Assembly: GCA_947623915.1 (NCBI GenBank)
Contig: CANQIB010000018.1
Location: 1 to 49,903 of the forward strand
Length of the DNA: 49,903 nt
Origin: an uncultured Ruminiclostridium sp.
Lineage (GTDB): Bacteria; Bacillota; Clostridia; Oscillospirales; Ruminococcaceae
Reading direction: 5' to 3'
Shown here: piece after piece, positions 1 through 49,903 of the stretch
Position numbering within the stretch: position 1 is the first letter of the stretch
How the letters are laid out: the number at the start of each line of letters is the position of its first letter
Notes under the pieces: generated by a model
Database searches by the model: none
What the model was told of the DNA's origin: nothing
The model's input: the letters and a program-made list of their open reading frames with translations, nothing else
Made by a program: the position numbers and the translations under genes

Positions 1-88
1 GGCTCAAATTCGCGGCATAAAGCCGTCACAATTTAATATTTCCCCGTCCTCATCGGTTTTTCGCAAAAGGATAAATTCACGAAATTTT

Positions 89-112
89 GCCCCCGATGTT
101 TTCATCGGGGGC
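89..112. terminator. Perfect hairpin, possible terminator of an upstream gene
   Basis: A 10-bp perfect stem (89-98 with 103-112) encloses a TTTT loop. On the plus strand it is followed by only three T, so it is a weak terminator for a gene entering from the left of the window. Bases 1-88 hold no gene I can support. Confidence 0.5.
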
Positions 113-134
113 TTTGAGTTGTAGGTGGCGGAGC

Positions 135-168
135 AAAAACGGCGGTAAAGGTTTTGACTTTACCGCCG
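135..168 (-). terminator. Rho-independent terminator of the SpoIIQ-like gene
   Basis: An 11-bp perfect stem (140-150 with 158-168) has a 7-nt loop. Read on the minus strand it is followed by five T (135-139). It lies just past the stop codon of the M23 gene at 177. Confidence 0.85.
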
Positions 169-176
169 AAGAGTAT

Positions 177-905
177 TTAATTTTGAGCCGTGAATTCCAA
201 CGGGTCTATCCACTTTTCGCTGAATTTTACACCGAAGTGCAGGTGCGGCGGCAGCTTTGCCTCACAGTCGAACGGCGCGGTAACGCCTATCGCCTCGCCC
301 GCCTCGACCTCCTGCTGCTCGTTTACCTCAAGCTGCTTATCCAGTCCGTAATAGAAGCCCTGATACCCGTCATAATGGTCGATGACCACGCATACTCCCC
401 ACAGCGGGTCGCTGCGTATCTCGGTGACTTTACCCGCGGCGGCGGCTTTTACCGTGCTGCCCTCGTCGCAGGCTATGTCTATGCCGTCATGGGTCTTCCA
501 CACTCCCAGCGTTTCGCTTTTCACCAGCTCCCCGTTGCTGAAAGGATTTATCGTTTCCCCCTCGACCGGCATCATTCTCACCGGCTTGGTGCTGACAAAA
601 TTATTCGTCTTTTCGTCCTCCGGCACAGAGGAAGAATTATCAGGCGCCGTGCTTTGTACGACCGAGCTGCCGTCCGTACTTTCCGCGACGTCCGAGCTGT
701 CCTCGTCGTCCTTCGGCAGGTCGGAAACTTCATTCCCCGCCGGCTTGTCGGGAGTAAAGCTCTGCTGCGCGGCTATCTCCCTGAGCGTGTTGTCATAGGC
801 GATATATGTTGCTATCCCGACCGCCGCGACGCTCAGACATAAGGCGGCGATAAACCCTCTGCCTTTCATAAAGCTCTTAAATCCCGCGAATTTTATTTTT
901 TTCAT
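177..905 (-). CDS. SpoIIQ-like membrane-anchored M23 (LytM) family protein
   Basis: The product has 242 residues. A short basic N-terminus and one membrane segment (about 16-37) are followed by a Ser/Asp/Glu-rich linker (about 50-105) and a C-terminal LytM domain. The zinc-ligand motifs are present: H139-x3-D143 and H221-x-H223. The catalytic His normally in the Y-x-H-L motif is replaced; the protein reads FYYGL at 184-188, so hydrolase activity is doubtful. This layout (TM anchor plus a LytM domain with an altered active site) fits SpoIIQ, the forespore half of the SpoIIQ-SpoIIIAH channel of endospore formers. The start was placed at 905 because GAAAGGAAG precedes this ATG; an in-frame extension to 1016 lacks support. 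SpoIIQ itself is an inference; a generic M23 cell-wall protein is the alternative. Confidence 0.75.
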   Translation of the reverse strand: MKKIKFAGFKSFMKGRGFIAALCLSVAAVGIATYIAYDNTLREIAAQQSFTPDKPAGNEVSDLPKDDEDSSDVAESTDGSSVVQSTAPDNSSSVPEDEKTNNFVSTKPVRMMPVEGETINPFSNGELVKSETLGVWKTHDGIDIACDEGSTVKAAAAGKVTEIRSDPLWGVCVVIDHYDGYQGFYYGLDKQLEVNEQQEVEAGEAIGVTAPFDCEAKLPPHLHFGVKFSEKWIDPLEFTAQN

Positions 906-1124
906 CGTGTGCTTCCTTTCACTTTGATTTTCCGCGCCGCAGTCCGGTCCCGTTCCGAACACGGCAGACTTTTGCGCTAAGGATATTTTTAACACTTTTT
1001 CCCTGTTTATGCACACAATGCCGAAAATCGTCCGAGAAACTGACTACAGGCTCAACATTGTATAACTTTTTGATAAAATATTCCCTCTTTTTTGTAAAAT
1101 AGGCAGAAAAAACCGCGCCGTTAC

Positions 1125-1153
1125 TTGACGAAACGGCGGTTATGTTGTATCAT
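1125..1153 (+). promoter_or_regulatory. Sigma-A type promoter for the rpe-rnf cluster
   Basis: TTGACG (1125-1130), a 17-bp spacer and TATCAT (1148-1153). The expected start is near 1160, at the edge of the repeated 45-nt sequence at 1163. An imperfect hairpin (AACCG..CCGTT with AACGGCGGTT, about 1110-1141) overlaps the -35 box. Confidence 0.6.
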
Positions 1154-1162
1154 TAGTATGTA

Positions 1163-1207
1163 TAGGTATGCGGGAACCGAACCCAAGTCGGTTTTTACGG
1201 GCATATT
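1163..1207. repeat. Solo copy of the tRNA-T-arm-like repeat end
   Basis: This 45-nt stretch matches the left end of the 276-bp element at 29880-29924 at about 41 of 45 positions; similarity stops abruptly at 1207. On the minus strand it reads like a tRNA T-arm plus acceptor strand (GGGTTCGGTTCCCGC). It occupies the start of the predicted rpe leader. The region 906-1289 otherwise holds only the rpe promoter. Confidence 0.75.
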
Positions 1208-1289
1208 AAAAAGGAGTCGAAAGCCGCAGCTTTGACATAAGGGATTTGGGTACTTTTACCGCGCGGCTTTTAACGAAAGGCGGAATACA

Positions 1290-1934
1290 ATGGACGTTAT
1301 CATCTCTGCGTCTATGCTGGCGAGCGATCTTGCAAGGCTCTCCGACGAGCTGGAACGCACGGCGAACGCCGGCGTCGAATGGCTTCATATAGACGTCATG
1401 GACGGAGTTTTCGTTGATAATATAACCTACGGCAACAACGTCGTAAAGGCGCTGCGCCCGATAAGCGGATTATTCTTTGACACACATCTTATGGTATCCG
1501 ACCCCACCCGCCTTATCCCGCGTTTTGCCGAGGCGGGGAGCGATATGCTCACCATACACGCCGAGAGTGGGGGAGATACCGCCGCAAATCTTGCCGAAAT
1601 AAGGCGGCTGGGTATGCGCGCGGGACTGGCTGTAAAGCCGAACACCCCGACGGAAAGCATATACCGTTATCTTCCGCTGTGCGACATGGTGCTGATAATG
1701 ACCGTCGAGCCGGGCTACGGCGGACAGAGCTTCCGCACGGAATGTGCCGAAAAGGTGCGCGCCCTTAAAGAACGCTGCGACAGGGACGGGATAAAAATGC
1801 AAATAGAGGTGGACGGCGGCATAAACGCCGAGACCGCCCGTATCGCAAAAGCCGCCGGAGCGAACGTGCTGGTAGCGGGGACGTATCTCTTTCGCGCTCA
1901 GGATATGAAAATCGCCGCCGACGCGCTGAGATAA
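1290..1934 (+). CDS. rpe: Ribulose-phosphate 3-epimerase
   Basis: This cytosolic TIM-barrel enzyme interconverts ribulose 5-phosphate and xylulose 5-phosphate in the pentose phosphate pathway. The 214-residue length is normal. Family signatures are clear: SASMLASD at the N-terminus, HIDVMDGVFV with the metal-binding His and Asp, DTHLMV, the MTVEPGYGGQSF phosphate loop, and EVDGGIN near the C-terminus. GAAAGGCGG lies before the ATG. It is the first gene downstream of the 1125 promoter and lies 39 nt before the rnfD-like gene, so they may share a transcript although their functions are unrelated. Confidence 0.96.
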   Translation: MDVIISASMLASDLARLSDELERTANAGVEWLHIDVMDGVFVDNITYGNNVVKALRPISGLFFDTHLMVSDPTRLIPRFAEAGSDMLTIHAESGGDTAANLAEIRRLGMRAGLAVKPNTPTESIYRYLPLCDMVLIMTVEPGYGGQSFRTECAEKVRALKERCDRDGIKMQIEVDGGINAETARIAKAAGANVLVAGTYLFRAQDMKIAADALR

Positions 1935-1973
1935 GACCGATATACGCAAAATAAAGGATGGTGTAAGTTTCTC

Positions 1974-3260
1974 GTGAAAAACGATGAGCTTCTCAAAAAA
2001 ATAGATGACGCGCCGCTGCTCATGACGACCGAGGCGGCACGCAAAAAGCTGCGAAAGCCGCGCAGCGTTTACGGCGACCAGATAATACTTATGCTCGCCG
2101 TTACCGTGATGGCTTTTTGCCGCTACGGCGTGCGTTCGCTGGCGGTATGCGCCGTGTCGGTGCTGTGCTGTGTGCTTACCGACATGATAGGCTGTTTTCT
2201 TTCCAAAAAAGAATACGGTCTTAAAGACCTGTCCACCATCGCTTACGGGCTCGCGCTCTCTTTGATGCTGCCCGCAAGTGTGCCTTACCATATAATAGCG
2301 ATAGGCTCGGTGCTTGCGATAACCGTCAAGCATATTTTCGGCGGAAAGGACAACTATATATTTAATCCCGCCGCGGTCTCGATAGCCTTTCTTATAATGT
2401 GCTATCCGCAGGAGGTGCTGCTTTATCCCACCTCTTCCGCGGGACTGGAGCTGTTCGACACGAGCGGCGCGGTGCTTTCAAACGGCATAGAGAGTTATTT
2501 TATAAAGACGGGAGCTATCCCCGCGCTGACCCCGCTGGAAATACTTATGGGTAATTTTGCCGGACCGATGGGCACGACGCATATCCTTGTGCTTGCGGTA
2601 AGCGCCGTTTGCCTTATCTGCCGCAGGAGCGTTTCTCTTGCCGCGACGGTAGGCGGACTCAGCATGATGGCGGCGGTCTCCTATCTGCTCGACCCCTCTG
2701 TAGACGCGCTGGCGTTCCAGTTTATAAGCGGGTTCGTGCTGTTCGGATTTATCTTCCTTGCCAACGACCCGCAGACGCTCCCACTGACTAACGGCGGCAG
2801 GCTGCTGTACGGGCTGTCGCTCGGACTGATAACCTCGATATTCCGACAGACCGCGCAGATAGAGGGAGTTTTCGTATTCGCGCTGCTGATAGTAAACGCG
2901 CTGGCGCTGTACTTCGACCGACTGGCATTTAACATCACGGTCGGTATAAAACGGCTCATCTCTTATCTGAGAGAAAATCTCGGCTCTTACGAACGAATAT
3001 CGAAAAACGTCAAGCAGGGCAAAACGCCGGAGCTTACCGACACGCAGGAAATACTTATCGAGCCGGTAAACTACAATATGCCGCCCATTGACAGCAAGGT
3101 GACAAAGATAAAACGGAAAAAGCATATCAGTATAAAAGATTCCGTAAGCGACTTGAAAAAGCGTCTGAAACGCAAGGAGAAAGGAAAGGAGGCGGACAGC
3201 GTTGGCACAGCAGATGCCGAAAATGAAAAAGCTGAGGGAGAAAAAACCGATACGATTTGA
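1974..3260 (+). CDS. RnfD/NqrB-family membrane subunit, divergent
   Basis: The product has 428 residues, with about ten membrane segments of the RnfD/NqrB fold between about 40 and 325 and family features such as the KHIFGGKDNYIFNPAA loop. Canonical RnfD carries FMN bound to Thr in an S/T-GAT motif; here the corresponding stretch reads DTSGAVLSNG, so the Thr appears to be lost. A highly charged, Lys/Glu-rich cytoplasmic tail of about 95 residues follows the last helix and is not typical. The start is GTG at 1974, behind AAAGGATGG with a rather long spacing. The gene overlaps the next one by 59 nt, which indicates coupling. Family membership is secure; an electron-transfer role is not. See the finding on this trio. 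Confidence 0.85.
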   Translation: MKNDELLKKIDDAPLLMTTEAARKKLRKPRSVYGDQIILMLAVTVMAFCRYGVRSLAVCAVSVLCCVLTDMIGCFLSKKEYGLKDLSTIAYGLALSLMLPASVPYHIIAIGSVLAITVKHIFGGKDNYIFNPAAVSIAFLIMCYPQEVLLYPTSSAGLELFDTSGAVLSNGIESYFIKTGAIPALTPLEILMGNFAGPMGTTHILVLAVSAVCLICRRSVSLAATVGGLSMMAAVSYLLDPSVDALAFQFISGFVLFGFIFLANDPQTLPLTNGGRLLYGLSLGLITSIFRQTAQIEGVFVFALLIVNALALYFDRLAFNITVGIKRLISYLRENLGSYERISKNVKQGKTPELTDTQEILIEPVNYNMPPIDSKVTKIKRKKHISIKDSVSDLKKRLKRKEKGKEADSVGTADAENEKAEGEKTDTI

Positions 3261-3885
3261 CCGCAGCCTGCTGGACGGACTGGCAAAGCAAAACGTCGTG
3301 CTGATGACAGGAATAGTGAACGCCCCCGTGGTAATAGCCGCCACCACCTTTAAAAAAGGCACGGTAATAGCGCTGGCGTTCGCCTTTATCTCCATGCTCA
3401 CGATATTTATCTGTTCGTTCGTCCCCAAAAAGATAGTATACACCCTCAGAGTAATAATATATGCTCTGGTAGGCTCGGTGATATATATACCCACCGTACT
3501 TGCGCTGGAGGAGATATTCCCCCGCACGGTCGGGCTGATAGGCATATATATGCCGCTGATAATCACAAACGCGCTCATATTTTCCAAGACCGAAAGCCGC
3601 TTTTATCTTAGAAAGCGCGGGGAAATGATGATAGACGTTTTCTTCTTCTCGGTGGGATTCGGCGCGGTGTCCGTCATCGTGGGAATGCTGCGCGAGCTTA
3701 TAACCATGGGCAGCATCGCGGACGTAAAGCTGGCGGAGCTGAACATTTCCGCGTTTGAAGCGCCGTTCGGCGGATTTATCATGGTGGGCATAATGGCGGG
3801 GGCGTTCCGCGCTCTTTATAATTACGCCCGAAACCGCCGCATAAAACAAAACCAACTGCAAAAAGATAAAAACGGGGAGGCGTAA
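3202..3885 (+). CDS. RnfE/NqrD-family membrane subunit, divergent
   Basis: The product has 227 residues and about six membrane helices, with RnfE-like motifs (GIVNAPVVIAATT near 45 and PLIITNALIFSKTES near 130). In Rnf/Nqr complexes the equivalent positions hold two cysteines (GxC and ITNC) that help bind an intramembrane [2Fe-2S] centre. Here they read V (or N) and A, so the ligands are absent. The start is TTG at 3202, preceded by AAGGAAAGGAGG at 3181-3192, and lies inside the 3' end of the rnfD-like gene in another frame. The rnfA-like gene follows after 2 nt. Probably it pairs with that subunit as an inverted heterodimer, as in NqrD/NqrE. Confidence 0.85.
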   Translation: MAQQMPKMKKLREKKPIRFDRSLLDGLAKQNVVLMTGIVNAPVVIAATTFKKGTVIALAFAFISMLTIFICSFVPKKIVYTLRVIIYALVGSVIYIPTVLALEEIFPRTVGLIGIYMPLIITNALIFSKTESRFYLRKRGEMMIDVFFFSVGFGAVSVIVGMLRELITMGSIADVKLAELNISAFEAPFGGFIMVGIMAGAFRALYNYARNRRIKQNQLQKDKNGEA

Positions 3886-3887
3886 AA

Positions 3888-4481
3888 ATGGATATACTCG
3901 TCGCCTTCATCACCACCGCAATGACGGCAATGTTCGTCGAAAACGCCATATTTGCACGCGCGCTCGGCACAAGCGTGGCGTTCTACGCCTCGCGCAAGAC
4001 CGACAACATGATAGGTCTCGGACTGGGCATATTGTACGTCACCACCGTTTCCTGCTTTATCACCTACTGGATAGACTGCCTGATGTATGAAAACGAATGG
4101 TACTGGATAGTAATGCCGCTTATCTATACCGTCGTGATAAGTATAGTATACACCGGCACCTTGCTGCTTATCTGGAGATTTTTGCCCAAGCTGTTCAAAA
4201 GCATAAAAAAATACGTTCATCTTTCGGTGTTCAACGCCGCCGTACTGGGCGCGCTGTTTTTGAACGAGGTCTATCACGGCAGCCTTATAGAATATCTCGG
4301 CTTCGGAGTCGGTCTGTCTGCGGGCTTTATGATAGCCGTGTTTTTCCTGCATATCGCCAACGAGCGGCTCAATTCCGAGCTTGTACCGGCGGCGTTTCGC
4401 GGTATGCCGATAATGATGGTGTTCATCGGTATACTGTCGCTGGCTTTTTACGCGCTGACCGGATATAATACCAGCGCCTGA
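3888..4481 (+). CDS. RnfA/NqrE-family membrane subunit, divergent
   Basis: The product has 197 residues and six predicted membrane helices. The first-helix motif reads ENAIFARALGTSVAFYASRK, where canonical RnfA/NqrE has FLG(I/M)C(P/S)FL; the Cys is Ser here. The second signature reads LSVFNAAVLGALFLNE in place of the usual TNCAVLG; the Cys is Ala. Both Fe-S ligands of this subunit are therefore missing. GGGGAGG precedes the ATG and the spacing from rnfE is 2 nt. The D-E-A order without rnfB, rnfC or rnfG nearby is unusual. I see no other redox motif in the protein. Confidence 0.87.
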   Translation: MDILVAFITTAMTAMFVENAIFARALGTSVAFYASRKTDNMIGLGLGILYVTTVSCFITYWIDCLMYENEWYWIVMPLIYTVVISIVYTGTLLLIWRFLPKLFKSIKKYVHLSVFNAAVLGALFLNEVYHGSLIEYLGFGVGLSAGFMIAVFFLHIANERLNSELVPAAFRGMPIMMVFIGILSLAFYALTGYNTSA

Positions 4482-4516
4482 CAAAAAACATCAGAATATC
4501 ATCAAAGGAGCGTATC

Positions 4517-5737
4517 ATGAAACGAAAAGGCATCAAGATCAAACGTAATCACAAAAATCTATACGGCAAGCGCAAGAGCAAGGGCAGAAAAGTCGCCGAG
4601 GTCATACTGCTCATAATCATCGTGGGCGGACTGATATTTTTGGGCTATTCCGTCGCGCCCACCGTCATAAATTTCTTCAAAACGCAGGCGGAGGAAAGCC
4701 AAACGGAAAGCGAGCCCGCATGGACTCCTCCCGTATCCTCCGAGCCGCAGACCACGCCGCCTCAGACCTCAGGCACGCCCGCCTCCGACCCGTCGGAAAG
4801 CAGCGTTCCCGAAGAGCAGGCGCAGCTCGTGCTGTACGCGCCGGACGGCACTCTGAAATCGGCGGATACGCTTAAAAAATACCTCGACTCGGTAAAGGGC
4901 AAATGCAGCGAAGTGATATTCACGCTTAAAGCGCCCTCCGGCGAACTGCTGTATAAGTCCTCGGTCAAGACCATATCCGACATTTCGGAAATAAACACAG
5001 GCACGCTGACGCTCACCCAGATAGCCGACGCCTGCAAAGCCGCGAATATACGCCCCTGCGCCGCGATAAGCACGCTTATGGACAACTTAGCGCCGCGCTG
5101 GCTGGATAACGTGGGCTACCACGCGACGGCGGGCTGGATGTGGCTGGATAACTACGCCGACAGGGGGGGCAAGCCGTGGGCGGATCCCATGTCGGAGGAG
5201 GCGCGGGATTATCTTTCCGCCGTTGCGGCAGAGGCGGCAAAAGCCGGATTTGAAAGCGTAATACTTCAAAACACCATATACCCGCCGTTTAGGGCTTATG
5301 ATTACGGTCTGCTTCCGTCACGGGTACAGGCGAACGACCGCAGCGACTACCTTGCGCAGACCGCCTCGGAATGTGCGGCGGCGGCAAAAGGCTCACAGAC
5401 TTATATCGAGATAGAAGCCGACGAGCTTATCGCCGCGGCGGCGACGGATTATGACGCGAGCGCCGAGATATGGCAGAGCGCGGCAAAAGCCGAGAACTGC
5501 GAAATAATAATAAAGATCGACTCCGAGCTGTTCGGCTCAGAGATAACACTTTCCTCCGGCAAGACGCTCAAGGTGCAAAAAGCCGCCGATAAGGCGATAA
5601 CTCAGCTTGCGGGCGAAATAAAGAAGATAACCGGCAGCACCCCGATAAGTCTGCGCATAAGCGGCATTACCGAAAAGGACACGGCCGCCGTCGCGGCGGC
5701 GGAAAGCGCCGGCTGCGATGCCGTTATCGTCGGCTGA
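4517..5737 (+). CDS. Membrane-anchored glycoside-hydrolase-like protein (DUF4015 type)
   Basis: The product has 406 residues. A very basic N-terminus (1-25) is followed by one membrane helix (about 28-50), a Pro/Ser/Thr/Glu linker (about 55-100) and an extracellular TIM-barrel-like region from about 103. The pattern LVLYAPDGTLKSADTLKKYLDSVKGKC, then RPCAAISTLMDN and GFESVILQNTIYPP, recalls the putative glycosyl hydrolases related to YngK (DUF4015), but I could not identify catalytic carboxylates. AAAGGAG precedes the ATG. It lies 35 nt after the rnfA-like gene and may be cotranscribed. The substrate is unknown; a cell-envelope polysaccharide is a guess. Confidence 0.6.
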   Translation: MKRKGIKIKRNHKNLYGKRKSKGRKVAEVILLIIIVGGLIFLGYSVAPTVINFFKTQAEESQTESEPAWTPPVSSEPQTTPPQTSGTPASDPSESSVPEEQAQLVLYAPDGTLKSADTLKKYLDSVKGKCSEVIFTLKAPSGELLYKSSVKTISDISEINTGTLTLTQIADACKAANIRPCAAISTLMDNLAPRWLDNVGYHATAGWMWLDNYADRGGKPWADPMSEEARDYLSAVAAEAAKAGFESVILQNTIYPPFRAYDYGLLPSRVQANDRSDYLAQTASECAAAAKGSQTYIEIEADELIAAAATDYDASAEIWQSAAKAENCEIIIKIDSELFGSEITLSSGKTLKVQKAADKAITQLAGEIKKITGSTPISLRISGITEKDTAAVAAAESAGCDAVIVG

Positions 5738-5747
5738 TTCGGTCGGG

Positions 5748-5776
5748 TTGACAACGTCGGAAAAATATGGTATACT
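5748..5776 (+). promoter_or_regulatory. Sigma-A promoter of yajC
   Basis: TTGACA (5748-5753), a 17-bp spacer and TATACT (5771-5776), 60 bp before the yajC start. Confidence 0.85.
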
Positions 5777-5836
5777 GTAAGCTGTCGGGGAACAGACGCG
5801 TACCCCGCTTAAAGCAAAGAAAGGACGAATAAATAT

Positions 5837-6196
5837 ATGACAGAATTATTGACCTTGATGTCGAGCGGACAGACCGCTACCGGCGCGGCAAACGGACAGG
5901 GCAATCCAATGAGTATGCTGGTTATGCTGATACCGCTCGTGCTTATGATAGTTATTTTCTATTTCCTTATCATAAGACCCGAAAAAAAACGCTCCAAGAA
6001 AATGAAAGAGATGCTGGATAATCTTGAGGTAGCCGACGAGATAGTCACCGCGGGCGGTATAATCGGACGTGTGCTGAGCGTTAAAGAAGATACCGTACTT
6101 ATCGAAACCGGCAGCGACAGAACAAAGATAAGAGTGCTGAAAAGCAGCATAGCCGAAAACAGAACGGTACACGATACCCAGGAAGAAAGCAAATAA
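5837..6196 (+). CDS. yajC: Preprotein translocase subunit YajC
   Basis: This is the small accessory subunit of the SecDF-YajC module. The 119-residue protein has one membrane helix (about 27-47, MLVMLIPLVLMIVIFYFLIIRP) ending in the conserved RPEKKRSKKMKEM motif, then a soluble domain with the family hallmark VTAGGIIGRV and IRVLKSSI. GAAAGGACG precedes the ATG. It has its own promoter and terminator, so it is monocistronic here; secD and secF are not adjacent. Confidence 0.95.
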   Translation: MTELLTLMSSGQTATGAANGQGNPMSMLVMLIPLVLMIVIFYFLIIRPEKKRSKKMKEMLDNLEVADEIVTAGGIIGRVLSVKEDTVLIETGSDRTKIRVLKSSIAENRTVHDTQEESK

Positions 6197-6211
6197 ACCG
6201 TCAAAAACACA

Positions 6212-6260
6212 AATACCGTGCCGAACGGACACAAGTCCCGCGACACGGTATTTTTATTTT
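6212..6260. terminator. Terminator between yajC and gltX, probably bidirectional
   Basis: The stem AATACCGTG (6212-6220) pairs with CACGGTATT (6244-6252) around a 23-nt loop; TTTTATTTT follows on the plus strand. The minus side also ends in a T-containing run, so it may serve the convergent gltX. Confidence 0.75.
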
Positions 6261-6267
6261 GTCTGTC

Positions 6268-7923
6268 TTATTTATCGCAGGCGGCGTTGAGCCTGCCGAG
6301 CGTTTCCTCTTTACCGATGAGCTGCATTATGGTATACAGGTCGGGGGAATTTCTTTTTCCCGTGACCGCCGCGCGGAGTATGCCGCAGGCGTCCGCCACC
6401 GAGCCGACGTAGGATTCGGGAGCTGCCTTGTACTCCTTGATATTCGGGCAAAAGCCTAACGGCTCGCCCACCTGCTTTACCCGCTCGAACCATTGCGAGC
6501 TGTCGTCGTTATGGTCGTATTCCTTTATATACGCTTTCAAAAACTCCGTCCGTTTTTCACAAGATATCTTTTCGTCGAAATCCAAACTTTTCGGCGCTCC
6601 GCAGTAAAGATAGTCAAACATATCGGTAAGCTCGCTCCACTTCGCGACGTCTTTTCTTACCTTTTTGCCGTTATATCTCCACAGCTTTATGCTTTCGGCA
6701 AATTTTTCGGGGGAAGCCGCGATGTACTCCTTTAATATCGGGTCGTGCTCCCGCGCCCATTCGGTTATCTGCGCGGCTATCTCCTCCTCGCTCATTTTGG
6801 CGATAACGTCGCGGCTGACGCTGTTCAGCTTATCGGTATCGAACAGCGCGCCGCTGACCGGCATTTTTTCCAGCTTGAACCGATATTCCGAAATATCCGC
6901 GTCGGGGTTTTTCATTCGCCATTCCTCAAAGCCTGAGCTTGCCACGGTCATAAGATACTCCATGACCGAGCGGACGGGGTACCCCTGCTTGGAATAATGA
7001 CTCACGCTCGCCTCGGGGTCTTTGCGCTTGCTCAGCTTGCGCTTTTTGTTTTCACCGCCGTCCAGCTTCATTATCGGCGCGATATGGGCGTAACGCGGCA
7101 ATTTCAGCCCGCTGACCTCAAAAAGCTGATGATGTATCGGGTAGGAGCTTATCCACTCGTCCCCGCGTATAACGGTGGTAGTTCCCATAAGAAAATCGTC
7201 CACCACATGAGCGTAATGATAAGTGGGTATGCCGTCGCTTTTAAGCAGCACAACGTCGGTGATGTTCTCCGGCATTTCGATATTGCCGCGTATGATGTCA
7301 CGACATACTATCTTGTTTCCGACCTTTCCCGGGGAACGCAGCCTGAGCACATACTCTTTGCCCTCGGCAAGTCTTTGCTTTATCTCCTCCAAAGTCAGCC
7401 CGCGGCATTTGGCATATTCGCCGTAATACCCCATATCCAGCTTTTCGGCCTCCTGCCTGCGGCGTATCTCCTCCAGCTCCTCGGCGGTGCAAAAGCAGGG
7501 GTATGCCAGACCCTTTTCCACAAGGTCTTTGGCGAACACGCGGTATATCTCCCTCCTCGCGCTCTGGCGGTAAGGCCCGTATTCTCCGCGCTCCGACTCG
7601 CCGTCCGCCGCCGCACCTTCGTCAAATTCCACGCCGAAGCCCTTTAACGACTCGATTATCTCGTCCGTGCCGTGCTCGACCTCGCGCTTTTTGTCGGTGT
7701 CCTCTATGCGCAGGTAAAACACACCGCCGCTCTGGCGCGCCAGCTTTGACGAGATCATAGCCGCATACAGCCCTCCGATGTGCATATATCCCGTAGGGCT
7801 GGGGGAAAATCTCGTCACCTCCGCCTTATCGGGAAGCGCACGGCGGGGATATTTTTCGATAATATCGCTTACCGTGGCTTTTATATCGCCGAATAGCAGT
7901 TCGGCGAGCAGCTTGTTGTCCAT
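6268..7923 (-). CDS. gltX: Glutamate--tRNA ligase
   Basis: This class I synthetase charges tRNA-Glu. The 551-residue protein is longer than the usual 470-490, mainly through an N-terminal extension of about 35 residues before the Rossmann domain. The HIGH-type motif is SPTGYMHIGG (about 42-51) and the KMSKS-type loop is KLSKR (296-300). RIEDTDKKR, NITDVVLLKSDGIPTYHYAHVVDD and IRGDEWISSYPIHHQL are typical GluRS sequences. AAGGAG precedes the ATG at 7923; the frame extends upstream to 7998 without a ribosome site. It follows coaX by one base and is the last gene of the yjbQ-csbB-yfhO-coaX-gltX operon. Confidence 0.95.
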   Translation of the reverse strand: MDNKLLAELLFGDIKATVSDIIEKYPRRALPDKAEVTRFSPSPTGYMHIGGLYAAMISSKLARQSGGVFYLRIEDTDKKREVEHGTDEIIESLKGFGVEFDEGAAADGESERGEYGPYRQSARREIYRVFAKDLVEKGLAYPCFCTAEELEEIRRRQEAEKLDMGYYGEYAKCRGLTLEEIKQRLAEGKEYVLRLRSPGKVGNKIVCRDIIRGNIEMPENITDVVLLKSDGIPTYHYAHVVDDFLMGTTTVIRGDEWISSYPIHHQLFEVSGLKLPRYAHIAPIMKLDGGENKKRKLSKRKDPEASVSHYSKQGYPVRSVMEYLMTVASSGFEEWRMKNPDADISEYRFKLEKMPVSGALFDTDKLNSVSRDVIAKMSEEEIAAQITEWAREHDPILKEYIAASPEKFAESIKLWRYNGKKVRKDVAKWSELTDMFDYLYCGAPKSLDFDEKISCEKRTEFLKAYIKEYDHNDDSSQWFERVKQVGEPLGFCPNIKEYKAAPESYVGSVADACGILRAAVTGKRNSPDLYTIMQLIGKEETLGRLNAACDK

Positions 7924-7924
7924 T

Positions 7925-8719
7925 TTATTTCTCCTTTTTTTGCGCGTCCAAGACGGGAGCCGCCTTTTGATATATAATGTACAGTCCCTCAAGTACAAGA
8001 TGGTCGAATACCGTTATTTCCCGACGGCAAAGCGGCGCGACATAACCCGAAAAATCGCCGGTCACTACAAGCGTTATCTTTTCGCCGAGTATCTCCTCAT
8101 ATCTTTCGATCAATCCGTCTATCATGCACGCCATACCCGTTATAACGCCGGAGCGCATACATTCCAAGGTGTCCTTTCCTATCACCGAGGCGGTGGGCTG
8201 CGCGTCTATCAGCGGCAGCATCGCCGTCCCTTTTGACAGCGCCTCAAAGGACATACTTATTCCGGGAGCCAGCGCCCCGCCGAGCATCGCGCCGTTTGCG
8301 TCCAGCACGCCTATCTTCAGGCAGGTATCTATATCCGCGAAAACGCAGGGCAGCGGGAATTTCTCCTTTGCCGCTACCGCGGCGCAGAGCAGGTCGCCGC
8401 CAAGCTGCGACGGGTCGTATAGCTTTATCTCCAGTCCGACGTTTATATCGGGTGAAACGGTCAGCGCTTTAACGCCGCATATCTTTTCTATGCCGCGTTC
8501 CAGTCTGTCTGTGACCGGCGGCACTACCGACGATACCGCGCACCCCGTCACCGAATCGGGCAGTACCCCGTGCAGCTCCAACGCGTCCTTTATCATCACC
8601 GCGTACTGGTCCTCGGTACGGGACACTCTCGTGTCAAAGCTCGAAGTAAAGCATAACTTGTCGTCCTCAAATCCTCCGAGCGTTATATTCGTGTTTCCTA
8701 TGTCAACCGTCAGTATCAT
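7925..8719 (-). CDS. coaX: Type III pantothenate kinase
   Basis: It phosphorylates pantothenate in the first step of CoA synthesis; the type III family is insensitive to CoA feedback. The product has 264 residues. The ASKHA-fold phosphate motif is MILTVDIGNTN at the N-terminus; FADIDTCLKIGVLD and the GGALAPGISMS motif follow, and VVTGDFSG lies near the C-terminus. The start at 8719 was chosen because the domain begins there and the codon lies inside the 3' end of yfhO (17-nt overlap), which indicates translational coupling. Confidence 0.94.
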   Translation of the reverse strand: MILTVDIGNTNITLGGFEDDKLCFTSSFDTRVSRTEDQYAVMIKDALELHGVLPDSVTGCAVSSVVPPVTDRLERGIEKICGVKALTVSPDINVGLEIKLYDPSQLGGDLLCAAVAAKEKFPLPCVFADIDTCLKIGVLDANGAMLGGALAPGISMSFEALSKGTAMLPLIDAQPTASVIGKDTLECMRSGVITGMACMIDGLIERYEEILGEKITLVVTGDFSGYVAPLCRREITVFDHLVLEGLYIIYQKAAPVLDAQKKEK

Positions 8720-11528
8720 AGTTTTTTTCCTCCTTTTCGCCGCTAAACGGCATATTCTCTGTTTCGCCGTCCTCGTCGAACGGCATAACCTCTGTTCCGC
8801 CGTCATCATCAAACGGCATATCCTCCGCCAAAACCGGTTTTTCTCTGTCGGAGCTTTTGGAAAGCACCACCGGCGCGGATATTTTGCGGTATATCACTAT
8901 CATCGCAATAAACAGCGCGATACCCGCGAGTGTAGCAATAAGCGCGGCGGGATAACCCGCAGGCGTGAACCTTAATTCTATCCTGTGCCGCCCCGCGCTT
9001 ATATCAAACGCCATGAGCGAACCGTTCAGCACCGGCACGCACTCCGCCTTTTCCCCGTCTATTCTCACCTCCCAACCTTTTTCGTAAGGCACGGTGGTAA
9101 ACAGTGTTCTGTCCGCGTCGGCGTTTACCTCAACGTCTATCGCCGTTGAGGATACGCGCTCCACCACCGTTTCGGCGTTCATCGCGCCGAGCGCGGCTAT
9201 CGCTTCTTTCTCGGCGTTTTCGTCAAACACCGCGAACTGCGGCTGCTTATAGTAAAGGTCGCTGCGGTTGAGCGCCAGCTTTACGTTTATGCTTTCCCCC
9301 GCGGAAAAGCTGCCGAGCAGCTTGATATTGTGGTTGTCCGATTCAAACAGCACGTCCTTATATTCACCGTTGACATATACATATACCTCCCGCTCATAGT
9401 CGGTGGGGATATACATATATACCTCCCCGTCCTTGGGCGTGGTGATATTGTACGATACCGACGCGTCCTCTCCCGCATCGGTAAAGCCGATATGTCCGTC
9501 CGCAAAATTTCCCTGCGTGCAGCCTATCGCTATCGGCTCTCCGGCGGGTATATCGGTATATATACCCGAACAGTCCGTGCCGGTAAGCGCGCTTAAAAGC
9601 GCGGTCTGGTTTGCAAATGGGGTATATTTATCCAACTCCAGTCCCTTTACCTCGGAGGAGGAAAGGTACATTATCGGCAGCGCGTCGGGGTTTTCCTCAA
9701 CGGTTATCTTGGAGGGGTCGCCCTTTATCTCGTCGCGGCCGTACGGCGCGTCAAGTATGTACTTTACGCCGAAAATATCGGCGGTGAGCGGCGTATAGCC
9801 GGAAAATCTGGTGTAATGTCCGTTTGAAGTAAAGCCGAAACAGCCCAGCATATCTATCGCCGCCGCGTTAAGCGTGCTGCTGGAATGGGACAGCCCGTAC
9901 ATTCCGGTAGCTATAGGATCGTTCACGGTGCGGTAGAATTTCTTTTCTATTCGGTAAAAGCCGTCGTCCTGCCGCTTTATCTCCGCTACCTTTTCCCTTA
10001 AAGGCACTATCACGTCCACATAGCTTTCCTTAGTGGAAAAAACTATATCCTCGTGCATCTTGTTAAGGGTGTTGGAGGTGTTGAAGCTCATCTCTCCGCC
10101 TATCACCGCCGTCAGGATTATTACGGCGGCGGTGCCTATCTCACCGCGCTTTTTTTGCTTGCAGACCCAAGCTGCCGCGACGGCGGCCGCCGTTACGAAT
10201 ATTATCGCGGGCAGCGCCACGGTAACGGAATCGAATACCTCCCGTCCCGATTCGCCCAGCGTTTCTATAAAAGTATCTCCGCCCTCGATAAGGATTATCG
10301 TCCCGATAAACACCAGCGCGGATATTGCGACCGCGCGCGTGCGCACCCGCCCCAGCTTTTCAAACATAACGGCGGCGGCGGTTATCATTACGAGCGACAG
10401 CATAAAGGAATAACGGTACGGCAGCCAGTTAGGCACTTGTCCGCCGTGCCAAAGCATATCCACCGGCTTTATATACATGCAAAGCGTCAGCACCGCCAGC
10501 AGTCCCGCGGTGGAAAGCCGTCTTGCGGCGGGTATTTTTCGGCAAAAGAAGTATACCCCTATCAGCACCAGCGTAAGCGAGCCGCAGAAGATAAACGGCA
10601 TACCCTCCATTCGCACGGTGTCATAGCTGTTCACAAACAGCTTGCGCAGCATATCCTGAATTACAAAATTCCCCGTAAGCGAATAATCCGGCACGGTAAA
10701 ATCAAATTTTCCGTTTTGCAGCGAATGGTATACGGGCACCAACATAAAGCTGCTGCACAGCGCCGCCGTAATGCCGGACGCTCCCACCAACGCGCCTTTT
10801 GCGAAAAACCGCGCCGCGTTCTTTTTAACGCCGGCTTTATAATCGGCGCAGGCGAAAAACTCCGCGATATAGTACAGCACCGTAAATATCGCTATCATGA
10901 AGCCTATATAAAAATTGCTTACAAAAGCATATATCAGCGAGCCGGTCAGCAGGCGAAAACGGTTATGCTTTACCGCCGATTCCACTCCCCAGCATACCAG
11001 AGGCAGCACCATCACTCCGTCCAGCCACATCGGATTTACCGTCTGTACGACGGAATACGCGCACAGCGCGTACATCAGCGAAAACATTATCGCCGTGCCC
11101 TTTTCCGTGCCGCGCCCTTTGTGAAGATAAAGCGCCGTGATACAGCCGCAGGAGGCGAGCTTTGCAAGTATCATGCACATAAGCCCGTCGGTTATCATCT
11201 CACGCGGGAACAGCCAAACGATGATATTGAACGGACTTGCCAGATAATACCCGATTATCCCGAAAAATTCCCCCGAAAGATTCCGGCTCCAGGAATAAAA
11301 CAAGCTCTCCCCGTTGTGTATAACGTCGTACATATAGTCGTAATAATATACATACTGTGCGTTCAGGTCAAGAGCCAGCACCGACCTTTCGCCGAAAGGC
11401 TGTATCTGAAAAACGGCATAGCAGCCGAACATCAGCAGCGCGGGTATGAAAAACGCCGCGAACAGGTACCCGTTATTGTAAAGCGACGACCTGATGTTTC
11501 TCAGGCGGTCGGCAGCAGTATTTGTCAA
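8703..11528 (-). CDS. yfhO: YfhO-family membrane glycosyltransferase (GT-C fold)
   Basis: This is a 941-residue integral membrane protein. The first helix (about 17-37) is followed by the family signature FGERSVLALDLNAQYVYYYDYM, about 12 helices to residue 490, a large extracellular beta-rich domain (about 500-870), a final helix (about 875-895) and an acidic tail with three repeats of E(D/V/N)MPF. Characterised YfhO proteins of Bacillus and Listeria transfer sugars from an undecaprenyl carrier to lipoteichoic acid outside the cell, together with CsbB. The start is TTG at 11528, chosen because GGAAAGGAAA precedes it and TTGA overlaps the csbB stop; an extension to 11588 runs deep into csbB. 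The acceptor polymer in this organism is inferred. Confidence 0.88.
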   Translation of the reverse strand: MTNTAADRLRNIRSSLYNNGYLFAAFFIPALLMFGCYAVFQIQPFGERSVLALDLNAQYVYYYDYMYDVIHNGESLFYSWSRNLSGEFFGIIGYYLASPFNIIVWLFPREMITDGLMCMILAKLASCGCITALYLHKGRGTEKGTAIMFSLMYALCAYSVVQTVNPMWLDGVMVLPLVCWGVESAVKHNRFRLLTGSLIYAFVSNFYIGFMIAIFTVLYYIAEFFACADYKAGVKKNAARFFAKGALVGASGITAALCSSFMLVPVYHSLQNGKFDFTVPDYSLTGNFVIQDMLRKLFVNSYDTVRMEGMPFIFCGSLTLVLIGVYFFCRKIPAARRLSTAGLLAVLTLCMYIKPVDMLWHGGQVPNWLPYRYSFMLSLVMITAAAVMFEKLGRVRTRAVAISALVFIGTIILIEGGDTFIETLGESGREVFDSVTVALPAIIFVTAAAVAAAWVCKQKKRGEIGTAAVIILTAVIGGEMSFNTSNTLNKMHEDIVFSTKESYVDVIVPLREKVAEIKRQDDGFYRIEKKFYRTVNDPIATGMYGLSHSSSTLNAAAIDMLGCFGFTSNGHYTRFSGYTPLTADIFGVKYILDAPYGRDEIKGDPSKITVEENPDALPIMYLSSSEVKGLELDKYTPFANQTALLSALTGTDCSGIYTDIPAGEPIAIGCTQGNFADGHIGFTDAGEDASVSYNITTPKDGEVYMYIPTDYEREVYVYVNGEYKDVLFESDNHNIKLLGSFSAGESINVKLALNRSDLYYKQPQFAVFDENAEKEAIAALGAMNAETVVERVSSTAIDVEVNADADRTLFTTVPYEKGWEVRIDGEKAECVPVLNGSLMAFDISAGRHRIELRFTPAGYPAALIATLAGIALFIAMIVIYRKISAPVVLSKSSDREKPVLAEDMPFDDDGGTEVMPFDEDGETENMPFSGEKEEKNYDTDG

Positions 11529-12457
11529 CGCGTTTTTTCCTTTCCTTTTACGCCGACGCGCTGTGAAACGATATAGCGCGGTCGGCACTTTATCTCCTCG
11601 TATATCTTACTTATATAATATCCGATTATCCCTATTCCTAGCATAAGTATGCCGCCTATTATCAAAAGCAGCAATATCACCGTCGTAAATCCGTCCGCGG
11701 CGTTGCCCGCGCAGAAATTGACCAGAGTGTTTATCCCCAGTATCACGGCAAACACAAAAAACAGCAGTCCCGACCAGGTGATTATGTGCATAGGCAGGTC
11801 GGTAAAGCCGGTAATGGAGCTTATCGCGTATTTGAACAGCTTGGAAAACGACCATTTGCTCTTTCCCGCGTTTCGCGGGGCAACATCGAACTCTATGCGC
11901 TCGCTGCGAAAGCCTACCCAGCCGGACAGCGCACGAAAAAACGTCTGCCGCTCCGGCAGCTCGTTCAGCGCGTCCGCAACTTTTCTGTCCAGCAGCTTGT
12001 AGTCGCTGGTACGGTCAAGGTCCATGCCGGAGCTTTTTTTCATGACCGAGTAAAAAAACTTTGCGAACAGCCTATATATAAAGCTCTCCTTGCCGCGCGT
12101 CGCCTTGACCGCCTCTACCACCTCGGCTCCGTCCCGCCACGCCGCGTACATCTCGCCAAGCAGCTTAGGCGGGTGCTGAAGGTCGCAGTCCATCACCGCT
12201 ACCGCGTCGCCCTCCGCCTCTTTAAGTCCGGCGAAAATGGCGCTCTCCTTGCCGAAGTTGCGTGAAAAGCGAAGCCCGCGTATATGCGGGTCTTGAGCGG
12301 ACAGCTGTGAAATTTCCTCCCATGTGCCGTCGTCCGAGCCGTCGTCCACAAAAATAAGCTCGTAATCGTCGCACAGGCTTGCCGCCGCTCCTATCTCGCG
12401 AACGGCGGCATTTATATTTTCCCGTTCATTGTAAGCAGGTATTACAACAGATAACAT
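11525..12457 (-). CDS. csbB: CsbB/GtrB-like polyprenyl-phosphate glycosyltransferase (GT2)
   Basis: The 310-residue protein has an N-terminal GT-A domain (VVIPAYNERENI, FVDDGSDDGT, VMDCDLQHPP with the nucleotide-metal Asp residues) and two C-terminal membrane helices (about 222-245 and 260-285) followed by YYISKIYEEIKCRPRYIV, the pattern of the DPM1/GtrB family. Such enzymes load a sugar onto undecaprenyl phosphate at the inner membrane face. The immediate downstream yfhO, overlapped by TTGA, suggests the known CsbB-YfhO pair; a flippase such as GtcA is not in the window. AAAGGAC lies before the ATG at 12457; the frame extends upstream to 12490 without a ribosome site. Confidence 0.9.
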   Translation of the reverse strand: MLSVVIPAYNERENINAAVREIGAAASLCDDYELIFVDDGSDDGTWEEISQLSAQDPHIRGLRFSRNFGKESAIFAGLKEAEGDAVAVMDCDLQHPPKLLGEMYAAWRDGAEVVEAVKATRGKESFIYRLFAKFFYSVMKKSSGMDLDRTSDYKLLDRKVADALNELPERQTFFRALSGWVGFRSERIEFDVAPRNAGKSKWSFSKLFKYAISSITGFTDLPMHIITWSGLLFFVFAVILGINTLVNFCAGNAADGFTTVILLLLIIGGILMLGIGIIGYYISKIYEEIKCRPRYIVSQRVGVKGKEKTR

Positions 12458-12479
12458 ATACAGTCCTTTTAAAGGCGGC

Positions 12480-12498
12480 GCGCCCCTCAAAGGGGCGC
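12480..12498. other. Perfect hairpin between yjbQ and csbB
   Basis: An 8-bp perfect stem, GCGCCCCT (12480-12487) with AGGGGCGC (12491-12498), has a CAA loop in the 48-nt gap. No T-run follows on the minus strand, so it is more likely an RNA-stability or partial-attenuation element than a full terminator. Confidence 0.5.
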
Positions 12499-12505
12499 AA
12501 TGCCG

Positions 12506-12892
12506 TTATTCTCCGAGAATGTTTATAGATACGGTCTTGTCCCTTTGACCGTCAAAGTCCATATAAATTATGTACTGGGAAAGTCCCAGCTCCAGTTCGC
12601 CGCCGTCTATCGTTACAGTGACCGAGCCGCCCGCCATCTGGTGCAGCAGCGCGGGGCGGAGCTGTTCCTCCGCAAGCGTGGACAGCTTGCCGTAAAATTT
12701 CATATATCCGTCCAGCAGCTCCGGATCGTTAGACGCGGTGACGACCGACGCGCTGGTGTGCATGGTGCTGACCGTGCATATCCCCGTTCTTATATTGGCG
12801 CGGCGCACACATTCCATAACGTCGTCGGTAAGATCCATATAACCCTTTTCGTCCGGTATTTTTACCGTAAAAGTCTGTCTGTAGCTTTTCAT
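12506..12892 (-). CDS. yjbQ: YjbQ/UPF0047 family protein
   Basis: The product has 128 residues and is a member of the small beta-fold family formerly UPF0047. Recognisable elements are CTVSTMHTSASVVTASNDPELL and the C-terminal DGGELELGLSQYIIYMDFDGQRDKTVSINILGE (LGxxQ then DGxR). The conserved His residues of the putative metal site are at HTSAS and LLHQMAGG. Some members show thiamine-phosphate synthase activity as a side reaction; the physiological role is unknown. It is the first gene of the operon leading to csbB and yfhO, and has its own sigma-A promoter. Confidence 0.88.
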   Translation of the reverse strand: MKSYRQTFTVKIPDEKGYMDLTDDVMECVRRANIRTGICTVSTMHTSASVVTASNDPELLDGYMKFYGKLSTLAEEQLRPALLHQMAGGSVTVTIDGGELELGLSQYIIYMDFDGQRDKTVSINILGE

Positions 12893-12940
12893 GTGTTTGT
12901 CCTTTCAGATATTTTCGATGTACAAGGTCTATTCAGATTT

Positions 12941-12969
12941 AGTATACCACACTTTTTGACGGCTGTCAA
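12941..12969 (-). promoter_or_regulatory. Sigma-A promoter of the yjbQ operon
   Basis: On the minus strand TTGACA (12964-12969) and TATACT (12941-12946) are spaced by 17 bp. This is the only strong promoter I see for the five-gene operon ending in gltX. Confidence 0.85.
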
Positions 12970-12985
12970 TCGCATTTTCGCCCGC

Positions 12986-14023
12986 TCAGGCAAATTGCAG
13001 CAGCATTATCAGCATACCCGCGATAAGCGTCGGACAGAACACCGTCCGCAGCTTTTTGTATCTGTCCTCGCCGCTTACCCTGTCCAGCTTCGCCGTGCCG
13101 GTAACTATAAGCAGCAGCGCTATGAGCGGCCCGCCGTAATACGTCAGCAGCACGATAAAATCCCCCAGCCGCGCCAAAAATACAAATATCGCGGCTATAA
13201 TGCCGCCCGGCTCGCTCAGCGCGGGCAGATAGGTGACCGCCGTCACAATAAGATTGTGTATTATATGCAGCGCGACGCTGTATTTTATTGAGCCGAAGCG
13301 TATTGCCGTCAGCCCGAAAATTATCCCTCCGAAAAAGCTGTAGCAAAACTGGTCAAAATTCCCGTGCGCCAAGCCGAATATCAGCGCACCGACCACCACC
13401 GCAGGCACGTCGCCGAGAACGCGCAGCGGAGTAAGCAGCATTTTGCGGTATATTATCTCCTCCGCTATCGGAGCAACGAAAACGGTAAATATTATCACCA
13501 CTACGCCGTCCGCAAATCCCGATGGAGCCATCTGCTCCATCACGTTCGGTATCTCGCCCGCTCCGAAAAGTATTTGCAGCGTGTAGTTCACCACTCTCGT
13601 TATCATCGAGCCCCACGTTCCGAAGGTAAACAACGCGAGCAGCATTATCGGAAGTATATACAGCTTGGTATCATAGCGCGTGTACAACACATTCGCCTTT
13701 TTATAATAATGATACAGCACGCCGAACGCCGCCAGCTTAGGCAGATAGGACACCGTGACTCCGTACAGATTATTCACCACGGTCATTATAATATCATATG
13801 AGCCGTCGAAAGCGGGAATGTTGATAAAAAAAGACGCCGCGTAAATAAAAACGTAGTAAAAAATATAGGAAAAGATCACCGTCAAAACGGCGACCGCGAT
13901 GAGCGCGATCCCGACGTCCAGCATGGCTTTGCGGACCGTCTGCACCGTAAGCTGCGACCTGTCCGTCAGCTCTTCGAGCTTTTGCGCACCGTACCTTTCG
14001 CGCAGTAAGTCGTACAGCTTCAT
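12986..14023 (-). CDS. CPBP-family intramembrane metalloprotease
   Basis: This is a polytopic protein of about 345 residues with the CPBP (Rce1/Abi) motifs: EEIIYR, then FGLAHGNFDQF and HIIHN. The Glu-Glu, Arg and three His positions needed for activity are all present. The membrane part follows a soluble N-terminus of about 30 residues. Two adjacent ATG codons (14026 and 14023) are possible; GGGAGGAGC favours the second. Either overlaps the stop of the upstream CPBP gene. It is the last gene of the polyamine operon. Relatives process prenylated proteins or bacteriocin-like peptides; no substrate can be inferred here. Confidence 0.85.
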   Translation of the reverse strand: MKLYDLLRERYGAQKLEELTDRSQLTVQTVRKAMLDVGIALIAVAVLTVIFSYIFYYVFIYAASFFINIPAFDGSYDIIMTVVNNLYGVTVSYLPKLAAFGVLYHYYKKANVLYTRYDTKLYILPIMLLALFTFGTWGSMITRVVNYTLQILFGAGEIPNVMEQMAPSGFADGVVVIIFTVFVAPIAEEIIYRKMLLTPLRVLGDVPAVVVGALIFGLAHGNFDQFCYSFFGGIIFGLTAIRFGSIKYSVALHIIHNLIVTAVTYLPALSEPGGIIAAIFVFLARLGDFIVLLTYYGGPLIALLLIVTGTAKLDRVSGEDRYKKLRTVFCPTLIAGMLIMLLQFA

Positions 14024-15063
14024 CATGCTCCTCCCACCGAAAGCAGGATCATGCCCCAAATGCCGAACATATAGATAAAGCACAGCGCCGCTCCGAGCAG
14101 AAATTCCGAGGTGGTGAGCAGTCCGAGCAGCTTTTTGCCCTTACCGAGTTCGGGGTAGTTGTTTATCGGTATATATAGCCGACGGCGCTTTAATCTGCCG
14201 ATGGCGGCGCATATCCCGACCAGTATAAATATGATTATAAAAATCGCATATATTATGAACGCCGCGGCGCACGCGCCCTCGCTTGGGGAAAGCGCCGCCC
14301 CCGTTTGCAGCTTTACCATCGCGGGGACAAAATCCGTCTGCGACATTATCACCAGCATTACCGTCGCGATGAGGTTTATTATGGAATGTATTATAGTCGT
14401 GGGCAGAAGGCTGTCGGTCGCGTATCTTACATAACCCAGTACCAGCGCCATTACGAAAGTATAGCAAAACTGCTGGATATTTCCGTGCGCCAGTCCGAAA
14501 GCAAACGACGATACCAGTATCGCAAAGCCGTGTCCGCAGTCGGAAAGGGAGGTCTGTATTATCCCGCGAAACCATATCTCCTCCAGTATCGGCGCGGCAA
14601 TTACCGCCAGCACCGCCTGAAATATCAGCCCTATCGCGCTGTTTCCTCCGCCGGACGCTATCGGGTAGTATTGCAGCGCCTGCATATCGGTATTTTTAAA
14701 TAAAAACAGAATGACGAAGACTATCGTGATGTTTACCGCCTGCGCCGCGCCGTACCCCGGCACTACCCACGCCACCGCTTTACCGAGCCGCTCCGGCTTT
14801 CGGTAAAGCTCGGCGAGCTTTCTTTTCTTAAAGCCCAGCGCCCATGCGGTGGCGGCGATACAGCCGCCGTACAATACCAGCGCGGACGTCATTCTTACGG
14901 CAACGGAGATAAGCTCGATGTTTTCCTCGGCGTCGGGCAGCGAGATAAGCGCCAGCGTAAGGCGGCTGCTTATAAACTCGCTCAATATCCTGAAAACAAA
15001 GATAAGGATAAGAGCAAGCCCCGCCCGCGAACAGCCCTGTTTGAATTTTGCCGGTACGGTCAT
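14023..15063 (-). CDS. CPBP-family intramembrane metalloprotease, paralogue
   Basis: The product has 346 residues and about eight membrane helices. The catalytic motifs are EEIWFRG, FGLAHGNIQQF and HSIINLI. It resembles the downstream gene strongly in the motif region (FGLAHGN.(D/Q)QFCY), which indicates a tandem duplication followed by divergence. The ATG at 15063 overlaps the speE stop as ATGA, so translation is coupled to speE; the frame upstream to 15117 lies inside speE. Why two such proteases sit in a polyamine operon is not explained by known pathways. Confidence 0.86.
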   Translation of the reverse strand: MTVPAKFKQGCSRAGLALILIFVFRILSEFISSRLTLALISLPDAEENIELISVAVRMTSALVLYGGCIAATAWALGFKKRKLAELYRKPERLGKAVAWVVPGYGAAQAVNITIVFVILFLFKNTDMQALQYYPIASGGGNSAIGLIFQAVLAVIAAPILEEIWFRGIIQTSLSDCGHGFAILVSSFAFGLAHGNIQQFCYTFVMALVLGYVRYATDSLLPTTIIHSIINLIATVMLVIMSQTDFVPAMVKLQTGAALSPSEGACAAAFIIYAIFIIIFILVGICAAIGRLKRRRLYIPINNYPELGKGKKLLGLLTTSEFLLGAALCFIYMFGIWGMILLSVGGA

Positions 15064-15917
15064 TGCTCTTTGCCTCCGCCCAACCGCTCGATAACGTAAT
15101 TCGGCAGGGCAAAACAACCCCTGTGAAGCTCCGTATTATAATATCTCGTCTTTATTCCGAGACTTTCCCAATACTCGGCGTCAAGATCCTTTATCGGGTC
15201 AAGTCCCTTGCTTGCAAAGCCGAACAGCCAATGTCCGCTCGCATAGGTAGGTATATGCGCCTGATATACCCTGTGCACCTCGAATACCGAGCGCAGCCGC
15301 TCGTGCGCGCGGCACATGGCTTTAGCGTCGTTCTCGTAAAAAGCGCTCTCGTGCTGATTTACCAACACCCCGTCGTCGGTCAGCGCGTTGTAGCAGTTTC
15401 CGTAAAATTCTCTGGTGAACAGTCCCTCTCCCGGACCGAACGGGTCGGTGGAATCCACTATGATAAGGTCGTATTCGTTCTTTTTGTGACGGACGAACCG
15501 CAGCCCGTCCTCTATGTTGACCGTCACCCTTTCGTCGTCCAGCGACGCGGTCATTTCGGGGAAAAACTCGCGGCAGACGCGTATCACCGCCCCGTCTATC
15601 TCAACAAGGTCGATGTGCTTTACCGAACCGTACCTGCACAGCTCTCTTATCGTACCGCCGTCACCCGCTCCTATCACCAGCACCTTTTCGACGTTTTTCT
15701 TTACCGCCATCGGAACATGGACTATCATATCGTGGTATATAAATTCGTCCTTTTGGGTTATCATGACGTAACCGTCCAACGTCAGCATACGTCCGAATTC
15801 GGGCGTTTCAAATACGTCTATCCGCTGATAGGGGCTTTGCTCGCTGTACAACGGCTTATCTATCCTGACAGAAAATCTCACGTTCTCGCTGTGATTTTCC
15901 GTGAACCATAGCTCCAT
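15060..15917 (-). CDS. speE: Polyamine aminopropyltransferase (spermidine synthase)
   Basis: It transfers aminopropyl from decarboxylated SAM to putrescine, or to cadaverine in some relatives. The 285-residue length is normal. Motifs: LDGYVMITQKDEFIYHDMIVHVP, the dcSAM-binding VLVIGAGDGGTIREL, DLVEIDG, and DSTDPFGPGEGLF with the catalytic Asp. GGAAAG precedes the ATG. It lies between the decarboxylase (33 nt upstream) and two CPBP genes, within the speD operon. Confidence 0.96.
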   Translation of the reverse strand: MELWFTENHSENVRFSVRIDKPLYSEQSPYQRIDVFETPEFGRMLTLDGYVMITQKDEFIYHDMIVHVPMAVKKNVEKVLVIGAGDGGTIRELCRYGSVKHIDLVEIDGAVIRVCREFFPEMTASLDDERVTVNIEDGLRFVRHKKNEYDLIIVDSTDPFGPGEGLFTREFYGNCYNALTDDGVLVNQHESAFYENDAKAMCRAHERLRSVFEVHRVYQAHIPTYASGHWLFGFASKGLDPIKDLDAEYWESLGIKTRYYNTELHRGCFALPNYVIERLGGGKEQ

Positions 15918-15950
15918 TTTCTTTCCTTTCTTCGCTGCCCGCTCAAAACG

Positions 15951-17414
15951 TCACACGGGGAACTGCTGTCCCTCGTCCATTACCATGATGTACTTTATCT
16001 CCAGATCCTGCGTGCCGGTGAGAAAGCACCCTTTTTCTCCCGCGTAACGTATATAATCCAGTATCTCCGGCGTTATCTCCTCTCCGGGGGCAAGTATCGG
16101 TATCCCAGGCGGATAGCACATTACAAATTCGCCGCATATCCTGCCCGCGCTCTTTTCCACGGGAACGGCTATACGGCTGCCGTAAAACGCCTGCTGCGGC
16201 GATACCCTCACCACGGGATCGATATACTCCACGTTGAGCATACCCGTCTTGTCTTTTGAGCAGACCCGCTTTATATCGTTGAGCGCGCCGATGAGCCGGT
16301 CAAGATACAGCTCTCGGTCGCCTATCGAAACATAAGCAAGGATATTGCCGATATCGCCGAACTCTATCTGTATGCCGTAACGGTCGCGCAGTATGTCGTA
16401 CACCTCTATCCCCGCAAGTCCTATCTCGCGGGTATGCACGGACAGCTTGGTCACGTCGAAATCGTATATCGCCCCGCCGTCGCACAGCTCCTTGGAAAAG
16501 GCGTAATACCCGCCGATGTCGTTTATCTCGCTGCGCATATACTCGGCATAGCCGCGCACCTTGGCGAATATTTCCCTGCCGTGCAGCGCAAGGTTGCGGC
16601 GGGAAATGTCAAGGCTGGACATCAGCAGATAGCTGCCGCTGGTGGTCTGCATGAGGTTTATTATCTGACGGACGTACCCCTCGTTCACTCCCGCGGCGGT
16701 AAGCAAAAAGCTGCTTTGCGTCAGCGAACCGCCGCTTTTGTGCATACTCACCGCCGACATATCCGCGCCCGCAGCCATGCCGGATATGGGAAGTCCGTCG
16801 CCGAAATAAAAATGCGTGCCGTGCGCCTCGTCGGCAAGCAGCAGCATACCGTGCGCGTGGGCAAGCTCGGCTATCCTCTTTATATCGGAGCAAATGCCGT
16901 AATAGGTCGGGTTGTTGACAAACACCGCTTTAGCGTCGGGGTGACGCTTTATGGCGTCCTCGACGTTTTCGGGAGTCATGCCCAGCGGTATGCCCAGCTC
17001 GCGGTTGACTTCGGGATTTACATATACGGGTATCGCTCCCGACAGTATCAAAGCGTTTATCGCGCTGCGGTGAACGTTTCGCGGCATGATTATCTTGTCG
17101 CCGCGCTTTGCCGCCGCAAGTATCATCGCCTGCACGGCGGCGGTAGTGCCGTTTACTATCAAAAAAGCGTTCCCCGCGCCGAATGCCTCCGCCGCAAGGC
17201 TCTCCGCCTCCTTTATCACCGATACGGGGTGGCACAGATTGTCCAGCGGCTTGGAGGAATTGACGTCCGCGCTCATGCAGTTTTTGCCTAAAAACTCGGT
17301 AAGCTCGGGATTTCCTCTGCCCATCTTATGACCGGGCACGTCGAACGGCACTATCCTGTCCGCCCGGTATTTTTTCAGCGCCTCATATATCGGGGCGCGG
17401 GTCTGATCCGCCAT
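15951..17414 (-). CDS. Orn/Lys/Arg decarboxylase family protein (SpeA-like)
   Basis: The product is a 487-residue fold-I PLP enzyme of the short, Bacillus SpeA type lacking the N-terminal wing domain. Key residues: D195 and H198 in LLLADEAHGTH, the Schiff-base lysine K226 in SMHKSGGSLTQSS, and PGHKMGRG near the N-terminus. The C-terminal domain contains GEFVMCYPPGIPILAPGEEIT. It supplies agmatine, cadaverine or putrescine to SpeE; the substrate (Arg, Lys or Orn) cannot be decided by eye. No agmatinase gene is in the window, which leaves the route to putrescine open. It starts 22 nt after speD. Confidence 0.92.
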   Translation of the reverse strand: MADQTRAPIYEALKKYRADRIVPFDVPGHKMGRGNPELTEFLGKNCMSADVNSSKPLDNLCHPVSVIKEAESLAAEAFGAGNAFLIVNGTTAAVQAMILAAAKRGDKIIMPRNVHRSAINALILSGAIPVYVNPEVNRELGIPLGMTPENVEDAIKRHPDAKAVFVNNPTYYGICSDIKRIAELAHAHGMLLLADEAHGTHFYFGDGLPISGMAAGADMSAVSMHKSGGSLTQSSFLLTAAGVNEGYVRQIINLMQTTSGSYLLMSSLDISRRNLALHGREIFAKVRGYAEYMRSEINDIGGYYAFSKELCDGGAIYDFDVTKLSVHTREIGLAGIEVYDILRDRYGIQIEFGDIGNILAYVSIGDRELYLDRLIGALNDIKRVCSKDKTGMLNVEYIDPVVRVSPQQAFYGSRIAVPVEKSAGRICGEFVMCYPPGIPILAPGEEITPEILDYIRYAGEKGCFLTGTQDLEIKYIMVMDEGQQFPV

Positions 17415-17436
17415 CTCCGCTGATTCCTCGCTCTCG

Positions 17437-18255
17437 CTAATATACGTTCCTGCCGGAATATATCTCTATCATCTCACGACGCAGATTTTCGGTTATCCTG
17501 AGCCGCTCCTTGGGCGGTATGTCGTAAATGTCGCTGTTGAAAAGATAATTTTTAAGGTCCATTTCCTTTACCATGAGCCTGGTGTGAAAAATGTTCGCCT
17601 GATATACGTTTATATCGGTCGCGTTGTATTTTGTCAAGGTGTATTCGTTTATGAAATCCTGTATCGAGGTTATGTCGTGGTCCATAAACAGCTTTCGTCC
17701 GCCCAGATCCCTGGTAAAGCCGCGCACGCGGTAATCTATTGCTATTATGTCCGAATCGAAGCTGCCTATAAGGTAATCCAGCGCGTTGAGCGGTGATATC
17801 TCCCCGCAGGTGGACACGTCTATATCCACTCTGAAGGTGGAAATGCTGTTGCCGGGGTGATATTCGGGATAGGTATGCACGGTAACGTGCGATTTGTCAA
17901 GGTGCGCCGCTATTATCTGTCCCTGCGGCGGACGCATGGACTTGCCGTTTACTATACCCCTGTTGCAGGAGCTGTCTATCTCCATGCCCTCGGTGGCTTT
18001 CTCCGAGATGAGCAAAGATACGCTCGCTCCCTGCGGGTCGTAATCCTGCTTGGATATGTTCAGCACGTTTGCCCCGATTATATCGGTGACTTTGCAAAGT
18101 ATGCCCGTAAGTCGCTCGGAGTTGTACTGCTCGTCTATATATTTTATATAATCCCTTTTTTCGGCGGCGGTCTTGGCGTAACAAATGTCGTATATATTAA
18201 AGCTGAGAGTCTTGGTCAGATTGTTAAAGCCGTACAGTCTTATCTTCTTCTCCAC
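17437..18255 (-). CDS. speD: S-adenosylmethionine decarboxylase proenzyme
   Basis: The product has 272 residues and belongs to the long E. coli-like class. It self-cleaves to form a pyruvoyl cofactor and makes the aminopropyl donor for SpeE. The N-terminus KKIRLYGFNNLTKTLSFNIYDICYAKTAAEKRDYI and IGANVLNISKQDYDPQGASV are diagnostic. The cleavage site is the Ser (about 122) in LDKSHVTVHTYPE. The start is set at GTG 18255 because homologues begin there and AAAGGACGG precedes it; the frame continues to 18288. It is the first gene of the operon. Confidence 0.94.
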   Translation of the reverse strand: MEKKIRLYGFNNLTKTLSFNIYDICYAKTAAEKRDYIKYIDEQYNSERLTGILCKVTDIIGANVLNISKQDYDPQGASVSLLISEKATEGMEIDSSCNRGIVNGKSMRPPQGQIIAAHLDKSHVTVHTYPEYHPGNSISTFRVDIDVSTCGEISPLNALDYLIGSFDSDIIAIDYRVRGFTRDLGGRKLFMDHDITSIQDFINEYTLTKYNATDINVYQANIFHTRLMVKEMDLKNYLFNSDIYDIPPKERLRITENLRREMIEIYSGRNVY

Positions 18256-18296
18256 AGAGCTGCACCGTCCTTTCACCGTTGTCATCACTAACTATA

Positions 18297-18325
18297 ATAA
18301 TATAGTAAAATCGTGTATTTGTCAA
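18297..18325 (-). promoter_or_regulatory. Sigma-A promoter of the speD operon
   Basis: On the minus strand TTGACA (18320-18325), a 17-bp spacer and TATTAT (18297-18302), about 40 nt before the speD start. Confidence 0.85.
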
Positions 18326-18394
18326 TAAAAACGGGGAAATTTTAAGAAATTAAACTTTCGTATCCCTTATCGGCAAAACAAAAATCAAGCATAC

Positions 18395-18429
18395 AAAAAG
18401 AGCGGTACCGCTTAATTGAAGTACCGCTC
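18395..18429 (-). terminator. Terminator of the VTC/DUF4956 operon
   Basis: The 9-bp stem GAGCGGTAC (18400-18408) pairs with GTACCGCTC (18421-18429). On the minus strand five T follow (18395-18399). The plus side reads into CGTTTTATTTT, so it may act both ways. Confidence 0.88.
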
Positions 18430-18475
18430 CGTTTTATTTTCATATCCTGTGCCCTTTCGGCGAAATTTCGGGATA

Positions 18476-19183
18476 TCAGTTCATATATTCTCCGTTGTAT
18501 TCCAGCAGCGTTACGCTGTCCACGCCGTTTATCGCCTTAAATCTCGAAAGCTGCGCCGTATCGTTGTTCTTCATTTTTATCTCGATGGTAAGCTCCAGCT
18601 TATCCGCTACCTGCGTTTTATTTTTCAGACGGTAGCGTATCGTGCCGAGCAGAGCGTTTACGTTATCCTCCGCGCCGACTCCGTATCTTACCACCAGCAG
18701 ATAGCAGCGGCGCTCCGTTTTAAGCAGCGTCAGTATTATGTACAGCGCGGCTATAAATACCGAACCTATCAGCGCGGGGAAATAAAGTCCCGCGCCCGCG
18801 GTAAGTCCCGCGGCTATGCCCCAGAACAAAAATCCCACGTCCAGCGGGTCTTTTATCGCCGAACGGAACCTCACGATGGACAGCGCGCCGACCATACCTA
18901 ACGACAGCACCACGTTCACGCTGATGGTCATTATAATGAATGCGGTGACTACCGTTACCAGTAAAACAAGTATGTTGAAGTTGTCGCTGTATACGACGCC
19001 GCGATAAAACATACGGTATACCCAATAAATTATCAGTCCGCAGACCGTCGCGGTCAGCATAGCAAGCAATATCCTCGGCAGCGAAAGGTCGCTGAGCTGT
19101 ACCGACAGGTCTAAGCTCTGCGCTATCACCGACCAGAAATCATCGGAGGCGTTTTCCGCCGTCACCGTTAAAAATTCAGTCAT
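18476..19183 (-). CDS. DUF4956 family membrane protein
   Basis: The product has 235 residues. Four or five helices (about 40-150) include the family-typical GMVGALSIVRFRSAIKDPLDVGFLFWGIAAGL, followed by a cytoplasmic ferredoxin-like domain ending in NGVDSVTLLEYNGEY. DUF4956 proteins are regularly encoded next to VTC polyphosphate-polymerase-like domains, as here (10 nt away). They are often accompanied by a CotH-like kinase, which is absent from this window. AAGGAGG precedes the ATG. The function is unknown; an involvement in polyphosphate or surface-protein modification is inferred from the association only. Confidence 0.88.
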   Translation of the reverse strand: MTEFLTVTAENASDDFWSVIAQSLDLSVQLSDLSLPRILLAMLTATVCGLIIYWVYRMFYRGVVYSDNFNILVLLVTVVTAFIIMTISVNVVLSLGMVGALSIVRFRSAIKDPLDVGFLFWGIAAGLTAGAGLYFPALIGSVFIAALYIILTLLKTERRCYLLVVRYGVGAEDNVNALLGTIRYRLKNKTQVADKLELTIEIKMKNNDTAQLSRFKAINGVDSVTLLEYNGEYMN

Positions 19184-19193
19184 TGTAACCTCC

Positions 19194-19904
19194 TTAATAT
19201 ACGCTTTTATTCAGCCGCGTAAGCATATCACGGCAGATAAGGAACTTTGAGAACGCGGCGCGTTCCAGCTTTACTCCGCCCAAAAGCTCCACCAGATGTC
19301 CCGGCAGCAGCTCATCGTACTTTACCTCTATCACCGCGGGGCTGTCGTTCACGGGTATGAATCTCACCGACGGCGAAAACATATCGTAGGAAAATACCCC
19401 CACTTTAAATCCGCTGTCCACGGTAAATCGCACGTTTCCCTCACGGCAAACGAACGCCTCCCGCCGATAATCCACTATGACCGACGGTCTGAGCATATCC
19501 AACGCATTGCTCACCGACGCGTCCCATAAAACGCTGCCCTCGAACTCCGGCGCACCCGCAAAGAAAAGATCCCCCGCGATTATGCGGTCGTACTGCTCCT
19601 TGGTTATCCACATACCGCGCTTTGAGGTCATGTCGCGGTCTTTATATTTACATTCAAATCTTATACGCCCCTCGTCCAGTCCGTAGGTGCGTATGCGGTA
19701 CTTTTTGCGAACGTCGCCGCCAAGCAGCTTGTCGTTGTACGCGCTCATATAAATATCGTCAAGATACAGGCTGGTGACGCGATAGCTCCCGCCGTGCTCG
19801 TCCGGCGCCATCACCGAGGAAAAACGCTGCCGTAAGATCTCGCATTGTGCCGCCGTCGCCGGATATTTCAGCTCAAAGCGCAGCTTTCTGTCCTTGTATT
19901 GCAA
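19194..19904 (-). CDS. VTC-domain (polyphosphate polymerase-like) protein
   Basis: The product has about 236 residues and a single soluble VTC domain (triphosphate-tunnel fold). Supporting sequences: RKLRFELKYP, VTSLYLDD, YRIRTYGLDEGRIRFECKYK, DYRREAF, VIEVKYDELLPGHL and AFSKFLICRDML; the repeated basic and acidic strands are those that line the tunnel. In yeast Vtc4 this domain makes polyphosphate from ATP. The start is probably TTG at 19904, which has a perfect AAGGAGG at the right distance; a GTG at 19928 in the same frame has none. It is the first gene of the two-gene operon. Confidence 0.86.
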   Translation of the reverse strand: MQYKDRKLRFELKYPATAAQCEILRQRFSSVMAPDEHGGSYRVTSLYLDDIYMSAYNDKLLGGDVRKKYRIRTYGLDEGRIRFECKYKDRDMTSKRGMWITKEQYDRIIAGDLFFAGAPEFEGSVLWDASVSNALDMLRPSVIVDYRREAFVCREGNVRFTVDSGFKVGVFSYDMFSPSVRFIPVNDSPAVIEVKYDELLPGHLVELLGGVKLERAAFSKFLICRDMLTRLNKSVY

Positions 19905-19950
19905 AGCGCCCTCCTTCGCCCTTTTCACATAGCTTTCTCCGTTTTTTGTA

Positions 19951-19979
19951 AGTATAACATAAAGTTATTCACCTGTCAA
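19951..19979 (-). promoter_or_regulatory. Sigma-A promoter of the VTC/DUF4956 operon
   Basis: On the minus strand TTGACA (19974-19979), a 17-bp spacer and TATACT (19951-19956). Confidence 0.85.
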
Positions 19980-20184
19980 GAGATATTGCGCCAAGCCGCG
20001 CTTTATTACCGCGAAAATTCAACGTCGTTCCCGCAAACGCCGAGCATTGTGTAAAACGCTGTGATTTCAGGCGTTAAAGGCGTGATTTTTTGTAAAATTT
20101 GACGGCGGAAAAGTCGGGGCGGATTTTTGGCAAAAATGACAAGAGAGGTTACAATTTTTTACTTTATATCGCACATTTTAACAA

Positions 20185-20223
20185 GTTACAAAACGGTAAC
20201 AAAAAGGTTACAAAACGGTAACA
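20185..20223. promoter_or_regulatory. Four phased WalR-like half-sites
   Basis: Four hexamers, GTTACA, GTAACA, GTTACA and GTAACA, start at 20185, 20196, 20207 and 20218, each separated by exactly 5 bp. On the minus strand they read TGTTAC or TGTAAC, which fits the WalR (YycF) consensus TGT(A/T)A(A/T/C)-N5 at every position. They end 46 bp before the -35 box of the YabE-like gene. PhoP boxes (TT-N-ACA) would fit 5 of 6 bases. In the rest of 19980-20269 I see only one more unphased GTTACA (20148). Confidence 0.6.
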
Positions 20224-20269
20224 AAATAATTTTTGTGCAGTTTCCACAAAAATACGCCTGCGGAATTAT

Positions 20270-20298
20270 TTGACATCTACAAAAGAAAAAATTATAAT
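20270..20298 (+). promoter_or_regulatory. Consensus sigma-A promoter of the YabE-like gene
   Basis: TTGACA (20270-20275), 17 bp and TATAAT (20293-20298): a perfect match to consensus. The expected transcript start is about 20305, giving a leader of about 215 nt. Confidence 0.9.
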
Positions 20299-20299
20299 G

Positions 20300-20333
20300 A
20301 TTATGGTTTCAAAAAACCGACCATAATTTTTTT
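20300..20333 (+). terminator. Terminator-like hairpin overlapping the promoter start site
   Basis: ATTATGGT (20300-20307) pairs with ACCATAAT (20320-20327), and seven T run to 20333. The left arm begins right behind the -10 box, so a transcript from that promoter would contain only part of it. It may stop read-through from further upstream. Confidence 0.5.
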
Positions 20334-20520
20334 GCAGGCTTACTGCGCTGTGCGCGAGATCAGGCGCACGGAAACAAAAAAATCGGAAAACGAACGACAC
20401 TATATATAAATACAGCAAACGGGCGACGCCCAAAACAAGACACCAACCAAAACACCAAACCGATTTTTTCAAAACAAAGGATTTTCAAAAAAAATCCCAA
20501 GTGCGAAAGGATAGGGTATA
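20334..20520 (+). promoter_or_regulatory. Structured 5' leader of the YabE-like gene
   Basis: Visible pairings: GTGCGC (20350-20355) with GCGCAC (20364-20369), and a long-range 10-bp stem AAAAAATCGG (20377-20386) with CCGATTTTTT (20460-20469). The T-rich right arm could act as an intrinsic terminator, so attenuation is possible. I found no match to the c-di-AMP (ydaO) riboswitch core often seen before such genes. Confidence 0.4.
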
Positions 20521-21771
20521 ATGTTTACTTCATTCAGGAAAAACGCGTTAAAGCTGCGCGTATCAAAAAAAGCGATACTTAAACTGGCGCTGATATTCAC
20601 AAGTATATTCAGCGTATTTCTGCTCACGGGTCTGGTATATTTCAGATACGACGTTGTTATAAAGGACGGCGACAAGGAGCTTACGGTATACACCATGCAG
20701 TCCGACCCCTACGGCGTTTTATCGGAAAACGGCATCCACGTCGGGACTTACGACCGCGTGGACTTCAGCGGATTTGACTCCGAGCCTACCGCGGAGCTGG
20801 TCATCTCGCGCGCATTTGAAGTGCCGGTGACCGTCAACGGCGAGGTACATCCTCCCGTATACAACATCGACAGCACCACCGAAGAGCTTTTGGAGCAATT
20901 CTCGATAGAGCTCGGCGAGTACGATTCCGTTGTTCCGGCTCTTGACCAGACGGTAAAGAAAGGCGATACCATAGTTATAAAAAGAGCGTTCGATGTAAAC
21001 GTGACCGCCGACGGCAAGACCTCTACGGTCGTATGCAATGGCGACACGGTAGGCGAGCTGCTTAAAAGAGCCGGCGTGACGCTCGGCGAATACGATATAG
21101 TTTCGCCCGACGTGAATGAGGTCATAACCTCTCCCTGCGAGATAACGGTATCCCGCGTGGAGAAAAAGATAAAGACCAGCCGCGAGGTAGACCCGCACGG
21201 CACCAAAACGGTAGCCGACAATCTTTCGGTGATAGGCACCAGCCATGTTGTTACCGAGGGCGTTGACGGAATAAAGGAGACCGTTGTTACCGATACCTAC
21301 ATCGACGGCAAAAAGGTGGATTCCTTTACCGAGACCAAGGTGATAAGCGAGAAGGTAGACGAGGTGATCGCGCAGGGCGCTGCGGTAGCCGAGCCTTACT
21401 GCAAGAAGGACGATCCCGCCATCGTGCTGGAAAACGGCAGACCTGTAAATTACGAATACATCATATCGGGACCCGCCACCGCCTACACCGCCTATGACGG
21501 CGCGATGACCGCGAGCGGCAGACCCGCCGAGATAGGAACGGTAGCGGTAAACCCCAACGTTATCCCTTACGGTTCGCTGCTCTACATCGTCGGACAGAAC
21601 GACGAGATATGCTACGGCTACGCCATAGCGGCGGATACCGGCAACGGTATGATGGACGGCACGATACCGGTAGACGTGTACATGGGCGACAGCGCAAATC
21701 ACTACAACGACGCCTGCGCATGGGGCTGGCATATGGTAGATATATATGTAATAGAAGTCGGCAACGGCTGA
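20521..21771 (+). CDS. YabE-like cell-wall protein with DUF348, G5 and 3D domains
   Basis: The product has 416 residues. A basic N-terminus and one membrane helix or signal (about 19-42) are followed by DUF348 ubiquitin-like repeats (about 45-215), a G5 domain (about 220-295, ending VISEKVDEVIAQGA) and a C-terminal 3D domain (about 325-416). The 3D domain keeps the Asp residues of the family in AADTGNG, IPVDVYMGD and the region around YTAYDGAMTASG; this domain relates to the MltA lytic transglycosylase fold. It probably acts outside the membrane on peptidoglycan, like YabE/YocH/Rpf-type proteins. AAAGGA precedes the ATG. The upstream WalR-like sites fit a cell-wall regulon. Confidence 0.9.
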   Translation: MFTSFRKNALKLRVSKKAILKLALIFTSIFSVFLLTGLVYFRYDVVIKDGDKELTVYTMQSDPYGVLSENGIHVGTYDRVDFSGFDSEPTAELVISRAFEVPVTVNGEVHPPVYNIDSTTEELLEQFSIELGEYDSVVPALDQTVKKGDTIVIKRAFDVNVTADGKTSTVVCNGDTVGELLKRAGVTLGEYDIVSPDVNEVITSPCEITVSRVEKKIKTSREVDPHGTKTVADNLSVIGTSHVVTEGVDGIKETVVTDTYIDGKKVDSFTETKVISEKVDEVIAQGAAVAEPYCKKDDPAIVLENGRPVNYEYIISGPATAYTAYDGAMTASGRPAEIGTVAVNPNVIPYGSLLYIVGQNDEICYGYAIAADTGNGMMDGTIPVDVYMGDSANHYNDACAWGWHMVDIYVIEVGNG

Positions 21772-21776
21772 TACAA

Positions 21777-21820
21777 ACCCCGCCCTTGGAAAATTCTTTC
21801 CCAAGGGCGGGGTAATTTTT
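21777..21820 (+). terminator. Terminator of the YabE-like gene
   Basis: A 13-bp perfect stem (21777-21789 with 21801-21813) has an 11-nt loop and is followed by AATTTTTT. Confidence 0.92.
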
Positions 21821-21838
21821 TGTACTGCGTTTAATCAA

Positions 21839-22122
21839 AGACCCGAAGTCTTTTAGATAGACTTTGGGTTTGTCTGTAGAAAAAGGTCAATATAAAGCGG
21901 AAGGAAAGAGTTGAGTTTAAAACTGTCCGCCGTTCGGCGGAAAGTTCACGGGGAAAACCATCAGGGTTTTCACCCTCAAGTTTGATAAGAGCCGCGCAAA
22001 GCGCGGCAAAAATCGAGCAATACCGCTATACGGTATTGCCGATTTTTTTCAGCTTGTCGGAAAATCCGACCGTAGGGAGGGTTTTTCGACAAGCTGACCC
22101 GAAGTCCAAAGGACTTCGGGTC
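21839..22122. repeat. Cluster of seven palindromes between convergent genes
   Basis: Hairpins in order: 21839-21871 (12 bp with two G-U pairs); 21926-21941 (7 bp, TT loop); about 21950-21985 (arms GGGGAAAACC and GGTTTTCACCC, imperfect); 21991-22007 (7 bp, AAA loop); 22011-22044 (14 bp with one bulge); 22051-22096 (9 bp plus an extension); and 22096-22122 (12 bp, AAA loop). The first and last share the core GACCCGAAGTC. No open reading frame of note lies here. Confidence 0.8.
22011..22049 (+). terminator. Strong terminator-like hairpin inside the palindrome cluster
   Basis: AATCG plus GCAATACCG (22011-22025, one bulged A) pairs with CGGTATTGCCGATT (22031-22044), then T-runs to 22049. It reads on the plus strand, after the YabE-like terminator. 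Confidence 0.75.
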
Positions 22123-22140
22123 TTTATAATATACTCCTTA

Positions 22141-22716
22141 TTATTCTCCGTTGTTGCAATAGGTTTTAAGGATATCCTCCGCTATCTCGCGCTGGCTTTT
22201 TCGCATATCCATCGCCTGTTTTTGGATATGGCGGTGAGCCTGCTCCTCGGTAAGTTTAAGATATTCCATCAGCGTTTCCTTAGCTCTCGCCACCAGCTTT
22301 GTGTCCGACAGCCTGCGGTTAAGCTCCTGATTTTCTTCTTCCAGACGGCTGACGTTCTGCATGGCTATCGCGGAATTTTTCAGCGTTTGGATAAGCACCG
22401 CCTTGGTGAACGGTCTTGCGATAACAAACGCGCCCGTAAACCTTATCTTTTTCTGCACCTCGTCGGCAAGCTCGCTTTTGGCAAGCACCACGATACCCGC
22501 GTGTGAGCGGCGCGAAAACTCCGCTACAAGGTCCAGCCCGAACTCATCGCCGAGCGGGGTGGAGATTATCACCGAATCGTATCTGCTCGGATCCTCCTTT
22601 CGCGCGTCGCTGCCGGAGGTCACGGCGGTAAGACAGCACTCCGATTCTCGGTTGAGCAGCTGGGCTATCCCGTCGCATACGTCTTGCGTCTTGGCGACGA
22701 TAAGTATGTTTTTCAC
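22141..22716 (-). CDS. ANTAR-domain antiterminator with a degenerate receiver
   Basis: The product has about 191 residues. An N-terminal receiver-like domain (1-115) is followed by a coiled coil (about 118-140) and a C-terminal ANTAR RNA-binding domain (about 138-190: LVARAKETLMEYLKLTEEQAHRHIQKQAMDMRKSQREIAEDIL). The receiver lacks the usual acidic pair (ILIVAKTQD), its phospho-Asp position reads Ser (VIISTPLGD), and the conserved Lys is Arg in the IARPF motif. It is unlikely to be controlled by phosphorylation. ANTAR proteins bind tandem hairpins in leaders and prevent termination, often of nitrogen genes. It ends the glutamate synthase operon. The GTG at 22716 was preferred over 22725 for Shine-Dalgarno spacing. 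Confidence 0.85.
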   Translation of the reverse strand: MKNILIVAKTQDVCDGIAQLLNRESECCLTAVTSGSDARKEDPSRYDSVIISTPLGDEFGLDLVAEFSRRSHAGIVVLAKSELADEVQKKIRFTGAFVIARPFTKAVLIQTLKNSAIAMQNVSRLEEENQELNRRLSDTKLVARAKETLMEYLKLTEEQAHRHIQKQAMDMRKSQREIAEDILKTYCNNGE

Positions 22717-22814
22717 GGCAGTCACCGCCTTTTCTCTTTGCTATATATAATTATATATATTTTTTTGCCGTTTGTCTATATTCCGTCGGAAAAATTCCGC
22801 CCACGGCGCAAAAA

Positions 22815-23540
22815 TCAAAGATTTTCGGTGTAAAGCTGCTTATACGGGCTCGCCGTGTTGGGGGTCAGCTTGTAGAACCGCGAGGAGAGCAATTCCTTGG
22901 CGTTATAGCCGAAGTTTGCGCAAAACTCCTCCACATACTCCTTTATCAATTCCTTATCGGAGTCGTCGGCGGTTTCACAGCATACCTGTATCGGAAGTCC
23001 GCGAGGCGGCTGGTCGCTGCGGATAAAGATATATCCGCCGTGCATTCCCGTCCCGCAGAACGAACCTACGGGAACGTCGTTTTCACAGCCTATCCCCAGC
23101 ACCACTATAATGCCGCCCGCCTGATATTCTCCGAGAAAATCCCCGACCTTGCCGCCGATGATTATTTTGGGATACAGCTCCTTGTATTCCTTCATATGGA
23201 TACCGACGCGGTAGCCCGCGTTGCCCTTTATGTATATCTTGCCGGAACGCATGGCGTAGCCGGTGGTATCTCCGCAGCTGCCGTGTACTATTATCTCGCC
23301 GTCGTTCATGGTATCGCCTATCGCGTCCTGCGCGTTGCCGTATACCGTTATGGTGCTGCCGTCAAGATAAGCGCCCAACGCGTTGCCGGGTATCCCCTCG
23401 ACGGTTATCTTCTTTCCCGACGCTCCGCAGCCGACGTACCGCTGTCCCATGACGTTTTCCACCTTTATCTCGTCGTCATCGCAGCCTATTATCTTTCTGT
23501 TGAGGTCGAAATATCCTACTTCTTCAGCATTTATTACCAT
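22815..23540 (-). CDS. Glutamate synthase GXGXG-domain subunit (GltB3 type)
   Basis: The product has 241 residues and is a right-handed beta-helix corresponding to the C-terminal domain of GltB, encoded separately as in archaea and many Clostridia. The G-x-x-G repeats are visible throughout: GASGKKITVEGIPGNALGAYLDGSTITVYGNAQDAIGDTMNDGEIIVHG and onward to GTGMHGGYIFIR. The tail (about 190-241) contains CCETADDSDKELIKEYVEEFCANFGY. AAAGGAG precedes the ATG. It belongs to the operon with the amidotransferase, FMN, ferredoxin and FAD subunits. It has no catalytic site of its own; its role is structural. Confidence 0.92.
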   Translation of the reverse strand: MVINAEEVGYFDLNRKIIGCDDDEIKVENVMGQRYVGCGASGKKITVEGIPGNALGAYLDGSTITVYGNAQDAIGDTMNDGEIIVHGSCGDTTGYAMRSGKIYIKGNAGYRVGIHMKEYKELYPKIIIGGKVGDFLGEYQAGGIIVVLGIGCENDVPVGSFCGTGMHGGYIFIRSDQPPRGLPIQVCCETADDSDKELIKEYVEEFCANFGYNAKELLSSRFYKLTPNTASPYKQLYTENL

Positions 23541-23567
23541 ATCTGCCGCTCCTTTCGCAGTACCGCG

Positions 23568-24806
23568 TTATTCCTGTGTAATGCCGCCCAGCTTTTCCAG
23601 CCGTCTTGCCCTGCCAAACATCATCATCTGCGGTCTGGTCTTGAGCAGTTCGACGTCCACATCGGCAAGCGGTATGCGTTCCTTTATCATCGAGGTGTAT
23701 ATACCGGCTCTCGCCACATCTCCCATAAGTATGTAGCCCTTCAGCAGACCGTCCTTGAATACCAGCTTCTTATATACCTCTTTTTCTGCGTCCTGCTCGG
23801 TAAACGCCTCGCCGTCATAGCTTCCCGCGGTGATGATATGCAGCCCGTAAAAGCCTATCGCGTTCATCGGTATGGCGTTGACGTAATGCGCCTCGACGCC
23901 CGCCATATTCTTTCCCGCGACCTCGCCCTGCATAAAAGCGTTGGGCAGCAGCGCAAGTATCCTGTCGGTATCGCTCGAACAATCGTGGCTCACCGTGCAG
24001 TCGCCCGCCGCATAAACGTTTTTCAGCGTGGTGAGCTGGGTGTCGTCGGTGATTATCCCCTTATCGACCTTGCCGCCCGCCTGAGAGATAAGCTCGGTGT
24101 TGGGTCGTACTCCGACCGCCACTATCAGCAGGTCAAAATCCACGCTGTCCCCGTTGGTCAGCTTGGCGGACTTTTCGGAAAACTCCTCCACGCTCGTGCC
24201 GAGAATGAATTTCGTGCCCTTGCTCTCGATGTGCTTTTGCATTATCCTGCCGGCGTCCTCGTCAAGTATGCTGGGAAGTATCCTGTCCGCAAGGTCTACC
24301 ACCGTTATATCCGCGTCGAGATGATAAAGCGCCTCCGCGGCTTTAAGCCCGATAAGACCCGCCCCGACGATAAGCACCTTAGTGTGCTTTTTCACCTTTT
24401 TCTTTATTGCCTTTACGCTGTCCCAGGTCATAAAGGTGAAGCTGTTTTTCACCTTATCCAGTCCTTTCATGGGAGGAACGAACGGCTTTGAGCCGGTCGC
24501 CGCAAGCAGCTTGTCGAACGGCAGCTTTTCCCCTCCGTCCAGCGTAACATGGCTTTTTCCTATCTTTTCCGCCCGACGGGAATAAAGCACCTCGACGTTG
24601 TTGTCGGTGTAAAAATTCTTGTCGCGGTAGTACATATTTTCGTCCGCGACCTTACCCTCCAGCCAGTAGCTTATCAGCGGGCGGGAATAGGTGTGATACG
24701 GCTCGTCGGTGATAACGGTTATGCTTCCCTCCGTATCGGCGGAGCGTATTCCCTGTATCGCCCCTATCGCCGCGGCGGAATTTCCGATTATTACATATCT
24801 GTTCAT
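23568..24806 (-). CDS. NAD(P)/FAD-dependent oxidoreductase (NirB/rubredoxin-reductase type)
   Basis: The product has 412 residues and two Rossmann folds. The FAD motif YVIIGNSAAAIGAIQGIR is at the N-terminus; the NAD(P) motif VLIVGAGLIGLKAAEALYHLDADITVVD lies near 150; the second FAD motif NVYAAGDCTV lies near 265. The C-terminal domain has about 100 residues. It probably feeds NAD(P)H electrons through the adjacent four-cluster ferredoxin to the FMN subunit of glutamate synthase, replacing GltD. The ATG at 24806 has GGAGG at a usable distance; an upstream GTG at 24815 is too close to it. Confidence 0.9.
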   Translation of the reverse strand: MNRYVIIGNSAAAIGAIQGIRSADTEGSITVITDEPYHTYSRPLISYWLEGKVADENMYYRDKNFYTDNNVEVLYSRRAEKIGKSHVTLDGGEKLPFDKLLAATGSKPFVPPMKGLDKVKNSFTFMTWDSVKAIKKKVKKHTKVLIVGAGLIGLKAAEALYHLDADITVVDLADRILPSILDEDAGRIMQKHIESKGTKFILGTSVEEFSEKSAKLTNGDSVDFDLLIVAVGVRPNTELISQAGGKVDKGIITDDTQLTTLKNVYAAGDCTVSHDCSSDTDRILALLPNAFMQGEVAGKNMAGVEAHYVNAIPMNAIGFYGLHIITAGSYDGEAFTEQDAEKEVYKKLVFKDGLLKGYILMGDVARAGIYTSMIKERIPLADVDVELLKTRPQMMMFGRARRLEKLGGITQE

Positions 24807-24822
24807 AAAGCGCACACCTCCG

Positions 24823-25257
24823 TTATCTTTCTTCCAGCACGATAGCGCCGTTCGGGCAGCCCTTTACGCAGGCGGGGTCGCCGTTGTTGTTCTTTATGCA
24901 AAGGTCGCATTTCTGTATCACCTTTGACTCGTCGGAGATAACTATGCAGCCGTACGGGCAGGACAGCACGCAGGTGTAGCAGCCTACGCAGCGGCTCTCG
25001 TCGCAGGAGATGACTCCGTCCTTTACCGACAGCGCGCCGGTTATGCAGCCCTTTACGCAGGCAGGCTCGTCACAATGACGGCATTGTACCGCGAAATTTA
25101 TCGCGCTGCCCTCCTCCACCTTTATTCTGGGTATCGGCTTTTTCCCGCCGGAAAACGCCTTTATCATATTTTCCGCTCCGCTGTTTGCGGCGGCGCAGTA
25201 ATATTCGCAGAGGTGGCAGGCAAGACACCAATCCTCGTTTACATATACTTTTTTCAC
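24823..25257 (-). CDS. Four-cluster 4Fe-4S ferredoxin-like protein
   Basis: The product has 144 residues with at least fifteen cysteines arranged as in HycB/CooF/DMSO-reductase electron-transfer subunits: CLACHLCEYYC, CRHCDEPACVKGC, CVGCYTCVLSCPYGC and CDLCIKNNNGDPACVKGC. It should carry four [4Fe-4S] clusters and shuttle electrons between the FAD protein and the FMN subunit of the split glutamate synthase. It lies 16 nt after the FAD gene's ATG side and 19 nt from the FMN subunit gene, so the spacing is operonic. Confidence 0.93.
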   Translation of the reverse strand: MKKVYVNEDWCLACHLCEYYCAAANSGAENMIKAFSGGKKPIPRIKVEEGSAINFAVQCRHCDEPACVKGCITGALSVKDGVISCDESRCVGCYTCVLSCPYGCIVISDESKVIQKCDLCIKNNNGDPACVKGCPNGAIVLEER

Positions 25258-25276
25258 TTGTATACCCCCTTACGGC

Positions 25277-26782
25277 TTATTGACCCGCGTGCCGGATACC
25301 CAGCACCTCAAGCTCCGTATCGGTAAGACCGATGCCGCGCAGCATCAGCCTGTTCCCGCGCAGCGCCTCGACGGAATTTATTCCCATTCCGCCCATCATT
25401 TCCTTTATCTCGTGATCCCATGCGTGTACAAGATTTACCAGCCGCTTGTAGCCTATTTCGGGGTTAAGCCGCTTTACAAGGTCCGGCCGCTGGGTAGCTA
25501 TGCCCCAGTTGCACTTGCCCGTCTGACAGCTCCGACAGAGATGACAGCCCAGCGCGAGCAGCGCCGCCGTTCCTATGTATACGGCGTCCGCGCCGAGCGC
25601 TATCGCCTTTACCACGTCCGCGCTGGAACGTACCGAACCCGCTATCACTATCGACACCTCGTTGCGTATTCCTTCGTCGCGCAGCCGCTGGTCGACGCTC
25701 GCAAGCGCAAGCTCTATCGGAATACCGACGTTATCGCGTATTCTGGTGGGCGCAGCGCCCGTGCCTCCGCGATAACCGTCTATCGCGATGATGTCCGCGC
25801 CGGAACGCGCTATACCCGAAGCTATCGCCGCTACGTTATGCACCGCCGCTATCTTGACGATTATCGGTTTTTTGTAGCCGGTCGCCTCTTTAAGAGAAAA
25901 TACCAACTGCCGCAGATCCTCTATCGAATATATGTCGTGATGCGGCGCGGGGGAGATGGCGTCCGTTCCCATCGGTATCATTCTCGTTCTGGAAATGTCC
26001 TCAAGTATCTTCGCGCCGGGCAGGTGTCCGCCTATGCCGGGCTTTGCGCCCTGTCCCATCTTTATTTCTACCGCCGCGCCCGCATCCAGATAATCGCGGA
26101 ACACGCCGAACCGTCCCGAAGCGACCTGTACTATCGTATTCGGTCCGTATTTGTAAAAATCCTTATGCAGACCGCCCTCGCCGGTATTGTAGCATATCCC
26201 CAGCTCGGTAGCCGCCCTCGCAAGGCTCTCGTGCGCGTTCTTGCTGATTGAACCGTAAGACATCGCCGAGAACATTATCGGGGTGGAAAGCTCCAATGTC
26301 GGCGGCAGGTCGGTGTTTACCGAGCCGTCCTTGTTGAATTTCACGTTCTTGGGCTTTTTACCCAAAAACACCTTGGTCTCCATCGGCTCTCTCAGCGGGT
26401 CTATCGGCGGGTTGGTGACCTGCGACGCGTTGAGCAGTATCTTATCCCAGTAGACGGGGTATTCCTTGGGGTTTCCCATCGCCGAGAGCAGCACGCCGCC
26501 GGTTTCCGCCTGCTTGTACACCTCGGTCATTATCTGGCTGCTCCAGTTGGCGTTCTCGCGAAAAGTGTTGGGATTGTTCGCTATCTTGAGCGCGCCGGTA
26601 GGGCAGATAGCCACGCACCGCTGACAATCGACGCAGCTTTTGCTGTCGGAGATCATCACGTCGTACTCCCCGTCGTACCTATGCACCTCGTTGGCGCATT
26701 GTCTGGCGCAAGCCTGACATTTTATACAGCGGTCTTTATCTCTTATTACCTCATAAAGAGGCTGATAATAATTCAAAGCCAT
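25277..26782 (-). CDS. Glutamate synthase FMN/Fe-S subunit (GltB2, archaeal type)
   Basis: The product has 501 residues. The N-terminus carries two [4Fe-4S] motifs (CIKCQACARQC near 19-29 and CVDCQRCVAICPTG near 50). A TIM-barrel FMN/glutamate synthase domain follows, with MSYGSISKNAHESLA, GEGGLHKDFYKYG, MGQGAKPGIGGHLPG, IIAIDGYRGGTGAAP and GADAVYIGTAALLALGCHLCRSCQTGKC, the last being the 3Fe-4S site. It converts 2-oxoglutarate plus ammonia to glutamate. The start is set at ATG 26782 because homologues begin MALNYYQP. Between it and the amidotransferase gene (26783-26884) I see nothing else. Confidence 0.94.
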   Translation of the reverse strand: MALNYYQPLYEVIRDKDRCIKCQACARQCANEVHRYDGEYDVMISDSKSCVDCQRCVAICPTGALKIANNPNTFRENANWSSQIMTEVYKQAETGGVLLSAMGNPKEYPVYWDKILLNASQVTNPPIDPLREPMETKVFLGKKPKNVKFNKDGSVNTDLPPTLELSTPIMFSAMSYGSISKNAHESLARAATELGICYNTGEGGLHKDFYKYGPNTIVQVASGRFGVFRDYLDAGAAVEIKMGQGAKPGIGGHLPGAKILEDISRTRMIPMGTDAISPAPHHDIYSIEDLRQLVFSLKEATGYKKPIIVKIAAVHNVAAIASGIARSGADIIAIDGYRGGTGAAPTRIRDNVGIPIELALASVDQRLRDEGIRNEVSIVIAGSVRSSADVVKAIALGADAVYIGTAALLALGCHLCRSCQTGKCNWGIATQRPDLVKRLNPEIGYKRLVNLVHAWDHEIKEMMGGMGINSVEALRGNRLMLRGIGLTDTELEVLGIRHAGQ

Positions 26783-26884
26783 TTTGCACAATCACTCCGA
26801 TTAAGAGTGTTCCTCCTTTGCTTGTTCATAGCGCCCTGCTGTTTTGTTAAGGCAAAGCGGCTCGCGGACGGGTCTAAGCCCGCG

Positions 26885-27979
26885 TCATTTGTCGTTGAGC
26901 GTTATTATCACCGGCTCGCCGCCTTTGGGCGACCATACCCTGTCCGCGTCGGGACAAATGGCGCGTATCGCACATTCCTCGCTGGCAAGATATACCATAT
27001 CGTCCTTTTCCGCGGCCACCATCGACCTCAGCTTGAGTCGGTCGTTCAGCGCCATTATGCCGCCGTCAAATCCGAGTATTATCGAAAACGGTCCTGTCAC
27101 CAGCAGGCTGGAAAAAACATTGCGGAAATATTTCAGCTTCTTCTTCTCGGTCTCGGAATATTTGCCGGAATCTATCTCCGACCAGAACGGCGCGGCGATT
27201 ATCCGCGCTATATCCTCCAAGGAAAGATTTTGTTTGCGGTTCAGAAAATCAAATATGTAGGTTATTACCTCGGTATCGGTGAGCAGATTGCATTTATAGC
27301 CGTACATTTCTATATAGCGGCGGTTCGCGTCGTAGGAGGATATCTCTCCGTTATGGACTATGGTGTAATCCAGCAGCGCGAACGGATGCGCTCCGCCCCA
27401 CCAGCCGGGGGTGTTGGTAGGATAGCGCCCGTGCGCCGTCCAAGCGTAACCCGCGTATTCGTCCAGTCTGTAAAACTCTCCCACGTCCTCGGGATAACCG
27501 ACCGCCTTAAATACGCCCATGTTTTTGCCGCTGGAAAAAACATATGAACCGTCGATACGGTCGTTGATGTTGATGACGCACTGCGCCACGAACTCCCTCT
27601 CGTCAAGCTGGCTGGAAGCGAGCTTGGTGGGCAGGGGCGTAAGGAAATATCTCCATATCAGCGGCTCGTTTACGATATTCGGGTGCTTTTTGGTGGGTAT
27701 TCTCGACAAATTCACCACGTCGAAATGGCGGTCGAGAAATCTCTCGGTCTCCACCCTCGCGTCGTTGGAATTGTAGAAAATGTGAAAAGCGTACTGCTCC
27801 TTGTATTCGGGATATATCCCGTACCCCGCAAAGCCGCCGCCCAAGCCGTTGGATCTGTCGTGCATATAAGATATGGACTTCACTATCTTATCGCCGCCTA
27901 TCCGCCTGCCGTCACGGCTGATGAATCCCGAAATGGCACAGCCTGACGGTATCCTTACCTGACCTTCTTTTTGAAGCAT
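26885..27979 (-). CDS. Glutamate synthase class II amidotransferase subunit (GltB1 type)
   Basis: The product has 364 residues. It is an Ntn-type glutaminase domain, encoded separately, that releases ammonia from glutamine for the FMN subunit. The catalytic Cys is in SGCAISGF at position 14, which implies removal of a 13-residue propeptide. Other motifs: WTAHGRYPTNTPGWWGGAHPF, VHNGEISSYDANRRYIEMYG, LLTDTEVITYIFD and ASEECAIRAI. AAAGGAG precedes the ATG. It is the first gene of the operon, behind a long leader. Confidence 0.93.
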   Translation of the reverse strand: MLQKEGQVRIPSGCAISGFISRDGRRIGGDKIVKSISYMHDRSNGLGGGFAGYGIYPEYKEQYAFHIFYNSNDARVETERFLDRHFDVVNLSRIPTKKHPNIVNEPLIWRYFLTPLPTKLASSQLDEREFVAQCVININDRIDGSYVFSSGKNMGVFKAVGYPEDVGEFYRLDEYAGYAWTAHGRYPTNTPGWWGGAHPFALLDYTIVHNGEISSYDANRRYIEMYGYKCNLLTDTEVITYIFDFLNRKQNLSLEDIARIIAAPFWSEIDSGKYSETEKKKLKYFRNVFSSLLVTGPFSIILGFDGGIMALNDRLKLRSMVAAEKDDMVYLASEECAIRAICPDADRVWSPKGGEPVIITLNDK

Positions 27980-28157
27980 AAGCTCACTCCTTTATTGAAT
28001 ATATTTTATTATCCGATAAAAAAATCGGGCGCAGACCGAAAGGTTTCCAGCTTTTGATGAATTTTCTGCATAAATTTGCATTTTAATAATTCAAAAACTT
28101 CACAATCGGTCAGAAACCGCGCTGTTTCATTTTCCGCCCGTTATCAGCAAAGCTGAC
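27980..28157 (-). promoter_or_regulatory. Long leader of the glutamate synthase operon, possible ANTAR target
   Basis: Reading the minus strand from the predicted start near 28157: a small hairpin TCAGC-TTT-GCTGA, then CGGGCG and GACCGA, which can pair far downstream with TCGGTC and CGCCCG; the latter is followed by ATTTTTTT about 45 nt before the start codon. This gives a possible terminator. A TGCA-AATTTA-TGCA hairpin has a six-base loop. I do not see a clean pair of the A1/G4 hexaloops typical of ANTAR targets, so the assignment is tentative. Confidence 0.4.
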
Positions 28158-28163
28158 GAATTT

Positions 28164-28192
28164 ATTATAACACCGACATTCTCCGTTGTCAA
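28164..28192 (-). promoter_or_regulatory. Consensus sigma-A promoter of the glutamate synthase operon
   Basis: On the minus strand TTGACA (28187-28192), a 17-bp spacer and TATAAT (28164-28169): a perfect match. Confidence 0.9.
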
Positions 28193-28280
28193 TACTTTTT
28201 TGCAAGAAAATTTTTTAAATCTTGCATTTTTTGATATTTCGGGCAACTCCGTACAGGTTTTAAGACGATTTTTCCCATGT

Positions 28281-28314
28281 CAAAAAACAAAAAAGCCCGT
28301 CGAATAACTTCGAC
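28281..28314 (-). terminator. Second of two tandem terminators after the sigma operon
   Basis: GTCGAA (28299-28304) pairs with TTCGAC (28309-28314). On the minus strand GGGC and a T-rich run (TTTTTTGTTTTTT) follow. Confidence 0.75.
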
Positions 28315-28320
28315 AGACAT

Positions 28321-28349
28321 AAAAAAAGACCGGCATGATAGTGCCGGTC
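28321..28349 (-). terminator. First tandem terminator after the sigma/anti-sigma operon
   Basis: GACCGGCA (28328-28335) pairs with TGCCGGTC (28342-28349); seven T follow on the minus strand. Between here and the stop at 28445 I see nothing further. Confidence 0.88.
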
Positions 28350-28444
28350 GTGTTTGTTCAATTCTCTCTGATACCGTGGGAATCCCCGATGAAAGGCTCT
28401 TTTATCTCGTCCGAGCCCGCCCAATGCGTTAAATGCTCGCTCTC

Positions 28445-29047
28445 TTATTCATAGGCGGTATCGGGAACGGTGAAATCGTCCTCCGGGAACGTATCGCCGC
28501 TTTCCACCAGATATATCTCGCCGTTATCCTGCAATTTTCTGTACAGATTCGCGGGACACATTATCTTTACCGCGTCGATGTTCTCCTCGTCGTATTCAAA
28601 AAGCTGCTGTATATTGCCGCTGCCCGTTATGGCGCTCCTGTCATCGAGATAAACCGATATTACCTTTATATCTCCCGCTCCGCTGACCGAAAGCAGTATA
28701 TTCTGCATATCCGTCGGAGTTTCAGTGTCCTTAAAGGTAACATACATATACTGTTCTTCGGTATTTTCGTCCTGCGCATCCTCATATGCCTGAGCCGCAA
28801 GCTCGAAGCGTTCCTGCTCGGTCATGGAGGAGGGCGCTACCGATACGGGATTTCCTCTGCCGGTCACTACCGCGATTCCCGCAACGGCTACTACCGCAGC
28901 GGCAGCCGCGGAGCAGGCGGTCACGGCGATACGCAGGCGTTTCTTACCGCCGCGCTCGACCGATCGACCCATGGCGGCTTTTTTGATTTTTTCGTGATCG
29001 AACGCATACTCGCTCATAAGCTGCTTGTAAAATTCGTTCGTATTCAC
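28445..29047 (-). CDS. Probable membrane anti-sigma factor
   Basis: The product has 200 residues: a cytoplasmic N-terminus (1-38), one membrane helix (about 39-62), and an extracytoplasmic part of about 135 residues with an acidic start and two beta-rich stretches (YMYVTFKDTETPTDMQNILLSVSGAGDIKVISVYLDD and later). I recognise no enzymatic motif. The position directly behind an ECF sigma gene (28 nt), and the cytoplasm-TM-outside layout, make an anti-sigma role likely. The start is GTG at 29047 behind GGAAAGGGGG. Confidence 0.6.
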   Translation of the reverse strand: MNTNEFYKQLMSEYAFDHEKIKKAAMGRSVERGGKKRLRIAVTACSAAAAAVVAVAGIAVVTGRGNPVSVAPSSMTEQERFELAAQAYEDAQDENTEEQYMYVTFKDTETPTDMQNILLSVSGAGDIKVISVYLDDRSAITGSGNIQQLFEYDEENIDAVKIMCPANLYRKLQDNGEIYLVESGDTFPEDDFTVPDTAYE

Positions 29048-29075
29048 TTAAAAGCCCCCTTTCCCAAACGGCAGT

Positions 29076-29618
29076 TTAAAGTTTGAATTTCTTTTTCTGG
29101 CGCTCTATCGTGCGGTAGAGTTTGTTTTTCACCGTGGACAGGCTGATCTCAAGCTGTTCGGCTATGTCCTCCAGCTTCATGTCGCACGCGAAATACAGAT
29201 AAAATATCTGCCCCGTCAGCTTATCCGACTTCATTATATCGTCAAATATCTGCTTAGCAAGCAGTTTATCCGCCATGACGTCCTCCAACCGTTTCTGCGG
29301 TCGGGACATTTCCTCTTCTATTTTTACCATTTCTTCCTCGGTATAATCCGAAAAAGATGTAACTTTATCATTCTTTTTTTTGCCGGAAAAATACGTCCGA
29401 CACTCAAATTTCGCTATATTTATCAAAAACGCCTCCGGGCTTTCGATGTCCTCATAGCCCTTTTGCGTGATCCTGCGATAAAAGCGGGTGTATATATTCT
29501 GGATAATATCCTCCGCGTCCTGAAAATCGCCGCATTTGCTGACGACGTAACGTGAAACGGACTTGTTGGTCTGCTCATACACGCGGTTGAAATATTCTTC
29601 GTGACTTGCGCCGCCCAT
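29076..29618 (-). CDS. ECF-type RNA polymerase sigma factor
   Basis: The product has 180 residues. Region 2 (about 5-75: EEYFNRVYEQTNKSVSRYVVSKCGDFQDAEDIIQNIYTRFYRRI) and region 4 (about 125-178: LTGQIFYLYFACDMKLEDIAEQLEISLSTVKNKLYRTIERQKKKF with the helix-turn-helix) are clear. The linker is long, charged and rich in Lys/Glu. ATG 29618 has GAGGTGAG at a good distance; a GTG at 29639 in frame lies just after a hairpin (29639-29655). Its target promoters are unknown; I did not see an obvious autoregulated ECF promoter, only a sigma-A one. Confidence 0.9.
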   Translation of the reverse strand: MGGASHEEYFNRVYEQTNKSVSRYVVSKCGDFQDAEDIIQNIYTRFYRRITQKGYEDIESPEAFLINIAKFECRTYFSGKKKNDKVTSFSDYTEEEMVKIEEEMSRPQKRLEDVMADKLLAKQIFDDIMKSDKLTGQIFYLYFACDMKLEDIAEQLEISLSTVKNKLYRTIERQKKKFKL

Positions 29619-29638
29619 CGGCTCACCTCGCTTTGTCA

Positions 29639-29655
29639 CCTACTTTAGAAGTAGG
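29639..29655 (-). other. Small hairpin in the sigma-factor leader
   Basis: CCTACTT pairs with AAGTAGG (7 bp, 3-nt loop) about 20 nt before the chosen start codon. It may influence initiation or choice between the GTG and ATG starts. Confidence 0.4.
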
Positions 29656-29820
29656 ACGTTTCTTTCAAAAAGTTTCAATGCTCGCAAAAACTAAACAAAA
29701 ATATCCACTAAAAATACGAAGATGTTTTTGTGTAAAATCACAACATATTGTGTTTGCCGCCAAAAATCGACACAAAACGTCTGTCCTTGTTTTCAGGCGG
29801 ACGGCATATGCGCTAAGGTT

Positions 29821-29849
29821 ATTATACATTAAACCGACCGACAAGTCAA
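29821..29849 (-). promoter_or_regulatory. Sigma-A promoter of the ECF sigma operon
   Basis: On the minus strand TTGACT (29844-29849), a 17-bp spacer and TATAAT (29821-29826). The leader is about 195 nt and holds only the small hairpin near its end. Confidence 0.8.
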
Positions 29850-29879
29850 CTTATATTTTAACACGGGGATAGATCCGCT

Positions 29880-30155
29880 TAGGCATACGGGAGTCGAACC
29901 CAAGTCGGTTTTTACGGGCATATTTCCGCCAATACTGCGTCAACCTCTCTTGACATACGCGAGTATGCCTGCGCTCGGTTTCCTTGTCTTGACGAAAATC
30001 TGCTCCGTAAAAACTGCTGCGCACCCCACGGCGAATGAATTTGAGGTGATTTTTGTTTCTTGAGGCGCAGGCAGGCTGGCGCCTGTCAAGCCGAAAGGAA
30101 CGAAAATGCGCCTGCATCGTCGTGGGGCGGCTTGGGTTCGATTCCCGTATGCCTA
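29880..30155. mobile_element. 276-bp inverted-repeat element with tRNA-T-arm-like ends
   Basis: The two ends form imperfect terminal inverted repeats of about 28 nt (left 29880-29907, right about 30128-30155), each starting TAGGCATACGGGA. Read outward, each end looks like a tRNA T-arm and acceptor strand (GGGTTCGA-TCCCGTATGCC). The interior has several hairpins (CATAC-GCGA-GTATG near 29955; GGCGC..GCGCC near 30063-30085; CCTGCGC pairing with GCGCAGG) and no convincing gene. It is shaped like a MITE or a structured RNA; I see no clear target-site duplication. Confidence 0.6.
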
Positions 30156-30551
30156 TCTCTGCTTTGCAAATTTGTTTACCCCTATAACGCCGCCTGCGGC
30201 GGAGCATACCGCGCAAAGCAGCAGCTTCCAAAGCGCCGCCGTGCCGTCGAGATTTCCCGCTGTCAGCGCGCCCAAAAACAACACCGCGAACAGCTCAAGT
30301 CCCGCGAACGCTCCCCACAGCAGCCCGTCCCTGCCGTGCGCCGCCGCGCAGAACATCCCTCCCGTCAGCGCCGCGCCTCCCGCCGCGATATACGACAGGA
30401 TAACGTCGGTGCCCTCCGGCGCGCCCGCCGCATAGCAGCACAGCGCCGAAAGCGGAGCGAGCAGCACGAGCGCGCACAGCCCTGCGGCTCCTCCCTTTAT
30501 CAGCGGCATTATCCGCCTGAGCATAAGTTTTCCGTTGTTTTGCTTTATCAT
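30153..30551 (-). CDS. TIGR04086/YrzE-like small membrane protein
   Basis: The product has 132 residues: four predicted helices separated by short Gly/Ala-rich turns (about 18-42, 48-68, 74-96 and 104-125), ending NKFAKQR. The layout matches the TIGR04086 membrane family of unknown function. GAAAGGAG precedes the ATG. The TAG stop at 30153-30155 is formed by the terminal TAG of the adjacent inverted-repeat element, so the original C-terminus may have been altered by its arrival. Confidence 0.65.
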   Translation of the reverse strand: MIKQNNGKLMLRRIMPLIKGGAAGLCALVLLAPLSALCCYAAGAPEGTDVILSYIAAGGAALTGGMFCAAAHGRDGLLWGAFAGLELFAVLFLGALTAGNLDGTAALWKLLLCAVCSAAGGVIGVNKFAKQR

Positions 30552-30667
30552 ACGCTTTTCTCCTTTCGCAGCTTTCGCGGCTTTACTCTATCCCATTGAA
30601 TAAATATGTCCGCCGCGTCAAATTCATTCCCGCGCCGCGGTCATACCGTCCGAAAGACATTTGTCGG

Positions 30668-30683
30668 TGTGAAAATTTTCACA
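30668..30683. promoter_or_regulatory. Perfect 16-bp palindrome upstream of cmk
   Basis: TGTGAAAATTTTCACA lies 19 bp before the -35 box. The length and symmetry suit a dimeric repressor or activator site; the regulator is unknown. Confidence 0.5.
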
Positions 30684-30702
30684 TAATTTTTACTTTTATC
30701 TG

Positions 30703-30731
30703 TTGCAAAAAAATTTTTAATGTGATATAAT
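30703..30731 (+). promoter_or_regulatory. Sigma-A promoter of the cmk-plsC-ispH operon
   Basis: TTGCAA (30703-30708), a 17-bp spacer and TATAAT (30726-30731). Confidence 0.8.
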
Positions 30732-30825
30732 GACGATAGCTGTAAGCTGCGGAGGATACACACGGCGGCGACCTATTCCGAAATGAGCTTTACCGCCGTA
30801 TCACCGCCGAAAGGGGAATAACGAT

Positions 30826-31497
30826 ATGAACATAGCCGTTGCGATAGACGGACCGGTAGGAGCGGGCAAGAGCACCATAGCGAGAGAATGTGCGGGGCGG
30901 CTCGGCTTCGTTTACGTTGACACCGGCGCTATGTACAGAGGGATAGGGCTTTACTGCACGCGGCTCGGCATAGACCCGACCGACGCGCGGAGAGTTACCG
31001 CCGTACTGCCGGATATAAAGCTGGAGATAAAGCTGACCGACGGCGTGCAGCATATCATACTCAACGGCGACGACGTTTCCGACGAGATACGCCTTCCCGA
31101 TATAAGCATGGCGGCGTCTAACGTTTCGGCGATACCCGCCGTAAGGGAGTTTTTGCTGGAGCTTCAGCGCGGTTTCGCGCGCAAAGGCAGCGTGATAATG
31201 GACGGACGGGATATAGGCACGGTGGTGCTGCCCGACGCGCAGGTAAAAATATATCTCACCGCAAAGGACGAGATACGCGCAAAGCGTAGATATGACGAGC
31301 TTATCGCAAAGGGGAGCGGCGTTTCCTACGAGGAGGTGCTCGCCGATCTGCGGCAGCGCGACCACAACGATATGAACCGCGCGACCGCTCCACTCAAACA
31401 GGCGGACGACGCGGTGCTGGCAGATACCTCCGAGCTTGATTTTGAGGGTTCGGTCGCACTTGTCGAGAAAATAATAAAAAGCAAGGCGGGCATATAA
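30826..31497 (+). CDS. cmk: (d)CMP kinase
   Basis: It phosphorylates CMP and dCMP. The 223-residue protein has the P-loop AIDGPVGAGKSTIA at the N-terminus, VDTGAMYRGIGL, and the NMP-binding VIMDGRDIGTVVLPDAQVKIYLTA plus RRYDEL. AAAGGGG precedes the ATG. It is first in an operon with plsC (1-nt overlap) and the ispH-S1 fusion, an order common in Clostridia. Confidence 0.96.
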   Translation: MNIAVAIDGPVGAGKSTIARECAGRLGFVYVDTGAMYRGIGLYCTRLGIDPTDARRVTAVLPDIKLEIKLTDGVQHIILNGDDVSDEIRLPDISMAASNVSAIPAVREFLLELQRGFARKGSVIMDGRDIGTVVLPDAQVKIYLTAKDEIRAKRRYDELIAKGSGVSYEEVLADLRQRDHNDMNRATAPLKQADDAVLADTSELDFEGSVALVEKIIKSKAGI

Positions 31498-32162
31498 TGG
31501 TATACGAGTTTTTCCGCAAGTTCGTGTGGATAGGGATGCACATAAAGCACCGTATAACCGTTATCGGCGGGGATAACCGCCCCTATCGGCATAAAATAAA
31601 GGGCGGCTATATAATAGCCTGCAACCATCAGGAATACAGCGACCCTCCGCTTATCGCGGCGGTGAACCGCGCGAAATTTTCCTTTATGGCAAAATCCGAG
31701 CTGTTTGAAAAAAACAAGCTGTTCGCATGGCTGATAAGGCGCTGCGGCGCGTTTCCCGTAGTAAGGGGCGCTGGGGACGATTCCGCGATAGACCACGCGG
31801 TAAAGGACCTTGAGAGCGGACGCGCGTTCGTGATATTTCCCGAAGGCACGCGTTCCAAGGACGGAAACATCGGCAGAGCCAGATCCGGCATCGCCGTTAT
31901 CGCGGGAAAATCCGGCGCGCCGGTATTGCCCATGTGCATCAAATACGGCAAAAAAGGCTTTAGGCGCAGAGCGTATATCTCGATAGGGGAAATGATACCC
32001 GCCGAGGAGATAAAAATGAAAAGCGACGACAGAGCGGAGCTCAGACGGGTATCCGAGCTGATAATCAACAATATAAAGCAGCTTATGGACGGCATGAGCG
32101 AATACGGAGAGCCGCTGCCGACGCAGTACCGACCGAAAGACAACGGCACGGACGGTCGATGA
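31497..32162 (+). CDS. plsC: 1-acyl-sn-glycerol-3-phosphate acyltransferase
   Basis: The product has 221 residues and acts at the inner membrane face to make phosphatidic acid. It has the catalytic NHQEYSDP (NHx4D), the FPEGTRS glycerol-phosphate motif, the block AGDDSAIDHAVKDLESGR, and VLPMCIKYG. Its ATG overlaps the cmk stop by one base and its end overlaps the ispH start by 4 nt (ATGA), so the three are translationally coupled. Confidence 0.93.
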   Translation: MVYEFFRKFVWIGMHIKHRITVIGGDNRPYRHKIKGGYIIACNHQEYSDPPLIAAVNRAKFSFMAKSELFEKNKLFAWLIRRCGAFPVVRGAGDDSAIDHAVKDLESGRAFVIFPEGTRSKDGNIGRARSGIAVIAGKSGAPVLPMCIKYGKKGFRRRAYISIGEMIPAEEIKMKSDDRAELRRVSELIINNIKQLMDGMSEYGEPLPTQYRPKDNGTDGR

Positions 32163-34441
32163 GCCTGTCCGATTTTACGCTGAAAACGGCAAAGACCGCG
32201 GGATTTTGTTTCGGCGTAAGGCGCGCGGTGGAGATAGCCGAGCGCGAGGCGGCAGCACACGGGCGCTGCTCGACGCTGGGTCCGCTGATACACAACGAGG
32301 CGGAGATAAGCCGTTTGGAAAAGCTGGGCGTTACGGTCACGCAAGAACCCGACAAAGCCTTAGGCACGCTGATAATACGCTCCCACGGCGTCGGCGCGGA
32401 CGTGCTGCGATATGTTAAGGAAAAGGATATCCCGTATATCGACGCTACCTGTCCGTTCGTCGCGAAAATACACGGAATAGTGTCCAAAGCGGACGGCGCG
32501 GTCATAATAGCGGGAGATCCCGAACATCCCGAAGTACAAGGCATCGTCGGGCATTGCCCCGACAGAACGCGGGCGTACACTGTCCAAACGGAGGACGAGC
32601 TTGAAAAAATCCTTTTGCGGCTTAAATCGGTTGGGCAAAATGCACTAACAATGGTTGCTCAAACCACGTTTAATTCGGCAAAATGGCAATCTTTTCAAGA
32701 AATTGCAAGAAAACACTATACAAATATCGGGATTTTTGATACAATATGTAATGCAACGGCAGAACGTCAGGAGGAGGCGAAAAGGCTCGCCTGCGAAGCG
32801 GCGCTGATGATAGTTGCGGGCGGAAAACACTCCAGCAATACCCAAAAGCTGGTTGACATATGTCAAGAACATTGTCCGGTCCTTTTTGTCGGGAACGGCG
32901 ATGCTATTGATAAAGCCGATGTGCGGCGGATTTTGACCGATGCCGGTCAAAACGGCAAAAAACGCACGGTCGGCATAACGGCAGGGGCATCTACGCCTGC
33001 CTACATAATAAAGGAGGTTCATAGTATTATGAGCGAAATCATCAAAGATGAAGACATTGACTTCATGGCGGAGGTCGACAAGACCTTCAAAAAAGTATAT
33101 ATAGGGAACAGGGTCAAGGCCGTTGTCGTTGCCGTCAACAGCAACGAGGCCGTAGTCGATCTGGGCACTAAGCACTCCGGCTACATTCCGGCAGACGAGC
33201 TTTCGCAAAATCCCGCCGACAAGCCTGAGGACGTTGTTAAGGTAGGCGACGAGATAGACGCGATAGTCACCTCGATAAACGACGCGGAGGGCGTTGTCAT
33301 GCTTTCCAAGAAAAAGGTGGACAGCGTGCTGGGCGTTGAGAAAATGGCAGCCGCAATGGAGGCGAACGAGACCGTCGAGGGCGACGTTACCGCCGTGGTA
33401 AAGGGCGGCATAATCGTTGCGGCAAACGGCACGAGGGTATTTATCCCCGCGTCCCAGACCGGCGTTCCGCGTGACGGCAAGCTGGAGAGCCTGCTCAAGA
33501 CCAAGGTACGTTTCAAAGTCATCGAAGTGACCGAGGCAAGAGGAAGAGTGGTCGGCTCGATACGCATGGTCAAAAAAGAGGAGAGAGAGGCGGCACGCGC
33601 CGCATTCTGGGAGAATATCGAGGTCGGACAGAAGTTCACCGGCGAAGTCAAGTCCATCGAGAGCTACGGCGTGTTTGTGGATCTCGGCGGAGTGGACGGA
33701 ATGGTACATTCCAGCGAGCTTACCTGGAACCGTATCAAGCACCCCAAGGAGATAGTCAGCATAGGCGACAAGCTGGACGTATTCGTAAAGAGCTTCGACC
33801 CCGACAAGAAGAGAGTTTCTCTCGGCTGCAAAAAGGACGAGGACAACCCGTGGATAAAGTTTGAAAGTCAGTACAACGAAGGCGACGTTATCGACGCTAA
33901 GATAGTCAGCATAACTCCTTTCGGCGCATTCGCTCAGATAATCCCCGGCGTTGACGGTCTTATCCATATCTCTCAGGTATCCACCGAGAGGATAAACAAC
34001 GTCGCACAGGTACTGTCGGTTGGCGACGAGGTAAAGGTAAAGATAATCGAGATAAACAACGAAGCGAACCGCGTAAGCCTTTCCATACGCGCTCTGGCTG
34101 AAAACGCCCCCGCGGAGGAGGACGCTCCCGTTGAGGAAGTTCCCGCCGAGGCTGCTCCTGTTGAGGAAGCTCCTGTTGAGGAAACTCCCGCTGAGGAAAC
34201 TCCCGCAGAGGTAAAACCCAAGAGGACTCGCAAGAAAAAAGAGACGACTCCCGCAGAGGACGCTCCCGCTGAGGAAACCCCCGCAGAGACTGCTCCCGCT
34301 GAGGAAACCCCCGCAGAGGCTGCTCCCGTTGAGGAAGCGCCCGCCGAGGTTAAGCCCAAGAGAACTCGCAAGAAAAAAGAAACGGCTCCCGCCGAGGACG
34401 CTCCCGTTGAGGAAACGCCGGACGCTCCCGCAGAAGAATAA
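32159..34441 (+). CDS. ispH: IspH - ribosomal protein S1-like fusion protein
   Basis: The product has 760 residues. Residues 1-288 are HMB-PP reductase (last step of the MEP isoprenoid pathway) with cluster cysteines C17, C98 and C197 and the H45 and H76 substrate contacts. Four S1 domains follow (about 295-385, 395-470, 483-560 and 570-645); the third and fourth are the most canonical ([41 protein letters not shown]). The tail (about 650-760) is made of Pro/Ala/Glu repeats (variants of PAEE) with two copies of [10 protein letters not shown]. The fusion is known in Clostridia. An internal Shine-Dalgarno and ATG at the junction may also produce the S1 part alone. Confidence 0.94.
32717..32745 (+). 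promoter_or_regulatory. Possible internal promoter in the ispH part
   Basis: TATACA (32717-32722), 17 bp and TACAAT (32740-32745) lie in an unusually AT-rich stretch (about 32620-32765) within otherwise GC-rich coding DNA. Confidence 0.4.
33011..33031 (+). promoter_or_regulatory. Internal Shine-Dalgarno and ATG at the IspH/S1 junction
   Basis: A perfect AAGGAGG (33011-33017) stands 11 nt before an in-frame ATG (33029-33031, residue 291), exactly where the S1 part begins. A free S1 protein of about 470 residues would result. Confidence 0.55.
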
Positions 34442-34501
34442 ACATATCACGAAGCTGTCGCTCTGTCGGCGGCTTCGTTCACTTTAAAAGCCGTTTTTAG
34501 A

Positions 34502-34530
34502 TTGACAATAACGCCCGAATATGATACAAT
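34502..34530 (+). promoter_or_regulatory. Sigma-A promoter of the dacF-like gene
   Basis: TTGACA (34502-34507), 17 bp and TACAAT (34525-34530). A weak hairpin (about 34451-34478) after the S1 stop may end the previous operon. The leader is about 110 nt. Confidence 0.82.
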
Positions 34531-34645
34531 GAATTTCAGCAAAGCCGCGCGCCATCATGTAACGACAGGACGGCGAGATCCGAATAAGCGCGCGTTTGCT
34601 CCGTATCAAAAAAATTTCACCATGCGTTTTAAAGGAATGGAAATT

Positions 34646-36049
34646 ATGAAGAAATCACCGCGTATTTTTGCCGCCGCAGTTTGTCTGTCGGTCATAGCGT
34701 CGGTCATCTCCCTTACGGCGTTTGCCGAGGAGGGCAGCAGTTCCGACTTCGATCCCGCCTCCGACACCGTATGGAGCGAGGCCGTTTATATGGTCAACAC
34801 CGACACCGGCGACGTAGTTTATAAAAAGAACGAAAACAAGAAGATGTACCCCGCCTCCACCGCCAAGATAATGACCGCCATCATCGCTTTGGAATCGGTG
34901 CGCGACTGGTACGAAAAGGTGGAAGTGCCTTACGAATGTTTTGATGAATTTTACAGCGGCGACCCGAATAAAACGGACGTGTCGAACGCCGCGATAGAGC
35001 CGTTGCAGGACAATCTGACCTATCGGGACGTCATATACGGACTTATGCTGCCATCCGGCTGCGAGGCGGCTAATATCCTCGCGTACAATATCGGTGGCGG
35101 GGATATGAACAAATTTTTCGACATGATGAACGCAAAGGCAAAGGAGCTGGGCTGCACCGGCACGCATTTTTCCGACGCGCACGGTCTGTTTGAGGAGGAG
35201 ACCTACACCACCGCAAAGGACCTGTACCTTATCACGGAATATGCCTTGACGCAAGTGCCGCATTTTACCGAGGTATGCAGCACCTACGAATACGAGATGC
35301 CCGCAAACAGCACCTATCCCGACGGTTACTACATTTACAGCACGGTATCGCTGATAAACCCCGGAAACCCGTATTATTACTATGAAGGCGCATACGGAGT
35401 AAAGACGGGTACTACCGACCAGTCCGGCAGATGTCTGGTAAGCGCGGTGCGCAGGCAGTTCAACTATGTGCTGGTAACGCTCGGCGCTCCGCAGTATGAC
35501 AAGGACGGTGAGCCGTACGAATATTCCTACAACATGGTGGATCACGTCAATCTGTATAACTGGGCGTTCGATACCTTTGCGATGATGACGGTGGTCAACA
35601 AGGAGGAGCGGATAACCGAGGTGGAAGTGGACTACGGCGAGAACGCGTCGCACGTCGTACTTACCCCTAAGGACGATTATACCGCCCTGCTGCCAAAGGA
35701 TATAGACAAAAGCAATATCCAAAAGACCTTTAAGAAATACGACCATATCACCGCTCCCGTAAATAAAGGCGACGTTCTGGGAGTAATGGACGTAAAATAC
35801 CGCGGCGAAACGATAGCCACCATGAATCTTATCGCAGACAGCGACGTTTCGCTGTCGCAGATAGATTTTTATATAGAACGCATAAAAAGTCAGCTGGGTC
35901 AAACGTGGTTCAAGCTGTCACTGGCGCTGTTCGTGATACTCGTTATCTGCTTTATAGTTACCCACACCGTTGAAAATTCCAAGCGGCGCAAGGCCGCCGA
36001 AAACGAGAAAAAGCGGTTCGAGAATTACGCGGCGCACAGAAAGCATTGA
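34646..36049 (+). CDS. D-alanyl-D-alanine carboxypeptidase, PBP5/DacF type
   Basis: The product has 467 residues. The signal peptide (1-26, ending TAFA) precedes a serine peptidase S11 domain: S71-x-x-K74 (PASTAKIM), the second motif S137-G-C139 in place of the usual SxN, and K253-T-G (GVKTGTT). A C-terminal beta-rich domain is followed by one membrane helix (about 430-448) and a basic cytoplasmic tail. It trims D-Ala from peptidoglycan stem peptides at the outer membrane face. AAAGGA stands 9 nt before ATG 34646; the frame upstream to 34502 contains the promoter and is not coding. Confidence 0.93.
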   Translation: MKKSPRIFAAAVCLSVIASVISLTAFAEEGSSSDFDPASDTVWSEAVYMVNTDTGDVVYKKNENKKMYPASTAKIMTAIIALESVRDWYEKVEVPYECFDEFYSGDPNKTDVSNAAIEPLQDNLTYRDVIYGLMLPSGCEAANILAYNIGGGDMNKFFDMMNAKAKELGCTGTHFSDAHGLFEEETYTTAKDLYLITEYALTQVPHFTEVCSTYEYEMPANSTYPDGYYIYSTVSLINPGNPYYYYEGAYGVKTGTTDQSGRCLVSAVRRQFNYVLVTLGAPQYDKDGEPYEYSYNMVDHVNLYNWAFDTFAMMTVVNKEERITEVEVDYGENASHVVLTPKDDYTALLPKDIDKSNIQKTFKKYDHITAPVNKGDVLGVMDVKYRGETIATMNLIADSDVSLSQIDFYIERIKSQLGQTWFKLSLALFVILVICFIVTHTVENSKRRKAAENEKKRFENYAAHRKH

Positions 36050-36055
36050 TACGCC

Positions 36056-36538
36056 GTGCTTACGCTGAATATAGTCTGCGTCGGCGGACTTAGGGAGGAA
36101 TATTTTCGCGCCGCCTCCTCGGAATACGAAAAAAGGCTGAACGCCATGTGTAAGCTCACCGTCTGCGAGCTGCCGGCGGTAAATCTTCCGCAGGAGCCGT
36201 CCGACGCTCAGATAGCCGCCGCGCTGGAAAAGGAATCGGGACTTATCAAGAAAAAGCTGCTGCCCAACGCCGTCACCTACGCTTTGTGCATCGAGGGAAA
36301 GCAGCGTTCCAGCGAGGTCTTGGCAAAAGAGCTGGAAAGCAGCGCGGTATTCGGGAAAAGCGCGTTCAACTTTATAATAGGCAGCTCCTATGGGCTGTCA
36401 CCGCGGATAAAATCCGCGGCGGACGTAAAAATGTCCATGTCCGAAATGACGTTCCCCCACCGACTCGCAAGGATAATGCTGCTGGAGCAGCTTTACCGCG
36501 CGCTGTCGATAAACTCCGGCGGGAAATATCACAAGTGA
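36056..36538 (+). CDS. rlmH: 23S rRNA (pseudouridine1915-N3)-methyltransferase
   Basis: The product has 160 residues and belongs to the SPOUT family. The knot region has LCIEGKQRSSEVLAKEL, FIIGSSYGLSPRIKSAAD and the C-terminal MTFPHRLARIMLLEQLYRALSINSGGKYHK, which is diagnostic for RlmH. The usual GG of the GG-x-GL SAM loop is GSSYGL here, a small deviation. The start is GTG at 36056, 6 nt after the dacF-like stop, so the two genes are probably cotranscribed. Confidence 0.95.
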   Translation: MLTLNIVCVGGLREEYFRAASSEYEKRLNAMCKLTVCELPAVNLPQEPSDAQIAAALEKESGLIKKKLLPNAVTYALCIEGKQRSSEVLAKELESSAVFGKSAFNFIIGSSYGLSPRIKSAADVKMSMSEMTFPHRLARIMLLEQLYRALSINSGGKYHK

Positions 36539-36559
36539 CCAAAATTTTATCGGAAACTC

Positions 36560-36588
36560 TTGAATTTTCACATTTAATGTAGTATAAT
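36560..36588 (+). promoter_or_regulatory. Sigma-A promoter leading into the ATP synthase cluster
   Basis: TTGAAT (36560-36565), 17 bp and TATAAT (36583-36588). It is the only good promoter before atpB, so it may drive the exported-protein gene and the whole atp operon. Confidence 0.75.
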
Positions 36589-36663
36589 AAATCATGTACG
36601 TTGATACCGGCAACTTTAAACCGTATCATGTCGGTATTCAAGCTGAAAGGAAAGGATCGACCG

Positions 36664-37401
36664 ATGAGCAGAAAAAACACGGCGGCGACGATAATAACTA
36701 TAGTAATAGCCGCTTTGGCTATCGCCACCACGCTGTTTTTATTATATCAGATGTCGCAGACCGAGGTGCAGGAAAACACCCCCGGCTCGTTTATACCGAG
36801 CGACGAGGTAAACGACGAAATGAACGAGAACGCCACCCGTCTTGTAAAAAACAACTGCGAGGTGTTCAGAGTGTTCTTGCAGTACGGGCTTACCCATGAA
36901 GCTGAGCCGTACAACAACAAGCCGGACGACGGGTACTACACCGTATCGGCGGACACCTACAAGGATATGGCGTCACTTAAAAAGCTGGTAGAAGAAACCT
37001 TCGTTGAGAAAGAGGCCGAACGCATACTTACCGACGTCGGAGGAAACGGCGCGGTATATGCCGAGCAGGAGGACGGCACTCTCGGAATATCCGAAAAGTG
37101 CATAGACGAAAAAGGCAATTTCAAAGGCATGGAATACGGTTATTCCTGGACCAACGCCACCGTTACGCTGCTCCCCGTTTCCAACACCGAATGTGACATT
37201 ACCATAGAGCTTGCCGCGGAGGACGGCACGGGCGGCTCGGCGGCGGTAGGCTCGCCGAACAGCACACAGAGCAGTCCCACGTCGGCAGACAGCTCGGCGG
37301 ACAGCTCGGCGCAAAGCGCCGCGAGCGCCGCTCCCAAGACCTTTACCGTCACCATGATAAAGGCAAACGGCACATGGCTGCTTGAAAAGCTCGCTTATTG
37401 A
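36664..37401 (+). CDS. Membrane-anchored exported protein, possibly IseA-like
   Basis: The product has 245 residues: one membrane helix (about 9-30), an external domain (about 50-185), a Ser/Ala/Thr linker (about 190-222, repeated SADSSA) and a final strand TFTVTMIKANGTWLLEKLAY. The pattern YYTVSADTYKDMASLKKLVEETFVEKEAERIL followed by YGYSWTNATVTLL recalls IseA-type inhibitors of cell-wall DL-endopeptidases, but I am not certain. The ATG at 36664 has AAAGGAAAGGA upstream; the frame extends to 36601 without support. Its stop overlaps the next ATG (TGATG), so it belongs to the atp transcript. Confidence 0.5.
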   Translation: MSRKNTAATIITIVIAALAIATTLFLLYQMSQTEVQENTPGSFIPSDEVNDEMNENATRLVKNNCEVFRVFLQYGLTHEAEPYNNKPDDGYYTVSADTYKDMASLKKLVEETFVEKEAERILTDVGGNGAVYAEQEDGTLGISEKCIDEKGNFKGMEYGYSWTNATVTLLPVSNTECDITIELAAEDGTGGSAAVGSPNSTQSSPTSADSSADSSAQSAASAAPKTFTVTMIKANGTWLLEKLAY

Positions 37402-37691
37402 TGGATAAAAAGGACAGCCCGCTCAGGGTCTATGCGGTCGTCGGGCAGATAGGCTTTCTCGTGATAGTTCCGCTGTTGGTGTTCATATGGGGCGGCAGCG
37501 CGCTGATAAACGCGCTGGGACTTCCCAAGCAGCTTATGATAGTATGCGTGCTGCTGGGACTGCTGACAATGATCTCCGGCACGGCAAATTACCTTATGAA
37601 AGTGGTCAAAATGTACGCCCGCGACGATAAGGAAAAGATATCCGTTCACAGACGCCGCGACGACGATTACTACGACGACGGGCGAAGCTGA
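37401..37691 (+). CDS. AtpZ/AtpI-like small membrane protein
   Basis: The product has 96 residues and two membrane helices (about 11-33 and 43-66) separated by a short Gly/Leu turn, then a charged tail with RRRDDDYYDD. The position directly before atpI, the size and the two-helix hairpin fit AtpZ, the partner of AtpI in ion supply or rotor assembly. Its start overlaps the preceding stop by one base. Confidence 0.7.
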   Translation: MDKKDSPLRVYAVVGQIGFLVIVPLLVFIWGGSALINALGLPKQLMIVCVLLGLLTMISGTANYLMKVVKMYARDDKEKISVHRRRDDDYYDDGRS

Positions 37692-37698
37692 CTGAAAT

Positions 37699-38121
37699 AT
37701 GAGTAAATTTTTAAAAAGATATAATATTGCGGCAAAGGAGCTGAAGGCACTTTTGCCGTATTATGTCATAATATCGGGACTTACGGCGGTCGTTTGCGCT
37801 GTCATATGTCTGGTGCGCGGATTTGACTTTACCCTGTTCACGGGAGTGGCGGCAGGTACGCTGCTGTCGGCCGCCAGCTTCTTTACGCTGGCGGTAAGCT
37901 GCCAGAACGCCGCCCGAATGAATGAAAAAACGGCTCGGCTGTCCATGAACGGAATATATGCCGCAAGGTATATACTGCTGTTTATTATACTCGGAGTATT
38001 GATGTTTTTCAAACTTGTAAATCCCCTGACGGCGGTGATACCGCTGTTTGTGCCTAAGATAGGCTATACTGTCGGAGCGATTTTTTTCGACAAAGAGAAA
38101 AAGAAAGAAAGGAACGACTGA
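37699..38121 (+). CDS. atpI: ATP synthase subunit I
   Basis: The product has 140 residues and four membrane helices (about 18-38, 44-66, 84-104 and 108-130), with the helix-1/2 region YVIISGLTAVVCAVICLVRGFDFTLFTGVAAGTLLSAASFF and a basic C-terminus. AtpI assists assembly of the c-ring. It lies 7 nt after the AtpZ-like gene and 1 nt before atpB. Confidence 0.82.
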   Translation: MSKFLKRYNIAAKELKALLPYYVIISGLTAVVCAVICLVRGFDFTLFTGVAAGTLLSAASFFTLAVSCQNAARMNEKTARLSMNGIYAARYILLFIILGVLMFFKLVNPLTAVIPLFVPKIGYTVGAIFFDKEKKKERND

Positions 38122-38122
38122 T

Positions 38123-38854
38123 ATGCAGGAAATAAGCGGACTTATCAAAAACGCCGCCGAATTTACCGTCAAAGGACCGCTGCAATCGCTGAAATTCAAT
38201 ATCGGCGGTATCGAGGTGGTCATAAGCGAGAGCATCGTGGTGCAATGGCTGGTCATCATAATACTTGCGGTGATATTCTTTATACTCGGGCGCAACCTGA
38301 AGCTGAAGCCCACCTCGCGGCGGCAGATGGCGGCGGAATATATCGTGGGATTTTTCCGCAACATGGTAAACGACACGATGGGCGTAAAATACAAAAAGTA
38401 CACCGTATACATCGGAGCGCTGTTCTGTATGTCGCTGCTGTCCAGTCTTATGGGGCTGCTGGGGCTGCGCGCGCCTACCTCCGACTTGTCGGTAGTGGCG
38501 ACGTGGGGCGCGATAACCTTTATACTTACCCAGCGCAACAAGATAAAGACCGGCGGAATAAAGGGCTTTTTCAAGGGCTTTGTCGAGCCGATGCCGTTCA
38601 TGCTGCCGTTCAACATAATCGGCGAGGTAGCGAACCCCGTATCTCAGTCGCTGCGTCACTTTGCCAACATATTGGCGGGCTCGGTCGTGGGCGGACTGAT
38701 ATACTTCGCGCTCGGACAGATAGCGGGCGGTTTGGCGTCGATAGGCGTACCGGCGATACTGTCGCTGTATTTTGACCTGTTCTCGTCGTTCATACAGGCG
38801 TATATATTCTGCACTTTGACCATGGCATATGTGTCCATGGCGGAATGCGACTAG
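38123..38854 (+). CDS. atpB: ATP synthase F0 subunit a
   Basis: The product has 243 residues and about six helices. The essential Arg is in NPVSQSLRHFANILAGS (about 176), in the helix that faces the c-ring; MPFMLPFNIIGEVANP is also typical. It forms the two ion half-channels. AAAGGA precedes the ATG. The 86-nt gap to atpE holds a short hairpin (TCCGC-GATAA-GCGGA) before the atpE ribosome site. Confidence 0.95.
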   Translation: MQEISGLIKNAAEFTVKGPLQSLKFNIGGIEVVISESIVVQWLVIIILAVIFFILGRNLKLKPTSRRQMAAEYIVGFFRNMVNDTMGVKYKKYTVYIGALFCMSLLSSLMGLLGLRAPTSDLSVVATWGAITFILTQRNKIKTGGIKGFFKGFVEPMPFMLPFNIIGEVANPVSQSLRHFANILAGSVVGGLIYFALGQIAGGLASIGVPAILSLYFDLFSSFIQAYIFCTLTMAYVSMAECD

Positions 38855-38913
38855 TTTTGATTTTCTCCCCAAAAGGGATAAAATATAAGGATAAACAAAC
38901 AAATCCGCGATAA

Positions 38914-39204
<291 letters not shown>

Positions 39205-39235
39205 TCTGCAATACATCTGGAAGGGGGAAAGGAGC

Positions 39236-39784
39236 ATGGATCTTCTTTCTTTTATAACGGCGGCGTCGGAAGCGGCGGAACAGCCTACCTTTTCGTTGGT
39301 GGACATAAACGCGGACACGATAATCTTTACGCTGATAAACACGGGGATAATCGTACTTATATACTTCTTTTTCCTGCATAAGCCCGTCTGCGCGATACTG
39401 GACAAGCGCGCTCAAGCGGTAAACAAGGACATGGAGGATGCGGAAAAAGCCCGCACCGAGGCTCAGGCGGTAAAAGCGGAATATGAGGAGCGTCTTGAGC
39501 AGTCCAAGGAGGAGGCGGGGCGCATCTTATCCGAAGCGACCAAACGCGCACAGCAGCGCGGCGACGAAATAGTGTCCGAAGCCAACGCGGAGGCCGCCAA
39601 CATCAAGCAGCGCGCCGAGGAAAGCATAGAACGCGAGAAAAAGCGCGCGGTCAACGAGATAAAAGAAGAGATAGCGGATATGGTCATAGCTGCGGCGTCA
39701 AAGGTCGCGGAAAAAGAGATAAGCGCGGAGGACAACGAACGCATAATCTCCGCGGAGCTTGAACGCATAGGAAAGGAGAGCTGA
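39236..39784 (+). CDS. atpF: ATP synthase F0 subunit b
   Basis: The product has 182 residues: one membrane helix (about 23-45, TIIFTLINTGIIVLIYFFFLHKPV) and a long, highly charged right-handed coiled coil (about 50-165) rich in Ala, Glu and Lys. It is the peripheral stalk linking a to delta/alpha. GGGGGAAAGGAG precedes the ATG. Its stop is 1 nt before atpH. Confidence 0.94.
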   Translation: MDLLSFITAASEAAEQPTFSLVDINADTIIFTLINTGIIVLIYFFFLHKPVCAILDKRAQAVNKDMEDAEKARTEAQAVKAEYEERLEQSKEEAGRILSEATKRAQQRGDEIVSEANAEAANIKQRAEESIEREKKRAVNEIKEEIADMVIAAASKVAEKEISAEDNERIISAELERIGKES

Positions 39785-39785
39785 T

Positions 39786-40331
39786 ATGGCGTCGGTCGAA
39801 AAGGTATACGGCGACGCTCTGTTTGCTCTTGCCGCTGAGGAAAGCGACGATACGCTAAAGGAGATATTCGGTCAGCTCAAAAGCGTGCGCGGGATATTTG
39901 ACGGCGCGCCGGAATTTATCAAGCTGCTGAAAGCTCCCACGGTAAGCGGCGCGGACAAGTGCAATATCATCGACGAGGCTTTCAGGGGTCGGATACACGA
40001 ATATCTGTACAATTTTCTGTCGGTGCTGGTTGAAAACGGCAGGGCGGAATATATCGGCAAGATAACGGAATATTTCACGCTGCTGTACAACGAGCATTTC
40101 GGGCTTGCCGACGTGGAGGTCGTGTCGGCGGCGGGGCTTTCCGACGAAACCACCGAAAAAATAAAGCGTAAGATGGAGCAGGTCACCGGCAAAAAGGTGA
40201 CGCTGCGCCTCAGAACAGACCCCTCTATTATCGGCGGAGTTATGATAAACTACGACGGCACTCGCATAGATGGGAGCATAAGATCCCGTCTGGAGCAGCT
40301 TCGCGGAGAGATAGCCGGTCTGATCGAATGA
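39786..40331 (+). CDS. atpH: ATP synthase F1 subunit delta
   Basis: The product has 181 residues. The N-terminal helical bundle begins [16 protein letters not shown] and contains [14 protein letters not shown]; the C-terminal signature is [28 protein letters not shown]. It caps the F1 head and binds subunit b. GGAAAGGAG lies just before the ATG. Confidence 0.94.
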
Positions 40332-40365
40332 TATATCGAAAAAACACAGAAAGGAAGAGCTTGAA

Positions 40366-41874
40366 GTGGATTTAAGACCCGATGAGATTACCGGTATAAT
40401 AAAATCCCGTATAAAAGATTTCAGTTCCAAGCTCCGTTTGGAGGATACCGGCACGGTAGTTACCGTCGGCGACGGTATCGTCCGCATACACGGATTGGAA
40501 AAGTGTATGCTCAACGAGCTGCTGGAATTTGAAAACGGCGTTCGCTGCATGGCGATGAACCTTGAACAGGATTTCGTCGGCGCGGTAATGCTGGGCGACG
40601 ACGGGGACATAAAGGAAGGCGACACCGTAAAGCGCACGGGTACGGTCGTATCGGTGCCGGTCGGCGACGAGCTGCTCGGCAGAGTGGTAAACGCGCTGGG
40701 TCAGCCGATAGACGGACGCGGTCCGGTGCTTTCCAAGCAAACGCGCCCGATAGAAAAAATAGCTCCCGGAATAATCACCAGAGAGCCGGTAAACGTGCCT
40801 TTACAGACGGGTATCAAGGCGATAGACTCCATGATACCGATAGGAAGAGGACAGCGTGAGCTTATCATAGGCGACCGTCAGACGGGCAAAACGGCGATCG
40901 CGATAGACACCATAATAAATCAGAGGAAAACCGACGTTATCTGTATATACGTCGCGATAGGACAAAAAGCCTCCACCGTTGCAAACGTTGTGGAGCAGCT
41001 CAAATCCGAGGGCGCGATGGAATATACCGTGGTAGTTTCCGCGTCGGCAAGCGAGCTTGCGCCGCTGCAATATATCGCGCCGTATTCCGGCTGCGCGATG
41101 GGCGAATATTTTATGGAGCAGGGCAAGGACGTGCTGGTCGTATACGACGACCTGTCCAAGCACGCGGTAGCATACCGCGCACTCTCTTTGCTGCTCAAGC
41201 GTCCGCCCGGACGTGAAGCATACCCCGGCGACGTGTTCTACCTGCATTCAAGACTGCTTGAGCGTGCGGCAAACCTCAACGCCGAATACGGCGGAGGCTC
41301 GCTCACCGCATTACCGATAATCGAAACCCAAGCGGGCGACGTATCGGCGTATATCCCGACAAACGTTATCTCCATAACCGACGGACAGATATTCCTTGAA
41401 ACGGAGCTGTTCCATTCCGGCGTTCGCCCCGCGGTGAACCCCGGTATCTCGGTATCCCGTGTCGGCGGCAACGCGCAGATAAAGGCGATGAAAAAGGTCG
41501 CCGGTACTCTGAAGCTGGATTACTCGCAGTTCAGAGAATTACAGGCGTTCTCGCAGTTCGGCTCGGATCTGGACAAGGACACCAAGGAGCGTCTTGCCAA
41601 GGGCGAAAGGATAGTCGAAGTGCTTAAACAGCCTCAAAATTCTCCCGTCGCGGTGGAAAATCAGGTCATTATCATTTACGCGGTCATAAACAACTACCTT
41701 AAAGATATAAAGCTGTCCGAGGTCGCGGAGTATGAAAAGGCACTTTATAAACATATAGACGAAAAGTATCCCGAAATTACCGAGAGTCTACGAAAAGAAA
41801 AGGCGCTGACTCCCGAAAATGAGGAAAAGCTGAAAGAAGTTTTAACAAACTTTTCCAAGAGCTTCGTGGGTTAA
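40366..41874 (+). CDS. atpA: ATP synthase F1 subunit alpha
   Basis: The product has 502 residues with the P-loop GDRQTGKT (169-176), RELIIGD before it, and the [17 protein letters not shown] signature with the arginine finger (SVSR) near 365. The length is standard. The start is GTG at 40366, behind GAAAGGAAGAG. Instead of atpG, two small ORFs follow. Confidence 0.97.
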
Positions 41875-41883
41875 GGAGCTGCT

Positions 41884-42111
41884 ATGTGGGTAATGTCATA
41901 CGACAAAAAGCAGCTGTTGGACGCGGAACGCTTTTCCGTTCAGAAGAACATAGGCGGAGGGCAGGATAAGAAATGGACCGTTGTCGCCTGCAAGCGCACT
42001 ATCGAGTATATTATCGGATTTTATCCGAACGAAGAAGGTGCGAAGGCGGAGCTGGAAAATATCTTTGCCGCCATCGAAGCGGGGAAGGACCATTACCGTT
42101 TTGAAAAATAA
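41884..42111 (+). CDS. Small conserved-looking protein within the atp operon, unknown
   Basis: The product has 75 residues and is soluble, with mixed charge. It has a YDKKQLLDAERFSVQKNIGGG start, a central WTVVACKRTIEYIIGFYPNEEGAKAELENIF region that looks like a beta-strand plus amphipathic helix, and a basic end. I do not recognise a family. AAGGAG stands 5 nt before the ATG, and it lies 9 nt after atpA in the same direction, so it is almost certainly translated. ATP synthase operons normally go from atpA directly to atpG. Confidence 0.75.
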   Translation: MWVMSYDKKQLLDAERFSVQKNIGGGQDKKWTVVACKRTIEYIIGFYPNEEGAKAELENIFAAIEAGKDHYRFEK

Positions 42112-42137
42112 AACCTTATTCACAAAGGAGAACGACC

Positions 42138-42260
42138 ATGAAAAAAGCCGCTTTGGTATTGAGTATAATTGCTGTCTGCATATCGGCGCTCACCATGGCG
42201 CTGACGGTGCTGGAGCTGCTGTTCAAACGGACGAAATACATTGACGGAGATGAATTTTGA
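42138..42260 (+). CDS. 40-residue single-helix membrane peptide in the atp operon
   Basis: The peptide begins MKKAALVLSIIAVCISAL, has one membrane helix (about 4-29), then basic FKRTK and an acidic end (DGDEF). AAAGGAG stands 7 nt before the ATG, an ideal site; the gene lies between the 75-residue ORF and atpG. Its size is below usual annotation cut-offs. It may be a small accessory subunit or assembly factor of F0; this is inference from position only. Confidence 0.65.
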   Translation: MKKAALVLSIIAVCISALTMALTVLELLFKRTKYIDGDEF

Positions 42261-42290
42261 TCTTCGGTCTTTGAAAGGAGAACGGTAGGC

Positions 42291-44571
<2,281 letters not shown>

Positions 44572-44607
44572 GCGCGCTGCCGTGATCTATTTGAAAGGTA
44601 TAGCTGT

Positions 44608-45015
44608 ATGACTTTATTCAGACTGAAGATATTGACGCCGGAGCGGGTGCTGTTCGACGGCGAGGTCCAGAGCGTTATCGTGCGTACCACCGTCGGAGAT
44701 AAGGGAATACTGGCACATCACGAGCCGTATGTCGCCGCGTTGGGTATAGGTCAGGCCAAGGTCAAGAACGGCGACGGAGCCGAAAGGATAGGCGCGGTCT
44801 CCTCCGGTATTATAGAAGTTACCGAGGAAAAGACCACGATACTGGCTCAATCCTTTGAGTGGGCGGACGAAATAGACGTCGAACGCGCACAAAAGGCTCG
44901 CGAGCTTGCCGAAGAAAATATCCGCCGCTGGAAAGACGACCAGCGTAAGCTGGATATTTCGGAATACAAGCTGAAAAGAGCCATCAACCGTATTTCCACC
45001 GCAACAAGGAAGTAA
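44608..45015 (+). CDS. atpC: ATP synthase F1 subunit epsilon
   Basis: The product has 135 residues: an N-terminal beta-sandwich (FRLKILTPERVLFDGEVQSVIVRTTVGDKGILAHHEPYVAAL) and a C-terminal helical hairpin (about 88-135) that can inhibit ATP hydrolysis. GAAAGG precedes the ATG. It is the last gene of the operon. Confidence 0.95.
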   Translation: MTLFRLKILTPERVLFDGEVQSVIVRTTVGDKGILAHHEPYVAALGIGQAKVKNGDGAERIGAVSSGIIEVTEEKTTILAQSFEWADEIDVERAQKARELAEENIRRWKDDQRKLDISEYKLKRAINRISTATRK

Positions 45016-45031
45016 ACGGGGGCTCCGCTCC

Positions 45032-45056
45032 GATTTTGTGACGAAGTCACCAAATC
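45032..45056. repeat. Palindromic repeat, copy 1
   Basis: The arms GATTTTGTGAC and GTCACCAAATC flank GAA. A second copy with the loop CTC is at 49765-49789, 4.7 kb away. It follows atpC and may belong to a family of dispersed palindromes. Confidence 0.75.
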
Positions 45057-45066
45057 ATAACCCCTG

Positions 45067-45141
45067 CTGGGGGAAATATTTTCCCCCAGACCCCCCTAAG
45101 ATAACAAACCCTCCGATACCTAAAGGTATCGGAGGGTTTGT
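45067..45141. repeat. Two strong hairpins after the atp operon
   Basis: Hairpin one: CTGGGGGAAA (45067-45076) with TTTCCCCCAG (45080-45089), 3-nt loop. Hairpin two: a 17-bp perfect stem (45104-45120 with 45125-45141) with loop TAAA. Neither has a proper T-run, but hairpin two could end atp transcription. 45142-45225 shows nothing else. Confidence 0.7.
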
Positions 45142-45227
45142 ATATTCCTACGGAATATGGAGAACATCACCCATAGCGGAGATTTAGGAACGGAACGCCC
45201 AAAAAGCCGTTATCCCCCTCTTTAGAA

Positions 45228-45263
45228 ATAAAAAACTCCATTCCCACAAAGGGAATGGAGTTT
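45228..45263 (-). terminator. Terminator of the secreted-protein gene
   Basis: A 13-bp perfect stem (45233-45245 with 45251-45263) has a 5-nt loop; T-rich sequence follows on the minus strand. Confidence 0.85.
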
Positions 45264-45288
45264 AATAAACTTAATGAGTAATTATATC

Positions 45289-46251
45289 TTACGCTTTCTT
45301 TTTCTTCATTACCACAACTACAGCCACGATAACAATTACCACTACTACAGCCGCGATAACGATACCTACGATAAGGCCGGTGTTGTCGCCGGAGTTAGCT
45401 GCGGCGCTTGTGGTGGAAGATGCAGCCTCGGTCGCGGGAGCGGAAGATTCGGGAGCGGAAGATTCTTCTGCGGAGGATTCCTCAACGGAGGACTCTTCTG
45501 CTGCGGAGCTTTCCTCTGCCGCGGAGGATTCTTCCTTGGAAGTATCTCCGCCGCTGGTCATACCCTCAACAACGGGGGTGTCGGGGTCAACTTCGTTGCC
45601 CAGAGTATCGTAAGCTACTATAACGTTGCCGTCAGCGTCGAGCAGTTCGCATCTCAGCACGTCATACAGAGAAATGGAGTTGCCCCAGTCGTCCAGAGCT
45701 ATCTGGAAGTAACCTACATCTTCGGTAAGACCTTCGGTAACATAGGGGTTACGGAAGCCCGTAGCCTCAAGCTGATAAGTGTAATCCGCGATCTTGGTAG
45801 CGGAAACGGGGTTAACCGGCTCTGCCTTTTCACCGTTGGTGTTGGGGTCGGTCATTATCTCAAGTTCGGGATCGGTAACGCCCCAGAAGCCCTGAGATAC
45901 CCAGTTGTAATCATATCCGTCCGCTATCTCGACGTTTTCAAGTCCGCCGCCGCCGCAGGAGAAGATGATAGCGCCGCCGATACCGCCGTCCCAGCTCTCA
46001 CGGGAAATGCCGTCGTCGCATACCGAAATGGTAAATCTTGCGCCGTCCAGCTTGGAAAGGTCAACACCGCGGTCGATAGCTTCGGTATCGTCTACATGAA
46101 GTTTTAAGAACCATCTTGAGTTATCAATGGTAACGCCGGGAGCAAATTCGCCGGAAACGTCCTTATTGATACAAGTCGCGTTTGCCGCAATGGTCATTGT
46201 TGCCGCCATGGAAGCCGCAACAACACCGGCAAAAATTTTTTTAAGTTTCAT
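45289..46251 (-). CDS. Secreted protein with beta-rich domain, EESS linker and C-terminal anchor
   Basis: The product has 320 residues: a signal peptide (1-25, ending IAANA), a beta-rich domain (about 28-225) with WFLKLHVDD, VCDDGISRESWDGGIGGAIIFSCGGGG and a second lobe YTYQLEATGFRNPY, then a low-complexity linker of Ser/Ala/Glu repeats (about 235-285, SSAAEESS units), a membrane helix (about 293-315) and KKKKA. The layout resembles small cell-surface binding or adhesin-like proteins of gut Clostridia; I cannot name a family. GGAGG precedes the ATG. Confidence 0.75.
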   Translation of the reverse strand: MKLKKIFAGVVAASMAATMTIAANATCINKDVSGEFAPGVTIDNSRWFLKLHVDDTEAIDRGVDLSKLDGARFTISVCDDGISRESWDGGIGGAIIFSCGGGGLENVEIADGYDYNWVSQGFWGVTDPELEIMTDPNTNGEKAEPVNPVSATKIADYTYQLEATGFRNPYVTEGLTEDVGYFQIALDDWGNSISLYDVLRCELLDADGNVIVAYDTLGNEVDPDTPVVEGMTSGGDTSKEESSAAEESSAAEESSVEESSAEESSAPESSAPATEAASSTTSAAANSGDNTGLIVGIVIAAVVVVIVIVAVVVVMKKKKA

Positions 46252-46300
46252 TTTGTTCCTCCGAAATAATTCATTCGGCTGTCTACTAGCCGTTACATAA

Positions 46301-46329
46301 AGTATAACACCGATTTCGTTTTAAATCAA
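46301..46329 (-). promoter_or_regulatory. Sigma-A promoter of the secreted-protein gene
   Basis: On the minus strand TTGATT (46324-46329), 17 bp and TATACT (46301-46306). Confidence 0.75.
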
Positions 46330-46482
46330 TGAACATATTATCCAAAAAATTAACCTGTTTTTATGTTTTTTGCATAAACTTTACGCGACCGTTAAGTAAA
46401 ATTAACTAAAAAACATAAAAATCCGTCGAAACCGCAAATTTCCCGCCGTCGCTCGGTCGGAAAACGCCGTACCAAATTAAAC

Positions 46483-46511
46483 TTGACATTCACCTGAAAA
46501 GCGTGTATAAT
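46483..46511 (+). promoter_or_regulatory. Consensus sigma-A promoter of leuS
   Basis: TTGACA (46483-46488), 17 bp and TATAAT (46506-46511): a perfect match. The transcript should begin near 46518. Confidence 0.9.
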
Positions 46512-46517
46512 ACTATT

Positions 46518-46703
46518 GCAAGGCAATAATCCTCGCTGCTGAAAACACAGCCGCCGCGGCGGAGTTCCCGTTATCGGACGGCGCATAAGGCAAAGCGGTC
46601 TTATGCCGTTGAGATGTGCGGCGCACGGATCGTAACGGCAACACGGTCATGCTCGTCTTCTTTGTCGGGGCGGGCGTTTATTTTTTCGGAAAGGATAAGT
46701 ATA
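46518..46703 (+). promoter_or_regulatory. GC-rich structured leader of leuS
   Basis: Hairpins are visible: ATTGC-AAG-GCAAT (about 46515-46527), a GCCGCC-rich self-complementary segment (about 46550-46563), and GCATAAG with CTTATGC (about 46583-46606). GGGCGTTTATTTTTT (about 46670-46685) could be the end of a terminator. I found no T-box core (AGGGTGGNACCGCG) and no leucine-rich leader peptide. Confidence 0.45.
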
Positions 46704-49109
46704 ATGAGCGAGAGCAAATATGATTTTTCCGCCATTGAGAAAAAGTGGCAGAGCTACTGGGAGGAACACGGCACGTTTCGGGCAAGCAACAACAGCGATA
46801 AGCCCAAGTTTTACGCGCTGGTGGAATTTCCCTATCCCTCCGGCGCGGGTATGCACATAGGTCATATCAAGGCGTATTCGGGACTGGAGGTAGTCAGCCG
46901 CAAGCGCAGGCTGCAAGGGTACAACGTACTGTTTCCGATAGGCTTCGACGCATACGGTCTGCCCACCGAGAACACCGCGATAAAGACCGGCGTACATCCG
47001 CGTCAGGTGACTGACCGCAACATAGTCAAATTTACCGACCAGCTCAAGCGCGCGGGATTTTCCTTTGACTGGTCGCGCACGATAGACACGACCGAAGAGG
47101 GATATTATAAATGGACTCAATGGATATTCCTCAAGATGTTCGAGCATGGGCTGGTGTTCCGCGACAAGACGCTGGTCAACTACTGTCCGAGCTGTAAGGT
47201 AGTGTTGTCCAACGAGGATTCTCAAGGCGGACATTGTGACATTTGCCACAGCGAGATAGTGCAAAAGACCAAGGAAGTGTGGTATCTCAGGATAACCGAG
47301 TATGCCGAAAAGCTGTTGGAGGGGTTGGAAAAGGTAGATTATCTGCCGAATATCAAATTACAGCAGCAAAACTGGATAGGAAAATCGGTAGGCGCGTTCG
47401 TGAATTTCAAGCTGAAAGAGGCGGACGAGCAGCTCAGGATATACACCACCAGACCCGATACGCTGTACGGCGTTACCTTTATGGTAATAGCGCCTGAACA
47501 TCCGATAATCGAAAAATACAAGGACATTATCGCGAACCGTGAGGAGCTTGCGGCGTACAAGGCGGAATGTGCGAAAAAGAGCGAATTTGAGCGCACCCAG
47601 CTTGTCAAGGACAAGACCGGCGTAAAAATAGACGGGCTTACCGCGATAAATCCCGTGAACGGCAAGGAGATACCGATATATATTTCCGACTATGTAATGA
47701 TGGGCTACGGCACGGGCGCTATAATGGCGGTACCCGCTCATGATACGCGCGACTATGAGTTTGCAAAAAAATTCGGTATCGACATTATAGAAGTCATCAA
47801 GGGCGGAGATATTTCCAAGGAGGCGTATACCGGCGACGGAGAGATGGTAAACTCAGGACCGCTTGACGGTATCACCACCAAAAAAGAGGCTATCGACAAG
47901 ATGCTGGAGGAGCTGAAAAGGCTGGGCTGCGGTGAAAAGGGCGTACAGTACAAGATGAAAGACTGGGCGTTCAACCGTCAGAGATACTGGGGCGAGCCTA
48001 TCCCGATAGTGCATTGTCCTCAATGCGGAATGGTAGCCGTTCCGTATGACGAGCTGCCGTTAAAGCTGCCGCCGGTGGATAATTTTGCGCCCGGCTCGGA
48101 CGGAGAAAGCCCGCTCGCGAAGATAGATTCGTTTGTCAACTGCAAGTGTCCGAAGTGCGGACATGACGCAAAGCGTGAAACGGACACCATGCCGCAATGG
48201 GCAGGTTCGAGCTGGTACTTTTTGAGATACTGCGACCCGCACAACGACGAGCGTTTTGCATCACCCGAGGCGTTAAAATACTGGCTGCCGGTAGACTGGT
48301 ACAACGGCGGCATGGAACACGTCACCCGCCACATGATATATTCGAGATTTTGGCACAGATTTTTGTATGACATCGGGGAAGTTCCCACCGAAGAGCCGTA
48401 CGCCAAGAGAACTGCTCAGGGCATGGTGCTTGGTCCTGACGGCGAGAAGATGAGCAAGTCCAAAGGCAACGTGGTAGACCCCAACGACGTGGTAGACGTT
48501 TACGGGGCGGACGTTTTGAGGGTATATGTGCTGTTCATGGGAGATTATGAGCAGGCAGCTCCTTGGAGCGAGAGCAGCGTTAAGGGCTGCAAGCGTTTCC
48601 TTGACCGCATATGGGCGCTTCAGGACATACTTGTTGAGGGCGAGGAGTATTCGCCGGAGCTTACCGCAAGTATGCACCGCACCGTGAAAAAGGTCAGCGA
48701 GGACATCGAAGCGATGAAGTTCAACACCGCGATAGCCGCGATGATGACTTTGCTAAATGAGATAACCGCGCTGGGCAGAATAAACCGCGCCGAGCTTAAA
48801 AGCCTGCTTACCGTACTGTATCCGTTTGCTCCGCATATTACCGAAGAAATGTACAGCAAGCTCGGATTCGGCATACTCAGCGAGTCCGAATGGGCGCAGT
48901 ACGACGAGGCACTGTGCGTACAGCAGACCGTCGAAATAGCCGTTCAGATATGCGGCAAGATAAAGGCGAGAATAAACGTACCCGCCGCCGCGGAAAAGGA
49001 CGAGCTGCTCGCGCTTGCCAAAGATGCGGTCGCTGACCAGCTTGCGGGCAAGCAGATCAAAAAGGAGATCGTCGTTCCCGGCAAACTGGTGAATATAGTA
49101 GCGGTATAA
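46704..49109 (+). CDS. leuS: Leucine--tRNA ligase
   Basis: The product has 801 residues and is a class I synthetase. HIGH-type motif PYPSGAGMHIGHIKAYS (about 44-60); a zinc-like knuckle CPSCKVVLSNEDSQGGHCDIC (about 154-176); the CP1 editing domain with the TTRPDTLYGVTFMVIAPEHP motif; KMSKSKGN at about 581; and an anticodon-binding C-terminal domain. AAAGGATAA precedes the ATG at 46704; the open frame upstream to 46614 is leader. A second Cys pair lies in HCPQCGM and CKCPKCGHD. Confidence 0.97.
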   Translation: MSESKYDFSAIEKKWQSYWEEHGTFRASNNSDKPKFYALVEFPYPSGAGMHIGHIKAYSGLEVVSRKRRLQGYNVLFPIGFDAYGLPTENTAIKTGVHPRQVTDRNIVKFTDQLKRAGFSFDWSRTIDTTEEGYYKWTQWIFLKMFEHGLVFRDKTLVNYCPSCKVVLSNEDSQGGHCDICHSEIVQKTKEVWYLRITEYAEKLLEGLEKVDYLPNIKLQQQNWIGKSVGAFVNFKLKEADEQLRIYTTRPDTLYGVTFMVIAPEHPIIEKYKDIIANREELAAYKAECAKKSEFERTQLVKDKTGVKIDGLTAINPVNGKEIPIYISDYVMMGYGTGAIMAVPAHDTRDYEFAKKFGIDIIEVIKGGDISKEAYTGDGEMVNSGPLDGITTKKEAIDKMLEELKRLGCGEKGVQYKMKDWAFNRQRYWGEPIPIVHCPQCGMVAVPYDELPLKLPPVDNFAPGSDGESPLAKIDSFVNCKCPKCGHDAKRETDTMPQWAGSSWYFLRYCDPHNDERFASPEALKYWLPVDWYNGGMEHVTRHMIYSRFWHRFLYDIGEVPTEEPYAKRTAQGMVLGPDGEKMSKSKGNVVDPNDVVDVYGADVLRVYVLFMGDYEQAAPWSESSVKGCKRFLDRIWALQDILVEGEEYSPELTASMHRTVKKVSEDIEAMKFNTAIAAMMTLLNEITALGRINRAELKSLLTVLYPFAPHITEEMYSKLGFGILSESEWAQYDEALCVQQTVEIAVQICGKIKARINVPAAAEKDELLALAKDAVADQLAGKQIKKEIVVPGKLVNIVAV

Positions 49110-49138
49110 GGACGAAGTCCCAAGGCACGGAAAGTTAT

Positions 49139-49180
49139 CCCCTCCATTCCCGTAAAGGGTATGGAGGGGGTTATTTTTAT
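49139..49180 (+). terminator. Terminator of leuS
   Basis: CCCCTCCAT (49139-49147) pairs with ATGGAGGGG (49161-49169), with an inner 3-bp stem and a GTAAA loop; TTATTTTTAT follows. Confidence 0.9.
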
Positions 49181-49259
49181 AGGCTGTTAAAAATATCACT
49201 TAAATTCGGACGGGAGCAAAAGCCTTGCCGTCACGGCACATGCGCAGCAAGGCTGCGGC

Positions 49260-49299
49260 GCGGCGCGCAGCGCCGCGATGCCCCGCCGCAGGCGGGGCA
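49260..49299. repeat. Two GC palindromes with GCA loops
   Basis: GCGGCGC-GCA-GCGCCGC (49260-49276) and TGCCCCGCC-GCA-GGCGGGGCA (49279-49299) stand side by side and share the same loop. 49181-49500 contains no supported gene. Confidence 0.7.
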
Positions 49300-49499
49300 C
49301 ATGTGCCTATGGCGGGGAGTCTGCAGCACATGGTAAAAGGGCGAGGGAAAACATCTAAAAAGGAATGAAACCCGCAAAGAGCGCTACCGTTTAGACGTTC
49401 AAACTTTAGCATGGCAAGCGGGGACTTCGTCTTTTGACAGGAATATCACAAAAAATAAGGGATAAGGCACAAAAACAGCAAAGTGAGTGTCCCCAAAAC

Positions 49500-49680
49500 G
49501 AATTATAAGAGGTAGTGCGTATCCCTTTTACGGATGGAAAAGGGACGGAAAAGGTGGGGGCGGGAAGGAAAGTCCGAGAAGGAATTAAGTACCGAACTTA
49601 TACCGTGGGGAGGGAAAGGAACCGCTAGGTCGCCTTTCCCCCTTCCTTGGGGTCCCTTTCGGGAACCAACGGAGGGTCAA
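49500..49680 (+). ncRNA. Candidate structured RNA, unidentified
   Basis: Three hairpins in a row: TCCCTTTT (49522-49529) with AAAAGGGA (49538-49545); GGGAAAGG (49612-49619) with CCTTTCCC (49633-49640), with an inner ACC-GCTA-GGT; and CCTTCC (49641-49646) with GGAGGG (49671-49676) enclosing GGTCCC with GGGAACC around a TTTC loop. GGAAGGAAAGTCC in the unpaired part recalls RNase P CR-I, but no other RNase P element is present. No promoter or terminator was identified and the strand is uncertain. Confidence 0.35.
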
Positions 49681-49764
49681 AATCGGAATAAGGTCCATCA
49701 ATCGCACCCTTAAAAGCTCTGATAATACTAAAAAATAGAGCGGGGGCGAAGCCCCCGCAAAGGT

Positions 49765-49789
49765 GATTTTGTGACCTCGTCACCAAATC
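49765..49789. repeat. Palindromic repeat, copy 2
   Basis: Same arms as 45032-45056 (GATTTTGTGAC and GTCACCAAATC) with the loop CTC. It is preceded by a further hairpin, GCGGGGGC-GAA-GCCCCCGC (about 49740-49758). Confidence 0.75.
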
Positions 49790-49798
49790 GAGGTGCTA

Positions 49799-49903
49799 GG
49801 GGACGAAGTCCCCGCATAAGGGGCGCGGGGACGAAGTCCCCGCATAAGGGGTGCAGGGGACGAAGTCCCCGCATAAGGGGTGCAGGGGACGAAGTCCCCG
49901 CAT
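49799..49903. repeat. Tandem 28/29-bp palindromic repeat, cut by window end
   Basis: Units start at 49799, 49827, 49856 and 49885, the last incomplete. Each contains GGGGAC-GAA-GTCCCC and then GCATAAGGGG(T/C)GC, so two alternative hairpins per unit are possible. Units differ by one or two bases. Confidence 0.9.

Follow-up and report, generated by a model that had tools for sequence, protein, structure and literature searches.

RnfA and RnfE jointly supply four cysteines for an intramembrane [2Fe-2S] cluster, RnfD and NqrB hold FMN on a threonine, RnfB is the point of electron entry and RnfG the outer flavin carrier. The window analysed here, a stretch of 49,903 nucleotides from an uncultured Ruminiclostridium sp. 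(Oscillospirales; Ruminococcaceae), encodes RnfD-, RnfE- and RnfA-like proteins that the first-pass annotation had described as lacking all redox ligands, which raises the question of what such a membrane trio might do.

Positions 1974 to 4481 contain three intact frames on the plus strand, where they had first been placed, encoding membrane subunits of the RnfD, RnfE and RnfA types in Rnf order and denoted here D', E' and A'. D' (1974..3260, GTG start) is a 428-aa RnfD/NqrB-like membrane protein (PF03116, 1e-50), its gene overlapped by that of the RnfE/NqrD-like E' (3202..3885, TTG start, 227 aa; PF02508, 2.8e-23) and followed by that of the RnfA/NqrE-like A' (3888..4481, ATG start, 197 aa; PF02508, 1.4e-27). 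In profile searches, all three scored below the NCBIfam cut-offs for rnfD, rnfE and rnfA. The AF2 model of D' (pLDDT 79) gave 15 Foldseek matches with E <0.001, all of them RnfD/NqrB (TMt 0.56–0.83). The reported charged tail of D', about 95 residues at the C-terminus, was confirmed and is shared by close relatives, and it is modelled mostly at low confidence with one helix; most D' proteins of the related loci described below (prime loci) are shorter, and the tail was rejected as a clade-wide feature.

Ligand columns were read from alignments with solved Rnf/Nqr chains and from a family alignment. The two RnfA cluster cysteine positions correspond to Ser29 (codon 3972..3974, plus strand, as are all codons given here) and Ala117 (4236..4238) of A', and those of RnfE to Ala41 (3322..3324; or Asn40) in the family alignment and Ala124 (3571..3573) of E', leaving none of the four cysteines in the window trio. 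The FMN-threonine position of NqrB/RnfD falls on Val167 of D' (2472..2474), with a placement that varies by a few residues among alignments (V167, L168 or I172), none of which puts a threonine there. Both losses had been proposed from the first reading, and both were borne out. Once seven duplicate loci from the same genomes had been removed, each of 76 prime loci retained at most one of the four cysteines: the first RnfA cysteine was missing from 78/78 A' proteins and the second from 36/78 (kept in 42/78), each of the two RnfE cysteines was missing from 76/76 E' proteins, and the FMN threonine persisted in four of 75 D' proteins. The first cluster cysteine is also absent from A' of Allofournierella and Ruthenibacterium. 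Canonical-type loci carried the Cys/Thr ligands in 37/37 cases, a count that holds partly by construction, these loci having been classed after their neighbours and motifs were viewed (L017 by motifs). The cysteines have not merely shifted, because close relatives do not keep the remaining ones of window A' (positions 56 and 64) and E' (71); moreover, around the three ligand positions that are lost in every case, a cysteine lies within six columns in few of the 76 loci (3, 6 and 11). A displaced cysteine or FMN threonine, which the first-pass annotation had advised looking for, appeared in none of the alignments.

The D'E'A'-type proteins and canonical Rnf fell on opposite sides of a single branch (SH-aLRT 100) in a tree built by a quick search without bootstrap, rooted on canonical rows and containing some long branches and flagged compositional outliers; because the ligand columns were left out, this tree is an independent test of the split. 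A'-level genes were present in at least 139 of 197 sampled family genomes among the matches listed (at least 124.7 bits in search A8 and 154 bits in A9), with the lowest A' scores reaching the canonical range, and D'E'A'-type proteins were also found in four other families of the same order. Outside the family, none of the matches listed in a class search (A4, 291 genomes) exceeded 94.2 bits, and, besides the window, none of those listed in the phylum search (A8, 299 genomes) exceeded 117.6 bits, which is itself in the canonical range. RnfA cysteine motifs were present in each of the nine loci ranking next after the window in the phylum search, and a divergent prime member could hide within canonical scores. 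The frames are intact in nine related genomes, one D being cut by a contig end, and dN/dS for D', E' and A' was 0.06–0.17 (pairs with saturated synonymous sites being assigned a dS of 3), indicating purifying selection; the earlier argument from intact frames against decay holds.

The absence of rnfB, rnfC and rnfG beside the trio, stated at the outset, holds for the gene content of the locus, and a complete canonical rnfCDGEAB with its ligands lies on another contig of the same genome (G000:C4). The occurrence of rnfB, rnfC and rnfG elsewhere within the same clade had been named as evidence against the first reading; they do occur elsewhere, yet the D, E and A that accompany them are canonical and fall in another part of the tree. 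Ten prime-bearing genomes, all incomplete, were picked because canonical Rnf had seemed to be missing from most of them in earlier tallies, and eight of these ten (one 97% and one 94% complete) yielded no canonical RnfA/RnfE and no rnfB above the cut-off, in a test for rnfB that missed G089, a genome with canonical A and E. An rnfB-like match below the cut-off (61 bits) was seen in G001. Prime genomes with no detected canonical Rnf were counted in favour of the reading preferred below.

Many prime members, basal ones included, carry an RnfC-like protein, C', which is absent from the window locus. Two CxxCxxCxxxC (4Fe-4S) motifs were present in 18 of the 18 C' proteins read, and the glycine-rich FMN/NADH loop pattern in none of them, a strict pattern that fails for one canonical-type RnfC (L017) too; C' also occurs at L170, L173, L175, L176, L177 and L195, whose motifs lie outside this count. 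The initial description of a D-E-A-only locus is accurate for the window, but this is one state within a longer reduction series. In some lineages C', and sometimes the trio, is gone while the downstream TIM-barrel gene (GH', below) stays, as seen in loci of which one set of 20 and most of another 20 were picked as exceptions and are uninformative on frequency.

Several functional positions persist. On sequence comparison, window D' keeps both residues of the non-covalent riboflavin site of A. woodii RnfD, Asn131 (2364..2366; N123) and Asp265 (2766..2768; D249, NqrB D346). The initial claim that all redox ligands are gone accordingly stands for the cluster cysteines and the FMN threonine, but not for N131 and D265. 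Across the clade N123 is kept in 51/75 and D249 in 56/75 D' proteins, nine having neither residue (some are gapped there); at C'-bearing loci the N123 column holds Asn in 17/18, and the D249 column Asp in 13/18 and Glu in 5/18. These residues, which make a flavin role possible, were counted against the preferred reading. A redox-free derivative under selection, as first proposed, agrees with the clade-wide loss of the transmembrane chain ligands, the separate branch and the low dN/dS, but "redox-free" is too strong where riboflavin residues persist and many members have an RnfC-like 4Fe-4S protein.

The Na+ ion pair R67–E115 of RnfE is retained in window E' as Arg83 (3448..3450) and Glu131 (3592..3594), and among all E' proteins R67 is kept in 65/76, E115 in 57/76 and L103 in 62/76. 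Loci without C' keep R67 in 54/58 and E115 in 51/58, and at C'-bearing loci the pair is less strictly kept (R in 11/18, E in 6/18). The two NqrB gate positions hold Phe in 72/75 and 71/75 D' proteins (the second is Leu in 25/37 canonical ones), and the NqrB D397 position holds Asp in 68/75. RnfA Q85, E88 (NqrE E95), T110 and T111 are mostly changed in A'. In the portions consulted, work on A. woodii Rnf holds that the [2Fe-2S] cluster itself drives Na+ binding and argues that RnfD does not conduct Na+. These changes in A', the relaxed ion pair and both A. woodii arguments were counted against the preferred reading.

Downstream lies GH' (4517..5737, plus strand), a TIM-barrel protein of DUF4015 descent with an N-terminal anchor (PF13200, 3.9e-11). 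Its AF2 model (pLDDT 85) comprises a helix (22–62), a low-confidence linker and a barrel (103–405) with a predicted TIM-barrel fold, whose nearest structural neighbours (Foldseek/VIA) are Cwp19, PgaB and a DUF4015 structure. The PF13200 match covers positions 3–142 of 313, the N-terminal half of the domain, and a relative at L098 matches 1–313. GH' has lost most of the polar residues that are conserved among 30 genuine DUF4015 proteins; the conserved Asp after strand 4 is Gln251 in the window and kept in 8/28 GH' proteins, and window GH' keeps K138, D189, W221 and E239. The suggested link between the trio and this anchored glycoside-hydrolase-like protein gains support from adjacency: of the 123 genomes with both genes listed, 122 have GH' next to A'. 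Coupling is nonetheless optional: no GH' was listed for 16 of the 139 genomes listed at A' level, 14 of 20 loci picked as exceptions had GH' but not the trio, and an RnfB-like gene was nearby at just 4 of the 30 loci of genuine DUF4015 proteins. The trio also occurs without GH', so that an obligate partnership was not upheld, and this too was counted against the preferred reading.

Among the other neighbours, rpe (ribulose-phosphate 3-epimerase; 1290..1934, plus strand; TIGR01163, 1.3e-71) is frequent upstream and thought not to be part of the complex, and yajC (5837..6196, plus strand; TIGR00739, 2e-26) is found downstream mainly in close relatives. A two-component pair nearest to WalRK precedes rpe in three of nine upstream regions, two of which also hold HtrA; the other six have other genes, and no conserved operon beyond rpe was found among the nine. 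The pair was counted for the preferred reading, and its scores, which fall well short of the WalK and YycF cut-offs of NCBIfam, against it.

The identity of D'E'A' as an Rnf-derived trio lacking the cluster and FMN ligands is well supported, and ligand loss together with wide retention beside GH' suggests that a redox pump has been adapted to a different task. We tentatively favour, short of calling it probable, a third Rnf/Nqr offshoot acting as an ion-responsive membrane unit that is uncoupled from redox chemistry and partnered by a TIM-barrel protein of the envelope, and infer its mechanism as follows. In an ancestor of this order, an rnf copy would have lost rnfB and rnfG and, with them, the [2Fe-2S] ligands of RnfA/RnfE and the FMN threonine of RnfD; C' with its two 4Fe-4S motifs would have been kept in many lineages and lost as well from that of the window. 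The remaining core would consist of D', with its channel-like fold, and the E'/A' pair, which in the window keeps the Arg-Glu pair and leucine gate used for Na+ by A. woodii Rnf. GH', a putative one-helix extracytoplasmic TIM barrel of RnfG topology adjoining the trio, may form one complex with D', E' and A' and occupy the former place of RnfG. Ion binding or an ion gradient, not electron transfer, would switch E'/A'/D', which would then control or move GH' on an amino-sugar cell-wall polymer. The fuller picture of a redox-driven ion pump stripped of its electron chain, with its ion-gating core retained to actuate a cell-surface pseudo-glycosidase, powered by a gradient or gated by ions, we consider unlikely.

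Other readings account for parts of this evidence. That D'E'A' merely anchors and places GH' (and C') in the membrane as an assembly platform in wall metabolism would fit the loss of the cluster and FMN ligands and of most DUF4015-conserved residues from GH', the tight adjacency, and the loss of C', sometimes with the trio, while GH' stays; against it stand the retained gate Phe, the Asp at NqrB D397 (68/75) and the E' ion pair in C'-less loci, and GH' appears in its model to carry its own membrane helix, so that we find such a scaffold doubtful. A residual one-flavin redox device, in which D' binds riboflavin and takes electrons from the 4Fe-4S motifs of C' or, in the window, from another donor, E'/A' being structural, is unlikely: the riboflavin residues, those at C'-bearing loci included, and the paired motifs of all 18 C' proteins speak for it, whereas the FMN/NADH loop pattern is found in none of those 18, the window has no C', nine D' proteins have neither residue and the cofactor chain across the membrane is gone. 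The canonical rnfCDGEAB elsewhere in the window genome might let the trio supply spare or regulatory subunits swapping into that complex, an idea that is disfavoured and very improbable given the separate branch and the eight of ten selected genomes without detected canonical RnfA/RnfE and rnfB. Least credible is a decaying duplicate, which would agree with the lost ligands and the partial losses in some lineages but is rejected by the low dN/dS, the intact frames in nine related genomes and the wide retention in the family.

If the fuller actuator picture is true, D'E'A'GH' would be an envelope apparatus assembled from Rnf parts and without a counterpart among the known Rnf/Nqr systems. The clade also points to an envelope system that is widespread within a single order of bacteria, mostly uncultured and gut-associated. 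In the parts of the open-access PMC literature consulted, we found no description of a cysteine-free Rnf clade or of a DUF4015–Rnf link. Whether ions pass through RnfA–E or RnfD is disputed in the field, judging from portions of two reports (PMC12174285; PMC11889175), and the clade offers a natural experiment: with the cluster and bound FMN gone and the membrane core conserved, it could allow ion gating to be examined in the absence of the complete redox chain.

Compared with Rnf (RnfCDGEAB), the window locus has homologues of D, E and A, arranged identically, and shares the RnfD fold, but it lacks B, G and C, the [2Fe-2S] ligands and the FMN threonine, and occupies its own branch. Na+-NQR, proposed in the part of PMC4014512 consulted to have arisen by rnf duplication with loss of rnfB, resembles it in the NqrB gate Phe and Asp positions kept in D'; however, NQR retains the [2Fe-2S] cluster, FMN and riboflavin and recruited NqrF, whereas the prime loci lost the cluster and FMN ligands and usually adjoin a TIM-barrel gene, and the gene content of the window locus holds no NqrA–F set with NqrF. 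GH' resembles DUF4015 (PF13200), the PgaB C-terminal domain and Cwp19 in its TIM barrel, as judged from the PF13200 match and structural neighbours, but the window protein matches the N-terminal half of DUF4015 and has lost most of the conserved polar residues. Also comparable is the 'rnfDEA' of Faecalibacterium duncaniae (CG447_09840-830); the consulted part of PMC10781979 names two putative rnf operons, this one and rnfCDGEAB, and counts it with an NADH:ferredoxin oxidoreductase. As far as that part describes it, it has the same three genes as the window trio and, placed from gene set and not from sequence, likely belongs to the D'E'A' clade. In view of this clade, an rnf-like trio need not be a second energy-conserving complex, and Faecalibacterium may be a case of such a misreading.

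Three genes at positions 1974–4481 of the window, described in the first-pass annotation as an Rnf-type D, E and A membrane trio, proved to be intact, true genes with the coordinates claimed. Profile matches assigned D to the RnfD/NqrB family and E and A to the Rnf-Nqr family, all three scoring below the NCBIfam cut-offs for rnfD, rnfE and rnfA. The predicted loss of the cluster and FMN ligands was confirmed against the solved RnfA/E/D and NqrE/D/B chains and the family alignment, which placed S29, A117, A41 (or N40) and A124 at the four cluster cysteine positions and revealed replacement of the FMN threonine in D. A search of the rest of the genome identified a canonical rnfCDGEAB locus with intact ligands on contig 4; consequently, canonical and ligand-poor (hereafter prime: D', E', A') forms coexist. 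The predicted model of D' matched RnfD and NqrB chains (TMt 0.56–0.83) and, weakly, urea/ammonium channels, its tail being modelled for the most part with low confidence. Within this charged tail (window 2990–3260), a stretch around residues 340–381 is conserved among close relatives and is possibly a cytoplasmic docking site.

The trio was found in nine further genomes, with identities of 59–83% (D), 66–87% (E) and 72–85% (A). In all nine it is followed by the GH-like gene, which encodes GH', the anchored DUF4015-derived TIM-barrel protein also found downstream in the window, and by yajC; rpe lies upstream in eight, and in the ninth the contig ends inside D. Pairwise dN/dS values, calculated with dS set to 3 for pairs with saturated synonymous sites, were 0.10–0.17 for D, 0.10–0.15 for E, 0.06–0.13 for A and 0.20–0.29 for GH, compared with 0.09–0.19 for rpe, showing that these genes are under selection.

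Clade-wide ligand counts covered 78 A', 76 E' and 75 D' sequences, after removal of seven duplicates. The first RnfA cysteine and both RnfE cysteines were Cys in none of them, the second RnfA cysteine was present in 42 of 78 A', and the FMN threonine in 4 of 75 D'; per locus, 34 of 76 had none of the four cysteines and 42 of 76 had one. All cluster cysteines and the FMN threonine were present in 37/37 canonical-type loci. Passages of a structure paper on Acetobacterium woodii (PMC11889175) describe RnfE R67 and E115 as a Na+ ion pair, also naming L103 and N107, and RnfD N123 and D249 as riboflavin residues. These positions are kept in many primes (R67, 65/76; E115, 57/76; L103, 62/76; N107, 59/76; N123, 51/75; D249, 56/75), as are, in D', the NqrB gate positions F342 (Phe in 72/75) and F338 (71/75) and the D397 position (Asp in 68/75), whereas RnfA Q85, E88 and T111 are lost in most A'. 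Loci bearing C', an RnfC-like protein encoded beside D'E'A' in some relatives, keep the riboflavin Asn (17/18) and poorly the ion pair (R, 11/18; E, 6/18), while C'-less loci keep the pair (R, 54/58; E, 51/58) and the Asn in 34/57; since related sequences are non-independent, this apparent contrast is a lead only.

Among the matches listed for 197 sampled genomes of the family (Ruminococcaceae), A'-level matches occurred in 139 and GH' in 150; both were present in 123 and adjacent in 122, the A' of the remaining genome lying at a contig end. The system also occurs in four other families of the order Oscillospirales (five loci: L088, L090, L094, L098 and L106). Outside the order, no listed match from class and phylum samples scored above the canonical range, and the nine best phylum-search loci scoring below the window carry the RnfA cysteine motifs. 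In a search of 5.8 billion proteins, the best 240 A' homologues (of 1,222 and 325 matches) included none with G[ILVMAST]CP and 142 with NC; some of them carry Rnf-subunit names in their sources. In eight of ten selected prime-bearing genomes, the Rnf-Nqr matches numbered just two, each scoring within the prime range, and no rnfB reached the cut-off. This is moderate evidence that prime systems can occur without detectable canonical Rnf, given genome completeness of 66–97% and one genome with canonical A and E that escaped the rnfB model.

A tree of D+E+A with the ligand columns taken out separated 69 prime from 37 canonical rows by a single branch (SH-aLRT 100). With the canonical rows taken as root, the earliest prime branches were L098, then L090, then L094 with L106 (backbone supports 100, 84 and 97), all with C'. 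The 18 C' read (L049, L052, L053, L055, L057, L060, L062, L063, L066, L073, L076, L078, L080, L090, L094, L098, L106 and L107) all contain two CxxCxxCxxxC (4Fe-4S) motifs; none has the glycine-rich FMN/NADH loop pattern, whose strict form the canonical-type RnfC of L017 also fails. Reduced states include rpe-D'-E'-A' without GH'. Among 20 loci fetched as exceptions, 14 had GH' without D', E' or A' (11 near rpe), one D' and GH' alone (L174), and five the full C'D'E'A'-GH' set. GH' without detected D', E' or A' was recorded at L158–L169, L171, L172 and L197, adjoining rpe in 12 of 15; these lineages have kept the TIM-barrel protein longer than the trio. In a 1.0-Mb genome (G102, locus L178), A' adjoins rpe on a contig lacking D' and E'; a second Rnf-Nqr match lies on contig G102:C34, and canonical Rnf was not found in this genome.

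Upstream of rpe, three of nine regions encode a response regulator and a histidine kinase (L209:5236–8886, L212:5666–9659 and L214:7333–9623), nearest to YycF and WalK among the models tested and far below their cut-offs; L209 and L212 add an HtrA-type protease. These WalRK-like and HtrA genes, together with the fold neighbours of GH', suggest a link to the cell wall. Between rpe and D', on the opposite strand, lies a MecA-like gene in L209 (10135–10896, minus strand; Pfam MecA, 7e-19) and, by position and resemblance only, in L013 (5346–6056, minus strand). Homology to Rnf, loss of ligands, selection, gene linkage and occurrence where canonical Rnf went undetected are established for this system. 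Beyond these, we propose that D'E'A' could be a redox-uncoupled, ion-responsive membrane unit partnered by GH'. The four proteins would assemble together, GH' taking the position of RnfG, with which it would share a topology of one helix plus an outer domain; ions would switch the unit, and a wall polymer would be its target.

In several families, DUF4015-type genes are also encoded downstream of a canonical rnfB (L115:791–2068, L092:1496–2434, L099:1180–2187 and L102:1349–2392); three of these four are missing several of the residues that genuine DUF4015 proteins conserve. For one class-level family, the DUF4015 match lies, by coordinates, within 3.5 kb of canonical rnfA in each of the five genomes that have one. 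The DUF4015-Rnf association may predate the loss of ligands. As a rule, however, DUF4015 is not linked to Rnf: in a separate sample, an RnfB-like frame was found no more than 1.5 kb away at only 4 of 30 DUF4015 loci. The sole paper found containing the word DUF4015 reports, in a supporting-information legend, its fusion to YkyA (PMC12700454).

Such a clade is not mentioned in the parts consulted of a review (PMC12174285, section 18 and passages) and of the structure paper PMC11889175. One paper gives Faecalibacterium duncaniae two putative rnf operons; rnfDEA, similar to the trio by its published gene names, is one of them and is counted there with a redox function (PMC10781979, section 9). 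NQR has been proposed, in the part consulted of PMC4014512, to have originated by rnf duplication followed by rnfB loss; by analogy, the prime clade would be a branch parallel to NQR that goes further.
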